From Crocinitomicaceae bacterium (lineage in GTDB: Bacteria; Bacteroidota; Bacteroidia; Flavobacteriales_G; Salibacteraceae), in assembly GCA_002713215.1 (NCBI GenBank), contig PAVO01000019.1, positions 372,001 through 436,000 of the forward strand: a stretch of DNA of 64,000 nt, read 5' to 3'. The translations under genes and the position numbers were made by a program. Below, piece after piece: positions 1-64,000 of this stretch (positions are counted from its first letter, which is position 1; the number at the start of each line of letters is the position of its first letter). Below the pieces are notes generated by a model, which saw only the letters and a list, made by a program, of their open reading frames with translations, searched no databases and was not told where the DNA came from.

Positions 1-156
1 GAGCGTGCTAATAGCTTAAAAAAGGCAGATCGGGTATTAATTAAACTGGGTTTTAATACCGCTGATAAAGGGCAAAAATGGGTCAGGTTTTATGATGATT
101 ACAGGCTAGGGATAAAGTGTAAAATCATGGCTAAAGCATCTTATGTTGTATTGTGA
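1..156 (+). CDS. C-terminal end of an unknown protein (partial, cut by window edge)
   Basis: The first 51 codons read open from the window edge and stop at TGA 154-156; the start lies outside the window. The visible tail is basic, ends in KIMAKASYVVL, and I do not recognise it. Its stop overlaps the GTG start of the next gene in a GTGA quartet, so the two are probably translationally coupled and belong to the same operon. That it is coding is inferred from the uninterrupted frame and the overlap; the function is unknown. Confidence 0.6.
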   Translation, partial: ERANSLKKADRVLIKLGFNTADKGQKWVRFYDDYRLGIKCKIMAKASYVVL

Positions 157-1484
157 TTAGGCGTTTTATTTTCATATCGATTGCCTTCGTTTACAGTGTT
201 ATTAGTTCCGCGCAAACGGATTACACCATGCTACCCATGAAGCATATACCACAATCGTCAAGAGTAAACCCACAATTTTTTCCTGATTATCGTTCTTATG
301 CAGGTATTCCGGTATTGAGTTCCATTTATTTTAATGCCTATAGCAGCAGTCTGTCATTCAGTGATTTGGTAAACCGAAACAAGTCCATTGATTTTAGCTC
401 AGCCATGAATCGATTAAACGACAGAAATTATTTCAGTACCGATATGGCCATTGATTGGTTTTCAGGTGGATATAAAAAAGGAAATCACTATTTCAATTTT
501 AATGTCACTGAGGTTCTAAATGTTTATATCAGTTACCCAAAGGAACTATTAGAATTAATGTGGTATGGGAATGGAAGTTTCCTTGGGCAAAATGTCTACC
601 TGGATGGGTTAGCAGCAGATTTTACTCATTATCGTGAATTTTCCCTCGGATATTCTACCCAATACGATAAAAACTGGACTTTCGGCATTAAAGTGAAATA
701 CCTCAATGGAAAAAGTATTGTTCAGACGGAAAAAAATGCATTGTTTTTCTACACCGATGAAGATTCGTACAACACCTATATCAACGGTTCCTATTCTACT
801 TATACTGCCGGTTTGTTTAATGATGATGGCAGCTCCTCACAATATAAATTATTCGGAAATAAAAATCACGGGGTAGCATTGGACCTGGGCATCTCTTATA
901 AACTTAATAAATGGAAGTTCGATGCCTCCATACTCGACTACGGGTTTATCAATTGGCGGGACAATGCTAATGTCAGATACAACGATTCCATATTAGTGAA
1001 ATATGAAGGAATTAAGATCGGCAATGTATTTAATGTGGAAAACGAGGTAGATTCGGGGATTCAATCATATACTGACACGATAAATAGTACGTTGGAATTT
1101 GACGTGTTGCCCCGGTCGTTTAGCTCTGAGTTAGTAACGTCTTTTGTACTTGGACTGGAATATGAACTAAATAAAAACATCGATCTGTCTGCATATTATG
1201 TTCATAGCAAATACCGGGAAGAGTTTCGTCCCATGGTGTTGGTAAATGGTAATTACAAGTTAAAAAATTGGTTGGTTTTTAGTTTGAATTATAACCTGAA
1301 TGGGGTTAATTACACCAATGTCGGACTTGGGTTAACGTTTAAGGTAAAATTTGCTCAACTCTATTTTGTAACTAACAACATTGCTTCGCACTTCAAACCT
1401 GAGAATAGCCGCAATGTAAATTACAGAGCTGGATTGAATTTAATATTCAATGGTAGGGAAAAGAAAAGCCTCCCGGTGGAGTAG
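153..1484 (+). CDS. DUF5723 family outer-membrane beta-barrel protein (copy 1)
   Basis: This 443-residue protein starts with GTG and a signal peptide ending near ISSAQ, followed by alternating hydrophobic/polar strands rich in Tyr, Asn and Gly, as expected for an outer-membrane barrel. Shared blocks with the second copy downstream (YPK.L.E..WYGN, LDGL..D, KYLNG, GVALDLGISY) place both in the DUF5723 family, a Bacteroidota group without assigned function. The C-terminus ends soon after a last amphipathic strand (RAGLNLIFNG). It overlaps the previous gene by four bases and is followed by a 104-bp gap before the lipoprotein gene. I infer an outer-membrane location; no biochemical role can be read from the sequence. 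Confidence 0.8.
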   Translation: MIRRFIFISIAFVYSVISSAQTDYTMLPMKHIPQSSRVNPQFFPDYRSYAGIPVLSSIYFNAYSSSLSFSDLVNRNKSIDFSSAMNRLNDRNYFSTDMAIDWFSGGYKKGNHYFNFNVTEVLNVYISYPKELLELMWYGNGSFLGQNVYLDGLAADFTHYREFSLGYSTQYDKNWTFGIKVKYLNGKSIVQTEKNALFFYTDEDSYNTYINGSYSTYTAGLFNDDGSSSQYKLFGNKNHGVALDLGISYKLNKWKFDASILDYGFINWRDNANVRYNDSILVKYEGIKIGNVFNVENEVDSGIQSYTDTINSTLEFDVLPRSFSSELVTSFVLGLEYELNKNIDLSAYYVHSKYREEFRPMVLVNGNYKLKNWLVFSLNYNLNGVNYTNVGLGLTFKVKFAQLYFVTNNIASHFKPENSRNVNYRAGLNLIFNGREKKSLPVE

Positions 1485-1588
1485 CTTCTTTAAGTGGTAT
1501 TATTAGCGATCTCAATCCTTGTTTTACCGTTAAGAATTTAGTTACTTTACCAAGATTATAAGATTTAGCAATTACTTCTGTTTATCGC

Positions 1589-3133
1589 ATGTACAAATTA
1601 GTAGCAACATTTTTCGCAATTATTCTCCTTTCAGCATGTGTTAAAAAGGAAGATTTTGATCCTGACAGATTTGCTAAAACAAGCTGGAACCCGCAGATAG
1701 GGTTTCCCTTGGTGCACAGCGTAATGGGAGTCCAGGACCTCATGGGAAACACCGATTCCAATGCGGTAACCACTGAGCCAAGCGGGTTGGTGGTATTGAG
1801 GTATGACGGTGGAGCTAAAGAATTAAGTGCAGAAGATTTTATTCAATTTCCCGGAAATGTGTTTTTAAATTCAGTGTCTGGTGTTCCAGTTATTCCGAGA
1901 TCATATGATATTCCCGTGCCCTTTAAATTTCCCGGAGACACCGATATGGTTTTTACCAAACTGGTCATTGAGTCCGGCAACATGCAACTTGGCTTTAATT
2001 CAGGACATCAAGCCGAAGCAACTTTTAAATTCCCAACGTTAACTTCAGCTTCAGGTACTAAACTAACCACAAAAGTTCCAATGCATATTGATGAAGCAAT
2101 AGTTGATATTTCCGGTTATACGCTGGAATTAAATTCCAGCGGGGAATTTATGGTTAATGTTGAAATCCCTACTGGTGTAAGCGGTGGTTCGGCAAGCTTA
2201 ACCGTACAATTAAAAGACATTGTTTACAAACGAATTGAAGGAGATTTAAAAAATAGAAGGGTTCAATTACCACCGGATTCGGTGCGGCTTCACGTGTTTA
2301 AAAATTTGGTAGGGCAGGGTGAACTATTTGTGGTTGATCCAAGAATACGAATGGAGATAGAAAATGGCTTTGGTGTTCCACTGGCACTCGACCTCAGTGA
2401 TATGGAAGCTTATTATTCCGTTACCAATAGCACTGCTAAAGTGGTGAAACCAGGACAATCGGTTTTTAATATAATCCAGGGAAGTGCACAGTCGCCAGGA
2501 GCGTCTACGGTTGAACTCAATAAAAGCAATAGTAATTTAAGCTCTGTATTGCAACCTACACCGGTTTATTTCAGGCACACCATAAATGCTGAATCCAATC
2601 CAGGCAGTACAGGTACAAATGCTAACGTGCTGGAACGTGAAGCAAAATTAACCGCCAGAACAATTCTCGAACTGCCGTTGAACGGAAGGATTAAGGGGTT
2701 GAGGTTAATGGATACCATTCCTTTTGCCATAAATGAATCCTTTGATTACATAAAAGATTTGGCAATAAACACTGCTATCAAAAACGGATTTCCGTTTACC
2801 ATTAAATTAAGCTTAAGGCTATTGGATTCCAATTACCGACAGGTGGAAACAGAAGCAGGGAACCCGGTATTCTTAATGAAGGATAGAGAAATTGCAACCT
2901 CAGGAACAGTAGTTTCTTCTACAGGAAAAATTGATCAGAGTAATTTGGCCACAGTAGTTAATGTATATCAGTTGGGAGTTGCAGAAACGGATGCAGTATT
3001 AGGGGGGAGGTTTGTTAGAATCGAAGGAGAGCTTGAGACATTTAATGGCGGGGCGTCTAATGTTGCGATCTATGATAATTACATATTTGACCTTAAGGTT
3101 GGAACTAAAATAACCGGCAACATTAATTTTTAG
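1589..3133 (+). CDS. Predicted surface lipoprotein, unknown function
   Basis: The 514-residue product has a lipoprotein signal with lipobox LLSAC, so Cys17 should be lipidated. The residues just after the Cys (VKKED) include a K-(D/E)2 pattern resembling the surface-export signal described for Bacteroidota lipoproteins, which suggests, as inference, display outside the cell. The rest is beta-rich with no motif I recognise. It sits between the two DUF5723 barrel genes, only 4 bp before the second, so the three products probably form one outer-membrane assembly. There are no Cys pairs, nucleotide-binding loops or membrane helices after the signal. Existence of the gene is secure; its function is open. 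Confidence 0.8.
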   Translation: MYKLVATFFAIILLSACVKKEDFDPDRFAKTSWNPQIGFPLVHSVMGVQDLMGNTDSNAVTTEPSGLVVLRYDGGAKELSAEDFIQFPGNVFLNSVSGVPVIPRSYDIPVPFKFPGDTDMVFTKLVIESGNMQLGFNSGHQAEATFKFPTLTSASGTKLTTKVPMHIDEAIVDISGYTLELNSSGEFMVNVEIPTGVSGGSASLTVQLKDIVYKRIEGDLKNRRVQLPPDSVRLHVFKNLVGQGELFVVDPRIRMEIENGFGVPLALDLSDMEAYYSVTNSTAKVVKPGQSVFNIIQGSAQSPGASTVELNKSNSNLSSVLQPTPVYFRHTINAESNPGSTGTNANVLEREAKLTARTILELPLNGRIKGLRLMDTIPFAINESFDYIKDLAINTAIKNGFPFTIKLSLRLLDSNYRQVETEAGNPVFLMKDREIATSGTVVSSTGKIDQSNLATVVNVYQLGVAETDAVLGGRFVRIEGELETFNGGASNVAIYDNYIFDLKVGTKITGNINF

Positions 3134-3137
3134 TATT

Positions 3138-4496
3138 ATGAAAGTAGTATTTAAAATTTCGCTTGTTCTTACCTTCTTTTCGTATTCCCTTTTTACTCAA
3201 GCCCAACAAGATTTAACCCTTTACGAATTGCGATCTGTTCCTCAAGCCAGCCAATTGAATGCTTCCAGAACACCTCTAAGCAAAGGCTATGTTCTATTAC
3301 CTGCATTAAGCGGTTTTTATGCAACCTTGTACAACGAAGGTTTTAACTATAGTGACATGGTGACCGATGATGGAGATTCCTTAAGAGTGGATATGGCGAA
3401 AGGGATCAGTAGAATGAAAAAACTTAATGACCTTGGAACTGACATTAGAACCGTATTACTTGGTTTTGGCTTTAGAACGGGAGCTACATACATTACGTTC
3501 AACGTGGAACAAAAAATAAGTGCCAGGTTCACTTACCCTAAGACACTGTTTGAGTTTGCATGGTATGGAAATGCCGATCCTCGGTTTCTCGATGAGCGTG
3601 TTTCAATGGATGGATTGGGATTTGATTATATGCAATATACCGAAGCTTCCTTAGGTTGGGCAAAGGACATTGATGAGAAGCTCTCGTTAGGTGTTCGGGC
3701 CAAATATTTAAATGGTACAGCCAACCTGAAAACTACAGATTCACAGTTGGGCTTTACTACGAAGAGCGATGCTTATGAAATTAGCGTAGATGGTTCTTTT
3801 TCTTATAAATCAGCTGGATTGGCAGGTTATATCCTGGATGATTCCACCCCGGAAGGGGAGAAAGATGCGGTTAGTGCCGCTACAGGTAATCACGGAGCAG
3901 CTTTAGATGTTGGCTTTACTTACCGAATAGATAACCGACTGTCAGTTTCGGGAGCAATAAATGATGTTGGTCTAATTAACTGGAGTTCCGGAGTGAAAAA
4001 CGGGGTGGCAGATACCGTGAATTTTACCTATGAAGGAGAGAGTGTAAAGAATTGGAGCCAAACTTCTATAAACGGAAAGGGAATCATAGATGCGCTGGAT
4101 ACCTTGTTTAAGGGAATAGAATTTCAGGAGAATAGCGAAAGCTATTCTACCTGGCTGCCTACGAAAATTTATATCGGTGCAAATTATCGGGTATTGCAAA
4201 AAACGGACTTAAGTATTCTATCCTATAATGAGTTTTATAACAACAGATTTAAATCCTCAATTCGAGCAGCCCTTACGCACAGAATTCGCAACTGGCTTAT
4301 GGCAACGGTTAACTATTCCTTTTATGGTAGAAGTGCTTCCAACGTTGGAGTAGGTTTCTCCATTAATGGAGGGCCTGTTCAGTTATATGCGGTTACCGAC
4401 AACGTGGTTTCCTATTTATTACCGACAAAGAACAAAAACTTCCATCTACGATTTGGAATCAATTTAACCTTCGCGAATAATTTCAGTCAAAATTAG
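3138..4496 (+). CDS. DUF5723 family outer-membrane beta-barrel protein (copy 2)
   Basis: This 452-residue paralogue of the protein at 153-1484 has a signal peptide ending near TQAQ. It keeps the same landmarks in the same order: YPKTLFEFAWYGN, the MDGLGFDY block, KYLNG, then GAALDVGFTY, and a final strand LRFGINLTF. The gene begins 4 bp after the lipoprotein stop and ends 9 bp before the TPR-CHAT gene, so co-transcription is very likely. The two barrels are clearly divergent, pointing to an old duplication with separate roles rather than a recent repeat. Location in the outer membrane is inferred from the family and strand pattern. Confidence 0.82.
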   Translation: MKVVFKISLVLTFFSYSLFTQAQQDLTLYELRSVPQASQLNASRTPLSKGYVLLPALSGFYATLYNEGFNYSDMVTDDGDSLRVDMAKGISRMKKLNDLGTDIRTVLLGFGFRTGATYITFNVEQKISARFTYPKTLFEFAWYGNADPRFLDERVSMDGLGFDYMQYTEASLGWAKDIDEKLSLGVRAKYLNGTANLKTTDSQLGFTTKSDAYEISVDGSFSYKSAGLAGYILDDSTPEGEKDAVSAATGNHGAALDVGFTYRIDNRLSVSGAINDVGLINWSSGVKNGVADTVNFTYEGESVKNWSQTSINGKGIIDALDTLFKGIEFQENSESYSTWLPTKIYIGANYRVLQKTDLSILSYNEFYNNRFKSSIRAALTHRIRNWLMATVNYSFYGRSASNVGVGFSINGGPVQLYAVTDNVVSYLLPTKNKNFHLRFGINLTFANNFSQN

Positions 4497-4505
4497 ATGA
4501 ACTAG

Positions 4506-7500
4506 ATGCGAGCATATTTAACCGTAATAAAGCTTTTCTTATCAACTGTATTTCTCGTCGCAATTGGCTCAAATTCATTTGGGCAGAATGTCAAATACGA
4601 AAAGAAATATCAAAAAGTAGTTCAACGGGCAGAAGCTAATTTTCAATATGGCGATTACTATCAGGGTAAAGAACTAGTTAGGAAATTAAGAAAAAAATAT
4701 GTCAAGAAACAGGTCACTTCTACACAGAATTATGTGCTTTTGTGCCTTTATGAAACAAAATACCTTGTAGGGTTGGGCCGATACATTGAAGTACAGGACA
4801 GCCTGGATAATTCCATGTTCTACTTTAATTCAACGATTAATAAGGACAGTTCCAAGTATGGAGATGCACTTCTAGTACTGACTGATATTTATTCCGATTA
4901 TGGAAACTTTGTAAAAGCCCGTGAATATTACGACAAAGCCAAAGCCTACTATGACCAGGTAGATTACCGCAAATTTGAAGTGATTGACACCAATGCAAGC
5001 GGCGAAAAGAAAAAACTGGAATACCTGGATCCAAGTTTAAAAATGGAGAACAGGATCAATGATCTGTTGGCAAAAAGAATACTCAGAATTCAGGTTGAGC
5101 GTGGTTTTTATCGCGAGTCGGAAGGCGATTACGATAACCTGATTAAATACCAGGCTTCAGTTACTAAGAGAGAGTTCAGCAATGTCGATACAACTCTAAA
5201 AAGCAAAACCACTAAAATTAAAAAGAAGGAATTCAAAAAAAGGCAAGTACAACTGGCTTCGCTTTATGTTGAAAAAGCTGATTTTTTAAGGTTAAAGGGG
5301 AATTATTCTAAAGCTGCATCCATGTATCAGGAGAATGAAAGATTGTTTGAGCGATTCAAGCTCAACAAGAAGTCATTTCCTTATATAAAGAATCAATTTG
5401 GAAGAACCTTGATGGCTGAGAATGACGGACAAATATTGAAGCCGTATAAGGTTTACCAAAAACTAAAAAGTTCACTTGACAAAAGCCATCAGGTTTCCAG
5501 CTACCATAAGTTTTACAATGAAGTGGTGGAGCAGGAAATCCAGTCTTTTATTGATGCTGACCTTGGAAAAAAAGCCAAAAGCCTTTTCCTGAAATACAAG
5601 TTGGATAACGTACACAAATATGGTAAACAGAGTGTTTACTATTTAAATGCTCTAATGCTGGAGAATAAATACAGCAATAGAAATAAGAGATACAAGAAGG
5701 CAATAAAAAAAGAAAACGAGCTCAAAGAAGGAATTGCGGAACAAATACCAAATGATCATGTAGGTAACTTAAAATTCAATGACCATTTCTATGATTTTTA
5801 CCGAAGACATAATAAGATTGAGGAGGCTAGGATTGAGCGGGAAACCAATGAATGGATAGCCGGAATTAATTTTGGTGAAGAGGCTCCAAGGTATTCCATG
5901 GCCGTGCTGGATCTTGCTAATTTCAACATCGATATGCAAGATCAATTTTCCGACTCAAAAATGAAATACGAGAAGCACTTCGATAAGGTAATCGACCGAC
6001 AATTGCATGACCACCATCCTGCTTATTCAATCTACCTAAAGTATTATTCCAAGTTGAAAGCCTATTTGGATAAATACAATGAAGCGTATGCCTATAGTGG
6101 AAGAATTCTAAAGATAGCGAATGAAAGGTTTGGGCCCAAGTCAGAGGAGTATGGGGTTGCTATGATTGATTTAGCCTCACTAAACATTGACCGTGGTGAG
6201 TTTGATGAAGCCGAATCTCAATTGGAAACAGCCACAGAAATTATAAAGGAAAAAAGCGGTAAAAAAAGTATTAATTACTATTTGGCGCTGATGGAATTGG
6301 CCGAATTGTATCAAATAGGAGGGAAGTACAAAAAGGCCGATGCTACCATGAAAACAGCCTACAAGCTGTTGAATAGATCAGGCGAAAATGCGGCCTTAAG
6401 TGTCAATTCTTCAGAAGAATTAGCCGAACTATACATTGCACAGGGAAGGTATAAAGCAGCTGAGAATATTCTCGTAAGGTCGATCGACTTGAATGAAAGG
6501 AAGTATGGTGACGATCATTACAGATTAGTAAAGCCTCTTTCACTATATGCTGATTTGTACCTGGTTACAGGTGAATACATTGAGGCCGAAAAGAAGGTAA
6601 AGCGTGCGCTGGAATTAAGTAAAAAAACGCTTGGAGATACCAGTGTTGCCTATATGGATAACCTTACTCTATTGGCTGAAATTTATGTGGCAATGGGCAA
6701 TTACGATGAAGCTCAGGAGATTTATTCGAATGCCCGAAAATTGATTCAACAAAAATTTGGTAAGGGAAACATTCGGGAGGCGGAAATCTTAGAAAAATTG
6801 GCTGATGTTAATTTCAAATCAAATGATGCAGATATTGAGGTTATAGATGGATTGTTGGATGAAGCCAAGGACATTATAATTACCAACTTCAGTAGTTCGC
6901 ACCCCAGCTATGCCGATTTACTGGAATACCACGGCCGGGTGTACATGGAATATGGCAAATTCGAAGAAGCAGAGTCGAATGTTATGGATGCCAGAAAAAT
7001 ATGGTATGCAGTTCATGGCAAGGATCACATAAAGTCTGCAAGAAATGAAATGCTGATGGGTGATTTGAAGTACAAAGAAGAAAAGTATCATGAAGCCTAC
7101 GAGAACTTCAAAATCTCTTCTGAGAGCTTCAAAAATATTCTGGACGATAATCACCCAGAGTATATAGATACCCGAAGTAAAATGGGACGTAGCCTATTTG
7201 CTAATGGTGAATATGCCAGAGCCATGAAGGTGTATGACGAGACTACGCTGAAATACCTGGTGTACTTAAAGAAGTACTTCCCTTCTTTGTCCGAAAAAGA
7301 AAAAGGGAAATATTGGAATAGCATTAAGGGTGATTTTGAGGCTTACAATACACTTGCGCTTAATTTCCAAAGCAGTAAGGGTAAGACCAGAAAGTCCCTT
7401 GGAAATATCTACAGTTTCAAACTGTCAACCAAAGCCATTCTTCAAAGTTCATCGGCCAAGTTAAAAAACAGGGTTGTCAATTCCGGTGATGGTGATCTTA

Positions 7501-8849
7501 TCTTCCGTTTTGGTCAATTCAACGAAAAGAAAGAATTGCTTACAAAAGGTCTTTCCATGACTGAGGCGGAAAGATTATCCAATGGAATTAACATGGCGGA
7601 ATTGGAAAAAGAGATCAATTCGCTGGAAAAAGAATTGAGTGAAGAGTCCGAAGAGTTTGCACAGATTTTCGACAATGAACAATATACCTGGAAAGATGTC
7701 AAGAAGGTTCTAAAACCCAATGAGTATGCCGTAGAGATTATTCGATTTAGGTATTGGGATAAGGTATTTACAGATTCTATTTTGTACGCAGCACTTATCC
7801 TGCACAACAGGAGTAAAGCGCCAGAACTGGTATTGCTTTCTAATGGTAATGAACTCGATGCCAAATTCTTTAAGTATTATACCAACGTTATAAAGTATAA
7901 AGCCAAGGACAAAAAAAGCTATGGGCAGTTCTGGAAAGCAGTTGATAGTTACATACCCGATAGTTCTACCATTTATATTTCGGCGGATGGGGTATATAAC
8001 CAGATGAATATTGAGACCCTGGTTGACACTTCCGGGACTTACATCATTGACAAAGACAATGTCTATTATGTAAGTAATACCAAAGACCTCGTACTCAACA
8101 GCCAGGAAGGGTATAAACAGAAATATGAAACTAATTCCGCATTTCTAATTGGCAATCCAAAATTTGCCGGTGACGCCAAAAAAATCGACATGGGCAATAA
8201 GGTAAGTTCCATTGAACCCTTACCTGGTGCTGAAAAGGAAATCCTAAACATTACCAAGCTCCTGGCCAAAAAGAATTGGAAGTATGTAACGCTCACCCAG
8301 GATTCTGCAAGTGAATTGAAAGTAAAAAACATGGAAAGTCCGAGAGTATTCCACGTGGCTACTCATGGGTTTTTTATGGCCGAGTCTAAAAAACAAGAGC
8401 AAACAGGAAGGGAAGACATTGCGGATAATCCTTTGTTGAGAAGTGGATTGTTGTTTACTGGTGCCGGTGAATTATTGGCCAATAATAACATTTACGATTT
8501 CAATAAAAAGGACGGGATTTTAACTGCCTACGAGGCCATGAACCTAAACCTTGACAATACGGAATTGGTGGTGTTGAGTGCTTGTGAAACCGGTCGCGGA
8601 GAAATAGAGTCTGGCGAAGGGGTGTATGGCTTACAACGATCATTCCTGGTGGCTGGAGCAGATAACGTGGTAATGACGTTGTTTAAAGTAAATGATAAAA
8701 TAACCCAGGAATTGATGAATGACTTTTATTCTCATTGGTTAGCTGGAGAATCAAAAAGAAGCGCTTTCCAGGAGGCCAAGAAAAGAATCAAAAAGAAGTA
8801 TGAAAAACCAATTTATTGGGGAAGTTTCATGATGATCGGTTTGGATTAA
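4506..8849 (+). CDS. Secreted TPR-CHAT protein (caspase-like protease candidate)
   Basis: The 1447-residue protein opens with a signal peptide cleaved near SNSFGQ, so it acts outside the cytoplasm. Residues from about 30 to 950 are helical repeats; clear tetratricopeptide units (for example LYIAQGRYKAAENIL and YVAMGNYDEAQEIY) lie in the second half. A charged linker leads to a C-terminal CHAT domain from about 1120. CHAT is a clan CD, caspase-related fold; both expected catalytic residues are present, His1287 in VATHGFF and Cys1360 in LSACETGRG, followed by the conserved GVYGLQRSFLVAGA stretch. It is most likely an active cysteine protease with TPRs sensing a partner. It follows two DUF5723 barrels and a lipoprotein at 9-bp spacing. 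Its substrate and trigger are unknown. Confidence 0.88.
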   Translation: MRAYLTVIKLFLSTVFLVAIGSNSFGQNVKYEKKYQKVVQRAEANFQYGDYYQGKELVRKLRKKYVKKQVTSTQNYVLLCLYETKYLVGLGRYIEVQDSLDNSMFYFNSTINKDSSKYGDALLVLTDIYSDYGNFVKAREYYDKAKAYYDQVDYRKFEVIDTNASGEKKKLEYLDPSLKMENRINDLLAKRILRIQVERGFYRESEGDYDNLIKYQASVTKREFSNVDTTLKSKTTKIKKKEFKKRQVQLASLYVEKADFLRLKGNYSKAASMYQENERLFERFKLNKKSFPYIKNQFGRTLMAENDGQILKPYKVYQKLKSSLDKSHQVSSYHKFYNEVVEQEIQSFIDADLGKKAKSLFLKYKLDNVHKYGKQSVYYLNALMLENKYSNRNKRYKKAIKKENELKEGIAEQIPNDHVGNLKFNDHFYDFYRRHNKIEEARIERETNEWIAGINFGEEAPRYSMAVLDLANFNIDMQDQFSDSKMKYEKHFDKVIDRQLHDHHPAYSIYLKYYSKLKAYLDKYNEAYAYSGRILKIANERFGPKSEEYGVAMIDLASLNIDRGEFDEAESQLETATEIIKEKSGKKSINYYLALMELAELYQIGGKYKKADATMKTAYKLLNRSGENAALSVNSSEELAELYIAQGRYKAAENILVRSIDLNERKYGDDHYRLVKPLSLYADLYLVTGEYIEAEKKVKRALELSKKTLGDTSVAYMDNLTLLAEIYVAMGNYDEAQEIYSNARKLIQQKFGKGNIREAEILEKLADVNFKSNDADIEVIDGLLDEAKDIIITNFSSSHPSYADLLEYHGRVYMEYGKFEEAESNVMDARKIWYAVHGKDHIKSARNEMLMGDLKYKEEKYHEAYENFKISSESFKNILDDNHPEYIDTRSKMGRSLFANGEYARAMKVYDETTLKYLVYLKKYFPSLSEKEKGKYWNSIKGDFEAYNTLALNFQSSKGKTRKSLGNIYSFKLSTKAILQSSSAKLKNRVVNSGDGDLIFRFGQFNEKKELLTKGLSMTEAERLSNGINMAELEKEINSLEKELSEESEEFAQIFDNEQYTWKDVKKVLKPNEYAVEIIRFRYWDKVFTDSILYAALILHNRSKAPELVLLSNGNELDAKFFKYYTNVIKYKAKDKKSYGQFWKAVDSYIPDSSTIYISADGVYNQMNIETLVDTSGTYIIDKDNVYYVSNTKDLVLNSQEGYKQKYETNSAFLIGNPKFAGDAKKIDMGNKVSSIEPLPGAEKEILNITKLLAKKNWKYVTLTQDSASELKVKNMESPRVFHVATHGFFMAESKKQEQTGREDIADNPLLRSGLLFTGAGELLANNNIYDFNKKDGILTAYEAMNLNLDNTELVVLSACETGRGEIESGEGVYGLQRSFLVAGADNVVMTLFKVNDKITQELMNDFYSHWLAGESKRSAFQEAKKRIKKKYEKPIYWGSFMMIGLD

Positions 8850-8858
8850 TTACACTTT

Positions 8859-9218
8859 ATGGCCAACCACAATGTAACCGGCAATGAAGGAGAAAAAATT
8901 GCAGTCAATTTTCTCAGAGAATTAGGATATAAGATCCTTCATACCAACTGGCGGTACCGACACCGGGAAATCGATGTTATTTGTAAAGATCAGGATGAAG
9001 TAGTTTTTGTTGAGGTAAAAACACGATCAAAGTTTGAACACGCCAATCCCAATGAACTAATTACTAACAGCAAAATCAAACATTTGATAAATGCTGCAGA
9101 GGAGTACATTATTTCAAACCAAATAGAAAATGAATCGCGCTTTGATGTGGTGATTGTGGTAATGGATACTCCGCCACAGATAAATCACATTCCCGGGGCT
9201 TTTGAACCTACGGTTTAG
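8859..9218 (+). CDS. yraN: YraN / UPF0102 family nuclease-like protein
   Basis: This 119-residue cytoplasmic protein matches the UPF0102 (YraN) family over its whole length: an N-terminal GNEGEKIAVNFLRELGYKIL segment, then REIDVI and VVFVEVKTRS, which form the E-D-(E-x-K) pattern of the restriction-endonuclease-like fold. Family members are usually about 120 residues. The glycine normally preceding the first Glu of the EID motif is Arg here. The gene starts 9 bp after the TPR-CHAT stop and is the last of the plus-strand run, facing the sortase gene tail to tail. Its role is poorly known; nuclease activity is inferred from fold residues. It need not be related to the envelope genes upstream. 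Confidence 0.9.
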   Translation: MANHNVTGNEGEKIAVNFLRELGYKILHTNWRYRHREIDVICKDQDEVVFVEVKTRSKFEHANPNELITNSKIKHLINAAEEYIISNQIENESRFDVVIVVMDTPPQINHIPGAFEPTV

Positions 9219-9230
9219 TTCAATTGTTAA

Positions 9231-12200
9231 CTAGCGCAGTAAGTACATTTTACCAAACCCCTTCTTGAAGTATGAATCGGCAGCGGTACTTCGGTGCTCT
9301 ATTTCTTCGTTGTTAATTTTGGTAATCACCCGATAGAAATAAACCCCATTTGCCAGTTGATCTCCATATTGATCCCTTCCATCCCAGGCGTAAGAGGTTA
9401 TGTTTCTTCCAATGTGAAGTGACCCTAATTCGTCCCGATCAATTTCCCTGACCACCACGCCAGTAGCTGACAATATTTGTATTCTAAAATATTCAGGCAC
9501 CTGATATCCGGTTAACGTAAACACAAATCGGGTAGAAGTACTAAAGGGATTAGGGTAGTTCAGTATTTGAGTAATTGTACTCTTATTAATTACTTCAAAT
9601 CCAATTTTATACTTGTAAGACCCACTTTTGTTTTGGCTGGCATCCTTTGTATCAACCTGTAATTCATAGTCGCCATCTTCTAACAAAATGGGGCTAAACC
9701 TAACCTCGCCTTTGTTCTTTTCTCCTGAAGGTGGAATAAATTCAATTTCATAATCCGAACTGGATTGCTGGAAATAAATACGTTTTTTAGTACGGTTTGG
9801 ATAGGTCAAATAAACTTCAAAGTTGGAAGTATCGTCAACCGGTTTAAACTGGTTTTCGTCGGTAAGCGAAATTAAAATTTCTGGTCTGGAAGAAACAATA
9901 TCGCCATCCAGAATATGGACACCATCAAAGGTTACATCCAACAATGGATTGGTCCTGTCTGCTTTAACATAAAAATCAAACTTCGTAACATTATTGAAGT
10001 GCTCACCCTCAGGTTGCCACAGCGTATCTTCCGGATTTACATCCATGAATAGGGTATACTCGCCTGATATTTCAGAAGTGTTGTAACCATAGGTGAGAAT
10101 TAAAGAATCGTGATGGGCCAATGGCTTGGTTTTTCGAAGTTCAGATATCGCTATGTCTCCTTGCTTGTTAAGAACAAGATAGCGAATCGTTACACTATCA
10201 GCATCTGTTGCACTCAGGTTCTTGAGTCCCAGTTCAAGTTTTAGGTTTTCACCTTGTGTGAGTGTGTCGTTGTGAAACGAATTTTTATATCTGGGGCACA
10301 GGGCGAGCTCCAGGGGTTCCTCCATCATGAGCAACCAGTTTTTTAACTGAGGAGCATCCTTGGCCAAACTATCTTTAAATTGAGCTTTAAGTTGAAGGTC
10401 CTGCATTTGGTTAATGTTGGGCACTACACTTTTTAAATCAGGAACCGAAAAGGTGTTATCATCAATTTTCAATAATTCCAGTTCCGAGCCTGTGGTATCC
10501 TTACCATGAAGTGTAAGCACAATACTGTCTTCCTTGCTTATTCGTTCGTAGTTCCAGTATAAGCTTTTATAATCGGTAGAGTTTGTAATTGTAACCCCTT
10601 CCATACTCGCTTCCTTAATACTCGATTGCACAAATGCGCTTAAGCTAATGGCCGCCTTGGCGTGACTGCCGATTACTTCAATCGCCTTACTCTTATTGCC
10701 TTTTTGAGCAAACAGAATATAAGGGACATCATTATTTAAAAAACGAATGGAATCGCTACCTAAATCTTCAAAGGCTTGGTAATGCCTGTTTTTCCAATAG
10801 CTGCTATTCTGAAAATTGGCATTATTACCGCTCATTACCAAAACGTAAAAGCTATCGGGTATCATAGTATTAATCATCCAAATCATGGAGTCCATCATCA
10901 TAGAATCGTTGATCAAAAACTGAAATTTGTTATCCGGTACAAAACATTTTCCTCCGGGGCCGTCATTGTAATTACCAAAATTGTTATTCGGGTTTTTAAT
11001 CACTCCACCATCATCCCATCGGACTTCCCAACTTTTAAAAGTGTTAGGGTCTATAACCGAAATAATCATACTTCTAAGGCCTCCACAATAGGAAACCATC
11101 CCTTGCAAATTTCCATTAATACTCCATTTAAGCGCGTTGTATTCGTCAGCCGTCGTCGGGTTGCCCTTATTGGCTGCTGATATGTTGACCTGCCCCTTGG
11201 CAAAATCAAATTTTTGATTGGGTTTGTCGTAAGTCAAGTCTACAAATCGATTGTTTTTAAATTGGTCGAGCTTGTATTGGCTCCAGCCTGTTTGATTTGG
11301 AATGTACTGAAAACTATACTCGCGCCATTTTTTTGCGCTACCTCCATCAGATGGAGAACATCTCCAGAAGAACACGGTAGAATCGCTAATATTTCCCATG
11401 TTAGGTTGCCATTGAATCAAACCTCCGAATGACGTAACATTCCCTCTTTTCAGCTGAGCCGAATTATAACTATCGGTTACGTCAATTTCAAATTGATAGG
11501 CCCTGGAAGGAGCGTCAGGATCAGCTGTTGAAGCACTTAAAGTAACCTTATTACCGGGCTGAATTGAATAGTTGCCTGGGTGGACAGGAATTAGATCATC
11601 GCTGGTAACATTTACAGTTATGGATTCGGTAAAGTTGTTGATCACCGGATATATTTCGTCAATGGTATTATCAGGGTCAATTCTAAAAACAAATTTGTTT
11701 TCACCAACGCTTATTTGATTGCTGATGAATAATGATAAGCTTCCGTTATATCGATTTGCTACGCCCTTTATCGTGTCCAGATACACGGTATCCTTTCCGG
11801 ATGGAAGCGTTCTTATAAGCTGAATGGGTACCAGTGTATCAATGCCTTTTCCAAGATTATGAATTGTGTATGAAATGGTCATAGTTCCCTGGTCAATGCT
11901 TGTGAATTTGGGCGCGCTAATGTCTTCTTTTCTAATCGCAAAATCGGCCTTCGATTTCGGGTAAAGTTTCAATGCTGGATCTCCGTGAAGGTTGATCTCC
12001 ATACATGCCTGATTAACAAGCTTCGACCCACCCTCAATCTCAATGATCACGTCCTTCATTAAGTCTCCAATAGCTTGACCATATTGATCCTTGGCCAATC
12101 TTCTGTAAAAAGGGTTTGACCAGGTATTCAGGGCAAAATCATATCCCGTTGATGTAGACGCAATAAATCCAACTACTCCACCTTTTGGCTGAAGCACCCA

Positions 12201-14279
12201 TTTTTCGTTAATACTGGTTGAGCCGGTATTTGGAAGATGGAAATCACCCACATTGCATGAATTAGCAATAAAAATAGGGTATTTACCTGTATTGTTATAA
12301 TCTTCTGGTTCGCCAATGTTTATTCCCAATTGTCCACCGGATCCATGTCCAAAGAAGGAGAGCAGTGAAACACCGTCATCAATCCAATATTTTACCGAAT
12401 CAAAACTTATGGATTGAACTGAACCGCTTGCAAAGCGTTTGAACGTTTCAATTTTTCCACCAAATTGGTTGCCTTCCCAATGATCCTCGTAGTTGCTTAA
12501 AAAACTAGAGAATACTCGCTGTTGATTAATGTCTGCCCCGCCCGCAAAGTGTATCCCTCTCTTCGTCCATGCTTTGTCTTCGACCCTTGGAGATATGCTG
12601 TTAACCTCCTTTTCAAAATCCATTACCTTATCTAGGTAATCCAACACATTTTGGTTATTAGTTGAAGCCAGCCTTCCGGTTGGAACGGAGGGAGTGAATG
12701 ATTGATTATCCAAAGGAGCGGTAATAATATTGTCCGCCGGTGGAACTCCCATTGTTGGAATTAAATTGATCTTTTGATTGCCAGGTGACAGGCGAGTCAA
12801 ATTTTCTTTTACCGATTTACCAATAATAAATAGGTAACCCGGTTTGTTGTTAGGAATAGAAGAAACATAGTAAAGAAAGTTCTTAATGGCCAGGGGATGT
12901 TTCTTAATTCCGTACGAAAATTGGTCGTAGAGGTCGTCTATATCAACCAAAATAGCATTAAAACCTTTAGATGATCGATACGATTGGTATTGGAGTGCGG
13001 AACTCCATAATTTTTGGTGAGATAGAATAACGAACGCGGAATCAAAACTGGTGGTCGACAAATCAGTCATCCAGCCCGCACCACGTTGCTTGCTGTAACT
13101 TGGTAATATAGTAGATACATTAATAATTGATCTCGAAATGACAACCGGCCTTTCGGTACCCTGTGCAATCAGGAACTCAAAAGTACTTCCAGTTTGAACG
13201 GCCTTACTCATGTACCCGTTTTCAAGGTCTAAAGCGTAAGGAAAAAAGTTGGTGCCTGCACCCGAAAATGAAACATAACTTGTGTCTGCATTATCCGGAA
13301 TATTAAACTTCAGGAAATCTTCTCCAGCGAGCTGAACATCGTGCGCATATTTAATTTTGGCATAAGCGGCGGCCTGAAAATCACTCGGAGGTTCAGGAAT
13401 AAGGGGCTTTTTCCTAAACCGTATTTGCGTTAGACTTGTAACCGAACTTGCGGGGATTTCAAATTGATGTTCAATCATTTGGTAACCATTATAGGAAGTG
13501 TCAACAGCGGTTTGGATGTTGGTGCCTGGCCCGTATTCAATCAATAATCCGTGATTGGGCGACCCTATTGCATTGCTTTGCCCAACAGTTACCGCAGTTA
13601 CCTTAGCATTTGGGGTCCCAGTAACATTGAGTGGGTTTTTACACGGTACGTAATAAATTCGAATAATGGTGTTATAAAAGCGATACCCAACCCATCCTTC
13701 ACCGTTTTGATACAAGGGAGGTGATACACCATTACGATCTTTTTCGCCTTCGTTATACTGATTTATTATGGTAGCAACTTCTTCATTGAAAACATGTTTC
13801 AACTTAGTTTTTCCTGAAAAAACAGTATTATTTATAGGCTTGTATCGTTTGCTTGAGGGAACTCCCGAATAGGTAATGTAGTACCAGGCGGTATCATTAA
13901 ACAAACTGTAGTAAGGATTTACCAGGTATTCTGGTTTTATATAGAGTTGTCTATCAAACCAGCCGTCATTCTTGTTGGCGTAAAACATTATATAATCAGT
14001 GGCGTCAAACTTACCATTGGCCTCACCGTCAATAAAGATAAACTGTTCTTGTCCCCTTCCGTAGACTTGGATGTTTCTGGGATCAACATTGGAAAGAGAA
14101 ACACCAATGGAGGCGAAGGCATTATTTAACTCTTGATAATTAACCCGATAAATTCCTTCCCTAATAACCGGGATTTTTAAATAACGTTGGTTGTAATTAA
14201 TCCATTCGTTCCCAAATGGCTGCGTGTAACCAATAATATGAAAAGCCAGGACTGTTAATAGGAGCCCAAGCCGTTTCAT
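9231..14279 (-). CDS. PorU-type T9SS sortase, long form (Peptidase C25 family)
   Basis: The 1682-residue product has a short signal peptide (ends near HIIGYTQ), an N-terminal barrel-like pro-region, a gingipain-type C25 domain at roughly 410-790, several beta-sandwich domains, and a C-terminal FlgD-like sorting domain (NYPNPF start, WDGRDQYGDQLANGVYFYR). The catalytic pair is visible: His645 in FGHGSGG and Cys675 in ANSCNVGD. PorU enzymes at the cell surface remove the T9SS signal from cargo and attach cargo to lipid. This protein is far longer than classical PorU of about 1150-1300 residues and resembles the long class annotated elsewhere as PorU2. Its start overlaps the stop of the PorV/PorQ-like gene by 4 bp, so the pair is co-translated. 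Confidence 0.85.
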   Translation of the reverse strand: MKRLGLLLTVLAFHIIGYTQPFGNEWINYNQRYLKIPVIREGIYRVNYQELNNAFASIGVSLSNVDPRNIQVYGRGQEQFIFIDGEANGKFDATDYIMFYANKNDGWFDRQLYIKPEYLVNPYYSLFNDTAWYYITYSGVPSSKRYKPINNTVFSGKTKLKHVFNEEVATIINQYNEGEKDRNGVSPPLYQNGEGWVGYRFYNTIIRIYYVPCKNPLNVTGTPNAKVTAVTVGQSNAIGSPNHGLLIEYGPGTNIQTAVDTSYNGYQMIEHQFEIPASSVTSLTQIRFRKKPLIPEPPSDFQAAAYAKIKYAHDVQLAGEDFLKFNIPDNADTSYVSFSGAGTNFFPYALDLENGYMSKAVQTGSTFEFLIAQGTERPVVISRSIINVSTILPSYSKQRGAGWMTDLSTTSFDSAFVILSHQKLWSSALQYQSYRSSKGFNAILVDIDDLYDQFSYGIKKHPLAIKNFLYYVSSIPNNKPGYLFIIGKSVKENLTRLSPGNQKINLIPTMGVPPADNIITAPLDNQSFTPSVPTGRLASTNNQNVLDYLDKVMDFEKEVNSISPRVEDKAWTKRGIHFAGGADINQQRVFSSFLSNYEDHWEGNQFGGKIETFKRFASGSVQSISFDSVKYWIDDGVSLLSFFGHGSGGQLGINIGEPEDYNNTGKYPIFIANSCNVGDFHLPNTGSTSINEKWVLQPKGGVVGFIASTSTGYDFALNTWSNPFYRRLAKDQYGQAIGDLMKDVIIEIEGGSKLVNQACMEINLHGDPALKLYPKSKADFAIRKEDISAPKFTSIDQGTMTISYTIHNLGKGIDTLVPIQLIRTLPSGKDTVYLDTIKGVANRYNGSLSLFISNQISVGENKFVFRIDPDNTIDEIYPVINNFTESITVNVTSDDLIPVHPGNYSIQPGNKVTLSASTADPDAPSRAYQFEIDVTDSYNSAQLKRGNVTSFGGLIQWQPNMGNISDSTVFFWRCSPSDGGSAKKWREYSFQYIPNQTGWSQYKLDQFKNNRFVDLTYDKPNQKFDFAKGQVNISAANKGNPTTADEYNALKWSINGNLQGMVSYCGGLRSMIISVIDPNTFKSWEVRWDDGGVIKNPNNNFGNYNDGPGGKCFVPDNKFQFLINDSMMMDSMIWMINTMIPDSFYVLVMSGNNANFQNSSYWKNRHYQAFEDLGSDSIRFLNNDVPYILFAQKGNKSKAIEVIGSHAKAAISLSAFVQSSIKEASMEGVTITNSTDYKSLYWNYERISKEDSIVLTLHGKDTTGSELELLKIDDNTFSVPDLKSVVPNINQMQDLQLKAQFKDSLAKDAPQLKNWLLMMEEPLELALCPRYKNSFHNDTLTQGENLKLELGLKNLSATDADSVTIRYLVLNKQGDIAISELRKTKPLAHHDSLILTYGYNTSEISGEYTLFMDVNPEDTLWQPEGEHFNNVTKFDFYVKADRTNPLLDVTFDGVHILDGDIVSSRPEILISLTDENQFKPVDDTSNFEVYLTYPNRTKKRIYFQQSSSDYEIEFIPPSGEKNKGEVRFSPILLEDGDYELQVDTKDASQNKSGSYKYKIGFEVINKSTITQILNYPNPFSTSTRFVFTLTGYQVPEYFRIQILSATGVVVREIDRDELGSLHIGRNITSYAWDGRDQYGDQLANGVYFYRVITKINNEEIEHRSTAADSYFKKGFGKMYLLR

Positions 14280-15364
14280 TTTTTGAATTTATCTAGGTCA
14301 ACGGTGAGTGAAAATACGTTGGAATATAGCGCTACAGACTGGTCACCAACATCGGTCAGTGCGTAGTCAATCGTAACTCCTTTAAGGCTGAGTCCAATTC
14401 CAATATTGGGCTGAAAGGTTGTTTCTTTATGGTTGCCAACTTCGGCTTTTGTCTTCTGGAAATTACCAACCCCTCCGCGAATGAATACAATTTTCGCATA
14501 ACCAATTTCCATCCCAAAATAGGGGTCGATACTCACAGGGTCTCCCTGAATTAAGGTGTTTCGCTGTCCATCAAATGTGGTAACAAAGTTCAATTCAGGT
14601 AAAACGGTAAACTTTTTTATTTCAAATTCACGGCCCACTCCCAAAATCAATCTCGGCAAGGTAAGTTCTAAGCCATTTTCGGGAATCTCGTTACCTGTTT
14701 GCTGAAATACATCAATTGTGTTTTGATCCAAAGAATATGACCAGGCATTAAAAGTTGAAGTGGCATCACGTAACACAGCGCCAAAATTCCATTGTTTCAG
14801 TTGATATTGTCCTGCCAGATCAATTCCAAAACCCCAGGCTTGCGCAAAAGAGCCTATTTTACGGTAAATAACCTTAGCATTCAACCCAACCGAAAGCCCG
14901 GTAATTCCTGTTTTTCGGGCATATGAAAGCAAGAACGCATTGTCGATCGCTGAAAAGCTGGTGATGTTGTTGTAATTCACATTCCCGTTGTTATCCACCA
15001 GGTTTATGGTATTTGGTATATCATCCACCCCAAAACGGATGTATGAAAAACCTAGCGATGATTGATCATCAAGTTTGGTAGCCATTGCCGCGTAATCATA
15101 TTTGGCAATTCCTGCGAAATACTCATTGTGCATAAGAGCAATAGAATTCTTCTTCCTGAGTTCGGTTAACCCTGCAGGATTCCAATATCCGGCAGTAGCG
15201 TCTTTTACCGTGGCTACGGTTGCTTTTGACATGCCTAATGCTCTTGCTCCAACCCCAATGGCTAAAAACTCATTGGAATATTTTACTGCTTGTGCCTGCG
15301 CAGACTGCAAAAACAGCAACAGGAACAGGGATAGAATTAACGTTTTAATAGAAGAAGTACTCAT
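14276..15364 (-). CDS. PorV/PorQ family outer-membrane protein
   Basis: A 362-residue barrel protein with a signal peptide ending near QSAQAQ. The start of the mature protein (GVGARALGMSKATVATVKDATAGYWNPAGL) carries the FadL-like hallmark of the PorV/PorQ family. PorV and PorQ work with the PorU sortase in the T9SS attachment complex. The gene is directly upstream of the PorU-type gene with an ATGA overlap, so the two products are expected to form a pair. The motif region looks closer to PorQ-like members than to the classical PorV needed for cargo shuttling, so I do not assign the symbol porV. Transcription probably starts from the TAGCTTTG element at 15414-15421, leaving a leader of about 45 bases. 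Confidence 0.82.
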   Translation of the reverse strand: MSTSSIKTLILSLFLLLFLQSAQAQAVKYSNEFLAIGVGARALGMSKATVATVKDATAGYWNPAGLTELRKKNSIALMHNEYFAGIAKYDYAAMATKLDDQSSLGFSYIRFGVDDIPNTINLVDNNGNVNYNNITSFSAIDNAFLLSYARKTGITGLSVGLNAKVIYRKIGSFAQAWGFGIDLAGQYQLKQWNFGAVLRDATSTFNAWSYSLDQNTIDVFQQTGNEIPENGLELTLPRLILGVGREFEIKKFTVLPELNFVTTFDGQRNTLIQGDPVSIDPYFGMEIGYAKIVFIRGGVGNFQKTKAEVGNHKETTFQPNIGIGLSLKGVTIDYALTDVGDQSVALYSNVFSLTVDLDKFKK

Positions 15365-15413
15365 GTCAAACGGTGTTGCTAATATAATTAGGATTGTAGC
15401 ATTTAACTCACGG

Positions 15414-15421
15414 CAAAGCTA
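15414..15421 (-). promoter_or_regulatory. -7 promoter element for the PorV/PorQ-like gene
   Basis: On the minus strand this reads TAGCTTTG, a full match to the Bacteroidota -7 consensus TAnnTTTG. It lies about 50 bases before the ATG at 15364. A matching TTTG -33 box at the usual distance is not obvious. Confidence 0.6.
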
Positions 15422-15465
15422 AAAATTGTAAAGCATTCACTTTTAGTTTAACAATTTGATCATTC

Positions 15466-15496
15466 GATGGTTGGAAACAGGGTTAGCTCAACCATC
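15466..15496. promoter_or_regulatory. Inverted repeat between divergent promoters, operator candidate
   Basis: Two perfect 8-bp arms, GATGGTTG (15466-15473) and CAACCATC (15489-15496), lie between the divergent promoters of the PorV-like gene and pssA. Arm centres are 23 bp apart, about two helical turns, as for a dimeric DNA-binding protein. Both expected transcripts start outside the repeat, so an RNA role is unlikely. Confidence 0.45.
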
Positions 15497-15505
15497 AAAT
15501 AAAAA

Positions 15506-15513
15506 TATCTTTG
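15506..15513 (+). promoter_or_regulatory. -7 promoter element for pssA
   Basis: TATCTTTG matches TAnnTTTG exactly. The ATG at 15520 follows only 6 bases after the motif, so the transcript should be leaderless or nearly so. The motif overlaps an alternative upstream TTG codon at 15511, which argues against that codon as the start. Confidence 0.7.
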
Positions 15514-15519
15514 CCCAAA

Positions 15520-16383
15520 ATGGGACCGGTGATTACTGCATTTAAGAACTTTATTCCTAACCTGCTTACCCTGATAAACCTTACGTTTGGACTAATAGGG
15601 GTTGTCTTTGCTTTTTCAGAAAAATTGCACCTGGCAGGAGTAATGGTCTTTATTGCCGCTGTCTTTGATTTTTTCGACGGATTTGCCGCACGACTACTAA
15701 ATGCCCAATCTGAATTAGGAAAGGAACTCGATTCATTAGCCGATATGGTAGCATTTGGGGTATTGCCAGGAGTTATTGTATACCAAATAATGAATGGGTT
15801 TTTAGGAATTCACTACGTTCCTGTTTTAGAACGCCCGACAGAACTTCATGTACTGTCTATGTGTGCCTTTCTGCTACCAGCATGTTCGGCTTACCGATTG
15901 GCTAAGTTCAATATCGATACCCGGCAAAGTTCCAATTTCATAGGCCTTCCAACTCCCGCAATGGCCATATTTTTTGCTTCAATACCCATAATTGCCGAAT
16001 CGCAATACGAATACAACCTGTACGTTGCTCTGGATCAAATTCAATTAAACGGCATTGCCCAGTTTTATCATTACGACGGTTTTGATATGGGTATTATAGG
16101 ACTGTTTCAAAGTACCACTTTTTGGATTATAGCTGTTTTACTGTTCTCTTATTTAATGGTTTCTCCATTGCCTATCATCTCCATGAAGTTCAAAAGCCTA
16201 AAGTGGGCTGACAACAAGTGGCGGTTTATTTTTCTAATCGTCGCCCTTCTTACCTCGCTGGTTTGCTTTCAGAATTATACCGTTGGGTTACGATTTATAC
16301 CCTGGCTCGAATGGTTGTTTCTGCCCTTGGTTATTGTTGAGTTGGTGATCATATCGATCATTAAGCGATTGGCTGAAAGATAA
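15520..16383 (+). CDS. pssA: CDP-diacylglycerol--serine O-phosphatidyltransferase
   Basis: This inner-membrane enzyme makes phosphatidylserine, the precursor of phosphatidylethanolamine, from CDP-diacylglycerol and serine. The CDP-alcohol phosphotransferase signature is visible near residues 45-75: DFFDGFAARLLNAQSELGKELDSLAD gives the D-G-A-R-G-D-D pattern, here with E and S in the spacer positions. Hydrophobic segments predict about eight membrane helices. I chose ATG 15520 (287 residues) over TTG 15511 because a -7 promoter motif covers the TTG. Tail to tail with the phosphatase gene, 12 bp away. The family assignment is secure. Confidence 0.93.
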   Translation: MGPVITAFKNFIPNLLTLINLTFGLIGVVFAFSEKLHLAGVMVFIAAVFDFFDGFAARLLNAQSELGKELDSLADMVAFGVLPGVIVYQIMNGFLGIHYVPVLERPTELHVLSMCAFLLPACSAYRLAKFNIDTRQSSNFIGLPTPAMAIFFASIPIIAESQYEYNLYVALDQIQLNGIAQFYHYDGFDMGIIGLFQSTTFWIIAVLLFSYLMVSPLPIISMKFKSLKWADNKWRFIFLIVALLTSLVCFQNYTVGLRFIPWLEWLFLPLVIVELVIISIIKRLAER

Positions 16384-16395
16384 TTACAACATCAA

Positions 16396-17646
16396 CTACG
16401 GCTTAAGAATAATTTCACTTTGTTCATTTACTTTCCACAACTCCATACCCGCCGGCGGTGAGTATCGATCCTTCAGGTCTACCTCGGAGACAGCATCAGG
16501 GCTTTCCGTGATTACCGTTCTTAAAATGGCCTTACCCTTCGATAAAACCATCCATTTGAATTGGTAAAAACTTCCGCTTGCTCTTGTCCAGTCATGATCT
16601 GAATCGTTGATTCTTTTTAAACCCCATGATCCTTCTCCAACGTATACCGTTCCACCCGTTTCTACTTTTTTAAACCCATCGTCGCCATTGGCATCCGGTA
16701 CAATGGACCACGTAATCTTAGCCACATGGGCATCGCATTCTATGGCCAGTTGAACCTTGTGTTTATAGAAAAGAGGTGCCCAACTTTTATATTCATCGGG
16801 TTTGATTTTTTTGTGCGATTGGTGAGGAACAATAGGGTGGTGGTACTGTACAAAGCGCCAGATTTCCTGCCCTTTGTGTTTTTTTAAATCACTCTCGAAC
16901 CATAAGGTTTGGTCACTTTCAACAACCGGATCAAGGCTATTTAGTGTGTAAAACCGCATTAGATCTCCACCAAAATTTAGCGCATAAACTATTCGCTGAT
17001 TGGGCGAGTCAAAGAGGTTATAGACCGAAGCGTTTTCTCGTTCGTGGTTTCCTCTTGCGACCACTAGTGGAGTGATTTTTCCAGAAGAATCAATGGTGTG
17101 CTGCCAATCGTCGAACCACATTTGCCACTGAATGGGGTTATCCAGAAAGGTAAAATCTCCTCCAAAGGCAATAAAATGGGGTTTAATTTTAGGTACCATT
17201 TTGTTGGTTTGTACCCTGGGTTCCCAAGTGCTATGCCCCAATCGGGTCCTTCTGGAATCGCCTCCCGCAATTATTGACAAAGGAACTTCGCTGTTATTAG
17301 GAAGGGTTTCAAACCAATATCGTTTGCTTGTTCCCTCGCTGTCTTTTACTTCAAAGTAATACTGAGTTGCAGGTTTTAGATTACTTAATCGTACAAAGTG
17401 GTTATTCATTTTATGGTATTCCACTACCCTGATTGGCTTTGTTTGTTGGGCTACCGCGTCCTTTTCTTGTCGAATTCCATAATGTAAAACGGGATTCTCA
17501 CCACTTAACTGGTCCCAGCCTATACATATCGTTGTTGACGGGTCGTCTCTAAACATGGCCCGAAACCGGCTCGATTTGGCTGGCGCTACTGTGCAATATA
17601 AAAGCAAACCAATCAGAGAAATGATATAAAATTGCAGTTGTCTCAT
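16396..17646 (-). CDS. Exported purple-acid-phosphatase-like metallophosphoesterase
   Basis: The protein has a hydrophobic export signal, an FN3-like N-terminal domain typical of purple acid phosphatases (around GWDQLSGENPVLHYG), and a calcineurin-like catalytic domain. Metal-binding blocks appear in order: GGDSR, FGGDF, RGNHERE, YHHPIVPH and a distal DAHVAK. It probably hydrolyses phosphomonoesters in the periplasm or at the cell surface. I prefer ATG 17646 (416 residues): it gives a proper signal peptide, and a near-consensus TTACTTTG lies just upstream of the alternative ATG at 17664. A Cys in LLLYCTV might instead be a lipidation site. The start is only 4 bp from the divergent membrane-protein gene. 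Confidence 0.82.
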   Translation of the reverse strand: MRQLQFYIISLIGLLLYCTVAPAKSSRFRAMFRDDPSTTICIGWDQLSGENPVLHYGIRQEKDAVAQQTKPIRVVEYHKMNNHFVRLSNLKPATQYYFEVKDSEGTSKRYWFETLPNNSEVPLSIIAGGDSRRTRLGHSTWEPRVQTNKMVPKIKPHFIAFGGDFTFLDNPIQWQMWFDDWQHTIDSSGKITPLVVARGNHERENASVYNLFDSPNQRIVYALNFGGDLMRFYTLNSLDPVVESDQTLWFESDLKKHKGQEIWRFVQYHHPIVPHQSHKKIKPDEYKSWAPLFYKHKVQLAIECDAHVAKITWSIVPDANGDDGFKKVETGGTVYVGEGSWGLKRINDSDHDWTRASGSFYQFKWMVLSKGKAILRTVITESPDAVSEVDLKDRYSPPAGMELWKVNEQSEIILKP

Positions 17647-17650
17647 AATT

Positions 17651-18469
17651 ATGGATTCGTTCATTCAAAGTAAGAAAAGTTTTCAGCAAGTTTTATTCTG
17701 GTCGAGTCTATTTTTAATTGTAGGCAACCTCACCAAGAACATCTGGTATTATCCTTCATTTTTCGACTTGGTTTATTGGATCGATTCTGTTTCCCTTTTT
17801 TTGACCTCCCAGGTAGATGGTGATGCCTCTCTTTTTATTGAGTCTTTTAATTCATGGGCTTCAATATTAATAAATGGGATACTTATTTTAAGCCTTGCCC
17901 TTGGTTTTACAAGTAGAAGTTGGTCTTCACCCTTTCTTGTCGCAGGGTGGATTGGTATAGTTTTGATTTTTTTAGGTGAATGGAACGAAACCAATCTTCA
18001 ATGGGCCTATTTTATGGAAAGCCTAATGCGATTGACTGTAATTCCATTGTATTTGTTGAGGAACTGGGATCAGAAGAGATTGTTCAACCTCTTGTTGGTC
18101 ACTGTTGTAATCACCTTTGCAGGGCATGGGTTGTTTGCACTTAACGTCTTTCCAAGGCCTGCACATTTTGTGGATATGGTAATCAAGGCGTTTGGGTTTT
18201 CCGAATCGAATGCCAACCTATTCTTAAATGTTGTTGGAGTGTTAGACCTAACTCTGCTGGGATTAGTTTGGATTAAACCCGTTCGCAGGTGGCTACTTAT
18301 TTATATGATGGTATGGGGTTTTCTTACTGCCATTGCCAGGCCAGTTTTAAATATTTCCTGGGTATTTTTTGTGGACTCTCTAATTATTTGGATTCCGGAG
18401 TTGTTTAACCGGGTAGCTCATTTTTTAATTCCATTGGGCCTATACTGGGAAATGAAAAGGAATAATTAG
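17651..18469 (+). CDS. Polytopic membrane protein, unknown function
   Basis: The 272-residue product is strongly hydrophobic with about seven predicted membrane spans (for example residues 15-30, 70-85, 95-110, 150-170, 190-210, 220-240). I do not recognise a family; there is no transporter or enzyme motif. Two Trp-rich segments and a conserved-looking GEWNETNLQWAYF loop face one side. It starts 4 bp from the divergent phosphatase start, so each promoter must lie within the other's coding region. It ends 17 bp before pth, tail to tail. The long open frame and clean hydrophobic pattern support a real gene. Confidence 0.72.
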   Translation: MDSFIQSKKSFQQVLFWSSLFLIVGNLTKNIWYYPSFFDLVYWIDSVSLFLTSQVDGDASLFIESFNSWASILINGILILSLALGFTSRSWSSPFLVAGWIGIVLIFLGEWNETNLQWAYFMESLMRLTVIPLYLLRNWDQKRLFNLLLVTVVITFAGHGLFALNVFPRPAHFVDMVIKAFGFSESNANLFLNVVGVLDLTLLGLVWIKPVRRWLLIYMMVWGFLTAIARPVLNISWVFFVDSLIIWIPELFNRVAHFLIPLGLYWEMKRNN

Positions 18470-18486
18470 ATGATACTTGAATCAGA

Positions 18487-19050
18487 TCACCTCTTATTAA
18501 AATCGGACATGGTTCGGTTCAGTCCGGCCGTTGTGAAAGACAAAACAGCGTCAGCACAAATTTGAATTCTCTCCTTAAGCGTTAAAAGTTCAGTCTCGTT
18601 CCATTCTCCTAAAACGTAATCAACCTGTCTGCCTTTTGAGAATTCTGCACCGATACCAAATTTCATTCGGATAAAATCCTGACGACCCAATACTTCACTA
18701 ATGTTTTTAAGTCCATTGTGTCCGCCATCAGATCCTTTTGCTCTCAATCTGACTTTGCCAAAAGGAAGTGCGATATCGTCGGTAATAACCAGGAAACGTT
18801 CCAGGGAAATCTTTTCTTTTTCCAACCAATAGCGAACGGCTTTACCGCTGAGGTTCATATAGGTGGTTGGCTTTATCAGGACCAGGGTACGCCCTTTGTG
18901 CTTTATTTGTGCTTTGTTGGCATATCGGTCGGCCTCAAAAAAAATATTGGATGGCTCAACGAGCGCATCCAATATCTTAAATCCAATATTATGTCGAGTA
19001 CTTTCGTATTCGCTACCGGGATTTCCCAAGCCTGCGACGAGGTACTTCAT
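18487..19050 (-). CDS. pth: Peptidyl-tRNA hydrolase
   Basis: This 187-residue cytoplasmic enzyme frees tRNA from peptidyl-tRNA dropped by stalled ribosomes. The family signature is intact: GLGNPGSEYESTRHNIGF with catalytic His20, the PTTYMNLSG substrate loop, a TDDIALPFGKVRLRAKGSDGGHNG block with the Asp that orients His20 and the conserved GHNG. Length is normal for the family. It is the third gene of prs-L25-pth, 9 bp after the L25-family gene, so translation-related genes share one transcript from the prs promoter. Confidence 0.96.
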   Translation of the reverse strand: MKYLVAGLGNPGSEYESTRHNIGFKILDALVEPSNIFFEADRYANKAQIKHKGRTLVLIKPTTYMNLSGKAVRYWLEKEKISLERFLVITDDIALPFGKVRLRAKGSDGGHNGLKNISEVLGRQDFIRMKFGIGAEFSKGRQVDYVLGEWNETELLTLKERIQICADAVLSFTTAGLNRTMSDFNKR

Positions 19051-19059
19051 GGTAACAAA

Positions 19060-19710
19060 TTATTCAGCTGCCGCAGGTGCTTCTGCTGCTGGTGCTTCTC
19101 CTTCAGCGGTAGCCGCTTCTCCTTCTGCACCTTCTTCATCTTCGTCTTCCTCTTCTTCATCAAGAGCTCCACGTGCAGTTTTAACACTTACTACGTAGTT
19201 GTTTGCAGAATCTAAAAATTCGCATCCAGGAACCGATAATTCAGAAACACGAACTCCCATGCCAATTCTCAATTTGGTAATATCAATCTCAACCGCATCA
19301 GGGAAAGAATTCACGTCACCTTTCAGTCTCAATTTACGATACATTAGTCCCAAACGACCACCATTCAACACACCGATTGCATTACCTGTAACTCTCACAG
19401 GAATTTTTAATTCGAATCGCTGACCGTCTTCAGGTTGAAAGAAATCTGCATGAATAATTTCATCACTTACCGGATGAAATTGAGCAGCCTTTAAGAAAAC
19501 ATTGTATTCAGTACCGTCTATGTTCATATTAACCATATAAACATTAGGTGTATAGATCAATTTTTTGAACTGACGGGCATCAACTGCAAAGTGAATGGGA
19601 TCAGCATTCCCATACATTACACAAGGAACCAGTCCGTTTGCTTTTAATTCTTTGGTTGCTTTTCCACCAACACTTTTGCGGACAGAACCGCTCATTGAAA
19701 TAGATTTCAT
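19060..19710 (-). CDS. rplY: Ribosomal protein L25/Ctc family (bL25)
   Basis: The 216-residue protein is the long Ctc form of bL25: an N-terminal 5S-rRNA-binding domain (SVRKSVGGKATKELKANGLVPCVMYG) and a C-terminal beta domain (FELKIPVRVTGNAIGV...PDAVEIDITKLRIG). After about residue 180 it ends in a low-complexity tail of Glu, Ala and Pro. The tail is highly acidic and probably disordered; such tails are common in Bacteroidota L25. It lies 24 bp after prs and 9 bp before pth. Pairing L25 and Pth in one transcript is widespread in bacteria. Confidence 0.94.
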   Translation of the reverse strand: MKSISMSGSVRKSVGGKATKELKANGLVPCVMYGNADPIHFAVDARQFKKLIYTPNVYMVNMNIDGTEYNVFLKAAQFHPVSDEIIHADFFQPEDGQRFELKIPVRVTGNAIGVLNGGRLGLMYRKLRLKGDVNSFPDAVEIDITKLRIGMGVRVSELSVPGCEFLDSANNYVVSVKTARGALDEEEEDEDEEGAEGEAATAEGEAPAAEAPAAAE

Positions 19711-19734
19711 CTTAAACCTAGTTTATTCTCGTTC

Positions 19735-20667
19735 TTAAATTATAAAATGTGAGCTAATTGACTTTTTGCTCACCACATTGTCAATTACATCTTTAAATAA
19801 ATCAGCTACCGTAAGCACCTTTATTTTAGGGTGATCCTGTTTAAGAGGAATGGTATCTGAAACAATTAACTCAGTAATGCTTGATTTTGTTAGGCGTTCG
19901 TAGGCAGGGCCGGAAAGAACCGGATGGGTAATAATAGCCCGAACCGAATTTGCTCCTTTATCCATCATCATATCAGCTGCCTTGGTAAGTGTACCCGCAG
20001 TATCAATGATGTCGTCTACAATTACGACGTCTTTACCTTCTACATCTCCAATTACGGTCATGTTAGAAACTTCATTGGCTTTCTTTCGCTGTTTGTAGCA
20101 AATTGCCAATCCTGTATCTAAAAATTTAGCGTAGGAGTTTGCTCTTTTTGTACCACCCGTATCAGGAGCTGCCATGATAAGGTTTGGTAAATTCAAACTT
20201 CTCAGGTAAGGCAGAAATATAGAAGAGCCGAAAAGGTGATCAACCGGAACTTCAAAGAAACCTTGAATTTGGTCGGCGTGCAAGTCCATGGTCATTAGCC
20301 GTGTAATTCCGGCAGCTGACAGCATGTTAGCAACCAGTTTAGAGCCAATTGCCACACGTGGTTTGTCCTTTCTGTCTTGCCGTGCAAAACCAAAATAGGG
20401 GATCACTGCAACCACTTCTTTTGCCGAAGCTCTTCTTGCAGCATCGACCATGAGTAATAGCTCAAACAAGTTTTCAGTAGGAGGCATGGTAGACTGCACA
20501 ATAAAAACAGTATCTCCTCTAACCGTTTCTTCAAAAGAAGCCTGAAATTCACCGTCCGAAAAATGCTGCACAACAACCTTGCCTAATTGCACACCATATG
20601 ATGCTGCAATTTGCTCACCAAGATGCTGTGAAGCGGTACAAGCAAATATTTTTACGTGTTCTGGCAT
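19735..20667 (-). CDS. prs: Ribose-phosphate pyrophosphokinase
   Basis: This 310-residue cytosolic enzyme makes PRPP from ribose 5-phosphate and ATP for purine, pyrimidine, NAD and histidine synthesis. Diagnostic motifs are present: FGFARQDRKDKPRVAIGSKLVANML (ATP/flexible-loop region), TMDLHADQIQGFF, and the PRPP-binding loop VVIVDDIIDTAGTL. Length is normal. It is the promoter-proximal gene of prs-L25-pth; a complete promoter (TTTG, 21-bp spacer, TAcaTTTG) lies 20-52 bases upstream, overlapped by a near-palindrome. Confidence 0.97.
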   Translation of the reverse strand: MPEHVKIFACTASQHLGEQIAASYGVQLGKVVVQHFSDGEFQASFEETVRGDTVFIVQSTMPPTENLFELLLMVDAARRASAKEVVAVIPYFGFARQDRKDKPRVAIGSKLVANMLSAAGITRLMTMDLHADQIQGFFEVPVDHLFGSSIFLPYLRSLNLPNLIMAAPDTGGTKRANSYAKFLDTGLAICYKQRKKANEVSNMTVIGDVEGKDVVIVDDIIDTAGTLTKAADMMMDKGANSVRAIITHPVLSGPAYERLTKSSITELIVSDTIPLKQDHPKIKVLTVADLFKDVIDNVVSKKSISSHFII

Positions 20668-20686
20668 AGCCTCTAAAAACGGGCTG

Positions 20687-20719
20687 CAAATGTAGAAAAT
20701 TTAATTGTTCACTTGCAAA
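20687..20719 (-). promoter_or_regulatory. Complete promoter for prs-L25-pth
   Basis: Read on the minus strand: -33 box TTTG (20719-20716), a 21-bp spacer, then -7 box TACATTTG (20694-20687). Both boxes match the Bacteroidota primary-sigma consensus and the spacing is in the usual range. The prs ATG (20667) follows 19 bases after the -7 box. Confidence 0.75.
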
Positions 20720-20745
20720 CATTTTTTGGTTGATAAAAATGTTGC
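20715..20745. promoter_or_regulatory. Near-palindrome over the prs -33 box, operator candidate
   Basis: AACATTTTT (20718-20726) and AAAAATGTT (20735-20743) form a perfect 9-bp inverted repeat around an 8-bp centre. Allowing one bulged base the arms extend to GCAA/TTGC. The left arm covers the prs -33 TTTG box, so a protein bound here would block the promoter. Confidence 0.4.
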
Positions 20746-20823
20746 ATAAAAATGTAAATCAGCCTGTTGACCATACAACAATAACTAGAAATTTTGTGTT
20801 TAATATTAGCTTTTAAAAATCCC

Positions 20824-20831
20824 TATTTTTA
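20824..20831 (+). promoter_or_regulatory. Possible -7 element for the PKD lipoprotein gene
   Basis: TATTTTTA matches TAnnTTTG in seven of eight positions and lies 12 bases before the ATG at 20844. The same variant (TATTTTTAC) precedes mraZ. No convincing -33 box at the normal distance. Confidence 0.4.
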
Positions 20832-20843
20832 CGGCCGAAATTT

Positions 20844-21824
20844 ATGGATAGATTGAGAAGTATTTCAACAAGGGTTATTGGCCTTAGCTTGATGGCTTTT
20901 GTGCTTGCAACGGGTTGTAAAAAACCACCCCGTGCCAGCTTTACCTACGATCAAAGTAATGGAGGGATTGTACAATTTATTAATACTTCCGGAGGAACAA
21001 TTGACAAACTAACCTGGGATTTTGGCGACAAATCGGCTATTTCCACAGAAACGAACCCACTTCATCGCTATATCGAAGCGGGAGTATATAGGGTTACTCT
21101 AACGGTTCAGAACGCCGACGGTAGTGATGTTACGGTAGCGACAATTACCATTGATCAAGGCAATAGAGAGAATTTAGACGATCACCCTCAATTTCAAGAT
21201 GCCGACGGTTATTACTATGCCCGAAATATTTTGGAGTATGAAACATCGACTCCGACTGTATATAATAATATAAGGGGAAAAGCCATTGCTGCATTGTACG
21301 ATTCTACCAACTTCCTGGTAAGCGTTGGTCGGGTATCCGTAAATGGAGTTCAATTAACCAATAATGCAGACAATAGTTATTCGTTTCACTCACCAGACTC
21401 CTCCATGTATTTTAGGGATGAGGTAAGATGGGTTTCCGATGGTGGAAACGGGTATCCTCCTATGGTTGAAAATATCCCTAAAAGTTTCCCTGACCTTCAG
21501 GGAATTATTCCGGATACCTTTAATGTAATCATTGACAGTACCTATATCTTAAAAACGGCCAAGCAGATTTTATTTGCCGATTCGGTAATTTGGAACATTG
21601 AAACCCCTGAAGGAACCTTGATGGCGCAGAAAAGAACCCTAGGGGGTGTTGCGGGTGTTTTCTTTGAAAAAGAGGACATGCTAAAAATTAAAGCAGTGGG
21701 TGCAGGGCAAACCTATATAACCAAGGTAATTGCCTACAGTTTTATCAAGAAAAACCAATTGTTTAAAACGGTTTACTATACCAAGGAATCGTTTACCTCC
21801 TCGAGCTTTGTCACTAAAAAATAA
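20844..21824 (+). CDS. PKD-domain lipoprotein
   Basis: The 326-residue protein has a lipoprotein signal with Cys25 (LATGCKK) and then one PKD domain at about 30-105, recognised by LTWDFGDKSAISTETNPLHRYIEAGVYRVTLTV. PKD domains are surface-exposed beta-sandwiches that usually mediate protein or glycan contacts. The remaining 220 residues are beta-rich with no motif I recognise. It is probably anchored in the outer membrane; a role in adhesion or binding is only inferred. It is transcribed divergently from prs and stands alone. Confidence 0.82.
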   Translation: MDRLRSISTRVIGLSLMAFVLATGCKKPPRASFTYDQSNGGIVQFINTSGGTIDKLTWDFGDKSAISTETNPLHRYIEAGVYRVTLTVQNADGSDVTVATITIDQGNRENLDDHPQFQDADGYYYARNILEYETSTPTVYNNIRGKAIAALYDSTNFLVSVGRVSVNGVQLTNNADNSYSFHSPDSSMYFRDEVRWVSDGGNGYPPMVENIPKSFPDLQGIIPDTFNVIIDSTYILKTAKQILFADSVIWNIETPEGTLMAQKRTLGGVAGVFFEKEDMLKIKAVGAGQTYITKVIAYSFIKKNQLFKTVYYTKESFTSSSFVTKK

Positions 21825-21886
21825 AGTGTTGATAATCTTTATTTTAAGCTCAATTCATCGGGCATTCACCGGATGGTATATTTAAC

Positions 21887-21894
21887 TATTTTTG
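21887..21894 (+). promoter_or_regulatory. -7 promoter element for glutamate dehydrogenase
   Basis: TATTTTTG is a full match to TAnnTTTG. It lies 32 bases before the GTG at 21927 and inside the longer open frame that starts at 21873, which therefore cannot be the real start. Confidence 0.6.
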
Positions 21895-21926
21895 CCGCGT
21901 TTTTTAATAAATCTCATTATAATAAA

Positions 21927-23285
21927 GTGAATAAAAAATACGAAGCTCAGATCAATGAGTTCATGGAGTCAATTAAAGTAAGAAATGGCCATCAGCCAGA
22001 ATTCTTGCAGGCGGTGAAGGAAGTAGCTGAAACTGTGATTCCTTATGTTGAAGAAAACCCAAAGTACAAGAAAGCAAAAATTCTTGAGCGAATGGTAGAG
22101 CCTGAACGCGTTATAATGTTCAGGGTTCCATGGTTAGATGACAAGGGTGAGATTCAAATCAATCGAGGATTTCGAATTGAAATGAATTCAGCAATCGGAC
22201 CTTATAAAGGTGGTTTACGTTTTCACCCAAGTGTTAACCAAAGTATTCTTAAGTTTCTGGCTTTTGAGCAAGTATTTAAAAATAGCCTGACAACATTGCC
22301 AATGGGCGGTGGAAAAGGTGGTTCCGATTTTGACCCAAAAGGCAAATCAGACAATGAAGTGATGAAGTTTTGCCAAAGCTTTATGACTGAATTGAGTCGT
22401 CATATTGGACCGAATACAGATGTTCCTGCGGGTGACATTGGTGTTGGTGGTCGCGAGATCGGCTACATGTTTGGCCAATATAAGCGTATTCAGAATGAAT
22501 TTACGGGTATCCTTACTGGTAAAGGAATTCAGTATGGTGGTTCTTTAATTCGCCCTGAAGCGACAGGGTATGGTGTGGTTTATTTTGCTGAAAACATGCT
22601 CCACACCCGCGGACTATCTGTGTTCAAACATTCGGTTGTTATTTCTGGGTCAGGAAATGTAGCTCAGTTTGCCGCCGAGAAAGTTTTGGAATTAGGAGGT
22701 AAAGTACTTACCATGTCCGATTCTAAAGGCTTTGTTCATGCATCTAAGGGAATTACGCGTGAGCAACTTGATTTTATCATGGAATTGAAGAATGTTCGAC
22801 GAGGAAGAATCAGCGAATTTGCTGAAGCTTATGACGATGTTGAATACCATGCGGGTAAAGCTCCATGGGCTATAAACAGTGATATCGTGTTGCCATGTGC
22901 TACTCAGAATGAGTTAGGTGAAGCAGACGCTCAGTTGATCGTTAAGAATAAGGTGATTGCGGTATCTGAAGGAGCTAACATGCCTTGTACTCCAGGTGCA
23001 ATGAACGTTTTCTTGAAAAACAAAATTCTTTACTCTCCGGGTAAAGCTTCTAATGCAGGAGGTGTTGCTGTTTCTGGATTGGAAATGAGTCAAAACTCTA
23101 TGCGTTATAACTGGACACGTGAAGAAGTAGATGAAAAACTAAAAGGTATCATGAAGAGTATTCATGAAGATTGTGTTACTCACGGTAAAGAAAATGGAAA
23201 CGGATATGTTGATTATGTAAAAGGATCAAACATTGCCGGATTTATCAAAGTTGCTGATGCTATGATGGCTCAGGGAGTGGTATAA
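21927..23285 (+). CDS. gdhA: NADP-type glutamate dehydrogenase
   Basis: The enzyme interconverts glutamate with 2-oxoglutarate and ammonia; hexameric members of about 450 residues in bacteria usually use NADPH for ammonia assimilation. Visible motifs: RVPWLDDKGEIQINRGFRIEMNSAIGPYKGGLRFHP, catalytic-lysine loop LPMGGGKGGSDFDPKG, and the nucleotide-binding segment SGSGNVAQFAAEKVLELG. The GTG start at 21927 gives 452 residues and an N-terminus like family members (NEFMESIKVRNGHQPEFLQAV); the longer frame runs through the -7 promoter motif. A strong terminator follows 25 bases after the stop. Cofactor preference is inferred from size and family. Confidence 0.93.
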   Translation: MNKKYEAQINEFMESIKVRNGHQPEFLQAVKEVAETVIPYVEENPKYKKAKILERMVEPERVIMFRVPWLDDKGEIQINRGFRIEMNSAIGPYKGGLRFHPSVNQSILKFLAFEQVFKNSLTTLPMGGGKGGSDFDPKGKSDNEVMKFCQSFMTELSRHIGPNTDVPAGDIGVGGREIGYMFGQYKRIQNEFTGILTGKGIQYGGSLIRPEATGYGVVYFAENMLHTRGLSVFKHSVVISGSGNVAQFAAEKVLELGGKVLTMSDSKGFVHASKGITREQLDFIMELKNVRRGRISEFAEAYDDVEYHAGKAPWAINSDIVLPCATQNELGEADAQLIVKNKVIAVSEGANMPCTPGAMNVFLKNKILYSPGKASNAGGVAVSGLEMSQNSMRYNWTREEVDEKLKGIMKSIHEDCVTHGKENGNGYVDYVKGSNIAGFIKVADAMMAQGVV

Positions 23286-23307
23286 TCCATTTTAAATAGA
23301 TTAAAAG

Positions 23308-23332
23308 AAAGGGGACTTCGGTCCCCTTTTTT
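23308..23332 (+). terminator. Intrinsic terminator with UUCG tetraloop after gdhA
   Basis: The stem GGGGAC/GTCCCC (23311-23316 and 23321-23326) closes a TTCG loop in the C(UUCG)G context, which is exceptionally stable in RNA. Six T residues follow at 23327-23332. It ends the gdhA transcript. Confidence 0.93.
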
Positions 23333-23383
23333 GTATCCATACTTAGCCTAAAATAAAATTTGGAAGCGTTCGTTACTTCGTCT

Positions 23384-24541
23384 GTGAGACACCCCTTTAT
23401 ATTCTTAATACCGCTATTTTTCTTTTTTGTAGCCTGTAAAAAGAAAAAGGAAGAGCTAGTTCTTCCAAGCAATTTTGAAATGTATTATGGAAGTGGTGGT
23501 AATGAAGTAGGCTGGGAATTAATTGAGTTCAATGGTTTCTTTTATGGCATTGGAACCGCCGAGACAGAATCAAATAAGAAAGATGTCTATTTCTTAAAGC
23601 TAAACGCATGTGGTGACCTGCTTTTTGAAAAACATCTTGGAGGTGTAGAGAATGAAGAGGGTTATGCACTTCAGGCGACATCAGATGGGAATATTCTTTT
23701 GATAGGTTCTTCAGAGTCCGCTTCTAATGGAAGCAGCGATGTTCTGATCATGAAAGTTAGTCCCGACGGTGAAATAATTTGGAGTAAAAAATACGGCGGA
23801 GCGGGACAAGATTGGGGAGTGGATGCCATCGAAACAAAATCATCCTTGTATTGCATTCTGGCCAATACAAAGAGTAAGGGAGCTGGTGATTCGGATATTT
23901 GGTTGTTGTGGTTGGACGTTCATGGAAATAAAAGCTTAGAAAAGACATTTGGAGCAACAGAAATGGATGGTGGCTCCCAACTTTTGGAAGTTGAAAGAGG
24001 TGAAATACTGGTTTATGGTTACACCAGAAATTATGGTGCAGTTGATCGCGATCTATATCTGCTTAAAATCAATGCCGGCGGAGATTCACTTTGGTCAGAG
24101 AAGTATGGAGGTGATGGATACGAGGAAAGTCAAAGCCTCGTATTGACTCCTGAGAACGACTTAGTGTTGATTGGCCATTCGTCCAGCAAAGACCCAAACC
24201 ATAATATGATAGCAATTAAAATTGATGCTGAGGGTAGGGTTATTTGGGAAAAGGAATACGGTGGAATGCTGCATGATGGCGGTCAGGCAATTCTTATTAA
24301 TTCAAATAGGAATTACGTGTTAGTAGCACGGAGCATGAGTTATGGAAATCAGGATAGAAATGCCTATGTAGTAACTACCGATACTGAAGGTCGAATACTG
24401 TCAGAATGGATAATTGACAGAGGAAAGAATGACAGGATTGATGACATCATTGAATATCAAGGTTCCTACTTTTTATTTGGTCGTTCCAATTCAAATGGTA
24501 ATGATGCAGATGACGTCTTCTTAGTTAAAAGGAAGATTTAG
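23384..24541 (+). CDS. Repeat-containing lipoprotein, beta-propeller-like
   Basis: The protein has a lipobox (FFVACKKKKEE) with a K-E-E pattern close to the Cys that resembles a surface-export signal. The mature part holds about six repeats of 50-55 residues with the pattern D-x-x-x-(L/I)-K-(L/I)-(D/N)-x-x-G-(D/E)-x-x-W-x-K-x-(Y/F)-G-G; examples are DVLIMKVSPDGEIIWSKKYGG and DLYLLKINAGGDSLWSEKYGG. These probably fold as a beta-propeller. I prefer GTG 23384 (385 residues), which gives a compact signal peptide, over TTG 23360. It lies between gdhA's terminator and kbl. Function is unknown; a binding or scaffold role at the surface is inferred. Confidence 0.75.
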   Translation: MRHPFIFLIPLFFFFVACKKKKEELVLPSNFEMYYGSGGNEVGWELIEFNGFFYGIGTAETESNKKDVYFLKLNACGDLLFEKHLGGVENEEGYALQATSDGNILLIGSSESASNGSSDVLIMKVSPDGEIIWSKKYGGAGQDWGVDAIETKSSLYCILANTKSKGAGDSDIWLLWLDVHGNKSLEKTFGATEMDGGSQLLEVERGEILVYGYTRNYGAVDRDLYLLKINAGGDSLWSEKYGGDGYEESQSLVLTPENDLVLIGHSSSKDPNHNMIAIKIDAEGRVIWEKEYGGMLHDGGQAILINSNRNYVLVARSMSYGNQDRNAYVVTTDTEGRILSEWIIDRGKNDRIDDIIEYQGSYFLFGRSNSNGNDADDVFLVKRKI

Positions 24542-24583
24542 ATTCCCACCCCGAACTACGTCCTATTTCATTCGACCATGATT

Positions 24584-24591
24584 TATATTTG
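24584..24591 (+). promoter_or_regulatory. -7 promoter element for kbl
   Basis: TATATTTG matches TAnnTTTG and lies 19 bases before the kbl ATG at 24611. Confidence 0.65.
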
Positions 24592-24610
24592 CCCTCCAAA
24601 TTCTTGAATC

Positions 24611-25801
24611 ATGTACGGAAAATTGAAAGATCACTTACAAGCTGAATTAAACCAGATAGAAGCTGATGGATTGTTTAAATCGGAAAGAATAATAACAACC
24701 CCTCAGGATGCGGTGGTTAAAGTATCTACCGGAGAGGAAGTGATTAATTTCTGTGCCAATAACTACCTGGGTCTATCTTCTCATCCTAAGGTGATTGATG
24801 CTGCTCATAAAGCGTTGGATTCATATGGATATGGGTTGTCTTCGGTTCGATTTATCTGCGGTACTCAGGATATTCATAAAGAACTTGAAGGTAAAATTGC
24901 GGACTTTCTCGGAACAGAGGATACTATCTTATATGCGGCAGCCTTTGACGCCAATGGGGGCGTATTTGAACCGCTTTTAACTGCCGAAGATGCCATTATA
25001 TCCGATGCATTGAATCATGCGTCGATTATTGATGGAGTTCGTTTGTGTAAGGCACAACGCTACCGTTATGCCAATAATGATATGGCTGATCTGGAAAAAC
25101 AACTTCAGGCGGCAGAAGGAGCTCGGTTCAAGATTATTGTCACCGATGGGGTATTTTCAATGGATGGCTATGTGGCTCAATTGGATAAAATCTGCGATTT
25201 GGCAGATAAATGCGATGCCCTTGTAATGGTAGACGAATGCCATGCAACGGGATTTATTGGAAAAACAGGTAGAGGAAGCATCGAACTTCGAAACGTAATT
25301 GGTCGGGTTGATATCATAACCGGAACATTAGGTAAAGCACTTGGCGGTGCTATGGGAGGCTTTACATCGGGTAGAAAAGAAATCATTGAAATGTTGAGGC
25401 AACGTTCAAGGCCGTATTTGTTTTCAAATTCACTAGCACCAAGTATTGTGGGAGCTTCAATTGCTGTATTCGATATGTTGAGTGAAACAACGGAATACAG
25501 AGATAAATTGGAATGGAACATCAATTACTTCAAAGAGGGAATCGAAGCTTCTGGATTGGAATACAAAGACGGAGACAGTGCCATTGTTCCAATTATGCTT
25601 TACGATGCAGCCCTGTCTCAACAATTTGCCAATCGATTGCTGGAAGAAGGTATTTATGTAATCGGATTCTTTTATCCAGTAGTGCCAAAAGGACAAGCAA
25701 GAATTCGAGTTCAACTTTCGGCTGCACATGAAAAAGAACACCTGGATAAGGCGATTGCTGCTTTTGCGAAAGTGGGTAAGGAGTTGAGTGTTCTGAGCTA
25801 A
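24611..25801 (+). CDS. kbl: Glycine C-acetyltransferase (2-amino-3-ketobutyrate CoA ligase)
   Basis: This 396-residue PLP enzyme cleaves 2-amino-3-ketobutyrate with CoA to glycine and acetyl-CoA, the second step of threonine degradation. It belongs to the alpha-oxoamine synthases: [16 protein letters not shown] at the N-terminus, [34 protein letters not shown], and the PLP lysine Lys242 in [15 protein letters not shown]. Length and the CGTQ..H motif favour Kbl over 8-amino-7-oxononanoate synthase or serine palmitoyltransferase. No tdh lies in this window. It has its own promoter and is followed by the CPBP-family gene, itself with a promoter. Confidence 0.94.
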
Positions 25802-25815
25802 ACAATTCAGAATTC

Positions 25816-25823
25816 TATATTTG
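25816..25823 (+). promoter_or_regulatory. -7 promoter element for the CPBP-family gene
   Basis: TATATTTG matches TAnnTTTG, 28 bases before the ATG at 25852. Confidence 0.65.
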
Positions 25824-25844
25824 ACTTAACTTTTAAGGTTAAGT
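25824..25844 (+). promoter_or_regulatory. Inverted repeat directly after the -7 box
   Basis: ACTTAAC-TTTTAAG-GTTAAGT: two perfect 7-bp arms around a 7-base centre begin on the base after the -7 motif, covering the likely transcription start. No T-run follows, so it is not a terminator. It could be an operator or a 5' leader hairpin. Confidence 0.45.
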
Positions 25845-25851
25845 TGAATTC

Positions 25852-26790
25852 ATGAAATCAATATACCGCCTTCTTAAAAACTTTGTAAAAGAAGATTACC
25901 ACCCTCTGCTTTATGGTTATGCGTTCGTGTTTCTCATTGTAACCATTTCCCTTAATTATTATCTCGATTTTGAAGACAGTGTACTTGATAGCTACTATCT
26001 ACAATCCATAAGCCTATTCTATTACACCTTGTTTTATGCTGTAGCCTATTATGGAATTGCCATTCCACAATTGATTATTCGAAATAAATCAAAAACCTTA
26101 TTATCATTCAAATACTGGGTTCGCTCCTTGTTCTTCGTCTTCCTGGTTGGTTTTTCAGCCTACTTCTACCTGCATAGAAAAGTGGAATTGCCCGACTTGA
26201 ACATGCACGAGTATTATTTCATGCTTGATTTAATTCGACAATTAAATCCATTTGTAACTGTGATTATTCCGTTACTTCTATTCTGGATTCTCTTCGATAG
26301 GAATAAGAATCATTTCTATGGTTTTAACCTGAAGAAAGCCAATCTTAAGCCCTATTTTTTGATGCTGGCCATTATGTTTCCGTTGGTTTTTGCGGCATCC
26401 TTTTTACCCGATTTCCAAGAGAACTATCCCATTGTTAAAGCCTGGGAGCTAAACAATGCATTTGGCTGGAACCCGGCAACTTATTACCTTTTATTTGAGC
26501 CGCTTTACGGGATAAGCTTTTTGTCTGTCGAAATGATTTTTCGAGGAGCATTGGTTATTGGTATGGTAAAGTTGGTCGGGAAGGAAGCTGTGCTTCCAAT
26601 GGTTGCCATGTATGCTTTTTTGCATTTTGGTAAGCCTTTGGGAGAAACGATTGGTTCAGTTTTCGGAGGTTACATACTGGGAATAATAGCCCTAAGGACC
26701 GAACACATTTTTGGAGGTTTTATCATTCACGTTGGAGTGGCTTATTTAATGGAGGCAACTGCCATTTGGCAGTATTATTTTAATAATTGA
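25852..26790 (+). CDS. CPBP-family intramembrane protease-like protein
   Basis: The 312-residue polytopic protein carries the CPBP (Abi/CAAX protease-like) core in its C-terminal half. Glu227 and Arg231 lie in SVEMIFRG, where the usual pair of glutamates is reduced to one because Val226 takes the first position. His258 follows in YAFLHFG and His293 in IIHVG. Such proteins are intramembrane glutamic endopeptidases in some bacteria and are involved in prenyl-protein processing or stress and bacteriocin immunity in others. With one Glu changed, activity is uncertain. It has its own promoter with a palindrome at the transcription start, so it is probably regulated. Confidence 0.82.
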   Translation: MKSIYRLLKNFVKEDYHPLLYGYAFVFLIVTISLNYYLDFEDSVLDSYYLQSISLFYYTLFYAVAYYGIAIPQLIIRNKSKTLLSFKYWVRSLFFVFLVGFSAYFYLHRKVELPDLNMHEYYFMLDLIRQLNPFVTVIIPLLLFWILFDRNKNHFYGFNLKKANLKPYFLMLAIMFPLVFAASFLPDFQENYPIVKAWELNNAFGWNPATYYLLFEPLYGISFLSVEMIFRGALVIGMVKLVGKEAVLPMVAMYAFLHFGKPLGETIGSVFGGYILGIIALRTEHIFGGFIIHVGVAYLMEATAIWQYYFNN

Positions 26791-26818
26791 TGGTAACTAT
26801 AAGGTGAGGGTTTTGCCC

Positions 26819-26863
26819 GTTTCGATACAAATTTTCTATCGAAAATTCACTCAACATGACAAA
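26819..26863 (-). repeat. Hairpin repeat, copy A (inverted relative to copy B)
   Basis: Read on the minus strand it begins TTTGTCATGTTGAGTGA, continues with a small hairpin (AATTTTC-GATA-GAAAATT) and ends TTGTATCGAAA. The two ends match copy B at 26938-26995 nearly perfectly, while the hairpin between them differs in sequence but not in pairing. Confidence 0.7.
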
Positions 26864-26937
26864 ACCCAAGGCCTCGCGGAGTTCCAGGTTCTATTTAGCT
26901 ATTAATGTGGAGAATTTAATAATGTTGCTACTAAGTA

Positions 26938-26995
26938 GTTTGTCATCTTGAGTGATTCTGTATCCGATGACAATCGGAACAGAATTGTATCGAAA
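26938..26995 (+). repeat. Hairpin repeat, copy B
   Basis: Begins TTTGTCATCTTGAGTGA and ends TTGTATCGAAA, the same ends as copy A in opposite orientation. The centre forms a longer hairpin: ATTCTG and CAGAAT outside, CCGAT-gaca-ATCGG inside. The 224-bp gap 26791-27014 contains these two copies and 74 bp of spacer in which I see nothing. It resembles dispersed REP-like intergenic repeats. Confidence 0.7.
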
Positions 26996-27014
26996 GAGGC
27001 AAACATTTAGGGGG

Positions 27015-27665
27015 TTACTCCGATTCCGGAGCCTCCAGGATTTCCCGAATATTTTTGATGCTTTGAAAGGGATTGTCCGTTACAAATAAGTTGGAAACCC
27101 AGGTTGGAATATCCCCGCCAGTAGTGGATTTTCCTTCTGAAGATATTTCAGTACGGGTTTCATTTACCTTTCTCACTTTCCAGTATCCAATGGCCTTTTG
27201 AATTCGGATGTATTCCTCTTTTTTAGGAATGTAATTGGGCATACTAATGAACCTAAAAAACACGGCATCCTTTTCGGTTGTTTTGTCAACGATAATTTTT
27301 ACCACCATGTCTCTGTCCTGTGTTGGCCATGGGGTGTCAATCACAAAGTGAACGATGAATTCTTCATTTCCTTTTTTGTTGATTACGTCTGAGACGGTAC
27401 AATCAGCAACCCACTCTTTTCGTCGATCAATGGCATACATGTACTTCACCACATCAGCAAAGGGTTTCTCGATCATTCCACGAGCTAAATAGGCTTTTAT
27501 GGGCCATCCGGGAGCATCTTTGGTGTACACCTCAATACCGTCCTTTTTTTTGGAGATTTCCCAGTTTTTTTGCCCAAAGGTGGCCATTGGAATAAGTACC
27601 AATAAAAAAGACCTGGATATTAAAATAGCCAAGCCTTTCTTTGAGTAGTTTAAGGGAAATATCAT
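27015..27665 (-). CDS. Exported START-domain protein
   Basis: The 216-residue protein has an N-terminal signal sequence ending near MATFGQ and then a START/SRPBCC helix-grip domain: GIEVYTKDAPGWPIKAYLARG, a YAIDRRKEWVADC segment and a DTPWPTQDRDMVV block typical of bacterial START proteins. START domains bind lipids or other hydrophobic ligands in a deep pocket; ligand and role are unknown here. It is the last gene of the dcw transcript, 3 bp after yqeY, and is followed by the hairpin repeats. Its constant distance to the operon suggests co-transcription; functional coupling to division is not shown. Confidence 0.85.
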   Translation of the reverse strand: MIFPLNYSKKGLAILISRSFLLVLIPMATFGQKNWEISKKKDGIEVYTKDAPGWPIKAYLARGMIEKPFADVVKYMYAIDRRKEWVADCTVSDVINKKGNEEFIVHFVIDTPWPTQDRDMVVKIIVDKTTEKDAVFFRFISMPNYIPKKEEYIRIQKAIGYWKVRKVNETRTEISSEGKSTTGGDIPTWVSNLFVTDNPFQSIKNIREILEAPESE

Positions 27666-27668
27666 GTT

Positions 27669-28115
27669 TTAGGTTAACCTGGACTTAACCACTTGAGCAA
27701 CCATTTTATTATCTGCTTTACCGGCTAATTTGCCTGAGGCCATTCCCATTACCTTACCCATGTCCTTCATACTGCTTGCGCCAGTTTGAGCAATTACATC
27801 ATCAATAATGGCAATGACATCGTCCTCACTCATTTGAGCGGGTAGGTAGGCCTCAATTACCTTAGCCTGGTCCAGCTCTTCCTGAGCTAAATCTTGCCGA
27901 CCTTGACTTTCATAGGCCGCGGCTGCTTCCTTTCTTTGCTTTACCTGTTTCTGAAGCATCTTAATTTCTGCTTCTTCACTTGTGCCATCGTTCCCTTTTT
28001 CGGTGGCGGCCAATAGTAATGCAGATTTAACGGCTCGAAGAGCAGCTAACTTATCCTTTTCGCGCGCTTTCATAGCGGCTTTTATGTCGTTATTTACCTG
28101 ATCTACTAAAGGCAT
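27669..28115 (-). CDS. yqeY: GatB/YqeY family protein
   Basis: A 148-residue cytoplasmic helical protein of the YqeY family, related to the tRNA-binding tail of GatB. Matches: VNNDIKAAMKAREKDKLAALRAVKSAL at the N-terminus, KQRKEAAAAYESQGRQDLAQEE in the middle and a C-terminal SMKDMGKVMGMASGKLAGKADNKMVAQVV. Full length for the family. Its molecular role is not settled, though tRNA binding or amidotransferase-related functions are suspected. It sits 3 bp after ftsZ and 3 bp before the START-domain gene, so it belongs to the dcw operon in this genome. Confidence 0.93.
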   Translation of the reverse strand: MPLVDQVNNDIKAAMKAREKDKLAALRAVKSALLLAATEKGNDGTSEEAEIKMLQKQVKQRKEAAAAYESQGRQDLAQEELDQAKVIEAYLPAQMSEDDVIAIIDDVIAQTGASSMKDMGKVMGMASGKLAGKADNKMVAQVVKSRLT

Positions 28116-28118
28116 TAA

Positions 28119-29933
28119 TTAATCTACGTTATCGTGAAGAAATGAATTGTTTGATTTTATTTCAGTCTTTTTCTCCCCATCCTGATCTTCAGTTTCAGAA
28201 AGGGTCAATCGAGATACATTGCTTTCCGAAGAGGGTGTGACCTCGTCCAGATCAATAGACCTTCTTTTAAACGCAGGCTCAGTTTCCAAATTGGCAATTC
28301 CAGAAGGAGACTTCAACATGGAACTCAAATTTCTAAGGCGAGCCATTCGATCTTTAATGCTGGAGTGTTTTTCTTCAGAAGTTAATTCAGGGTCAACACT
28401 TTCTTCTGTTGCTTCCACCTCTCGCGAAACGATTTGAGGCTCTTCTTCAGCTTCAGGAGTATCGATGTTTATTTCTATGGTTTTTGCCTCTTCTTCCTTT
28501 GATTCTACAGCTTCTACTTCATCTGGGGTTCCTTCTTTTAAAGTAGGTTCCATATCGAATTCAACCTCGGTGGTATTCTCAACGGTTTCCTCAATTTCCG
28601 TATGTGCAGTTTCTTCGTAAGAGCCAAAAGAATCATCTTCAAGGGTATGGCGAATAATTTCTTTTTCTTCCTCTTCAACTGGTGCATTGTTTAAACTTGA
28701 CTCGGCTTCTAAAGTTAACTCTTCGGTTTCTTCAACCGGCTCATCGTATAAGTTCTTTCTAATTACTTCCGGTTCGGAAACTTCTTCTTTCGATGTAATC
28801 TCTGGTTCAGCTGTAGGAGTTTCTTCCTGGGGAGTATCAAAAATATTAGCCTGGGTAATTTCAGGTCGCTGTACAATGGGTTTAGTCAACTCCGTTTTTA
28901 CCTCATCGTCCAGGGTCTTAACAATACGTTGTGGTTTTTCTTCAATTGCAGCAACTCCGGTGTCTGGGCTTGAATGAAACCCAGTTGCGATGATGGTAAT
29001 GTTTATTTCTTCAGGTTCCAGGCGATCGTCAACTCCGTGTCCCCAAATTACTTCAGCTTCATCATGAGCTTTATCTTCAATGAAGTCTGTAATTTCAGAA
29101 ATCTCATCCATTAAAATATTGTTGGTTCCGTAGGTAATGTTCAATAGGATGTGAGCCGCTCCGTTTATGTCATTGTCATTCAACAATGGAGAATTAACGG
29201 CATCTTCTATGGCAACTAGGGCACGGTTTTCACCGGATGCCTTAGCAGAACCTAGAATGGCCACTCCGCTGTTAGTCATTACCGTTCTAACATCGTTGAA
29301 ATCGACATTTATTTTTCCGGTATATGTAATGGCTTCTGCAATTCCTTTAGCTGCGGTTGTCAATACATTGTCAGCCTGTTCAAATGCATTGTCCAGGGTT
29401 AGATTTCCGTACATTTCGCGGAGTTTATCGTTATTAATAACCAATAAAGTGTCCACGTTTTCGCGCATGTTTTTAATGCCGTCTTCGGCCCGGGTTCTTC
29501 GTTTTTTTCCTTCAAAAGAGAAAGGCATAGTAACAATACCCACTGTTAGGATATTAAGTTCCTTAGCCGCTTTTGCTATAACCGGGGCAGCACCTGTACC
29601 AGTTCCTCCACCCATTCCGGCAGTAATAAAAATCATTTTGGTGGTTTCACCTAAAATCTTCTTGATCTCGTCAATGCTTTCAATAGCAGCGTTTTCACCA
29701 ACATTGGCAATTGAACCTGCTCCCAATCCGGAAGTAAGTGTTGCTCCGAGCTGAATTTTAGTAGGTACGGGACTTTGATCGAGCGATTGCTGATCCGTGT
29801 TGCACACCATGAAGTCGACATCTTTTATGCCTTGTTCATACATGTGATTTACGGCGTTGCTTCCGCCTCCACCTACACCTATTACTTTAATGATAGATAA
29901 CTGATCCTTGGGTAAATCAAACTTTATAGCCAT
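28119..29933 (-). CDS. ftsZ: Cell division protein FtsZ, long-linker form
   Basis: The tubulin-like GTPase that forms the division ring. The N-terminal GTPase half is classical: GVGGGGSNAVNHM near residue 20 and the signature GMGGGTGTGAAPV at 106-118, then the T7-loop region NVDFNDVRTVM. The core ends near residue 320. It is followed by about 270 residues rich in Glu and Thr, a very acidic disordered linker, and a conserved-looking tip NNSFLHDNVD. At 604 residues it is far longer than the usual 380-400; Bacteroidota FtsZ often has an extended linker, but this one is at the long end. Between ftsA (14 bp) and yqeY (3 bp). Confidence 0.97.
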   Translation of the reverse strand: MAIKFDLPKDQLSIIKVIGVGGGGSNAVNHMYEQGIKDVDFMVCNTDQQSLDQSPVPTKIQLGATLTSGLGAGSIANVGENAAIESIDEIKKILGETTKMIFITAGMGGGTGTGAAPVIAKAAKELNILTVGIVTMPFSFEGKKRRTRAEDGIKNMRENVDTLLVINNDKLREMYGNLTLDNAFEQADNVLTTAAKGIAEAITYTGKINVDFNDVRTVMTNSGVAILGSAKASGENRALVAIEDAVNSPLLNDNDINGAAHILLNITYGTNNILMDEISEITDFIEDKAHDEAEVIWGHGVDDRLEPEEINITIIATGFHSSPDTGVAAIEEKPQRIVKTLDDEVKTELTKPIVQRPEITQANIFDTPQEETPTAEPEITSKEEVSEPEVIRKNLYDEPVEETEELTLEAESSLNNAPVEEEEKEIIRHTLEDDSFGSYEETAHTEIEETVENTTEVEFDMEPTLKEGTPDEVEAVESKEEEAKTIEINIDTPEAEEEPQIVSREVEATEESVDPELTSEEKHSSIKDRMARLRNLSSMLKSPSGIANLETEPAFKRRSIDLDEVTPSSESNVSRLTLSETEDQDGEKKTEIKSNNSFLHDNVD

Positions 29934-29947
29934 AATTTCAGTATTTA

Positions 29948-31333
29948 TTACTCGTCTCCTTCCAAATAATGTTTTGCTCGTTCTAGAAAACGGCTGAGCA
30001 AACTACCGCGTCGATCCATGTCACTGTGATCTTCAAAATTCAAATTATCGTCTTCTTCTGCTTCGTCGAGTTCAGAAACCACTTCATCCGTTTCGGTTTG
30101 GTTTGCAGTTGGTTCAGCAATTGGGTCTTGTGTAACTCGGTTTGTGTTTTGAGAATTATTCAACCGCTCCTGGTATTCCAGAAAATCATAACCTTTAAGG
30201 ACCAAACCAACACCCGTTGAAAAGGTAGGGCTGGTGATTTCTTCTGTACCGGCAGCCAAGTGTTCGGCAGGGTAACCGATTCGGGCATCCATTCCCGTGG
30301 TAAATTCAAACAATTGGGTAACGTGCTTCAATTGAGAACCACCTCCGGTTACCACTATACCAGCAATTAGTTTGTGTTCAAAACCAGAATTACGAATCTC
30401 GTAATACACTTGCTCAATAATTTCAGTCATCCGAGCTTCAATGATATGAGCAAGGTTTTTCACTGAAATCTCTTTTGGGGTTCTACCGCGAAGTCCAGGA
30501 ATGGAAATAATTTCATTTTCCTGGTTTTCGCTCGCTAGAGTAGACCCGAATTTTAGTTTTAATAGTTCAGCTTGTTTTCTAATGATGGAACATCCTTCTT
30601 TAATGTCGTCGCTAATCACATTGCCACCGAAAGGAATTACAGCCGAGTGACGAATGATGTTTTCCTGAAAAATAGCCAGATCCGTAGTTCCACCTCCTAT
30701 GTCAACCAGTGCAACACCAGCTTCTTTCTCATCTTCGTGTAAGGTTGCTTCAGCACTTGCCAAAGGTTCTAGTGTAATTTCCAGCGCTTTCAAGCCAGCC
30801 TTCTCAACACACTTTACAATGTTTTTTACCGCGGCTACCTGTGCAATAATCAAATGGAAATTGGCCTCCAATCGTCCACCTGACATACCAACAGGGTCAA
30901 TGATTCCTTGTTCGTTATCGACTATATATTCTTGCGGAATAACGTCAATAATTTCTTCCCCTGGTTGCATAACCAGTTTGTACATGTCTCGTCGAAGTGC
31001 CTCTACATCCTGTTCTGTGATTTCATCTTCGTAGCTGTCACGAATTTTTACACCACGGTGCTGAATACTTCGAATGTGCTGTCCGGCAATTCCAACATTT
31101 ACCTCGCGAACCGTAAGCTCTGATTTTTCTTCAGCTTGACGTACTGCCTCTTTAATCGCTTCAACTGTAGGAGTAATGTGTGTAACCACACCTCGGCTTA
31201 CACCTGGTGATGGGGCTTTTCCCATGCCAAGAATTTCCAGCTTTCCGTGCTCATTTTTCCTCCCTATTAGTACCGCAATCTTTGTGGTTCCAATATCAAG
31301 ACCTACTACGTAATCCGTTGTTTTGTTTGACAT
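29948..31333 (-). CDS. ftsA: Cell division protein FtsA
   Basis: Actin-like protein tethering FtsZ to the membrane. The ATP-binding motifs are visible: VGLDIGTTKIAVLIG at the start, the VALVDIGGGTTDLAIF phosphate-2 block, and VVTGGGSQLKHV near residue 335. The C-terminus is an acidic linker followed by an amphipathic helix, SLLSRFLERAKHYLEGDE, the membrane-targeting sequence. I chose ATG 31333 (461 residues), 4 bp after the ftsQ stop, because it gives a family-like N-terminus; a start at 31357 would overlap ftsQ and add eight unconserved residues. Confidence 0.95.
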   Translation of the reverse strand: MSNKTTDYVVGLDIGTTKIAVLIGRKNEHGKLEILGMGKAPSPGVSRGVVTHITPTVEAIKEAVRQAEEKSELTVREVNVGIAGQHIRSIQHRGVKIRDSYEDEITEQDVEALRRDMYKLVMQPGEEIIDVIPQEYIVDNEQGIIDPVGMSGGRLEANFHLIIAQVAAVKNIVKCVEKAGLKALEITLEPLASAEATLHEDEKEAGVALVDIGGGTTDLAIFQENIIRHSAVIPFGGNVISDDIKEGCSIIRKQAELLKLKFGSTLASENQENEIISIPGLRGRTPKEISVKNLAHIIEARMTEIIEQVYYEIRNSGFEHKLIAGIVVTGGGSQLKHVTQLFEFTTGMDARIGYPAEHLAAGTEEITSPTFSTGVGLVLKGYDFLEYQERLNNSQNTNRVTQDPIAEPTANQTETDEVVSELDEAEEDDNLNFEDHSDMDRRGSLLSRFLERAKHYLEGDE

Positions 31334-31337
31334 ATGC

Positions 31338-32204
31338 TTATCTTTTAGTACAGACAACCTGATTTTTATATTTTAAATTAATTACCGAGTATTCATTCCA
31401 CCCGGTTCTACTAAGACCCTTTTTATAAAAGGTCATAAGTTTTTCAAATTTCTCTTCCAACTCAGCGCTTGAGCCGAACAATATGGAATGACCACCCACA
31501 CGAGGAGTCAATTCAAAATCACCATTGGCGTTTACATAAATCTGAGAAATTTGAGCTCTCCAAAAGGGATTTTCATCAATAAAACTGGCCAGCTGAAATA
31601 GCTCCTTTAATTGATTGGCGCCAGGCAATTCTTCCTGATCGACTTTTAATTGCTGAATTAAACCCGTGTTTTGAACAGCACTGGTATTTGACTTCCTGAA
31701 AATGCGGTTAATTCTTTCTTCCAAATCTTCCAGCACATAGACCGTGGAATAGGGAATGTTAATTTCACCATTGGCTACAAGAACCCTGGCAGAGTATTGA
31801 TTGCTTAATGGCATTAGGCTTCCTTTTCTATCCAAATAGAAACTCTCTCCGAAGCGATTGTAAATTCGAATGATAGGCTCTCGCTCTTTAACCTGAATCA
31901 TCACATTTCCGGAAATTGTCCTGTAAACATTTGCCTTTGAAATGGAAGGTTTGTTGCTTAATAATACTTCCAATTGGCGAATATCAATGTCATTTATGTT
32001 CTGATTTTCGACCCCATAACCCAGATTTGAGAACATAGTTCGTATGTTTTCCTTGGTCACAAAGCGCGATTGGACCGGTTGATCAATGGAAATTTGCAAG
32101 TCAGAATAGCTTTGTTGCCCCTTCTTTTCGGAAGAAAAACCCATTAAAAGAGCCATTCCTAATAAAAGGACCACCCACGATAATATGTTGAGAATCTTAG
32201 CCAT
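31338..32204 (-). CDS. ftsQ: Cell division protein FtsQ/DivIB family
   Basis: A 288-residue bitopic inner-membrane protein: a short cytoplasmic start, one membrane helix at about 5-23 (ILSWVVLLLGMALLMGF), and a periplasmic domain beginning with a POTRA-like segment (QSRFVTKENIRTMFSNLGYG ... RQLEVLLSNKPSISKANVY). The REPIIRIYNRFGESFYLDRKG block is typical of FtsQ. It links FtsL/FtsB-type proteins to late divisome members. It overlaps murC by 8 bp and lies just before ftsA, the classical ftsQAZ order. Confidence 0.92.
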   Translation of the reverse strand: MAKILNILSWVVLLLGMALLMGFSSEKKGQQSYSDLQISIDQPVQSRFVTKENIRTMFSNLGYGVENQNINDIDIRQLEVLLSNKPSISKANVYRTISGNVMIQVKEREPIIRIYNRFGESFYLDRKGSLMPLSNQYSARVLVANGEINIPYSTVYVLEDLEERINRIFRKSNTSAVQNTGLIQQLKVDQEELPGANQLKELFQLASFIDENPFWRAQISQIYVNANGDFELTPRVGGHSILFGSSAELEEKFEKLMTFYKKGLSRTGWNEYSVINLKYKNQVVCTKR

Positions 32205-33570
32205 TCGGGTATAACTCGCCTATGTTCTGAGTTAGGGATGGCACCATTTCACCAATGTCTCCGGCCCCTAAAGTCATTACTATCTGTAAATGTTGGCTTT
32301 TAAAGAAGTCTGGTCTAAGCAATTCTTCCTTTTTTACTAACTTTTTGTTTTTAATATCTATCTGATCCAAAATAAGTTGAGAGCTTACCCCTTCAATTGG
32401 TTTTTCACGAGCTGGGTAAATAGGCAATAAAAAAACGGCATTGGCCAGTGACAAGCTTTGAGCAAATTCAGGGGCAAAGTCCTGGGTTCGGCTATATAAA
32501 TGCGGCTGAAAAATAACCGTGAGCTGTTTTCCCGGAAACAATTGTTTGACGGATAAAAGCGCCGACCTGATTTCCTCCGGGTGGTGGGCGTAATCGTCAA
32601 TGTAAATGATGTTTTCTTGCCTGAGTTGAAATTGAAACCTTCTTTCTATACCCAAAAAGCCTTCAATTGCTGTTCTGACGGCATTTTCTTCAATCCCCAT
32701 GTAAAGCGATACAGCAATAGCTGCGGTTGCGTTTTCAACGTTGTGTTTCCCGGGGAAGACCAGCTTCAGGCTTTCAATTCTGGTTTTATCGTAATTGAAG
32801 TTGAAAACGGAATTACCGTTATCCGAGTATATGTTGGTAGAAAAGTAATCCGCTGACTCCTCAATGCTGTAGGTAAAGCTTTTTACATTGGACGGAACGG
32901 TGAGGTCAATTCCCTTTTTGTAGAAAATGGCTCCACCCGGATTGGTTCTTTTGGCAAATTCAGAGAAGGTGTTTTGAATGTCTTCCTGATTGGAATAAAT
33001 GTCCAAATGGTCAGCATCCGTTGAGGTTATTACCGATACGTAGGGGGATAGTTGTAAAAAAGAACGATCAAATTCATCGGCTTCTACCACACTGGTGTTC
33101 GTGTTTTCATGATAGAGGAAATTGGTGTTGTAGTTTCTTGAAATTCCTCCTAAAAATGCGCTGCAGTGTTTGCCCGAGTTGGTAAGGATATGGGCAATCA
33201 TAGTGGATACCGTCGTTTTTCCATGAGTACCTGCTACGGCAATACACTCTGTATGCCTGGTGATGTTTCCAAGAACCTCAGATCTTTTCTTAATGGGAAT
33301 ATTCTGTTCCGCGAAGTACTTGTACAACCGACTTTCTGTGCTAATTGCCGGAGTCCAAACCACCAGATCAAACTGTTCCGTAATTAATTCAGGGTTTTCG
33401 TCATAAATAATTTTAATTCCTTCTTCTTCCAAATCGTTGGTGACTCGTGAGTAGGTTTTATCATAGCCTTCTACATTAACTTCTTTGTGTTTGAAGTAAC
33501 GAGCAATGGCTGACATACCAATTCCACCAATTCCCAAAAAGAAAATTCTATTTAAGTTTTTGTAGTCCAA
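32197..33570 (-). CDS. murC: UDP-N-acetylmuramate--L-alanine ligase
   Basis: The 457-residue cytosolic ligase adds the first amino acid, L-alanine, to UDP-MurNAc using ATP. Evidence: N-terminal Rossmann-like IFFLGIGGIGMSAIARYF, the P-loop GTHGKTT at 114-120, the VVEADEFDRSFL block and C-terminal DDYAHHPEEIRS and QPHLYSRT motifs, all characteristic of MurC. Length is normal. The stop overlaps the start of ftsQ by 8 bp and the start lies 3 bp after murG, so it is part of the dcw transcript. Confidence 0.97.
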   Translation of the reverse strand: MDYKNLNRIFFLGIGGIGMSAIARYFKHKEVNVEGYDKTYSRVTNDLEEEGIKIIYDENPELITEQFDLVVWTPAISTESRLYKYFAEQNIPIKKRSEVLGNITRHTECIAVAGTHGKTTVSTMIAHILTNSGKHCSAFLGGISRNYNTNFLYHENTNTSVVEADEFDRSFLQLSPYVSVITSTDADHLDIYSNQEDIQNTFSEFAKRTNPGGAIFYKKGIDLTVPSNVKSFTYSIEESADYFSTNIYSDNGNSVFNFNYDKTRIESLKLVFPGKHNVENATAAIAVSLYMGIEENAVRTAIEGFLGIERRFQFQLRQENIIYIDDYAHHPEEIRSALLSVKQLFPGKQLTVIFQPHLYSRTQDFAPEFAQSLSLANAVFLLPIYPAREKPIEGVSSQLILDQIDIKNKKLVKKEELLRPDFFKSQHLQIVMTLGAGDIGEMVPSLTQNIGELYPNG

Positions 33571-33573
33571 GGC

Positions 33574-34677
33574 TTAAGTGTTGATCATTTTTAAGACTTC
33601 TTTGGCGATGGTTCTTGCAGAATCAGGTTTGCTTAGCGGTTTTATGTTTTGCCGTAGTTTTTCGAGCTCACTGTCGTTCTTTATTAATTCGGTAACCGCT
33701 CCAAACAGTTTTAGTGGTGCTTCCGAGTTTTTAACAATGATGGCCGCATCGTGACGGGCAAGTGCCTCTGCATTTTTAGTCTGATGATCTTCAGCAGCGG
33801 TAGGTAGTGGAACCAAAATACAGGGTTTGTTGGTCAGGCAAATCTCAGAAACAGCAATGGCTCCAGCCCTGGATATTACCACATCAGCGGCAGCATAGGC
33901 CAAATCCATTCGGGTAATGAATTGGTGCACTTTAATGCCTTGGTCAGCAAAGGGATTTGCAGCATTTGAAATTCCTTCATAGGAAACCTTACCCGTTTGC
34001 CATACCATTTGAATATTCTCGTTGACAATATCCTTAATATGGGGCATCATGCTATCGTTGATTGCTTTTGCTCCGAGGCTACCACCAACAATTAGAATGG
34101 TCTTTTTGTTAGGTTCCAGGTCGAAGAACTTTAAAGCCTCTTCCTTTTTTCCTTCGATTTTAACTATTTCTTCCCGCACAGGATTACCTGTAACCACAAT
34201 TTTGTTTTTAGGGAAGAAACTTTCCATTCCATCAAAGGCAACACATACTTTGTTCACTTTTTTGCCCAGGATTTTATTGGTGATGCCAGCGTACGAATTC
34301 TGTTCCTGAATAAGTGATGGAATGCCCATTCTGGAGCTTACCCAGAGAACAGGTCCACTGGCATAACCACCGGTGCCAATAACGGCATTGGGTTTAAATT
34401 TCTTGACAATGCTTTTCGCATCCATCAAACTTTGAATCACTTTGAAAGGAAAAAGCAGGTTTTTTAAACTTAGGGTTCTTTGAAATCCACTGATCCAAAG
34501 CCCTTCAATTTTATATCCTGAAGCCGGGACTTTTTCCATCTCCATTCTCCCTTGCGCACCTACAAAAAGAACCTCAATTTCAGGGTCCATTTCACGAAGT
34601 GCATCGGCAATAGCAATTGCCGGGAATATGTGCCCTCCTGTACCTCCTCCGGAAAGAATGATTTTATGCGATGGCAT
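33574..34677 (-). CDS. murG: UDP-GlcNAc:lipid I N-acetylglucosaminyltransferase
   Basis: This 367-residue GT28-family enzyme adds GlcNAc to lipid I on the inner face of the membrane, making lipid II. Motifs: the G-loop SGGGTGGHIFPAIAIADAL at the N-terminus, GTGGYASGPVLW, IQEQNSYAGITNKIL, and the donor-binding region SRAGAIAVSEICLTNKPCILVPLPTAAEDHQTKNAEAL. The start overlaps ftsW by 14 bp and the stop is 3 bp from murC, so translation is probably coupled along this part of the operon. Confidence 0.97.
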   Translation of the reverse strand: MPSHKIILSGGGTGGHIFPAIAIADALREMDPEIEVLFVGAQGRMEMEKVPASGYKIEGLWISGFQRTLSLKNLLFPFKVIQSLMDAKSIVKKFKPNAVIGTGGYASGPVLWVSSRMGIPSLIQEQNSYAGITNKILGKKVNKVCVAFDGMESFFPKNKIVVTGNPVREEIVKIEGKKEEALKFFDLEPNKKTILIVGGSLGAKAINDSMMPHIKDIVNENIQMVWQTGKVSYEGISNAANPFADQGIKVHQFITRMDLAYAAADVVISRAGAIAVSEICLTNKPCILVPLPTAAEDHQTKNAEALARHDAAIIVKNSEAPLKLFGAVTELIKNDSELEKLRQNIKPLSKPDSARTIAKEVLKMINT

Positions 34678-35836
34678 AGTCTTCGATTTTAATTTTCTTT
34701 TTGTTCTCTAGTTCAACACCACGGCTTACGCTTAAAATAATGCCTAAACTCAGACAGGTAAACCAGGTGGAAGTTCCACCCATACTTACCAGGGGTAATG
34801 GTTGTCCGGTAACGGGTACCAGATTAACAGCTACAGCCATATTGATGAACCCTTGAAATACGAGTAGAAAACAGAGACCAACAGCGAGCAATTGGGCGAA
34901 CTGATTTTCTGTTTTTTGCGAAATTTTTATGGTCCGAAAGAACAGGACGAGGTAGAGCATGAGAATAAAAGCACCTCCTATTAGCCCATACTCTTCAATG
35001 ACAATGGCATAAATAAAATCGGAATAGGGGTGTGGTAGGAAATTCCGTTGATTGCTGTTCCCAGGGCCTTTTCCTGCCACTCCTCCTTTAGCGATGGCAA
35101 TTTTGGCCTGTTCAATTTGATAATTACCATTTGCATCTTTCTTGTTCTCAGAGTAACGTTCAATCCTTTTTTGCCATGTTTTAGCACGGGGGAACAAATT
35201 GGGAGCAAATTGCACCACAAGAAAAATGGCTGCCGCAGCAACAATTCCAGCTGGTATTAGTGATAGAAAGTGTTTGAACGGAGTTCCTCCCATAAACATG
35301 ATAATCATGCAGGTGACAAAAAGCACTGCTGCCGTACTGAAATTTGCAGGCAGAATTAATGCACATACAATTCCCACCGGAACTATAATCGGGACAAAAG
35401 ATTCCCTAAAGTTATCCAGCATATTGCGCTTGAGGTAGAGCATTCGCGCTACATACATTACCAAGGCTACTTTGGCTAAATCCGAAGTTTGAAACGATTG
35501 ATTAATTACGGGGATAACCAACCACCTACTGGCATTGTTCAGATTTGAACCAATAATTAGTGTAAGCAATAAAAGGGGAATGGACAGGTACAATAACAAT
35601 TGAGAAATGCGTGAGAAATAGGAGTATTTCATCTTGTGGGTAACAAACATGATAACCAGCCCCAACCCTATAAAGATACCATGGCGAAACAGGTAGTAGA
35701 ACGTGTTTCCATCATGGTGTTTGTAGGCGAGCGTTACAATGGAGCTGTATACGAGCAGTAAGCTACTTACTCCTAATAGCAACGCGATGAGCCAAATGGC
35801 TCGATCCCCTTTAAAATATGTAGCAAAGTTTTTCAA
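34664..35836 (-). CDS. ftsW: SEDS-family septal glycosyltransferase FtsW
   Basis: A 390-residue polytopic protein of the SEDS family (FtsW/RodA/SpoVE), with about ten membrane segments. FtsW polymerises lipid II into septal glycan together with the class B penicillin-binding protein FtsI. Typical features are the NNASRWLVIP segment, the large periplasmic loop after helix 7 (KGPGNSNQRNFLPHPYSDFIYAIVIEEYGLIGG) and the C-terminal block TGQPLPLVSMGGTSTWF. Placement between murD and murG inside the dcw cluster supports FtsW rather than RodA. It overlaps murG by 14 bp. Confidence 0.95.
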   Translation of the reverse strand: MKNFATYFKGDRAIWLIALLLGVSSLLLVYSSIVTLAYKHHDGNTFYYLFRHGIFIGLGLVIMFVTHKMKYSYFSRISQLLLYLSIPLLLLTLIIGSNLNNASRWLVIPVINQSFQTSDLAKVALVMYVARMLYLKRNMLDNFRESFVPIIVPVGIVCALILPANFSTAAVLFVTCMIIMFMGGTPFKHFLSLIPAGIVAAAAIFLVVQFAPNLFPRAKTWQKRIERYSENKKDANGNYQIEQAKIAIAKGGVAGKGPGNSNQRNFLPHPYSDFIYAIVIEEYGLIGGAFILMLYLVLFFRTIKISQKTENQFAQLLAVGLCFLLVFQGFINMAVAVNLVPVTGQPLPLVSMGGTSTWFTCLSLGIILSVSRGVELENKKKIKIEDYAIA

Positions 35837-35840
35837 CCTT

Positions 35841-37172
35841 CTAGAGTCCTCTTACAGCAGTTTTAAATTGACGTCCTCTTTCTTCATAATTCTCGAACAA
35901 ATCGAAACTTGCACAGGCTGGAGAAAGAATTACGGTATCGCCTTTTTCTGACATTTTGTAGGCAAATCGAACTGCTTCGTGCATCGATTGAGTATCAATC
36001 ATAGTTTCAACATGTCCTTCGAATGCCTCATGAATTTTGTTGTTGTCGATTCCAAGGCAAATGATTCCTTTCACTTTGTCTTTCACCAAATCTTCAATAA
36101 TTCCGTAGTCGTTTCCTTTATCGACCCCGCCCATAATGAGTACGATGGGAGTATCGATACTTTCAAGCGCATACCAGGTGCTGTTGATGTTGGTAGCTTT
36201 AGAATCGTTAATGTAGTTAACCCCGCTAACCTTAACAATGGTCTCAAGCCGATGCTCCAGGCTTTCGAAATCGGAAAGGCTCTCTCGTATTACCTCTTTT
36301 CGGAGCTCGAGAATACGACCCGCTACGCCTGCTGCCATCGAGTTGTAGATGTTGTGTTTGCCCTGTAATGCTAATTTTTGAATTGTCATTTTTAATTCTG
36401 AGTTTATATTTATTATCAAATTGTTATTTTCTATCCATGCCCCGTATTCCAGCTTTTTATAGATGGAAATCGGGATTAATTGTGCTTTTATCGGGAATTG
36501 TTTGAGTCCGTTGGTGATGTTTTCATCGTCTGCGTTGTATACCAGAAAGTCTTCTTCTGACTGGTATTTTGTAATTCGGAATTTGGAGGCTATGTAGTTC
36601 TCCATTTTGTAATCGTACCGATCTAAATGATCTGGCGTAATGTTGAGAATAATGGCTATGTTCGGCCTAAATGAATTGATGTCGTCCAGTTGAAAACTGC
36701 TCAACTCCAATACTGCAACTCCGTCTGTTTTATCAATTACCTGCCTGGCAAAACTCTCTCCGATATTTCCACCGAGCATAGGGTTAAGTCCTCCTTTTGA
36801 AAGCAAGTGGTATGCGAGTGAAGTGGTTGTTGTTTTACCATTTGATCCGGTTATTCCAACAAGTTGTCCATTAAAATACCTGGAAGCAAACTCAATTTCA
36901 CCTATTACCTCAATGCCTTTCTTCCTGCATTCCACCACAAGAGGAGCAGTATCCGGAATTCCCGGGCTCTTCACTATGATGTTACTCTCTAAAATTCTCT
37001 CCTTAGAGTGTTTGTTTTCCTCAAATTCAATCCCCTGATGTGAAAGAACATTCTCGTACTTCTTTTTGATTTTGCCAGCATCGGAAACCAATACTTCAAA
37101 ACCTTTGCTTTTGGCGAGTAGAGCAGTACCAACTCCACTTTCACCGGCACCAAGAGCAACCAACTGCTTCAC
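35841..37172 (-). CDS. murD: UDP-MurNAc-L-alanine--D-glutamate ligase
   Basis: The 443-residue ligase adds D-glutamate, made by MurI (also in this window at 54744-55541), to UDP-MurNAc-L-Ala. The P-loop GSNGKTTTT lies at 109-117, followed by the LGGNIGESF block, the VLELSSFQLDD motif and NDSKATN near residue 315 with MGGVDKGNDY, all MurD-type. The start shares its final bases with the mraY stop (1-bp overlap) and the stop is 4 bp from ftsW. Normal length. Confidence 0.96.
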   Translation of the reverse strand: MKQLVALGAGESGVGTALLAKSKGFEVLVSDAGKIKKKYENVLSHQGIEFEENKHSKERILESNIIVKSPGIPDTAPLVVECRKKGIEVIGEIEFASRYFNGQLVGITGSNGKTTTTSLAYHLLSKGGLNPMLGGNIGESFARQVIDKTDGVAVLELSSFQLDDINSFRPNIAIILNITPDHLDRYDYKMENYIASKFRITKYQSEEDFLVYNADDENITNGLKQFPIKAQLIPISIYKKLEYGAWIENNNLIININSELKMTIQKLALQGKHNIYNSMAAGVAGRILELRKEVIRESLSDFESLEHRLETIVKVSGVNYINDSKATNINSTWYALESIDTPIVLIMGGVDKGNDYGIIEDLVKDKVKGIICLGIDNNKIHEAFEGHVETMIDTQSMHEAVRFAYKMSEKGDTVILSPACASFDLFENYEERGRQFKTAVRGL

Positions 37173-38425
37173 TATCGAAGTTTGAGGGTTACTATCGTAA
37201 TTATTGCCAGAAATATTCCTACAATCCAGAATCGAGCAACGATCTTGGGTTCAGGTATTCCTAGCTTTTGGTAATGGTGGTGAAGGGGTGCCATTTTAAA
37301 AATTCGCACACCTTCTCCATATTTCTTTTTAGTGTACTTGAAGTACCCCACTTGCATAATCACGCTTAAATTTTCGACCAGGAATACTCCACATAGAATT
37401 GGGATGAGGAGTTCCTTTCTAATGGCAATCGCAAATACGGCTATAATCCCACCGATGGCCAGGCTACCTGTATCACCCATAAATACCTGGGCGGGAAAGG
37501 AGTTGTACCATAAGAACCCTACACAGGCTCCCACAAATGCCGCGATGAAAACCACCAACTCACCTGAATTGGGGATGTACATGATGTTGAGGTAATCGGC
37601 AAATATGTAGTTGCCCGACAGGTAGGCAAATATGCCCAGTGTTGTACCAATGATTGCCGAGGTGCCCGTCGCAAGTCCATCAAGTCCATCGGTCATATTG
37701 GCTCCATTGGATACGGCGGTTACAATTAGAATAATTAACGGGAAGAATACAATCCAGGCGTATTTACTCAAGTCCTCACTTATCCAGGTTACCAGCCAGG
37801 CATAGTCAAATTCATTATTTTTTATGAATGGAATGGTGGTCTTTAGGTCCTTGGTTTGTTGCCAGACATAATTTTTGGGTGCCCGCTCCGATTGATCCTG
37901 GTCCTGAACGGTTACCTGTGCGTTTGCATTGTCTTTGAAATATACCTTGTGTTTAACAGCCGTACTATCGCTAAAGTAGAGTACTATGGCTATGAACAGC
38001 CCAATACCCACCTGACCTACGATTTTGAATTTTCCGGCAAGCCCGTCTTTGTTTTTGTGTTTGATTTTTAGGTAATCGTCAAGAAATCCGATGGATCCAA
38101 GGCCAAAGGTGGCTATGAGCATAACTATGATATAAACATTCTCCAATTTGGCTACCAGTAGGGTAGGTATGATAATCGAAGCCAGGATGATAAGCCCTCC
38201 CATGGTAGGGGTTCCTTGCTTTTGCATTTGCCCTTCAAGCCCAAGGTCTCTAACAATTTCACCAAATTGATTTTGTTGTAACCACCCGATAATTCTCTTG
38301 CCAAATGCCATTGAAATCAGAAGGGATAACATGACGGCTAAGGCTGCCCGAAATGTGATATAATTAAACACTCCTGCCCCGGGAACATTTAATTCGTCTA
38401 AATATTGAAAGAGATAATAGAGCAT
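37172..38425 (-). CDS. mraY: Phospho-MurNAc-pentapeptide transferase
   Basis: This 417-residue polytopic enzyme transfers phospho-MurNAc-pentapeptide to undecaprenyl phosphate, giving lipid I. Catalytic residues are clear: Asp116-Asp117 in [17 protein letters not shown] and [11 protein letters not shown], plus a C-terminal [11 protein letters not shown]. Between about residues 152 and 200 there is a polar periplasmic insertion (around [18 protein letters not shown]), which explains the length above the usual 360; Bacteroidota MraY often has one here. Overlaps murE and murD by single bases. It should use the undecaprenyl carrier made by UppS at 59262-59999. Confidence 0.96.
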
Positions 38426-39891
38426 TACGAAGAAGTGAGTTGTATTAAATATTCTGAGATAATTTCCATGTCGTTGAAGTCGAAGACCTCGTCACCAATG
38501 ATTTGATAATTCTCATGACCTTTTCCGGCAACCAGAATGATATCGTTTGGCTCTGCAAATGCCACGGCGGTTTTAATGGCTTCCTTCCTGTTGGTTATGG
38601 AAAACGTTTTCTTAAAATCTGCACCTTCCACTCCGGCTTGCATGTCTTCAATAATCTGATCCGGGTTTTCCGATCGTGGGTTGTCCGAAGTGAAAATTAC
38701 CTTATCACTTCCTTTACAGGCAATGTTGGCCATTTTAGGCCTTTTGTCCTTATCACGATCACCACCACAACCAACTACCGTGATCACTTTTTCATTGCCG
38801 GTTCTAATATCGTTAATGGTTTCCAAAACATTCTTTAAAGCATCGGGCGTGTGGGCATAGTCAACGATTCCAGTAATGTTGGTCTCCGACCGTATGTACT
38901 GAAACCTTCCTTTTACCGGTGTAAGTTGCGACAGCTGAGTAAGAATTTCAATGTTATCTTCTTCAAAAATCTCTGCTACTGCATAAGCGCATAGAAGGTT
39001 ATAGGCATTGAACTTTCCAATTAAGTGTGTCCAGACATCATTGCCATTGATGTTTAATTGGAGTCCGTCAAAATCATTTTCAACCACTTTCGCCTTGTAG
39101 TCGGCCATGGTTTTTAAGCCAAAAGAAAGTTGTTTGGCCTTGGTGTTTTGAAGCATAACCTCTCCGTGAAAGTCATCGCGATTTACCAAGGCGAAAGCCG
39201 ATGACCCGAGTCCGTCAAAAAGCATTTTCTTGGCAGCGATGTAATTGTCGAAGGTTTCATGGTAGTCAAGGTGATCGTGGGTGATGTTGGTGAATACGGC
39301 AATTTTGAAATGCAAACCTTCCGTACGTCGTTGAACTAACGCATGGCTACTTACTTCCATAAAACAGTGGGTACAACCTTCTTCAAGCATTCTCGCCAAC
39401 AAGGCATTAAGCTCTAAAGGATTAGGTGTCGTATGCGTTGAAGCAATTTCTTCGTGCTGGATCTTGTTTACCACAGTTGAGAGCAATCCGGTTTTATAGC
39501 CAAGATTTATAAAGAGTTGTTGTAGAAGGGTAGCGGTGGTTGTCTTTCCGTTGGTTCCGGTAATACCTACAAGGTTCAATTTTTCAGAAGGGTTGTCATA
39601 ATAGTTGCAAGCCATTAGGGCCAACGCGGCATGGCAATTCTGAACTTTTACATAACAGACCTCATCCCTGGTTTCTTCGGGTAGCTCTTCACAAATAATG
39701 GCATTTGCTCCGGCATCAAGCGCGTTGTCAATAAATCGATGTCCATCTACCTGAGTCCCTGGAATAGCAACAAATGCAGTGAATTGACCAACTTCCCTTG
39801 AGTCAAAACAAATGTTTTCGAGGGCTACGTTGGTGTTGCCTATAACGTTTTCAATAGGAACCCGATACAATATGTCTTTGAGTAAGCGCAT
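38425..39891 (-). CDS. murE: UDP-MurNAc-tripeptide synthetase, meso-DAP-adding
   Basis: The 488-residue ligase adds the third stem amino acid. The P-loop is [12 protein letters not shown] at 112-123; the conserved [14 protein letters not shown] and [16 protein letters not shown] blocks follow. Substrate choice can be read from the motif DNPR in [11 protein letters not shown], which marks meso-diaminopimelate enzymes (lysine-adding forms carry other residues). The peptidoglycan should therefore be the A1-gamma, meso-DAP type. Single-base overlaps with ftsI and mraY. murF, the next enzyme, is not in this cluster. Confidence 0.96.
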
Positions 39892-42002
39892 TAGGCTAAT
39901 TTTAGTTTTACCACCTCGGCTCCATTGATTAGAGAACCAGCCTTAGGTATTTGTTCTTTAATTACTCCCTTTCCTTCAAATTCTATTTGGATACCCATGT
40001 TTTCCATGATGAAAATGGCATCCTTAAGATCCATTCCGACCACATTTGGAATCAAATGATTCTTAATGGATCGGCGATAGAGTGAGACTTTGTCGTTTTC
40101 CGCACTGGTTATGGCCCAGGTTCCGGGATCACTTTTCCAGTTTTCGGTTATATCCAATTGTTTAAATACCGTAGTTAAGTCATTGTAATTTCCATTTTTA
40201 GAAATTGGAATGGGTGTGCGGGAAGTAAGTTGCTTATTGGTCTCCAGCTCTTTGTGAATATTGATACTGGTGGCATAAACCTTATCTGCTATTTCCTTGA
40301 AAATAGGGCCGGCAACCAGGTTTCCATAATAAACATCCCTGGAAGGAGCGTTGACGACAACAATGCAGGAATACTTGGGAGCATCAGCCGGGAAATAACC
40401 TACGAACGATGCCTGGTAGCTTACTTTTTTGTCCGATTTGTAACCGTATTTTGCGTTGTAGATTTGAGCAGTACCGGTTTTTCCGGCTATTTTGTAGTTG
40501 GAGTTTTTGAGGTTAACCCCGGTTCCGTTTTCCACTACGCCTTCAAGCATCAGTTTTGCTTTTTTAATGGTCTCCTTCGAGCAGATGGCCGGATTGATAA
40601 CTTCGGGTTGTATAACTTGAACCGTCTTGCCCATTTTTCTTATTTCCCGAACGAAATGGGGTTTTACCATTACTCCATCATTGGCTACTGCGTTGTAATA
40701 GGTGAGAATTTGGAGTGGTGTAAGGGCCACCTCATAACCATGTGAGATCCAGGGAAGTGAAATTCCACTCCAGGTAGGGTCATTGGCTGATTTAATATTC
40801 GGTAGTCCTTCGCCAAATATTTCCAGACCCAATTTTTGATTGAGGTTCATTTTGTAGAGCCGGTCAATGAATTTTTGTGGATTCTTGGAGTAATTCTCGT
40901 TAATGAGTTTGGCAACGGCTATGTTGGAGGAAACTTCAAAGGCGCGCTTTACGGTTATGGTTCCAAATCCACCAGCATGAGAATCGTACATTTTTTGGTC
41001 ATAAAACTTGTATACTCCTTTACCGGTTTTCACGCTGTCATCCAGATCGATATAACCATCTTCCATAGCGGCAATCAGTGAAGCAAGCTTAAAGGTCGAT
41101 CCAGGTTCCGTACTTTCTCCCACAGCGTAGTTGTATCGTTCCCAATACTTTCCACTTTCGGTTCGGGTGAGGTTAGCAATGGCTTTTATTTCACCGGTTT
41201 TCACTTCCATTAGTACCACGCAGCCGTGATGTGCATCTTGTTTGGTTAGCTGTTCCAGCAACGCATTTTCAGCAACATCCTGAATGTTGATATTTAGGGT
41301 GCTTACAATGTCAGCACCATCTTCCGGTTCTATTTCATTGTCGTCGTTAACAGGCATCCAGACACCACCTGCAATTTTTTGCATAAGACGCATTCCGGAT
41401 ACTCCGCTCAATTCTTTGTTGTATGCTCCTTCAAGTCCAACTGGTTTTGCCTCGTCTCGACTATAACCTATGGTTCGGGAGGCGAGAACCTGAAATGGTT
41501 TTTCCCGACGGTTCTTTTGGATGTACATAAACCCACCCTTATACCTGCCTTTTCTGAATATTGGGAATGACTTGAGCTTTTTAAGATCTATGTAGTTTAC
41601 TCGTCTTGCAATAAGGTGATATCTGGCTCCTCGTTCTCTTGCACCAACTAATTCATCTTTCCACTTTCCTTTTGATTTGTTTGGAAAAAGTTCAGACAGA
41701 CGGTAGCACAGTGAATCTATTTCGGCGTTGAATTTTTTATCCGTGAGTGCGTCTGCTTTGCAATCGAAACGGATCTCGTACCGAGGAATGGATGTTGCTA
41801 AAAGGCTTCCGTTGGTCGCATAAATATTTCCTCTTACCGCCTCAATTTGCCGGTACTTCAACGTATGATCGGCTGCCTTTTGCTTCCAGAATTCCCCTTC
41901 TGTAAACATGATGAGCGAAGCACGGGCAACTATTGCAATTGCAAACAACAGAATACCGAAGTACACCACATAAATGCGTTTTATGATGTTCTTGCTACTC
42001 AC
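39891..42002 (-). CDS. ftsI: Septal class B penicillin-binding protein with PASTA domain
   Basis: A 703-residue bitopic transpeptidase. It has one membrane helix at about 9-30, a dimerisation region, then the transpeptidase domain with Ser302-x-x-Lys305 (GSTFK), the SSN motif (FEVSSNIAVA) and KTGTAQ. Residues from about 645 onward form one PASTA domain (NVVGMDLKDAIFIMENMG). FtsI crosslinks septal peptidoglycan with FtsW. The C-terminal PASTA domain is more usual in Gram-positive PBPs but is found in Bacteroidota FtsI as well. It overlaps ftsL by 8 bp and murE by 1 bp. Confidence 0.96.
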   Translation of the reverse strand: MSSKNIIKRIYVVYFGILLFAIAIVARASLIMFTEGEFWKQKAADHTLKYRQIEAVRGNIYATNGSLLATSIPRYEIRFDCKADALTDKKFNAEIDSLCYRLSELFPNKSKGKWKDELVGARERGARYHLIARRVNYIDLKKLKSFPIFRKGRYKGGFMYIQKNRREKPFQVLASRTIGYSRDEAKPVGLEGAYNKELSGVSGMRLMQKIAGGVWMPVNDDNEIEPEDGADIVSTLNINIQDVAENALLEQLTKQDAHHGCVVLMEVKTGEIKAIANLTRTESGKYWERYNYAVGESTEPGSTFKLASLIAAMEDGYIDLDDSVKTGKGVYKFYDQKMYDSHAGGFGTITVKRAFEVSSNIAVAKLINENYSKNPQKFIDRLYKMNLNQKLGLEIFGEGLPNIKSANDPTWSGISLPWISHGYEVALTPLQILTYYNAVANDGVMVKPHFVREIRKMGKTVQVIQPEVINPAICSKETIKKAKLMLEGVVENGTGVNLKNSNYKIAGKTGTAQIYNAKYGYKSDKKVSYQASFVGYFPADAPKYSCIVVVNAPSRDVYYGNLVAGPIFKEIADKVYATSINIHKELETNKQLTSRTPIPISKNGNYNDLTTVFKQLDITENWKSDPGTWAITSAENDKVSLYRRSIKNHLIPNVVGMDLKDAIFIMENMGIQIEFEGKGVIKEQIPKAGSLINGAEVVKLKLA

Positions 42003-42360
42003 TTTTTACAATCTTTTTAGGAGGTTCAAAAGACTCCAGCAAACCCATTTCACGTTCTTCAATAATCTTGGCCAATTCGGATTGCTTGCTTTTGTACATC
42101 AACTCCGATTTTAGCGTGATGTACTCTGACCTTAATTCTTTGATTTCGTTGTTTACTTTGTTGAGATTTCTAATGTTTTGTTCTGCAAGAAATCCATTGG
42201 AGATGTAAGCAAGTGCTAATAGTGCAAGGAATAGTACATAAGGCAAATGGTCTAAAAATGACTCTCGGGTAAGGATGTTTCCGTTCAGTAAATCCGCAAT
42301 TAGGCTCGTATGTTTTTTAATGCCTTTCAAAGTCGAATTTTCCTCTTTCACTTTTGTCAT
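41995..42360 (-). CDS. ftsL: FtsL-like divisome protein
   Basis: The small 121-residue bitopic protein has a cytoplasmic start of about 42 residues, one membrane helix (LPYVLFLALLALAYISNGF) and a short periplasmic coiled coil (NIRNLNKVNNEIKELRSEYITLKSELM). Size, topology and position between rsmH and ftsI identify it as the FtsL equivalent, which forms a complex with FtsQ and activates FtsWI. Sequence alone would not be enough, since FtsL is poorly conserved. It is 1 bp from rsmH and overlaps ftsI by 8 bp. Confidence 0.85.
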   Translation of the reverse strand: MTKVKEENSTLKGIKKHTSLIADLLNGNILTRESFLDHLPYVLFLALLALAYISNGFLAEQNIRNLNKVNNEIKELRSEYITLKSELMYKSKQSELAKIIEEREMGLLESFEPPKKIVKSE

Positions 42361-42361
42361 T

Positions 42362-43261
42362 TCAGTTTAATGAAGCTATGCGTAGTCGAGCACTGCGTGC
42401 TCTTGGGTTTCTCTCAATTTCCTCGTCTGTTGGAATTATTATTTTGTTGTTTATGGGGTTCAATGGGCGAATAAGGTTTCCATAGAAATCCTTATTCAGC
42501 TCACCGTCGAAGTTTCCGGTTTTAAAGAATGTTTTTACAATTCGGTCTTCCAGAGAGTGGTACGATATGATGGCTATCCTGCCATTTTTGGAGAGCACTT
42601 CCACGCATTGTTTCAGGAAATCTTTAAGTACTTCCAACTCCTGGTTCACCTCAATTCGAATGGCCTGATATACTTGAGCGAGGTATTTGGCTCTTTTTCG
42701 ATCTTGCACCAGTTTTTCACAAATGGAGTTTAAATCCTGCGTAGTCTTTATTGGTTCTAATTTTCGATGTTCAGTAATTTGAAAAGCCAGGTTAGAGGCG
42801 TTTTTAATCTCACCGTATTGTTTAAATATTTTGGTAAGGTCTTCCTTGGAATACTCATTAACGACGGTTGCGGCATTTAGTTTTCCGCTTTTATCCATGC
42901 GCATGTCTAATGGACCGTCGAAGCGAGTGGAAAACCCGCGTTCTGCCGTATTGATCTGATGCGAGGAGATACCGAGGTCAGCCAGAATTCCATCTACCGG
43001 AATTGCCCGATGCAGTTTTAGAAAATTTTTAAGGTATTTGAAGTTCTGACGAACCAGAGTGAATCGATCGTCTTCGATTTCATTTTCCTGGGCTTCCGGA
43101 TCCTGATCGAAAGCTATTAATCGACCTTCAGGAATGTTTTTCAAGATTTCCTTTGAATGGCCGCCACCTCCAAAAGTGGCATCCACGTAAGTTCCATTGT
43201 CAGATATTGCCAGGCCTTCAATGCACTCGTGTAATAATGCTGGGGTGTGGTATTTACTCAT
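42362..43261 (-). CDS. rsmH: 16S rRNA m4C1402 methyltransferase
   Basis: This 299-residue SAM-dependent enzyme (MraW) methylates N4 of C1402 in the 16S rRNA P site. It begins with the family-typical YHTPALLHECIEGL and the SAM motif VDATFGGGGHSKEIL, followed by DGILADLGISSHQI, RGFSTRFDGPLDMRM and YHSLEDRIVK. Length is normal. It overlaps mraZ by 8 bp and is followed by ftsL after 1 bp. mraZ-rsmH at the head of the dcw operon is conserved across bacteria. Confidence 0.97.
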   Translation of the reverse strand: MSKYHTPALLHECIEGLAISDNGTYVDATFGGGGHSKEILKNIPEGRLIAFDQDPEAQENEIEDDRFTLVRQNFKYLKNFLKLHRAIPVDGILADLGISSHQINTAERGFSTRFDGPLDMRMDKSGKLNAATVVNEYSKEDLTKIFKQYGEIKNASNLAFQITEHRKLEPIKTTQDLNSICEKLVQDRKRAKYLAQVYQAIRIEVNQELEVLKDFLKQCVEVLSKNGRIAIISYHSLEDRIVKTFFKTGNFDGELNKDFYGNLIRPLNPINNKIIIPTDEEIERNPRARSARLRIASLN

Positions 43262-43721
43262 CGCCTTCAGGACTTACATTACCCATCACCTCTTCTGCCA
43301 ACTCTGAAAAATTAATTTCATCGCTGTTGAGCATTTCGTTGTATTGATCCTTAGACCAGATTTCAACTCGTTCCCCGTTACCAATAACTTTAACTTCTTT
43401 GGTAAGTCCGGCGTGATCCGTTAGTGACTTAGGGAGTAAAACCCTTCCTGCACTGTCGATTTGAAGCGGGGTGGCGCCATTATTAAATTTTCGAATAAAC
43501 AAGGCGTTTTTCCGAATAAAGCGATTGAGTTTACCGAGTTGCTGACTCACTTTAGTCCATTCCTGCTTGGGGTAAAGAACCAGGCATTTTTCATGAATGT
43601 CGCGATTGATTACAAAGCCTTCGTGAATCAAAGACTCAAGCTGTTTTCGCAGACCGGTAGGAAGCGAAAGGCGACCCTTTACGTCCATTTTGCAGTCATA
43701 TTCTCCTAACAGATTGATCAT
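43254..43721 (-). CDS. mraZ: Transcriptional regulator MraZ
   Basis: MraZ is a ring-forming AbrB-like DNA-binding protein controlling the dcw operon. The two repeated domains are visible: LLGEYDCKMDVKGRLSLPTGLRKQL at the start, and a second copy around TPLQIDSAGRVLLPKSLTDHAGL. I use ATG 43721 (155 residues, normal length). A longer frame to 43784 would run over the promoter and part of the operator. Four GTGG boxes at 10-bp steps lie 50-83 bp upstream of the ATG, so the protein very likely regulates its own operon. Overlaps rsmH by 8 bp. Confidence 0.95.
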   Translation of the reverse strand: MINLLGEYDCKMDVKGRLSLPTGLRKQLESLIHEGFVINRDIHEKCLVLYPKQEWTKVSQQLGKLNRFIRKNALFIRKFNNGATPLQIDSAGRVLLPKSLTDHAGLTKEVKVIGNGERVEIWSKDQYNEMLNSDEINFSELAEEVMGNVSPEGDE

Positions 43722-43751
43722 CACAGTAATACCCCTTGTAAAAATTGAGCG

Positions 43752-43759
43752 TAAAAATA
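43752..43759 (-). promoter_or_regulatory. Likely -7 element of the dcw operon promoter
   Basis: On the minus strand TATTTTTA, one base off TAnnTTTG, 30 bases before the mraZ ATG and just downstream of the MraZ boxes. The same variant occurs at 20824-20831. Confidence 0.5.
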
Positions 43760-43770
43760 GAAGAATTTTA

Positions 43771-43804
43771 CCACTTTCTCCCACAGAGCTCCACTTTTTC
43801 CCAC
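43771..43804 (-). promoter_or_regulatory. MraZ operator: four GTGG boxes at exact 10-bp steps
   Basis: On the minus strand GTGG begins at 43804, 43794, 43784 and 43774; on the plus strand this is CCAC at 43771, 43781, 43791 and 43801. MraZ in other bacteria binds tandem TGGGN repeats with a 10-bp period before mraZ. Two of the boxes here read TGGGA. The exact helical phasing and the position just upstream of the -7-like element make this the probable binding site. Confidence 0.8.
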
Positions 43805-43924
43805 TTTGTTGAAAACTTTAGCTTATTAACAACCCTGATTTACCTCATGAAAACCTGATCTTTTGGTCGGAATCTGTACATGCTAAATGAACAAATACAT
43901 GTTAAAACAGAAAGAATTGATGCA

Positions 43925-43953
43925 TTTGACGAATATCAAATTGTTTATTTTTG
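43925..43953 (+). promoter_or_regulatory. Promoter for the alpha/beta hydrolase gene
   Basis: TTTG at 43925-43928, a 17-bp spacer and TATTTTTG at 43946-43953. Both boxes match the Bacteroidota consensus, though the spacer is slightly short. The promoter lies inside the longer open frame from 43887, so translation must begin downstream, at 43974 or 43980. Confidence 0.65.
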
Positions 43954-43979
43954 GTTTCCTCACACTAGGAGAGATGCTG

Positions 43980-44744
43980 ATGGATTACGAGCTTAAGAAA
44001 GAAGGGCGTTATGAGTACATTGAAGAAGGAGAAGGACCGGTAATCGTCTTTCTTCATGGGCTGTTTGGTGAATTGAGTAACTTCAAAGAGGTGCTGCCGC
44101 ATTTTGTTGACAAATACACGGTTGTGCTGCCTTTGTTGCCTATCTATACGTTGCCAATAATTAGTGCCAACGTTAAGTATTTAGCTAAGTTCCTTCACGA
44201 ATTCTTAGACTACAAAAAGTATGATCAGGTTACTCTAATGGGAAATTCATTGGGAGGGCACACTGCATTGGTCTATACTGCTAAGCATTTAGATCGTGTT
44301 CACTCAATGGTTTTAACGGGAAGTTCTGGCTTGTATGAAAACTCCTTTGGTGGTGGTTTTGTAAAGCGTGGGAATTATGATGTTATTAAGCAAAAAGTAG
44401 AAGCTACTTTTTATGATCCAGCTATCGCCACAAAAGAATTGGTTGACCAATGTTACGAGGTGGTTAATGATAAAGGGCATGCGCTTCGTATGATTGGGAT
44501 TGCCAAATCTGCCATCCGCCATAACATGAGCAATGAATTGGCGAACCTGGATCTGCCAACTTGTTTGATTTGGGGCAAGCAGGACATTATCACTCCTCCT
44601 GAGGTTGCTGAGGAATTTCACGAAAAACTTCCGGATTCTGAGTTGCATTGGATTGACAAATGTGGACATGCAGCCATGATGGAGCAACCGGAAGAATTCA
44701 ACCGGATACTTTCTATTTGGTTGGATAAGGTGCACAACCGATAA
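43980..44744 (+). CDS. Alpha/beta hydrolase
   Basis: A 254-residue cytosolic alpha/beta hydrolase. The oxyanion region VFLHGLFG is near residue 24; the nucleophile elbow GNSLGG gives Ser90; the acid is probably Asp in WGKQDIITP and the base His in CGHAAMMEQP. The triad is complete, so it should be active on an ester or similar substrate, but substrate cannot be told from sequence. I chose ATG 43980 because a full promoter occupies 43925-43953; a start at 43974 (MLM) is also possible. It is followed by engB after 3 bp, so these two share a transcript. This gene commonly neighbours engB in Bacteroidota. Confidence 0.88.
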   Translation: MDYELKKEGRYEYIEEGEGPVIVFLHGLFGELSNFKEVLPHFVDKYTVVLPLLPIYTLPIISANVKYLAKFLHEFLDYKKYDQVTLMGNSLGGHTALVYTAKHLDRVHSMVLTGSSGLYENSFGGGFVKRGNYDVIKQKVEATFYDPAIATKELVDQCYEVVNDKGHALRMIGIAKSAIRHNMSNELANLDLPTCLIWGKQDIITPPEVAEEFHEKLPDSELHWIDKCGHAAMMEQPEEFNRILSIWLDKVHNR

Positions 44745-44747
44745 GTC

Positions 44748-45362
44748 ATGATTATTCACGATGCTCAATTTGTAAAGAGCAGTAGTAAACTTTCAGAGTG
44801 TCCTGCTCCGGGCAGGAATGAGTACGCGTTTATCGGAAGAAGTAACGTAGGGAAGAGTTCCTTAATAAATATGTTGGTTCAGCGCAAGGAACTGGCCAAA
44901 ACCAGTGGCAAACCTGGAAAGACCACGCTTATAAATCATTTCGTTATCAATCAGGAAGAAAACAAACCGGATACCGGCTGGTATTTGGTTGATCTGCCCG
45001 GATATGGTTACGCAGCTACTTCAAGAAGTAATCGAAAGAAATGGAAGGGGTTTACTAAGGATTACTTAAAGGAAAGGCCAACTTTGACTTTCTTGTTTCT
45101 GTTGATTGATAGTCGTCATTCACCCCAATCCAACGATTTGGACTTTATTCAATGGTTGGGAGAAAATGGAATTCCTTTCGGAATCGTTTTTACCAAGACC
45201 GATAAACTTACAAAAAACGAGTTGAATAAGAATCAGGCTGTTTATTCCAAGAAACTCAAAGAGACCTGGGAAAACTTACCTCCCATTTTCCTGACTTCGT
45301 CTGCTCATAAATCAGGCAGGGAAGAAATAGTGAATTTCATCGAAGAAGTTAACAACGGCTAG
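44748..45362 (+). CDS. engB: Ribosome biogenesis GTPase EngB (YihA/YsxC)
   Basis: This 204-residue GTPase helps assemble the 50S ribosomal subunit. All G motifs are visible: G1 GRSNVGKSSLIN at 30-41, a G2 Thr in KPGKTTLINHF, G3 DLPGYGYA, G4 TKTD, and G5-like TSSAHKSGREE. The KPGKT variant after G1 is typical of EngB. It starts 3 bp after the hydrolase gene and ends 20 bp from gldC, tail to tail. Confidence 0.96.
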   Translation: MIIHDAQFVKSSSKLSECPAPGRNEYAFIGRSNVGKSSLINMLVQRKELAKTSGKPGKTTLINHFVINQEENKPDTGWYLVDLPGYGYAATSRSNRKKWKGFTKDYLKERPTLTFLFLLIDSRHSPQSNDLDFIQWLGENGIPFGIVFTKTDKLTKNELNKNQAVYSKKLKETWENLPPIFLTSSAHKSGREEIVNFIEEVNNG

Positions 45363-45382
45363 GCAGGTAGAGCCCTGGCCAT

Positions 45383-45721
45383 TTACTTCTGTTTATCAAT
45401 AATCCCGGATTCCTCGGCAAAGTACCTTCCGAACTCTTTCATTTGAAACGAGAGTTTATCATTTCCAGTAGCTCGATTGTAGGTGTCGGCAAGGGTCATT
45501 AGGGTTTGATGGAAAAAAATATTCATATCATCAACCTTCATTTCTTTTGTCCACAGGTCAATTTTCATCGTGTTCGATGTTTTGCTGTCCCAAATTGAAA
45601 TGAGTGAAGCCTTACATTCACCACCTTCGTCATTATCTGTTGAATTCCATTTCATGCCTTCAGGCACATTGTTTTCATCAAGCTCAATGTCGAATACGAT
45701 TTGTGATTTTTTATTTGCCAT
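45383..45721 (-). CDS. gldC: Gliding motility protein GldC
   Basis: A 112-residue soluble protein with the GldC pattern: KSQIVFDIELDENNVPEGMKWNSTDNDEGGE near the start, AMIS-like SLISIWDSKTSNTMKIDLWTKEM, and a C-terminal helix FFHQTLMTLADTYNRATGND. GldC accompanies GldB in Bacteroidota and improves gliding in Flavobacterium; the gene pair is conserved even in non-gliding species. No signal peptide, so it is cytoplasmic or peripherally bound. It starts 1 bp after the gldB stop. Confidence 0.92.
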   Translation of the reverse strand: MANKKSQIVFDIELDENNVPEGMKWNSTDNDEGGECKASLISIWDSKTSNTMKIDLWTKEMKVDDMNIFFHQTLMTLADTYNRATGNDKLSFQMKEFGRYFAEESGIIDKQK

Positions 45722-45722
45722 T

Positions 45723-46757
45723 TTATTTCTCGGGTTTATAGCCAGACAAGGCTAAAATTTGTTTTGAATCTTCGTTTTTCATGAGTTCCAAAAGGGAAAC
45801 TTTCGGATTGTTTTTCATGTAGGCATCCACTACTTTCCAGCCCATATAATGTCCTGTTTGATCAGGGCTTTCGCGATCAAATGCCGCTGTAAATGGTCCT
45901 TCATTTATAAACTTGTGATATTCACTAAATTGGGTGGAATAGAAAAGCTTTTTATTTACAAAGTGACCCCACATGGCTTTTTCGTGTTCTTCGCACCATA
46001 TCCACTGCTTCTTCGAATAACCCATTATGGTTTCTTCCGGTAAGTCAGGTAACGTTTTTTGAATAGCGTATAATACTTTTCCCTGATTGATAATCTGGTG
46101 TAAAAACCTTTTATCGGAACTCTCGGTAATAAATTCACTCTGAATCCATCCTTTCAGGGCATCTTTTACCAGGAATTTGCGATCCATCCTGTTTTTGCGA
46201 AACAAGGGAACCCTCATCATATCGTAGTAGGAAAAATCTGTTCCCATATACATATCCAATCCAATTCCAAGTATGGAATCTGTTACTACAACAGGATAGG
46301 CAAAACCTGAAACCAAGGTGACTACCCAGGGCACTATATTATCCGGGAAATACACATGATAACGTTTAAGCGCTTTTTCGAGTTCCACTTTTTCGATGTC
46401 CATGTTTGCGTACTCCTCCTGCACTTTTCCATAAATGGTTTGAATTTCAGGATCTGAAACAAAGCCGTTGAGGTTTCCTTCAAATGCAGGGGAATTAGGT
46501 GACCCCACCCTTAGCACGTTTTCGCAATAACGAAGAAAAAAAGTATTGTAATCAGTATTAAAACGAGTAACCTTTTCGTTCATACTTGCACCCGAATCGA
46601 ATAATTCCTGTTCAAATCGGTTAAATCGAAAGTCAATGTTGACCTGGTCAGTATCAATTTCGGGATCGCCTGTACATGAGGTTATTAAAAATGAAACGAG
46701 GATAAATAGTAGAAACCAGTTATTTAGACACTCGTTTTTCCAATTAATCTTGTACAT
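45723..46757 (-). CDS. gldB: Gliding motility lipoprotein GldB
   Basis: The protein has a lipoprotein signal with lipobox FLITSCTGD and a body of about 320 residues matching GldB: NIDFRFNRFEQELF, RYHVYFPDNIVPWVVTLVSGFAYPVV, MGTDFSYYDMMRVPLFRKNRM, and a C-terminal ESPDQTGHYMGWKVVDAYM. GldB is essential for gliding in Flavobacterium johnsoniae. I chose ATG 46757 (344 residues): the -7 motif TACTTTTG ends 7 bases upstream, so the longer frame from 46805 would begin before the transcript. The leader is very short. Co-transcribed with gldC. Confidence 0.93.
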   Translation of the reverse strand: MYKINWKNECLNNWFLLFILVSFLITSCTGDPEIDTDQVNIDFRFNRFEQELFDSGASMNEKVTRFNTDYNTFFLRYCENVLRVGSPNSPAFEGNLNGFVSDPEIQTIYGKVQEEYANMDIEKVELEKALKRYHVYFPDNIVPWVVTLVSGFAYPVVVTDSILGIGLDMYMGTDFSYYDMMRVPLFRKNRMDRKFLVKDALKGWIQSEFITESSDKRFLHQIINQGKVLYAIQKTLPDLPEETIMGYSKKQWIWCEEHEKAMWGHFVNKKLFYSTQFSEYHKFINEGPFTAAFDRESPDQTGHYMGWKVVDAYMKNNPKVSLLELMKNEDSKQILALSGYKPEK

Positions 46758-46764
46758 AGGGCTG

Positions 46765-46772
46765 CAAAAGTA
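46765..46772 (-). promoter_or_regulatory. -7 promoter element for gldB-gldC
   Basis: On the minus strand TACTTTTG, a full match to TAnnTTTG. The gldB ATG follows after 7 bases, implying a nearly leaderless mRNA. Confidence 0.65.
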
Positions 46773-46789
46773 GCCAATGAACAAAGCGA

Positions 46790-47569
46790 ATGGATCGAAA
46801 TACAAATAGCTTTACACGATTTTTGGTTATTTTATTATTTCTTGGAATCGGCTCCGGAACTCAGGCTCAGGAGTTCAATCGCTTTAAGTTCGGGCTTACG
46901 GTTTCACCTTCGGTCAATTGGTTTACCATTAAGACTTCGGGCATTGATTCTCGTGGAAGTTCTATTAATATGAATTATGGATTGAGTACCGATTTTGCGT
47001 TAAAAGGCAGCAATCGCTATTATTTTTCTACAGGAGTACAATTGCTTTCTAATGGAGGAAAAATATACTACACAGGAGTAGAGGAAGTAAATGACATTCT
47101 GTACGTCAGTCAAAATGAGGCAGATATTACCACACGATACCTCGAGGTTCCCATTGCGCTTAAATTAAGGTCGAATGAAATTGGCTACTCGGTATTTGCA
47201 GGAATGTTTGGATTTGGTACAGGATTTAGAATTAACGGATTCCAGGAGAGGAATACCACCTATACATCCTCCACTGGAACCAAAGAGAGTATTGCCGTTC
47301 GTGAAAACATACAGGAAAAGATAAACCCGGTTCGCTTTTCAATGGTAATCGGGTTGGAGTGGGAGCGAAAAATTACCAAGGACACCTATTTCACGTTTGG
47401 TTTTACGTTTAACAATGGACTTAGTAACGTATTCAATACCAATACCCATTCAATTGATGAGAACGGCAATTTGGATTGGTCTTCAACAAATCCTGATGGC
47501 AGTCCAAAGGGTACAGCCTTAAAAGGCAGCAGTAAATCACTTGCATTTCAATTCGGTATTTATTTTTGA
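46790..47569 (+). CDS. PorT-family outer-membrane beta-barrel protein
   Basis: A 259-residue protein with a signal peptide ending near GTQAQ and eight or so amphipathic strands; LEVPIALKLRSNEIGYSVFAGMFGFG is the characteristic PorT/OMP_b-brl_2 block, and the last strand ends with Phe (FQFGIYF), the usual barrel terminus. PorT itself is a T9SS factor, but this family is broad and I do not claim the specific gene. It is divergent from gldB with 32 bp between starts, and 22 bp before nadE. A neighbourhood of gldB/gldC, PorT-like and nadE recurs in Bacteroidota. Confidence 0.82.
   Translation: MDRNTNSFTRFLVILLFLGIGSGTQAQEFNRFKFGLTVSPSVNWFTIKTSGIDSRGSSINMNYGLSTDFALKGSNRYYFSTGVQLLSNGGKIYYTGVEEVNDILYVSQNEADITTRYLEVPIALKLRSNEIGYSVFAGMFGFGTGFRINGFQERNTTYTSSTGTKESIAVRENIQEKINPVRFSMVIGLEWERKITKDTYFTFGFTFNNGLSNVFNTNTHSIDENGNLDWSSTNPDGSPKGTALKGSSKSLAFQFGIYF
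47561..47568 (+). promoter_or_regulatory. Possible -7 element for nadE
   Basis: TATTTTTG matches the consensus but overlaps the last codons of the preceding barrel gene, 23 bases before ATG 47592. It may be chance; Phe-Tyr-Phe-rich ends of barrel genes can produce this string. Confidence 0.4.
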
Positions 47570-47591
47570 GCCTGCTTTTTGATTCTTGGAA

Positions 47592-48377
47592 ATGAATAAG
47601 AAGAGAGTTATCATATACATCGTTGACTGGCTTAAGGCTTATGTTGAAAATTCGGGTGTAAATGGATTTGTGATAGGTATAAGTGGTGGTGTTGATTCGG
47701 CGTTGACTTCTACTTTGGCTGCTGAAACAGGCTTATCACTTTTAGTAGTTGAAATGCCCATTCATCAGGATGCAGGTCAGGTTAACCGAGCAAAAAGTCA
47801 TGCCGATTGGTTGGTGTCGAACTACACCAATGTGAGTCGTCAGCAGGTAGACCTGACTTCGACATTTGATCACATGGTAGACGAGTTCCCTTCCATTGAG
47901 GATGAAGAGACCAGGTGGATGGCTTTGGCAAATACCCGAGCCCGTTTACGAATGACTACCCTCTACTATTTTGCGGGACTTCATAAAATGTTGGTGTTGG
48001 GAACGGGTAATAAGGTGGAAGACTTTGGAATTGGTTTTTTTACCAAGTATGGAGACGGAGGGGTAGACCTCAGTCCGATTGGTGATTTATTGAAGTCAGA
48101 GGTATATGCTTTGGCCCAGGAGTTGAACATTAATAGTGATATTATAAACGCTGCTCCAACTGATGGACTATGGGGGGATGAACGGAACGATGAAGATCAA
48201 ATTGGAGCAACCTACCCGGAGCTGGAATGGGCCATGAACTTTACAGGTGATTCAGCTTCCCTCACGGAAAGGGAAAAAGAGGTTTTGAAAATATATCAGG
48301 ATCGGTACAAGGCTAACCTGCATAAAATGATTGAAATTCCCGTTTGTAAGATTTCCAACGAGGTGAAGGAGATCTAG
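47592..48377 (+). CDS. nadE: NH3-dependent NAD synthetase
   Basis: The 261-residue enzyme converts deamido-NAD to NAD with ATP and ammonia. The ATP-pyrophosphatase P-loop ISGGVDSALT lies at 30-39; GTGNKVEDFGIGFFTKYGDGGVDLSPIGDL is the deamido-NAD-binding region, and APTDGLWGDERNDEDQIGATY is conserved in NadE. No glutaminase domain, so it takes free ammonia. ATG 47592 is preferred over TTG 47586. Tail to tail with pfkA, 4 bp apart. NAD kinase is also encoded in this window, at 62079-62960. Confidence 0.95.
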   Translation: MNKKRVIIYIVDWLKAYVENSGVNGFVIGISGGVDSALTSTLAAETGLSLLVVEMPIHQDAGQVNRAKSHADWLVSNYTNVSRQQVDLTSTFDHMVDEFPSIEDEETRWMALANTRARLRMTTLYYFAGLHKMLVLGTGNKVEDFGIGFFTKYGDGGVDLSPIGDLLKSEVYALAQELNINSDIINAAPTDGLWGDERNDEDQIGATYPELEWAMNFTGDSASLTEREKEVLKIYQDRYKANLHKMIEIPVCKISNEVKEI

Positions 48378-48381
48378 TCAG

Positions 48382-49362
48382 CTAAACTGCAAGAGCGTCA
48401 ACCAACTGCAACAATTGAGGTTTTAGGTTTTTATCCTTACTGATGGCTACATCGATTTCAGTTTCTTTTACCTCACCATTTTTGAGGCCAACCATTATTC
48501 CGGATTTTTCCGAGAGCAGGGCATAAACTGCACTATTCCCCAATCTACTGGCTAGAATCCTATCCTGGGCAGTGGGCTTCCCTCCACGTTGCACATGCCC
48601 AAGCACAGTTACTCGTGTATCAAAATCGGAGTACAATGCATTAACTTTTTTGGCAATTTCGATTGCGCCACCACCGTCATCACCTTCTGCAACAATAACA
48701 ATAGAAGAATTCTTTTTTTGTTTTTTGGCGCTGACTAGATTATGAACAAGTTCTTCCACATCTGTTATTTCCTCAGGAATAAGAATATCTTCTGCCCCGG
48801 TAGCTATTCCTGATGAAAGCGCCAGGTAACCGGTATCGCGCCCCATAACCTCGACAAAGAATATTCGATTATGGGATGCGGCGGTATCCTTTATCTTATC
48901 AACCGCATTGGTTATGGTATTTAATGCAGTATCATAACCAATAGTAAAATCGGTACCATATAAATCATTGTCAATGGTACCTGGAACTCCAACAAAAGGT
49001 ATTCTGTGTTCCTGGTCAAAAATGTGAGCTCCTGTAAAAGATCCGTCTCCTCCAATTATTACCAAGCCTTCGATCCCTGATTTTTTGAGTTGGTCGTAGG
49101 CGCATTGCCTGCCTTCAACTGTTCTAAATTCTTTGCTTCGGGCAGATTGTAAAATGGTACCACCACGTTGAAGAATATTGCTTACAGCGCGCGCATTTAG
49201 AGGAGTAAAATTGGCATTGATCAATCCGTTGAACCCTTCCTGAATTCCAACAACTTCTACTCCTTCGTAAATGGCTGTTCTAACCGTAGCCCTTATTGCA
49301 GCATTCATTCCAGGTGAATCACCGCCCGAAGTAAGAACTCCAATTTTTTTCATTCTTGCCAT
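48382..49362 (-). CDS. pfkA: ATP-dependent 6-phosphofructokinase
   Basis: The 326-residue enzyme phosphorylates fructose 6-phosphate in glycolysis. Motifs: GVLTSGGDSPGMNAAIRATVR at the N-terminus, IGGDGSFTGA, the catalytic VPGTIDNDLYGTD, VEVMGRDTGYLAL, and LGHVQRGGKPTAQDRIL. GGDGS (Gly before Ser where PPi-dependent enzymes have GGDD) supports ATP use. Starts at 49362 or 49353 (MKK) are both possible. A -7-like TACCTTCG lies 16 bases before 49362. Confidence 0.95.
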   Translation of the reverse strand: MARMKKIGVLTSGGDSPGMNAAIRATVRTAIYEGVEVVGIQEGFNGLINANFTPLNARAVSNILQRGGTILQSARSKEFRTVEGRQCAYDQLKKSGIEGLVIIGGDGSFTGAHIFDQEHRIPFVGVPGTIDNDLYGTDFTIGYDTALNTITNAVDKIKDTAASHNRIFFVEVMGRDTGYLALSSGIATGAEDILIPEEITDVEELVHNLVSAKKQKKNSSIVIVAEGDDGGGAIEIAKKVNALYSDFDTRVTVLGHVQRGGKPTAQDRILASRLGNSAVYALLSEKSGIMVGLKNGEVKETEIDVAISKDKNLKPQLLQLVDALAV

Positions 49363-49378
49363 ACTTGATTTTGTCTAA

Positions 49379-49386
49379 CGAAGGTA
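49379..49386 (-). promoter_or_regulatory. -7-like element (TAnnTTCG variant) for pfkA
   Basis: On the minus strand TACCTTCG; one base from TAnnTTTG. The same TTCG variant precedes lepA, pdxJ and a DUF6089 gene. Confidence 0.45.
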
Positions 49387-49435
49387 AATGGAAAGAAGGG
49401 TCGGTACTTTTATTTATGCCAATTTTTGAAATGTC

Positions 49436-51847
49436 TTAAAACTTTGCCCGTAAAGCAAAAAGAAAATTTCTTCCCGGTGCTGAAATACCTGAGGAATAGG
49501 GGCGATAATGGTAATTGACTATATTCTCAACGGCGGCGCTTATGGCAATGGTTTCATTTAATTCGTATGACCCACGGACATTAATGGTGTACCACGCCGG
49601 AGTTCCATCTTTGGTATATAGGTAAGCTTTTCCTTGTTCTTCAGGTGCCAAATCATCCCAGTGTTTCCAGGCATTGTACTGCGAATAAATCTCAGTTCTT
49701 AGTTTGTCCGATTTAAAGAATATGGATGTCTTTCCAAAAGCCGGTGCAACATGTCTCAATGGTACTTTGTTCTCTAAATCTTCTCCATCGGTCCAGGTGA
49801 AGGTTTGAATGACCCCAAACTTTTTGGAAATATTTGCACGTAGGTTTAGTGACGCACCATAGATGTGGGCCCTTCCGGTATTGGTTATCATTTGTACTTC
49901 ACTTTTAACCCGATCGTAGATGATACTGTCTTGACCATTGAATGTTGCTTTACGTCTTACCATCGCGTCGACGAGGTAGGTATAGAAACTAACAATTTCT
50001 ACTTGCCCTTTGTAAGATAATTCCCTCGAAATACTTAGCTCGGAGTTGTAGGAATATTCGGGTGACAGGTCTTCGTTGGGCACTACTACTTTTCCTGGTT
50101 CTGAATCAAATACTTTGGCCAGGTCATCTATGTTAGGTGCTCGAAACCCACTTGCGGTATTGAATCCGATTTTCCATTTTTTAGACGGCATATAATTTAA
50201 CCCTATGAAACTGCCATTGAAGGCTGACGTGCTTAGTTTAATCTTGTCGAAAGGGAACTTGTAGAAAGTAGTATCGGTAAATTTGGATTCCATTTCGATG
50301 TATGTATATCGAAGGCCGGTACTGAAATTCAACTTTTTGTTTATGTCCCACTTGTAAGTGATATATGCTGCAGCGTTGGCCCAATAGCTTCCTCCATTTG
50401 GATATCGTGTTGAAGTTACCCCTCTTTCAGCTGTTGCAATGTTGAAGGTTGATGCCTCGGAAAACACTGTATTATACACTCCTTCAATTCCATAATAAAC
50501 CGTATGCTTTTTACCAATGTATTTGTCAAACTCCACATTGAGTGTAAATACATTAACTCTTTCGTTTCGCTTCCTTAAGCTATTGCTGTTGAATTTGCGG
50601 TCGTTTCTGCTTTCGTTAAAGTACTGGTATCCACCAATAATTTGGATACGATCCCAGGCATCGTTGCTGATGTCGAAATTGGAGCTTAAATTGGCCATAA
50701 ACCACTCTTGAGGACCATAAAACCAAGTGCCGTATCTCGGTAAGGTATCCTCTTCCTGTACGAGGCGATCATACCTTGGGATATTACTGGTATTCGAATA
50801 ATGAATACCAAGGTTGAGTTCTACTTTGTCCGTAGGTTGATATAAGGTTTTAAACATGAAGTTTTGCTGCGAATAGCCACTGGCGATCTGAAGTTGTGGG
50901 TCAAAGTTTTTCTTAACGGTGTCTTTACCATCAACCCTTATTTGAAACCAGTTCCTCTTTCCAAATTCCTGGTAATCGGGATGATATACAGCTCCCGACT
51001 GTAAGTCGTTAAACGCAGAAAACGTATAACTAAAAAGAAATCCTAATTTTTCCCAACCAACACCCAATTTTAAATGACCGGTTCTTTCCGTGTTTGCAGA
51101 ACTGTATCGCAGTAGAGCATCACCTCCTACTTGCATAGAATCTTTCTTAAAACTAAGCTTTGGTTTTGCTGTAGCAAAGCTCATAACACCGCCAAGCGCA
51201 TCACTTCCGTAGATTACCGACCCAGGTCCGTATATTACCTCTGCGGCAGACACAGAATTAGGGTCAATGGAAATAATATTTTGCAGATTACCACTGCGAA
51301 AAATGGCATTGTTCATTCGAATGCCATCTACCACTATAAGTATCCGGTTTGCAGAAAACCCTCTAATCATAGGGCTACCACCACCTAACTGACTTTTCTG
51401 AACAAACACTTCACCCGTGTTATTTAATATGTCTGCTGAAGTTTGAGAATTAGAAAACTCAATGTCTTTTACAGAAATGGGCACAATCATATTGGGTACT
51501 TCAGTTTCCAGCTGCTTCCTCTTATTGGCCGTTACGGTAACTGATTTCAAGTCAATTGCACTTTCTGTGAGGTAAACGGTTTTGTTACTCGCAATTACGG
51601 ATTTGTATGTGGTTAATAACCTGTTATAAGATGGATGCTGAAAGATGAGCGTGTCATCCTTGCCAAAAGCAGATAGATCGGCAATTCCATTCTTATCTGC
51701 CTTTATAGAATTTTTAAAGTGGTGATCTACGATAAAAACCTCCGGGATAGGCTTTAGGTTATCAATGTTATAAATGTGTATGCGCTGGCCGGTTAGGCAT
51801 AAATTCATACCCAATATCGCAAACATCAAAATAAATCGTACGGTCAT
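49436..51847 (-). CDS. TonB-dependent receptor, heme/transferrin-receptor type
   Basis: An 803-residue outer-membrane active transporter: a signal peptide (ends near LTGQ), a short N-terminal beta domain of the carboxypeptidase-regulatory type (to about 95), a plug domain (SADILNNTGEVFVQKSQLGGGSPMIRGFSANRILIVVDGIRMNNAIF and YGPGSVIYGSDALGGVMSF), and a 22-strand-type barrel ending in Phe. GFRAPNIDDLAKVF and the PNEDLSPEYSYNSELS block point to the hemoglobin/transferrin/lactoferrin receptor family, so heme or iron uptake is a reasonable inference, but the ligand is not proven. It starts 33 bp after lepA on the same strand; no good promoter is seen in that gap. Confidence 0.88.
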   Translation of the reverse strand: MTVRFILMFAILGMNLCLTGQRIHIYNIDNLKPIPEVFIVDHHFKNSIKADKNGIADLSAFGKDDTLIFQHPSYNRLLTTYKSVIASNKTVYLTESAIDLKSVTVTANKRKQLETEVPNMIVPISVKDIEFSNSQTSADILNNTGEVFVQKSQLGGGSPMIRGFSANRILIVVDGIRMNNAIFRSGNLQNIISIDPNSVSAAEVIYGPGSVIYGSDALGGVMSFATAKPKLSFKKDSMQVGGDALLRYSSANTERTGHLKLGVGWEKLGFLFSYTFSAFNDLQSGAVYHPDYQEFGKRNWFQIRVDGKDTVKKNFDPQLQIASGYSQQNFMFKTLYQPTDKVELNLGIHYSNTSNIPRYDRLVQEEDTLPRYGTWFYGPQEWFMANLSSNFDISNDAWDRIQIIGGYQYFNESRNDRKFNSNSLRKRNERVNVFTLNVEFDKYIGKKHTVYYGIEGVYNTVFSEASTFNIATAERGVTSTRYPNGGSYWANAAAYITYKWDINKKLNFSTGLRYTYIEMESKFTDTTFYKFPFDKIKLSTSAFNGSFIGLNYMPSKKWKIGFNTASGFRAPNIDDLAKVFDSEPGKVVVPNEDLSPEYSYNSELSISRELSYKGQVEIVSFYTYLVDAMVRRKATFNGQDSIIYDRVKSEVQMITNTGRAHIYGASLNLRANISKKFGVIQTFTWTDGEDLENKVPLRHVAPAFGKTSIFFKSDKLRTEIYSQYNAWKHWDDLAPEEQGKAYLYTKDGTPAWYTINVRGSYELNETIAISAAVENIVNYHYRPYSSGISAPGRNFLFALRAKF

Positions 51848-51880
51848 CTCTTTACGGGAGGAAATTAATTTCAGTTGAAT

Positions 51881-53671
51881 CTAGTCGTTCAGTTTCAGTA
51901 CAGCCATAAAAGCTGCCTGTGGAATTTCGACGTTACCAACCTGTCGCATTCTTTTCTTTCCTTTTTTCTGTTTTTCCAACAGTTTTCTTTTTCGGGAAAT
52001 ATCTCCACCATAGCATTTGGCTGTAACATCCTTACGGACGGCTTTAACGGTTTCCCGACTAACAATTTTCGCACCAATTGCAGCTTGAATTGCGATATCA
52101 AATTGCTGGCGTGGTATCAGTTCACGAAGTTTAACGCATATTTTTTTACCAAAATGGTGTGCATGCGTTCTATGAATCAGCGCTGAAAGTGCATCTACCT
52201 GATCGCTATTCAGCAAAATGTCTAGTTTTACCAGGTCAGATTGTCTAAAGCCAATGGGTGAATAATCAAACGATGCATAACCTCGTGAGACAGACTTCAA
52301 TCGATCGTAAAAATCAAATACAATTTCTGCTAACGGCATTTCAAAATTCAATTCTACCCGGTCCGTAGTTAGATACACTTGATTTTTGAGATTTCCTCTC
52401 TTCTCGATACACAGGTTCATAACCACACCCACGTAATCTGATTTGGTAATTATTTGGGCATTTATATAGGGTTCTTCAACTGCATCCAATTTAGACGGAT
52501 CAGGAAAATCACTTGGATTGTGTACCTCCACCTGTTGGCCCTTTTTTAAATGTGCGATGTAAGATACGTTTGGAACCGTAGTAATTACGGTCATATCGAA
52601 TTCCCGCTCCAGGCGTTCCTGAATAATTTCCATGTGGAGCATTCCAAGGAAGCCACATCGAAATCCAAATCCAAGAGCCGCAGAACTTTCAGCCTCAAAG
52701 GTCAATGAGGCATCGTTCAATTGAAGTTTTTCCATCGACTCACGAAGTTCTTCGTAATCTTCGGTATCAACTGGATAAATACCAGCAAATACCATTGGTT
52801 TTACATCCTCAAAACCCTGAACAGCTTCCGTACAAGGATCCTGAACAGTGGTTATCGTATCCCCAACTTTTACTTCACGGGCTTGCTTTATACCGGAAAT
52901 GATGTAGCCAACATCCCCTGCCTTAACTACATCCCTTTGTTCCTGATTCAACTTCAGGATACCGATCTCATCGGCGAAATATTCTTTCTCTGTATTGATG
53001 AATTTGACACGGTCTCCTTTTCGGATTTCACCGTCAAAAACACGATAGTAGGCAATGATTCCTCTAAACGAATTGAATACGGAATCAAAAATCATGGCTC
53101 TTAGTGGTTTTGCTGGTTCTCCTTCCGGGGCTGGAATTCTATTAATTATTGCATCCAGAATATTGTCAACTCCAATTCCTGTTTTTCCGGATGCTTCAAT
53201 GATTTCATCGCGGTTGCACCCGATAAGCTCTTCAATTTGATCCTTTACCTCCTCTGGCATAGCAGAAGGAAGATCCATTTTGTTGATTACCGGAATTATT
53301 TCCAGGTCATTTTCTAATGCCAGGTAAAGGTTTGAGATGGTTTGGGCTTGTATTCCCTGTGTGGCATCTACAATTAATAATGCCCCTTCACATGCCATAA
53401 TGCTCCTGGAAACCTCGTACGAAAAATCGACGTGACCGGGTGTGTCGATTAAGTTCAATATGTAATCCTTTCCTTCTTGCTGGTAGTTCATTTGAATGGC
53501 ATGGCTCTTTATGGTTATACCTCTTTCCCGCTCCAGGTCCATATCATCCAAAAGTTGATCCTGAGACTCCCTTTCAGTAACCGTACCGGTTACCTGTAAA
53601 AGACGATCCGCAAGCGTACTTTTGCCATGATCAATATGGGCAATAATGCAGAAATTTCGAAAGTTTTTCAT
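51881..53671 (-). CDS. lepA: Elongation factor 4 (LepA)
   Basis: A 596-residue translational GTPase related to EF-G that acts on stalled or initiating ribosomes. GTPase motifs are intact: [44 protein letters not shown]. The domain order of LepA is complete, including the unique C-terminal domain ([29 protein letters not shown]). Length matches the family. It is divergent from metF and carries a -7-like TAATTTCG 18 bases upstream of its ATG. Confidence 0.97.
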
Positions 53672-53688
53672 TCAAAAAAATTAGTGCG

Positions 53689-53696
53689 CGAAATTA
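53689..53696 (-). promoter_or_regulatory. -7-like element (TAnnTTCG variant) for lepA
   Basis: On the minus strand TAATTTCG, 17 bases before the lepA ATG. Confidence 0.45.
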
Positions 53697-53764
53697 AAGC
53701 ATTTGAAAGGATTTTAAACGTCAACATTAGCCAATTTGATCTGGTTTTGAAAAAGATGGAAGGT

Positions 53765-53772
53765 TATATTTG
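53765..53772 (+). promoter_or_regulatory. -7 promoter element for metF
   Basis: TATATTTG, a full match to TAnnTTTG, 18 bases before the metF ATG. A TTTG at 53746-53749 could be a -33 box but the 15-bp spacer is short. Confidence 0.65.
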
Positions 53773-53790
53773 CCGCCCATTTAAGTTAGC

Positions 53791-54747
53791 ATGAACGTAA
53801 TTGAATCTATCGAAAAATCGAAGGGAGAAACATTGTTTTCTTTTGAAATTCTTCCACCTCTAAAAGGGTCACATATTGATGAGCTTTTTGGAAGAATTGA
53901 TCCATTGATGGAGTTTAACCCAAGCTTTGTTAATGTTACCTACCATAGAGAAGAGTACATCTACAAAAAGCGGCCTAATGGATTACTGGAGAAGCAGGCT
54001 ACCAGAAAAAGACCTGGCACAGTTGGAATTTGTGCGGCAATTAAGAATAAGTATCACGTAGAAACGGTTCCGCATTTAACTTGTGGTGGGTTTACTAGAG
54101 AGGAAACCGAAGATGCGTTGATTGATTTAAATTTTTTGGGAATTCATAACGTATTAGCGCTTCGTGGAGATGCGTTGAAAAGTGATAATCGATTTATTCC
54201 GGATGAAGGGGGGCATGAATATGCGGTGGATTTGGTAAAACAGATCGTTAATATGAACCAGAGCAAGTACTTGAGCGACGAACTGATTAACCCTTCACCT
54301 ACAGAATTTTGTATTGGTGTAGCTGGTTATCCTGAGAAGCACTTCGAGTCTATGAATTTAAAGACAGACTTAAGGCACTTAAAGGAAAAAATTGATGCCG
54401 GTGCTGAGTACATAGTCACTCAGATGTTTTTTGACAACGAAAAGTTTTTTGCCTTTGTAGAAAAGTGCAGGGAGATGGGAATAACGGTTCCAATTATTCC
54501 AGGACTAAAGCCAATAACGGTTAAGAATCATATTAGCTTTTTGCCTAAGACTTTCAGTATTGACTTTCCGGATACCTTAGCCGACGAACTGGAAAAATGC
54601 AGCGACAATAAGGAAATAAATGAAGTTGGAATTGAGTGGTGCATTGAACAAAGCAAGGAATTGAAAAAGGCTGGCGTACCTTCACTACATTATTACACCA
54701 TGGGAAAATCGGAGACGGTTAGAAGAATTGCCTCTGCGGTTTATTAG
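53791..54747 (+). CDS. metF: 5,10-methylenetetrahydrofolate reductase
   Basis: The 318-residue flavoenzyme makes 5-methyltetrahydrofolate for methionine synthesis. Family features: FSFEILPPLKG at the N-terminus with the catalytic Glu, FVNVTYH, VPHLTCGG, NVLALRGD, and the AEYIVTQMFFDNEKFFAFVEKCR block. The normal barrel of about 300 residues is complete. Its stop TAG shares three bases with the stop of murI on the opposite strand (54744-54747 reads TTAG), so the genes are fully back to back with no room for a terminator. Confidence 0.95.
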   Translation: MNVIESIEKSKGETLFSFEILPPLKGSHIDELFGRIDPLMEFNPSFVNVTYHREEYIYKKRPNGLLEKQATRKRPGTVGICAAIKNKYHVETVPHLTCGGFTREETEDALIDLNFLGIHNVLALRGDALKSDNRFIPDEGGHEYAVDLVKQIVNMNQSKYLSDELINPSPTEFCIGVAGYPEKHFESMNLKTDLRHLKEKIDAGAEYIVTQMFFDNEKFFAFVEKCREMGITVPIIPGLKPITVKNHISFLPKTFSIDFPDTLADELEKCSDNKEINEVGIEWCIEQSKELKKAGVPSLHYYTMGKSETVRRIASAVY

Positions 54748-55541
54748 GTAATTTTTAATTCTTTGAGGCTAATTTCCGCTCCAAAGAAGGTCTTGGTCGT
54801 TTGTTCAAACGAAGTGGTGTAATCGGATACGTAAAACGCATCATTTTTCTCCATGGCACCTGAATTAAACAACTTTAGGTTCATTAGTTTTTCCTTAAGT
54901 TCCTGAGCAACCAACCTACCGGAATCGATAATCCGAATGGCATCATTGTAATATGCTTTTATGTCCTTTTCAAGCAGGGGATAATGGGTACAACCCAAAA
55001 TCAAAGTGTCAATGGTTGAAAGTTCTTTTTTCCTCAGGTAGGCAGAAATTACCGATTGACTTACCTCATTGTTAATAAAGCCTTCTTCAACCATGGCAGC
55101 CAGTAAAGGTGTTTCCAGGTAAGAGATTTTGATGGGGCTTATTCTATCCTGATAAACCTTACTCCTTATGGTTGCCTTGGTTCCAATTACGCCAACATTA
55201 GAATTAGCTTCCAACTGGTGAATATGTTTAACCACCGGGTCGATTACATTGATAACAGGAAACCCTTCGGGGACACATTCTTTGGTGGCTTCATAGGCGT
55301 GCGCCGAAGCCGAATTACAGGCAATTACAATGGCCTTGCAGCCCTGATCCAATAAGAATTGGGTTATCTGTTTAGAATAGCGGACAATGGAATGTGAGGA
55401 TTTTTCGCCATATGGGAGGTGCAACGTATCTCCAAAATAGATGATTTGTTCGTCGGGAAGAACTTCCTTTATCGACTTGGCTACTGTGAGTCCGCCAACT
55501 CCTGAATCAAATATTCCTATGGGTTTATCCGAAAAATTCAT
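54744..55541 (-). CDS. murI: Glutamate racemase
   Basis: The 265-residue cytosolic enzyme makes D-glutamate for peptidoglycan. Both catalytic cysteines are present: Cys75 in IACNSASA and Cys184 in LGCTHYPLL; the N-terminus has GIFDSGVGGLTV. I chose ATG 55541; TTG 55544 would add one residue. The ATG lies directly after the T-run of the skp terminator at 55543-55566, and no separate promoter is visible in the 35-bp gap, so murI is probably read through from the uppS-bamA-skp operon at reduced level. Supplies the substrate used by MurD at 35841-37172. Confidence 0.95.
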   Translation of the reverse strand: MNFSDKPIGIFDSGVGGLTVAKSIKEVLPDEQIIYFGDTLHLPYGEKSSHSIVRYSKQITQFLLDQGCKAIVIACNSASAHAYEATKECVPEGFPVINVIDPVVKHIHQLEANSNVGVIGTKATIRSKVYQDRISPIKISYLETPLLAAMVEEGFINNEVSQSVISAYLRKKELSTIDTLILGCTHYPLLEKDIKAYYNDAIRIIDSGRLVAQELKEKLMNLKLFNSGAMEKNDAFYVSDYTTSFEQTTKTFFGAEISLKELKIT

Positions 55542-55542
55542 C

Positions 55543-55566
55543 AAAAAAAAACACCTCGAAAGGTGT
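55543..55566 (-). terminator. Intrinsic terminator between skp (second copy) and murI
   Basis: On the minus strand ACACCT-TTCG-AGGTGT (55566-55551) is followed by eight T residues (55550-55543). The stem is perfect with a TTCG loop. It ends 1 base before the murI ATG, so it must limit murI expression unless RNA polymerase reads through. Confidence 0.85.
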
Positions 55567-55576
55567 CTTTTAAAAT

Positions 55577-56092
55577 TTATAATATTCCGAGTTCTTTTTT
55601 CACCAGCGGCAGTATATCCTGCCCTTCCGGAAAATAAAGCAGAGCGCCTGTTCCGGAATCAATTACGTATGAATACCCGTTGTCTTTGGCAACTTTAGAA
55701 ATAGCGTCCCTCGCTTTCTTTATTATGGGTTCCATAATTTCAGATTCTCTTTTTGCTAAAGCTTCCTGTGCTTTTCCCTGAAAATCCTGAATTCTTCTTT
55801 GGATACCCATTATTTCTTCTTCCTTAGAAGCTTTAATAACGTCGCTCATCACATTGACATTGGCCTGATAATCTGTGTATTTTTTCTCATATTCAGTTGT
55901 CATTGCTGTAAGCTGCATTTCAAGCTCCTTTGCATATTTCTGCAATTCAGCTTCTGCAGTATCCTTTTCGGGCATAACTTTAAGCAATTCATTTGAATTG
56001 ATATGGCCAATTTTTCCATCCTTTTGGGCATTTGCCAAATTCATGCTAAACACCAAAGCGGCTAATACTCCAATTTTTATTAAAACTTTCAT
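55577..56092 (-). CDS. OmpH/Skp family periplasmic chaperone (copy 2)
   Basis: This Skp-family protein has a signal peptide ending near LANAQ and then the conserved GKIGHINSNELLKVMPEKDTAE start, a long coiled coil rich in Glu and Lys (about 50-120), and a C-terminal DNGYSYVIDSGTGALLYFPEG strand block. Skp trimers carry unfolded outer-membrane proteins through the periplasm to BamA. I use ATG 56092 (171 residues), which gives a clean signal peptide; the frame upstream to 56131 overlaps the neighbour. It is the second of two adjacent Skp genes behind bamA and ends at the terminator before murI. Confidence 0.9.
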   Translation of the reverse strand: MKVLIKIGVLAALVFSMNLANAQKDGKIGHINSNELLKVMPEKDTAEAELQKYAKELEMQLTAMTTEYEKKYTDYQANVNVMSDVIKASKEEEIMGIQRRIQDFQGKAQEALAKRESEIMEPIIKKARDAISKVAKDNGYSYVIDSGTGALLYFPEGQDILPLVKKELGIL

Positions 56093-56127
56093 TTGTTTGA
56101 TTTTAAGGGGTGCGAAAATATGCTTTA

Positions 56128-56643
56128 TCACTTAGATTTTCCTAATTTTTTAATGATGAATTCAGTCTTATCATACCTTGTGTTGGAATACAAAATATTG
56201 GATGAACTCGCAAGATCCATAACAATTGCATAATTATTTCGATCTGCCATGTCTTTTAGAGCATCGTATATTTTGTCCTGAAGTGGTTTTACCAGTTTTT
56301 GGCGGGCTTTAAAAAGTTCACCATTCACTCCAAACTTCTGTTTTTGGTACAAGCGAACTTCTTTTTCCATTTCGGTTATTTCTTTCTCTCGCTTTTGCTT
56401 TAACTCATTTGTCAAAAGAATTTGTTCTGCCTTGTAAGCCTGATATAGTTTTTCAATCTCTGAGTATTTTTCTTCGATGGCGTCCTGCCATTTTTTTGAC
56501 AGTTTATCCAATTCGTCCTGTGCCTCGGTATATCCGGGCATACTCTCTAAAATTAGTTCGGAGTTAACGTACACAAACTTTTGTGCTTGTGACCAATTTG
56601 AAAAAACAAGAAGTAAACTGATTATCAAAAATGCTCGTTTCAT
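56128..56643 (-). CDS. OmpH/Skp family periplasmic chaperone (copy 1)
   Basis: A 171-residue Skp-family protein with signal peptide ending near WSQAQ, then FVYVNSELILESMPGYTEAQDEL and a coiled coil to about residue 120, and a C-terminal NNYAIVMDLASSSNILYSN block. It shares topology with copy 2 but only limited identity, so the pair is an old duplication; such tandem copies after bamA are common in Bacteroidota. It starts 11 bp after the bamA stop. Trimers may be mixed or separate; sequence does not tell. Confidence 0.9.
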   Translation of the reverse strand: MKRAFLIISLLLVFSNWSQAQKFVYVNSELILESMPGYTEAQDELDKLSKKWQDAIEEKYSEIEKLYQAYKAEQILLTNELKQKREKEITEMEKEVRLYQKQKFGVNGELFKARQKLVKPLQDKIYDALKDMADRNNYAIVMDLASSSNILYSNTRYDKTEFIIKKLGKSK

Positions 56644-56654
56644 AACTGTTAAAT

Positions 56655-59255
56655 TTAAAGCGAACCAAGATTCGCGCCAATTGTAAAATGAATTTGTGAT
56701 CGATCCATTCCAGGTCGGCCAGGAATATCATCAAAGCGATACCCCCAATCTAACCCAAGTAAACCAAACATTGGAAGGAAAACCCTTACACCAAACCCGC
56801 CGGACCTTTTCAATTCGAATGGGGCAAAATTGTCTATGTTATTCCATGAATTCCCTGCCTCGGTAAAAGCAAGTAAATAAATAGTAGCACTTGGGTTTAA
56901 GCTTAGCGGGTAGCGCAGTTCCAAGGTGTATTTTGCAATTGAAGTACCCCCGGTTGGTGGTGATACCGAACCATCATCGTATCCCCTAAGTGCAATAATT
57001 TCACGACCGTCCAGCTGGAAACCGGTTAAACCACTACCTCCAAGATAAAACCTCTCAAATGGTGCATATCCAATTTGTTCGTTGTAATATCCAAGGAAAC
57101 CAAAGCCAATTTTGGCTTTAAAAACCAAATTTTGAACAACTGGGGTGTACCAGTCACAGGTAAATTTCCATTTGTAGTATTCCACCCATTTATATTTCTC
57201 CTGGGCTTCCATAATGGAATAATCTTTACCAGATTGAAACGCCGAATATGGGGGTGTTAGTTGTAAAGAAACCTTGATGTCAGATCCCATTTTAGGATAG
57301 ATCATTTGATCCAGCGAATTTCGATTTAGGGTAATTCGGTAGAAGATATTGTTTGACACGCCTTCATTGAAAAGGAAGGATTGCCATTTGTTCATGATGT
57401 ATTTCTGGTAACTAACCTCATGCCTTAAAATGAAATAGTCATCAGGCCATTTCAATTGCTGACCTAACCCAACTGTAGTACCCCAGATGGTAATGTCCTG
57501 CCTCGCAGGATCATCCCTTTTTCTGTTGTTGCTTTGGACGGACCAAAACCCAGAAACACTAAAAGAAAGGGGTCTTTTTCCTCCAAGCCACGGCTCGGTA
57601 AAAGACATGTTTAGGGAGGAGTACCAGCGTCCGCTGGTTTGAAATCGAAGTGAAAGTTGTTGTCCGTCACCACTTGGGAGAGGCCTCCATTCTTTGAAAT
57701 TGAGAATGTTTTTTAACGAGAAGTTGGTAAAGCGGATACCTGCAGAACCCACTAGGTTTCCACCTCCCCATCCACCAGATAGTTCGATTTGATCAGATGG
57801 TTTTTCAGCAACGGTATACTCAATATCTACCGTAGCATCTTCAGGGTTAGGCTTGGGTACCACATTCATTGCTTGTGGGTCGAAATAGCCCAACACAGAA
57901 AGTTCCCGTTGAGATCGGATAATGTCAGAGCGGCTAAATAAGTTACCCGGAAGGGTACGGATTGCCCTGTAAATAACATGATCGTTTGTTTTGGTATTCC
58001 CAACAATTGAAACTTCATTTATTCTTGCTTGCCGACCTTCATAAATTCTAATTTCAAGATCAACTGAATCATTTTCAACGTAAACCTCTACCGGAGTAAC
58101 CTGAAAGAATAAATAGCCGTCATCCATATACAGTGAAGAGACATCTTTCCCGTTGGGGTCCATAAACAAGCGTTGCTCAATTAGTGTTGGATTATAAATG
58201 TCACCCTTTTGAATGCCAACAATGTTTTTCAGCGTGTAGGTCGAGAATTTGGAATTACCAACCCAATTGATGCTTCGAATAAAGTACTGATTCCCCTCAT
58301 CTACGGTAAGTTCCAGATTAATTGACTTTTCATCGAAATCGTACATGGTATCCTTGGTGATTTTAGCATCTCGATAGCCCATTTCCTTATACTTATTGAT
58401 GATATTCTTTTTATCCTCATCGTAGCTGTCCTGTATAAACTTTGAGCTTTTAAAAACATTGAGCTGAATGTGCTCGGTGGCATAGTCCCAGGCTATGGGA
58501 CCTGCATAGTTGGAATCGGCATCAGACAGGGAGGCTTGTCCAGTTTCAATAAGTAAACCTTGTGGGTCATAGAACGGCTCAAAAGAACTTTTCTGTCGAG
58601 TTTCCTTCATTGCTTTTTTGACGGTGTAATTGGTTAAATGGTGATTGTCGACGACAGCAATGTTGTGAATTTTTACCTTTTTGTATTTTACAATATCCAA
58701 TGTCATGTATACATGATCGGGAAATTGAGGGTCAGGTGCAATGGAAATATTTACATCTGCTTTTAGATAGCCCTTGTCGATAAAGTAGTATTCCACCTTT
58801 TGTCTTGTGCTAAGCATCAAATTGTCGGTAACAATTTTTTCCTTGTATAGATTGATTTCGTCCCTAAGGTCATTGGCTTCGGATTTTTTTATACCAATGA
58901 ATTTAAATCTTGAAAGTCGAGGTTGCTCTTTGATGTATATGTCCAGAAATATTAAATCTCCTTGAACTTTGGTATAGCTTATCCTAACATCTTCAAACAG
59001 GCCTTGTTTCCAAAGTTTTCTCACTGCCTTTGATATATCGGATCCCGGTATGGTTATTTTTCGGCCAATCTTAAGCCCCGAGATTAAAATCAGCGCTCCT
59101 TCATCCAGTTTTTTTGCACCGGAAACAGTAATACCACCAACTTTATATTCTTTAGGGTTAGAGTAGTCAACTTTCAGCTGCGACCCTCCTAACTGAATCT
59201 GTGCAGAAAGTTGGAAGGAAAGGATAAGGAATAAGAGGACCAATAAGCGAGTCAT
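56655..59255 (-). CDS. bamA: Outer-membrane protein assembly factor BamA
   Basis: The 866-residue Omp85 protein inserts barrels into the outer membrane. It has a signal peptide (ends near QLSAQ), about five POTRA domains to residue 480 (for example GGITVSGAKKLDEGALILISGLKIGRKI, then RINEVSIVGNTKTNDHVIYRAI), and a C-terminal 16-strand barrel with the GGSGLTGFQLDGRE region (equivalent of the VRGF/Y loop) and GVRVFLPMFGLLGLDWGYRFD. Compared with E. coli BamA (810) it is slightly longer. Order uppS-bamA-skp is typical for the phylum. It starts 6 bp after uppS. Confidence 0.96.
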   Translation of the reverse strand: MTRLLVLLFLILSFQLSAQIQLGGSQLKVDYSNPKEYKVGGITVSGAKKLDEGALILISGLKIGRKITIPGSDISKAVRKLWKQGLFEDVRISYTKVQGDLIFLDIYIKEQPRLSRFKFIGIKKSEANDLRDEINLYKEKIVTDNLMLSTRQKVEYYFIDKGYLKADVNISIAPDPQFPDHVYMTLDIVKYKKVKIHNIAVVDNHHLTNYTVKKAMKETRQKSSFEPFYDPQGLLIETGQASLSDADSNYAGPIAWDYATEHIQLNVFKSSKFIQDSYDEDKKNIINKYKEMGYRDAKITKDTMYDFDEKSINLELTVDEGNQYFIRSINWVGNSKFSTYTLKNIVGIQKGDIYNPTLIEQRLFMDPNGKDVSSLYMDDGYLFFQVTPVEVYVENDSVDLEIRIYEGRQARINEVSIVGNTKTNDHVIYRAIRTLPGNLFSRSDIIRSQRELSVLGYFDPQAMNVVPKPNPEDATVDIEYTVAEKPSDQIELSGGWGGGNLVGSAGIRFTNFSLKNILNFKEWRPLPSGDGQQLSLRFQTSGRWYSSLNMSFTEPWLGGKRPLSFSVSGFWSVQSNNRKRDDPARQDITIWGTTVGLGQQLKWPDDYFILRHEVSYQKYIMNKWQSFLFNEGVSNNIFYRITLNRNSLDQMIYPKMGSDIKVSLQLTPPYSAFQSGKDYSIMEAQEKYKWVEYYKWKFTCDWYTPVVQNLVFKAKIGFGFLGYYNEQIGYAPFERFYLGGSGLTGFQLDGREIIALRGYDDGSVSPPTGGTSIAKYTLELRYPLSLNPSATIYLLAFTEAGNSWNNIDNFAPFELKRSGGFGVRVFLPMFGLLGLDWGYRFDDIPGRPGMDRSQIHFTIGANLGSL

Positions 59256-59261
59256 GCTAAA

Positions 59262-59999
59262 TCAAATTTGCTCACTTGTTTTGCCAAAGCGGCGTTCTCT
59301 ACTCTGATAATCCAATACCGCCTGGTATAGATCTTCTTTTTCAAAATCGGGCCAAAGTTTGTCTAAAAAGCAAAGTTCGGTATATGCAGATTGCCACAGC
59401 AAAAAATTACTAATTCTGTATTCTCCGCTTGTTCTGATCATTAATTCAGGGTCTGGAAAATCCTTTGTGTTTAGATAATTTTTGAATTTATTCTCTGTAA
59501 ACTCTTCTGCTTTTAATTTGTTGTGTTGTACGTCATTAATTATTGATTTAATGGCATTTGTAATTTCCCAACGGGAGCTATAGCTCAAAGCAAGAATTAG
59601 AGTCATTCCAGTATTGGAGTTGGTCTTATTGATTGTCTCCGACAAACTTTTTTTGCAACCTTTTGGTAGGGTTTCCGTGTTGCCAATGGTAGCCAGTTTT
59701 ATGTTGTTTTTCATTAACGTTGGGAGCTCCTTACCCAATGAATTAACTAATAACTCCATTAGTGCATCCACTTCAAACTTTGGCCGATTCCAATTTTCAG
59801 TAGAGAATGCATAAAGCGTTAGGTATTTAACTCCAATTTCGGCACAAGCTTCCGTTGCATTTCGCACCGCTTTAATCGCGTTTCGATGACCAAATATTCT
59901 TGCTAACCCCTGTTTTTTTGCCCACCGACCATTCCCATCCATAATTATGGAGATGTGAGCCGGGATGTTATTTTTATCCAATTGGGTTTTGTAACTCAT
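59262..59999 (-). CDS. uppS: Undecaprenyl diphosphate synthase
   Basis: The 245-residue cis-prenyltransferase extends farnesyl diphosphate to the C55 lipid carrier. Motifs: the IIMDGNGRWAKKQG block with Asp21, GHRNAIKAVRNATEACAEIGVKYLTLYAFSTENW, and the C-terminal PELMIRTSGEYRISNFLLWQSAYTEL. Full length. The carrier feeds MraY. It is the first gene of uppS-bamA-skp-skp(-murI); its promoter (TATATTTG, 60041-60048) is separated from the ATG by a leader holding a terminator-like hairpin, so expression may be attenuated. Confidence 0.96.
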   Translation of the reverse strand: MSYKTQLDKNNIPAHISIIMDGNGRWAKKQGLARIFGHRNAIKAVRNATEACAEIGVKYLTLYAFSTENWNRPKFEVDALMELLVNSLGKELPTLMKNNIKLATIGNTETLPKGCKKSLSETINKTNSNTGMTLILALSYSSRWEITNAIKSIINDVQHNKLKAEEFTENKFKNYLNTKDFPDPELMIRTSGEYRISNFLLWQSAYTELCFLDKLWPDFEKEDLYQAVLDYQSRERRFGKTSEQI

Positions 60000-60005
60000 G
60001 CAAAC

Positions 60006-60026
60006 AAAAAAAGCCCTGTTGGACTT
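60006..60026 (-). terminator. Terminator-like hairpin in the uppS leader (attenuator candidate)
   Basis: On the minus strand AAGTCC-AACA-GGGCTT (one G-U pair; 60026-60011) is followed by a T-run to 60006 and lies between the uppS -7 box and the ATG at 59999. It is in the transcribed leader of its own operon, which fits transcription attenuation. Confidence 0.6.
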
Positions 60027-60040
60027 TGTTTTTCAAGCCG

Positions 60041-60048
60041 CAAATATA
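60041..60048 (-). promoter_or_regulatory. -7 promoter element for uppS-bamA-skp
   Basis: On the minus strand TATATTTG, a full consensus match, 41 bases before the uppS ATG. Confidence 0.65.
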
Positions 60049-60143
60049 CTTAAACAAGCATTGGGATTGGATGGGATGAATAAGTTAAAAAAATAGAATA
60101 CTACCAGCGCCAGAGATGGTTTGGAATTAAGAAATATCTATTG

Positions 60144-60959
60144 TTACTGAGTATTGTATTTACACAAGTTGGGGTGCTTTCCAATTCTAATGAGCATGGT
60201 GAATGTGGTCATAGTATAAAAGTCTTTACGCTGAGAATTTCCGCGTTGCATTCCCCACTCGTTTTGGTTATTACCATTATCCAAACTTCTATTCGAAAGT
60301 GCCTGAGACACGGTACTCATAGTGGATGGGTCATCGGGGTAACTTGTGCTGACATCGTCAAGATAATCGGTGAAAGTTTTTCGGATCCCATATTCCAATG
60401 AAAATAACACCCTGTGTGAGAATTTAAATTTGAGCCCAAAACCGAATGGTATGGCAAATTGTACTTTATTGTATTCCGCATTTTGTCCTTCAGTTCTATA
60501 CTCCCTAAGGTTATATTCATTCCCATTTAGCGTAGTGGTGGGATTAAACCAGAAAAGTGCAAGACCCCCAAAAATATAGGGCGAAAAATGGTGTTTAATA
60601 ACAAAGCTGTGGTAGGGTAAAAAGTTAAATTCGAATTGCGTGGAAAACTCATTGATTCTGCTCTCAAAATTGAGGTTTCTATTCCTTTTTATTTGCGATT
60701 CAGACTCACTATCATCTCCACTAATCTTTCCAAAAAGAATTGAATTTTTCCAGGTAAATCGGTCATTAATAGGTAGACGATGAATAATTCCCCACGTAAA
60801 ATGGGTTCTCCCAGCCTTAAAATGTCCTGTTTCGTTTAAATCGCCAAGATAATAGCTCATTCCTGCTTGAAGCCCAACTTGATTTTGGGATTGAGAAAAA
60901 GCACCGAAATGAAGAAGCTCAAAGAATACAATTATTACAAATGCATAAACCTTAGCCAT
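60144..60959 (-). CDS. DUF6089 family outer-membrane protein (copy 1)
   Basis: A 271-residue barrel protein with a signal peptide ending near GAFSQSQ, the N-terminal GLQAGMSYYLGDLNETGHFK block of the DUF6089 family, and repeated amphipathic strands; FAIPFGFGLKFKFSHRVLFSLEYGIRKTFTDYLDDVS matches the paralogue at 61080-61994 (SFSDYLDDVGGTY). Function is unknown; the family is confined to Bacteroidota. A -7-like TACTTTCG ends 4 bases before the ATG, so the mRNA should be leaderless. It is 120 bp downstream of the paralogue's stop, same strand. Confidence 0.85.
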   Translation of the reverse strand: MAKVYAFVIIVFFELLHFGAFSQSQNQVGLQAGMSYYLGDLNETGHFKAGRTHFTWGIIHRLPINDRFTWKNSILFGKISGDDSESESQIKRNRNLNFESRINEFSTQFEFNFLPYHSFVIKHHFSPYIFGGLALFWFNPTTTLNGNEYNLREYRTEGQNAEYNKVQFAIPFGFGLKFKFSHRVLFSLEYGIRKTFTDYLDDVSTSYPDDPSTMSTVSQALSNRSLDNGNNQNEWGMQRGNSQRKDFYTMTTFTMLIRIGKHPNLCKYNTQ

Positions 60960-60963
60960 AAAG

Positions 60964-60971
60964 CGAAAGTA
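60964..60971 (-). promoter_or_regulatory. -7-like element (TAnnTTCG variant), leaderless DUF6089 gene
   Basis: On the minus strand TACTTTCG, only 4 bases before the ATG at 60959. Confidence 0.5.
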
Positions 60972-61063
60972 AGAATTAGATTAGAACGAGAATTAAACTA
61001 ATTTCTTATTCAATATTGAATCCCATTAACAAAGTGATTATATCACAGCAACGTGATACAAAA

Positions 61064-61088
61064 AGAATAGAGGTTCGTACTAGAACCT
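61064..61088 (-). terminator. Weak terminator candidate spanning the stop of the DUF6089 gene
   Basis: AGGTTC (61071-61076) and GAACCT (61083-61088) form a perfect 6-bp stem with a 6-base loop that contains the TAG stop of the minus-strand gene. On the minus strand it is followed by a T-rich tract interrupted by A and C. Confidence 0.4.
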
Positions 61089-61994
61089 TGGCTTAAACGA
61101 TTTACCTTTAAGTATTTTGTAACTGGCGGTAATCATAATGCTCATGTAGAAATCGTCGTACTTGGATCCACCCCTGGTTTCTCCGTGTCCCGTCCAATTT
61201 GCATTATCGGCATTTTTTACTGCAGGGTCAGCCAACCTTCCAGCATCTGGATTTCCGCCATTAGCATTTATGATTGCTGTATTATCATAATAAGTTCCAC
61301 CTACATCGTCTAAGTAATCCGAAAAAGACTTCCTGAACATGTACTCGATACCAACATTCCAGTGTTTCCCAAGCGAATATTTCACACCTAAACCCACTGG
61401 AATTGCAAAAGTGAATTTGCTGTAGTGAGATTTCCCGGAATTTGGAACGGTTTGACCTTCAGTACCAATCTCATAAAGTGGTTCATAAGAACCACCTGTG
61501 TATTTTCCGGTAGGGTTAAAATAAATCCCGTTAATTCCTAATGTAGCATAAGCGGATAACCCATAAAGGAATCCATTTTGCGTTCCTTTTAATCGAAATG
61601 CATGACCGAATTTTTCGCGAACGAAGTAATACCTTCCCAAAACTCCAAATTCGTAGAGATGCGTTTGAATATCAAAATTTCTATGTTTTCTGGCCGCATT
61701 TCCTGAACTGGCATCCCGAGCTCTTAAATTCATGTATCCCAACTGGCCATTTACGGATATATTCTTAGTTAAGTAATAATTGTATCCAGCTGTAATGCCA
61801 AAACTGGTTTCCTTAAAATTCATATCGGTAACGGAATTTGATGGCTCGTCATTGTAGCCACCAACATCACTTAAAAACCATGTTGTTCCGGTACCCAATG
61901 TTACTTCCTGACGGAATTTCTTCCAACGCTGCGCTTGCGCATTGGAAATAAATGAAACCATCAGAACAAGGAATATTATTCTTTTTAAGGACAC
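61080..61994 (-). CDS. DUF6089 family outer-membrane protein (copy 2)
   Basis: This paralogue of 60144-60959 has a signal peptide ending near ISNAQAQ, then QEVTLGTGTTWFLSDVGG and the ...FGITAGYNYYLTKNISVNGQLGYMNLRARD strands typical of DUF6089. The C-terminal SYKILKGKSFKPRF lacks the usual final Phe strand end only by being slightly extended. I chose GTG 61994 (304 residues) because the TATATTTG -7 box (62016-62023) covers the longer frame's ATG at 62018. Likely in the outer membrane; function unknown. Divergent enough from copy 1 to suggest different roles. Confidence 0.82.
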   Translation of the reverse strand: MSLKRIIFLVLMVSFISNAQAQRWKKFRQEVTLGTGTTWFLSDVGGYNDEPSNSVTDMNFKETSFGITAGYNYYLTKNISVNGQLGYMNLRARDASSGNAARKHRNFDIQTHLYEFGVLGRYYFVREKFGHAFRLKGTQNGFLYGLSAYATLGINGIYFNPTGKYTGGSYEPLYEIGTEGQTVPNSGKSHYSKFTFAIPVGLGVKYSLGKHWNVGIEYMFRKSFSDYLDDVGGTYYDNTAIINANGGNPDAGRLADPAVKNADNANWTGHGETRGGSKYDDFYMSIMITASYKILKGKSFKPRF

Positions 61995-62015
61995 TTGGTG
62001 AAATTTGAATTGCTG

Positions 62016-62023
62016 CAAATATA
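62016..62023 (-). promoter_or_regulatory. -7 promoter element for DUF6089 copy 2
   Basis: On the minus strand TATATTTG, 21 bases before GTG 61994 and overlapping the ATG at 62018, which is therefore not the start. Confidence 0.6.
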
Positions 62024-62078
62024 AATAAATTGAGTTCCTAATAATCGGAATTTTAGGGTGGTTTGCCGATGATCTTGG

Positions 62079-62960
62079 CTAATTTCTGTGATCCTTGCCC
62101 CAGTTCATTTTATTACTTAGCGTATTAAGAAATGTCTGGTTATTAAGGTTTAGTAGCCGAATGGAAAAATCACATTTCTTAATTTCAATTTCAAGAGCGG
62201 AATCAAAGGTTTCCATTCGACTATCCATTGAGACCAAAAAATCCTTTCCCCTCCCTTCCACTTTTAGCTTAATTATATCATTCGAAGAAATAACAAAGGG
62301 CCGAGAGGTGAGATTGTGCGGGGCCACTGGTGTTATTACAAAGTTCTCGGATCCCGGAGTGATAATTGGGCCACCACAACTGAGGGAGTATGCCGTTGAA
62401 CCTGTTGGGGTGGAAATAATTAGTCCATCTGCCCAGTAGGTGCTTAAAAACTCATTGTTGATATAGGCATGAATGGAGATCATGCTCGACGTATCCTTTT
62501 TATGCACTACCACTTCATTTAGCCCAAAGTTATTTTCACCGAATAAGTTTGGGTTGGTTCTTAGTTCCAAAAGCATCCGCTCTTCGAAAAAATAATTCCC
62601 CTTATCGATTTGGACCAGTGCCTCAACAATGTCTTCCATTTTAATGGTAGAGAGAAAACCCAATCTGCCTGTATTAATTCCAAAGATGGGTACGTTCGAT
62701 TTTTCAACCAATGTTACCGAATCGAGCATTGTCCCGTCTCCACCAATTGAAAACAGACATTCGGTTTCGGCCTGTAGTTCTTTATTGGTTGAGAATTGTT
62801 GAACTTCACTCCCAATTTTTATAAGTGGTTCCAGGTATTTATAAAATGGTGCGTAAACCGAGATTTGAATCTTCCTTTTTTGAAGCTCATCAAATAGTAT
62901 TTGCACATCGTTAATGTGTTGCTCCCCAAAAGAACGACCATAAATGGCGATTTTCTCCAT
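62079..62960 (-). CDS. nadK: NAD kinase
   Basis: The 293-residue cytosolic kinase makes NADP from NAD with ATP. Motifs: FSIGGDGTMLDSV with the catalytic GGDG, INTGRLGFLSTI, and the NAD-binding YWADGLIISTPTGSTAYSLSCGGPI followed by PVAPHNLTSRPFV. Normal length. It starts one base into the stop of the CBS-protein gene (TAATG), so the two are translated together. With nadE and gdhA in the window, NAD(P) supply and use are both represented. Confidence 0.95.
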   Translation of the reverse strand: MEKIAIYGRSFGEQHINDVQILFDELQKRKIQISVYAPFYKYLEPLIKIGSEVQQFSTNKELQAETECLFSIGGDGTMLDSVTLVEKSNVPIFGINTGRLGFLSTIKMEDIVEALVQIDKGNYFFEERMLLELRTNPNLFGENNFGLNEVVVHKKDTSSMISIHAYINNEFLSTYWADGLIISTPTGSTAYSLSCGGPIITPGSENFVITPVAPHNLTSRPFVISSNDIIKLKVEGRGKDFLVSMDSRMETFDSALEIEIKKCDFSIRLLNLNNQTFLNTLSNKMNWGKDHRN

Positions 62961-63622
62961 TAGATATTGAGATAGTTCATAAGGTTATTGTATCGATCGA
63001 GCAAGTCGTCTTCAGACGAACTCTGATCATAACTGGCCGTGATGTCATATTCAAACCGTTCAAAGGTCTGGATAATATCCTGAACGTTTTCCTTATTGAG
63101 TTTAATGGTTAACTCAAATTTGTTCTCATCATACCTTCTGGTAATAAAACTTCCTAAAATTTTTGCGTCATTGCTTTCAACAATCCTGGAAATTTCAATC
63201 ATAGAGTAGTCAGCCACCACCAAATCCATTACGATGATACCTCCCGGATTTTTAACTATTGGCATTTCGGCTATGGCCTGCATAATTCCTGAAACTGTGG
63301 TTACCCCGATAAATAAATCCTTGACCGAAAGAATTGGAATTAGGCTTAACTTGTGTTTCTCAATCAGCTTTACAACCTCAAAAACGTGATCATTTTCATA
63401 AACTGAAGTCTTGATCAAGGTGTTTAGGTGATTGCCAATATTATCGGATTCATCCTCTACACTGAGCAGATAATCTTCATGTACCAGACCTAAGTATTGA
63501 GCACCCTGAGTAACGGCAAGATGGGTTACCTTAAATTCATCCATCCATTCTATGGCCTGCGCTACACTATCCTCTTTTGATAAGGAAGGGATCTCGGTAA
63601 TTAATATCTCGCTCGATAGCAT
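62960..63622 (-). CDS. CBS-domain protein
   Basis: A 220-residue cytoplasmic protein with two CBS motifs (SKEDSVAQAIEWMDEFKVTHLAVTQGAQYLGLV and HVFEVVKLIEKHKLSLIPILSVKDLFIGVTTVSGIMQA) making one Bateman module, followed by an ACT-like C-terminal part (FITRRYDENKFELTIKLNKENVQDIIQTFERFEY). Such modules bind adenine nucleotides. Coupling to nadK by a 1-bp overlap suggests it senses ATP/AMP or NAD levels, but this is inference. CBS-nadK-pdxJ order recurs in Bacteroidota. No clear promoter motif on this side of the divergent region. Confidence 0.87.
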   Translation of the reverse strand: MLSSEILITEIPSLSKEDSVAQAIEWMDEFKVTHLAVTQGAQYLGLVHEDYLLSVEDESDNIGNHLNTLIKTSVYENDHVFEVVKLIEKHKLSLIPILSVKDLFIGVTTVSGIMQAIAEMPIVKNPGGIIVMDLVVADYSMIEISRIVESNDAKILGSFITRRYDENKFELTIKLNKENVQDIIQTFERFEYDITASYDQSSSEDDLLDRYNNLMNYLNI

Positions 63623-63645
63623 ATTCAGTAAGTGCTATTATTCTC

Positions 63646-63653
63646 TAATTTCG
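63646..63653 (+). promoter_or_regulatory. -7-like element (TAnnTTCG variant) for pdxJ
   Basis: TAATTTCG, 31 bases before the pdxJ ATG. It is flanked by a 6-bp inverted repeat, GTAAGT (63628-63633) and ACTTAC (63660-63665). Confidence 0.45.
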
Positions 63654-63684
63654 TGGCCTACTTACAATCAAAACTAAGGTTTTT

Positions 63685-64000
63685 ATGTGCAAACTAAGTG
63701 TTAACGTTAACAAAATTGCCACACTCAGAAACGCTCGTGGAGGAGAGGTTCCAAACCTGATTCAGGTGGTAAAAGACATAGAAGCTTTTGGGGCCGATGG
63801 TATTACGGTTCACCCCAGACCAGATGAGCGCCACATACGATATAAGGATGTCTTTGATATAAACGAGGTATACAAAACGGAATTTAATATTGAGGGATAT
63901 CCCAATCGAAAATTTATGGATTTGATTTTCGATGTTAAACCAACTCAAGTTACCCTGGTTCCGGACCCACCAGGTGTATTAACCAGTAATGCAGGCTGGG
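63685..64000 (+). CDS. pdxJ: Pyridoxine 5'-phosphate synthase, N-terminal part (cut by window edge)
   Basis: The open frame from ATG 63685 reaches the window end after 105 codons. The translation begins [19 protein letters not shown] and continues [26 protein letters not shown], the PdxJ signature with the catalytic-site His and Arg residues, then [10 protein letters not shown]. PdxJ condenses 1-deoxyxylulose 5-phosphate with 3-amino-2-oxopropyl phosphate to pyridoxine phosphate. About 130 residues should lie beyond the edge. Divergent from the CBS-nadK pair. A minus-strand open frame over the same bases is a shadow. Confidence 0.95.

Follow-up and report, generated by a model that had tools for sequence, protein, structure and literature searches.

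CHAT proteases have been studied mainly as cytoplasmic effectors. Csx29, also called TPR-CHAT, is the partner of Cas7-11 in type III-E CRISPR (Craspase; PMC10028731, PMC9729208). A FadL-type outer-membrane barrel acting together with a lipoprotein is known from the Bacteroidota, in which BamG and BamH were recently described as components of the BAM complex (PMC12611786, PMC12578637). We analysed a window of 64,000 nucleotides from a Crocinitomicaceae bacterium (assembly GCA_002713215.1, contig PAVO01000019.1, positions 372,001 to 436,000), carrying genes for two DUF5723 proteins, a lipoprotein and a TPR-CHAT protein, and compare them with these systems.

Like Csx29, the CHAT protein of the window ends in a CHAT domain that contains a His-Cys dyad and is preceded by TPR repeats. 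Unlike Csx29, it carries a predicted signal peptide and few cysteines, its gene adjoins genes of predicted outer-membrane barrels, and scanning the neighbouring genes on both sides revealed neither Cas7-11 nor any CRISPR protein. The predicted DUF5723 barrel aligns over nearly its whole length with FadL, TodX and CymD (Z ~22) and with PorV of the type IX secretion system (T9SS; Z ~20), differing from these proteins by an identity of ~10%, by belonging to a separate Pfam family and by the pairing with a lipoprotein gene. Elsewhere in the class DUF5723 barrels often carry TSP3 and OmpA domains, which would tie the barrel to peptidoglycan. With BamG-BamH the locus shares the combination of a FadL-type barrel and a lipoprotein and the presence of paralogous pairs within one genome. 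In the open-licence papers searched we found no description of DUF5723 or DUF3352, no function ascribed to the set formed by the lipoprotein, DUF5723 and DUF3352 proteins, and no function or assay for exported CHAT proteins.

Results

Gene cluster in and upstream of the window

All four reading frames are open at the coordinates given in Table 1. ORFs and Pfam matches agree with the original prediction of four genes on one strand, which encode two DUF5723 barrels, a lipoprotein and a TPR-CHAT protein. Spacings are 4 bp (lipoprotein/barrel 2) and 9 bp (barrel 2/CHAT), as predicted; barrel 1 and the lipoprotein are 104 bp apart. The prediction held for these four genes. The window edge cuts the cluster, however, and its start lies upstream on the same contig. 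There, lipoprotein copy 1 (L002:13606-15156) shares four bases with barrel 1 and is preceded on the same strand by secA, rnhB and a gene encoding a protein of 917 aa, composed of a hydrophobic N-terminal segment, a DUF3352 domain (PF11832, 2.2e-16) and a C-terminal beta-propeller, by which it differs from DUF3352 proteins. A family search of the genome revealed this one CHAT gene. Beyond yraN follow porU2 and porV2, which are convergent with the cluster. We rejected a link with PorU2/PorV2 since in relatives these genes are found on other contigs or at a distance, so that their adjacency to the cluster is local.

Table 1. Features of the cluster, with positions in the window
Feature	Position	Strand	Basis
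Cluster order on one strand: secA - rnhB - DUF3352/propeller - [lipoprotein - DUF5723] x2 - TPR-CHAT - yraN			
DUF5723, predicted FadL-type outer-membrane barrel, copy 1	153..1484	+	PF18990 1.2e-77; GTG start
Lipoprotein copy 2, unnamed family	1589..3133	+	invariant lipobox Cys17; no Pfam match
Lipobox Cys17 codon	1637..1639	+	followed by V-K-K-E-D
DUF5723, predicted FadL-type outer-membrane barrel, copy 2, immediately 5' of CHAT	3138..4496	+	PF18990 9.6e-85; model
Putative exported TPR-CHAT protein, 1447 aa	4506..8849	+	Pfam, motifs, signal peptide, alignment
Predicted signal peptide (residues 1-26), cleavage expected ahead of Gln27	4506..4583	+	hydrophobic start and Q-rule site
Best-matched TPR repeats, ~residues 521-900, kinesin-light-chain-like	6066..7205	+	Pfam match
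CHAT domain, residues 1143-1445	7932..8840	+	PF12770 1.8e-55
Putative catalytic His1287 codon	8364..8366	+	alignment of relatives
Putative catalytic Cys1360 codon	8583..8585	+	alignment of relatives
yraN (UPF0102), next in the run, probably without functional relation	8859..9218	+	9 bp after CHAT

Active site and export of the TPR-CHAT protein

The CHAT domain scores 188.9 bits against a curated Pfam cut-off of 24, placing it in PF12770, and TPR_12 repeats are found in the same ORF (4506-8849) at 2e-48. His1287 is located within the sequence ATHGFF and Cys1360 within LSACETG. That this pair is intact had been proposed from the window, and a conservation check set beforehand bears this out: in an alignment pooling long and short CHAT forms, with one truncated row left aside, 101 of 102 relatives have the histidine, and all 102 have the cysteine.

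Bacteroidota signal peptidase I substrates are characterized by a Gln at the cut site, the Q-rule (PMC5837995). A hydrophobic start and a Gln at the expected cut site are present in 16 of 17 CHAT proteins of the family to which this genome belongs and in 50 of 57 long CHAT forms outside it, a test that is loose for a single protein, 328 of 1126 ORFs longer than 250 aa in the loci passing it as well. Its agreement across divergent orthologues appears informative. The family CHAT proteins contain 1.5 cysteines per 1000 aa, similar to the barrels with 1.0, compared to 7.8 in the cytoplasmic-like proteins that these loci encode. The window protein has Cys80 and Cys1360 only, and in five orthologues the catalytic cysteine is the single one. 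The conserved dyad, the export signal and the cysteine depletion together suggest an exported protein with a thiol under selection, supporting at the level of sequence the signal peptide and export assigned originally; an exported thiol protease fits the depletion of cysteines outside the catalytic position.

Secretion by the T9SS was rejected, as no sorting domain was found: the protein ends inside the CHAT domain, and the CHAT protein shows no match to Por_Secre_tail or CHU_C. This makes the periplasm its likely end point.

Barrel and lipoprotein compared with BamG and BamH

PF18990 matches both window barrels over the full domain (262.6 and 285.9 bits, cut-off 26.8). A model of the CHAT-side protein (3138-4496) with a pLDDT of 82 superimposes on FadL, TodX, TbuX and CymD with Z-scores of 20.5-22.4 over 284-327 residues, on PorV with 19-20 and on BamG of three species with 17-18, by which DUF5723 is predicted to be an outer-membrane barrel of the FadL type, a group of 14-strand barrels.

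The lipoprotein matches no Pfam family and is 19-32% identical to its family members, its lipobox Cys17 being invariant in 18 homologues. The surface-export signal of Bacteroidota lipoproteins is K-(D/E)2 just past the cysteine (PMC5080379); the window protein reads C-V-K-K-E-D, in which K-E-D is present and shifted by one position, close to the signal and not identical with it. The protein is probably surface-exposed. Its model (pLDDT 80) finds the best Foldseek match among those listed in 4h3w (BDI_1231 of Parabacteroides distasonis; 3e-9), to which it also shows a weak sequence match (3e-4); 4h3w is shorter (~313 residues), and its structure was solved with no function assigned.

These models bear on an explanation according to which barrel and lipoprotein form a paralogous pair of the BamG/BamH type, comparable to BamG2/BamH2, with CHAT exerting proteolytic quality control over outer-membrane proteins and surface lipoproteins. 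The architecture speaks for it, as BamG is a FadL-type barrel whose partner is a surface lipoprotein, and a putative operon encoding a paralogous pair has been described (PMC12611786, PMC12578637), as do the Z-scores of 17-18 and the existence of a second widespread pair composed of a lipoprotein and a distant DUF5723 protein. Against it, FadL and TodX are nearer in fold than BamG, the best structural match of the lipoprotein is a protein of no assigned function, and, up to an E-value of 1, neither BamG nor BamH chains of the PDB are matched by the DUF5723 profile, by those of the distant pair or by that of the lipoprotein, the profiles of the two barrels matching no PDB chain at all in this range; the BamG structures 9n2d, 9hiv and 9hjm are part of the fold library. 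BamH was not among the 50 Foldseek matches listed for the lipoprotein model, which leaves room for a BamH fold. An assignment as BamG/BamH was rejected at sequence level since no profile matches the solved chains, and we therefore do not claim membership; we regard this explanation as improbable.

Linkage of CHAT and barrel within the family

Close CHAT orthologues, defined by E below 1e-150, are carried by 17 of 35 family genomes, and in 16 of these 17 a DUF5723 gene lies directly 5' of CHAT, so that the linkage in related genomes expected by the original prediction is found inside the family. The exception is G006, in which a DUF3352 gene directly precedes CHAT. This barrel-CHAT arrangement is far beyond chance. 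The gap ranges from ~-26 to +25 nt across the family, as calculated by first-start calling, by which true starts may be later and for which one start in L039, clearly too early, was left aside. In each of the 16 adjacent pairs the genes either overlap or are a few bases apart, which suggests coupled translation. The DUF3352-propeller gene heads the run in 16 of 17 loci, the exception, G023, being located on a short contig.

The other members of the run vary. Two barrels, as in the window, are real here and no general feature, the tandem lipoprotein-barrel duplication being confined to this genome and G004 (2 of 17 genomes); G007 has a second lipoprotein-barrel pair farther downstream. The lipoprotein gene is missing in about half of the genomes, with none before the barrel in G001, G003, G007, G010, G014 and G020. 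Among the family loci examined, yraN follows CHAT in seven. Another family member, G012, contains DUF3352 and DUF5723 and no CHAT.

In a maximum-likelihood tree of 71 CHAT proteins all 17 family members form one clade with 100% support, which adjoins, but stays apart from, proteins of the same length from Cytophagales having no module neighbours. The family proteins are ~34-61% identical to the window copy. One CHAT clade beside unlinked Cytophagales forms indicates that the coupling was kept over 11 genera despite divergence. A single barrel lineage tied to CHAT was not seen: in the best DUF5723 tree, whose backbone is poorly supported, the CHAT-adjacent barrels do not form one group.

CHAT and the envelope module outside the family

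In Cytophagales long CHAT genes are common and lie away from module genes. The genome G054 contains a long CHAT gene located behind methylmalonyl-CoA mutase genes and has no DUF5723 gene; other Cytophagales show other neighbours. Searching the flanks of the Cytophagales long CHAT genes with profiles of the three remaining module proteins yielded no match. In a class-wide sample of 247 genomes the DUF3352 protein is found in 142, the lipoprotein family in 186 and a strong CHAT-profile match in 42, few of these being full-length. We inspected 20 DUF3352 loci from different families: lipoprotein and DUF5723 genes follow in seven, DUF5723 without the lipoprotein in a further two (L186 and L188, verified with Pfam), and CHAT in none. 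The lipoprotein, DUF5723 and DUF3352 proteins form a widespread, older envelope module. Its occurrence without CHAT across the class and that of CHAT without the module in Cytophagales show CHAT to be an optional, lineage-specific addition, and the idea of barrels, lipoprotein and CHAT as one obligate machine finds no support.

The same distribution feeds the main rival of a protease coupled to the module, according to which an exported TPR-CHAT protease with an ancestral envelope job of its own joined the rnhB-DUF3352-lipoprotein-barrel cluster as its final large gene in the family ancestor and is co-transcribed with the barrels while acting independently of them. The long CHAT orthologues of Cytophagales, common outside the module, have the same signal peptide and dyad, and the module is complete without CHAT elsewhere. 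Furthermore, rnhB accompanies the DUF3352 gene just as constantly, as does yraN the CHAT gene in one half of the family, both without a functional tie; since rnhB is as stable with no plausible functional tie, gene order alone does not show shared function. This is countered by the tiny gaps and overlaps, by an adjacency maintained over 11 genera and by the fact that all other products of the cluster core are envelope proteins too. Independent action of CHAT is a serious possibility, ranking close behind coupling.

Discussion

Our analysis tentatively favours a model according to which a catalytically intact, periplasmic TPR-CHAT endopeptidase became incorporated into the operon of an older envelope module and serves this module. 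The gene order, the close coupling, the export signal, the dyad, the cysteine depletion and the single clade, all read from sequences, are what this reading builds on. The module would consist of the FadL-type DUF5723 barrel, the lipoprotein, which is probably exposed at the surface, and a DUF3352/beta-propeller protein anchored in the membrane. The TPR superhelix would recognise either a client in transit through the module or a portion of the module facing the periplasm, and whichever partner it binds would be cut by the CHAT domain. We infer that CHAT is active as a protease, resides in the periplasm, touches the module physically and has a substrate. A more elaborate version, in which the surface lipoprotein seated on the FadL-type barrel relays an outside signal or client to the periplasmic TPR-CHAT protein, resulting in the cleavage of a specific envelope protein by a caspase-like signalling or quality-control machine, seems unlikely to us. 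Four observations run against the favoured endopeptidase model: long CHAT genes in Cytophagales without the module, the module without CHAT class-wide and in G012, a stable rnhB without a functional tie, and the lack of a single group of CHAT-adjacent barrels in the best DUF5723 tree, whose backbone is poorly supported.

A role in defence, in which the exported CHAT protein kills or blocks the cell upon an envelope attack sensed via barrel and lipoprotein, as an anti-phage or cell-death effector, is very improbable. Outer-membrane barrels commonly serve as phage receptors. The best-studied CHAT proteases moreover sit in defence systems, e.g. Csx29/TPR-CHAT (PMC10028731, PMC9729208). Against this, the housekeeping genes secA and rnhB are neighbours, and the linked CHAT proteins make up a single clade within one family, unlike patchy defence islands. 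A known anti-phage defence system was rejected, as none of the barrel, lipoprotein, CHAT and DUF3352 proteins matches a PADLOC-DB model.

As a summary, the CHAT-barrel pairing is real and old in the family, and a widespread exported CHAT protease that was coupled to an older envelope module in one lineage is the interpretation we put forward with caution. If true, a large exported CHAT family that has kept its active site and is widespread in Bacteroidota would mean caspase-like activity in the envelope, and the CHAT-linked version in one family would offer a handle on the class-wide set of lipoprotein, DUF5723 and DUF3352 proteins.

Gene neighbourhoods of the CHAT operon and the barrel module

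In the window, porU2, which encodes a putative second sortase of the T9SS, and porV2, which encodes the accompanying barrel, lie convergent to the CHAT operon; in relatives this gene pair is sited elsewhere, away from the operon. Most of the genus g9 genomes examined, as well as G007, a family member with a DUF5723 gene directly before CHAT, carry in-frame stops or frameshifts in porU2 (loci L224-L233) at positions differing between genomes; the G024 copy is intact. Either porU2 has been broken several times independently, or these are errors of sequencing. Upstream of secA, a gene encodes a large protein that combines SprB repeats with a sorting domain of the T9SS type.

In Cytophagales, two genes of ~370 and ~710 aa often precede the long TPR-CHAT gene (L047, L072, L080, L094, L100 and other loci), both matching methylmalonyl-CoA mutase in G054 (L047).

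Location of features

Feature	Location	Strand	Family match
porU2 + porV2	window 9231-15364	minus	NF052324 (porU2), NF052325 (porV2)
SprB-repeat protein	L002:3088-5733 (window's own contig)		
Second lipoprotein-barrel pair	L203:3682-6555 (window's own genome)		
Second lipoprotein-barrel pair	L204, L205, L206, L208, L209, L211 (other loci)		

Across the class, a second pair recurs, comprising a lipoprotein (~530 aa) and a barrel of 413-429 aa whose likeness to DUF5723 is distant at most, or below detection. At L184, L185, L186, L188 and L193, the DUF5723 barrels encoded beside DUF3352-propeller genes carry TSP3 and OmpA domains at the C-terminus, the L193 barrel having an OmpA-like ending. This domain architecture suggests the module being tied to peptidoglycan in many families.

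Follow-up and report, generated by a model that had tools for sequence, protein, structure and literature searches.

Within the window, by which we mean the whole 64,000-nt stretch of DNA analysed, the minus strand carries uppS (59262-59999, with its ATG at 59999), the gene for undecaprenyl diphosphate synthase (Pfam Prenyltransf PF01255, 1e-86). A bamA-like gene (56655-59255) follows on the same strand after a 6-nt gap, and 11 nt beyond it lies a skp/OmpH-like gene (56128-56643), which overlaps by 4 nt with a second skp/OmpH-like gene (55577-56131). The first-pass annotation had described a uppS-bamA-skp operon; Pfam bears out uppS and, through its POTRA repeats, bamA, while the skp-like pair is named by appearance only. 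On the 5' side of uppS lies a co-directional DUF6089 gene (60144-60959, minus strand). Further upstream are a second DUF6089/beta-barrel gene, an NAD kinase and a CBS-domain gene.

The short interval ahead of uppS contains, on the minus strand and at the positions claimed for them earlier, a -7 box, a hairpin, a T-run and the uppS ATG. The box, TATATTTG (60041-60048, with a C next at 60040), is of the Bacteroidota sigma-A type. The hairpin, AAAGTCC-AACA-GGGCTTT (60010-60027), contains G+C (7 pairs, 3 of them G-C) and runs directly into 7 T (60006-60012), the first three of which form the stem base; GTTTG comes next. The sequence therefore has the form of an intrinsic terminator, a weak one at -6.6 kcal/mol. 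Excerpts of PMC9723704 place the TAnnTTTG box at -12 to -5 in Flavobacterium psychrophilum, and on that spacing the predicted transcription start falls near 60036 (60034-60038, minus strand), giving a leader of about 37 nt. Set against the Bacteroidota sigma-A promoters (TAnnTTTG) described in excerpts of PMC9723704 and PMC7366714, the uppS -7 box has the right form, but the promoter lacks an evident -33 element, as no clear TTTG-like sequence was seen by eye before the box. A scan for sigma-70-type promoters, which is uninformative for Bacteroidota, returned 16 sites against 18.1 in shuffles.

Alone, the hairpin of this genome is unremarkable. The hairpin region folds with a z of -0.88, and 36 of 200 shuffles fold equally well or better. 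The uppS leader gives a z of -1.1 (p 0.13, shuffle test), and 5.7% of its shuffled versions yield a hairpin and T-run in order behind the box. Terminator-like sites number 6 in a 6-kb region against 4.9 in shuffles, and the box 9-mer TANNTTTGC occurs 12 times in the window against 14.8 in shuffles, so it is not enriched. The weight of the case comes from the relatives.

Retention of the layout in family relatives

We searched 35 family genomes for uppS and obtained a match in 34. The start of each relative's gene was taken as the position aligned to the window's uppS start, where a few have no ATG. For the -7 box the pattern T[AG]NNTT[TC]G was used, widened once the leaders had been seen, and an energy threshold of -4 was applied to hairpins in family leaders, in loci from elsewhere and in shuffled leaders. 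Every one of the 34 leaders has the box, 36-59 nt ahead of the uppS start. In 17 of them, spread over 10 of 14 genera, the box is followed by a hairpin and T-run (16 if the weak case L086, at -4.9, is omitted). Dinucleotide-shuffled leaders show the layout 0.42 times on average and at most twice in 300 rounds. Since the relatives keep box, hairpin and T-run so far above shuffle expectation, we take the layout as real.

Its distribution is uneven. The layout appears once each in g1 (the genus of our own genome), g3, g6, g7, g10, g11 (the weak case at -4.9) and g13, in 8 of 13 leaders of g8, and in one of two in both g9 and g12; it is absent from g2 (0/3), g4 (0/1), g5 (0/2) and g14 (0/4). On the uppS tree, which does not resolve the family as one clade, the layout label changes 8 times, where shuffled labels need 12.9 changes; branches with good support force 5 of the 8. 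The layout is clustered on the tree, yet repeatedly gained or lost. With half of the relatives (17/34) doing without them and 8 changes on the tree, the hairpin and T-run are dispensable. Beyond the family, the layout was found in none of five uppS leaders that represent two other families within the order, and box and terminator occurred in order in none of 80 uppS loci from elsewhere (the region upstream of L026 being masked); 24 of these 80 have a box in range and one, L004, a terminator-like site.

Stem letters vary by genus while stem and T-run are retained, and loop sequences differ among genera. Pairing in eight g8 and g13 leaders, a set that left out the misaligned L095, stands at 88.9% against 87.7% after shuffling, and 238 of 500 shuffles reach the observed pairing. 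Among the g14 uppS leaders, L087 has the stem AAGCC/GGCTT (p 0.015) and lacks a T-run, and L085 and L088 have weaker versions of this stem, which are not significant.

Folding strength follows the T-run. Leaders with a T-run fold above chance, at a mean z of -2.71 and with p<0.05 in 14 of 17; those without one give a mean z of -0.49 and p<0.05 in 3 of 17. Hairpin and U-run therefore go together, as in a terminator. In a control set of 39 box-bearing leaders the mean z was -0.81; seven were significant, five of these being uppS leaders and one a DUF1015 leader. T-runs come after the 3' arm, and no matching rule places an A-run ahead of the 5' arm. A DNA operator was considered as a separate reading of the inverted repeat and rejected, given that the repeat varies by genus and T-runs stand only behind the 3' arm.

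The leader hairpins share their build with the intrinsic terminators that stand at gene ends in these genomes, a hairpin and T-run found by the same detection rule, which at a threshold of -5 marks about 9% of gene ends (88/995). Unlike the uppS element, the gene-end sites do not stand behind a -7 box, and they are stronger, with a median of -15 kcal/mol for the 88 sites against -8.5 for the 17 leader hairpins (p 8e-5 when the leaders are limited to the 16 below -5). Genome by genome, gene ends are stronger than the leader hairpin at 28 of 29 sites in our own genome, 21 of 27 in G009, 16 of 17 in G012 and 4 of 6 in G021. In four of the eight sampled genomes, which offer 1-4 ends each, most gene ends are no stronger than the leader hairpin (stronger ends: G030 1/4, G023 0/1, G026 0/3, G004 0/1). 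Only one of the 17 leader hairpins is weaker than the one in the window.

The layout at other genes

To place the uppS leader among other genes, we sampled 392 kb of our own genome together with the window, and 735 kb drawn from seven genomes of the family. These background samples are not random: G000 is represented by one contig, and genera besides g1 and g7 were picked at or near uppS. Genes were called by a simple ORF rule, which missed the uppS of G004, a gene whose leader does carry the terminator. With the energy threshold set at -5, box, hairpin, T-run and start occur in order at 8 of 968 sampled genes, seven of them uppS and the other a DUF1015 gene in G009; the box itself is in range at 153 of the 968. 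A stricter pattern (TATATTTGC, 10-40 nt, T6, 0-14 nt, ATG) matches the 5.03-Mb genome twice, at uppS and at one site where no hairpin was seen by eye. In four relatives it matches seven times: two uppS, two DUF1015 and three others. Between co-directional genes separated by 20-300 nt (408 pairs), 48 gaps hold a terminator, again at a threshold of -5. Thirty-five of these have no box, eight have the terminator after the box (the seven uppS and one DUF1015) and five have it before.

With the threshold at -4.5, the same layout precedes DUF1015 in 6 of 30 family loci, namely in G008, G009 and four g14 genomes (L183-L188). The DUF1015 leaders of this subclade have a -7 box, a strong hairpin and a T-run that directly touches the ATG (G009, L143:14422-14471). 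Our own genome has neither box nor hairpin at its DUF1015 locus (L189), where the upstream stop lies 18 nt before the start. One genome, G034 (L185:2745-3588), has a divergent ORF between a serA-like gene and DUF1015 and retains the leader hairpin, with a T-run that begins 2 nt past the stem. Its serA-like gene ends in a -12.7 kcal/mol terminator of its own. In the other five loci the distance from upstream stop to DUF1015 start is 58-59 nt in four and 71 nt in G009. The G034 case, one genome and another gene, favours a role that would lie in the leader itself, because the divergent gene and the separate terminator already shield DUF1015 from upstream transcription.

Termination, junction and regulation

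The reading we prefer is that the uppS element is a weak, fixed intrinsic terminator in a short 5' leader, a damper without a sensor, and we give it an even chance of being right. RNA polymerase would start at the -7 promoter near 60036 and make about 34 nt of RNA. At the U-run, which places the predicted terminator 30-40 nt into the transcript, a fraction of the polymerase complexes would release while the rest would continue into uppS. Transcripts from the uppS promoter and from the DUF6089 gene alike would have to pass it, so that the terminator would lower operon output and partly uncouple the uppS operon from the genes upstream. We infer termination, its partial character and the lack of regulation from a layout whose presence and retention in relatives are observed directly.

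An additional, or even the main, function of the same hairpin may be to stop transcripts that read through from the DUF6089 gene upstream. Ending DUF6089 transcription would be a simpler part-role than regulation. Taken as a full account, it would make the element an operon-junction terminator that ends NAD kinase-DUF6089 transcripts, placed behind the uppS promoter as the junction is cramped, with any influence on uppS a side effect. The arrangement of the junction speaks for this. All 34 family loci have, upstream of uppS and in the same direction, an ORF of 120 codons or more (identified as DUF6089 by Pfam in our own genome only), its stop lies 0-14 nt before the -7 box in 31 of them, and at a threshold of -5 no terminator stands between stop and box in any of the 34. 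Many of the 80 uppS loci from elsewhere likewise show, by eye, an upstream frame ending just before uppS, as if the family had split an old junction. However, in our own genome and in G004 the distance from stop to box (95 and 94 nt) leaves space for a terminator ahead of the promoter, and this space goes unused; half of the family has no terminator at this place. Non-uppS pairs with both box and terminator put the terminator before the box in five of six cases, and the G034 DUF1015 leader retains the layout with no upstream transcription to stop. We regard the junction account as unlikely, though as one to be taken seriously. On both readings no polymerase arrives at uppS except across the hairpin, so that some damping of uppS would follow if the hairpin terminates at all.

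The first-pass annotation had gone further and called the leader attenuator-like, with envelope stress or ribosome occupancy controlling read-through. The first part is a fair description of the layout: the order of promoter, terminator and first gene is kept in half of the family, with hairpins weaker than those at gene ends. By position the uppS leader would be an attenuator, its predicted terminator lying between the first gene and a promoter deduced from the conserved -7 box. In ribosome-mediated (leader-peptide) attenuation, too, a terminator lies between promoter and first gene, and the uppS leader shares this position. Unlike such systems it lacks both a conserved leader peptide and an alternative hairpin. 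Of the 17 leaders, 7 have start codons ahead of the stem, mostly TTG and at varying places, with no shared peptide. The antiterminator fold that the annotation had proposed to look for in relatives did not appear: folding the 17 leaders, longer transcripts included, gave no recurring, mutually exclusive alternative. Hairpin probability averages 0.91 in the short transcript alone. Adding 120 nt of upstream RNA brings the mean to 0.86 (0.81 when that RNA is shuffled), and including 60 nt of uppS gives 0.80. The exceptions are L086, at 0.14 already alone, and L098, at 0.13 with upstream RNA and then 0.0. In our own genome the value drops to 0.51 with 60 nt of uppS, RNA that would be made after the stop decision at about 34 nt.

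A regulated attenuator, in which a factor, a nucleotide pool or the ribosome alters the chance of read-through, is therefore hard to reconcile with a leader of about 37 nt that lacks a shared peptide or a recurring fold, keeps its hairpin preferred when upstream RNA is present, varies in its loops and is without the element in 17 of 34 relatives. Nor does the leader match Rfam, where two hits scored 17.7 and 16.4 bits against gathering cut-offs of 50 and 70. In its favour, the genes of the uppS operon are worth regulating, and the position and weakness of the element fit the 5' regulatory terminators in excerpts of PMC2965389. We consider it improbable, and the proposed control by envelope stress or ribosomes finds no footing in these leaders.

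The premature 5' terminators of Naville and Gautheret 2010 (PMC2965389) are a closer likeness. As far as excerpts of that paper describe them, the uppS element shares with them a sense-strand terminator less stable than 3' terminators, as 5' terminators generally are, a place nearer to the downstream than to the upstream gene (in our own genome) and retention before one gene family in synteny. It differs from the candidates in those excerpts in its leader of only about 37 nt and in belonging to a Bacteroidota family; the main text of PMC2965389 mentions neither Bacteroidetes nor uppS. In the open-licence literature we found no description of a terminator in the uppS leader of any Bacteroidota member, and no paper that brings together uppS, Bacteroidetes and a terminator.

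A further possibility covers both gene families. A compact cassette of promoter, hairpin, U-run and start may recur at old operon junctions of this lineage (DUF6089/uppS and serA-like/DUF1015) as a one-way valve, which would stop incoming polymerase and let fresh polymerase mostly pass. Fresh polymerase would pass because its RNA is so short, with the 5' arm at or upstream of +1; in five of six DUF1015 leaders this arm lies 1-3 nt upstream of the predicted +1. We hold this idea to be doubtful, with a small chance of being correct.

Two other readings have little chance of being right. In one, a hairpin at the 5' end of the mRNA would protect it or influence its translation, and the U-run would be an open stretch where ribosomes bind. 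This would suit a stem that begins 0-12 nt from the predicted +1 and a U-run that abuts the ATG in DUF1015 leaders, but protection needs no U-run, and only 3 of 17 leaders without a T-run fold significantly. In the other, the hairpin in our own genome would do nothing, being either a relic or a product of chance. This would agree with its rank as second weakest of 17, its z of about -1 and the 5.7% of leader shuffles that match it, but the same layout stands at the same place in the nearby genera g6 and g7 and in others.

If the element acts as the weak, fixed terminator we prefer, half of a Bacteroidota family would control its lipid carrier and outer-membrane assembly genes partly after initiation, and the uppS leader would be among the shortest in which such control could be studied. 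It would provide an easy way to find out whether a Bacteroidota polymerase responds to an intrinsic terminator 30-40 nt from the start. Should it not terminate, it would caution that not every leader hairpin is to be taken for a switch.

Upstream of this leader, a consensus scan marks two more terminator-like hairpins near DUF6089-type genes, at 61071-61088 and 61478-61495 of the window, a number within shuffle expectation. Another TATATTTGC, at window positions 62015-62023 on the minus strand, overlaps the called TTG start of the second DUF6089/beta-barrel gene (61080-62018), whose true start is probably a later codon.
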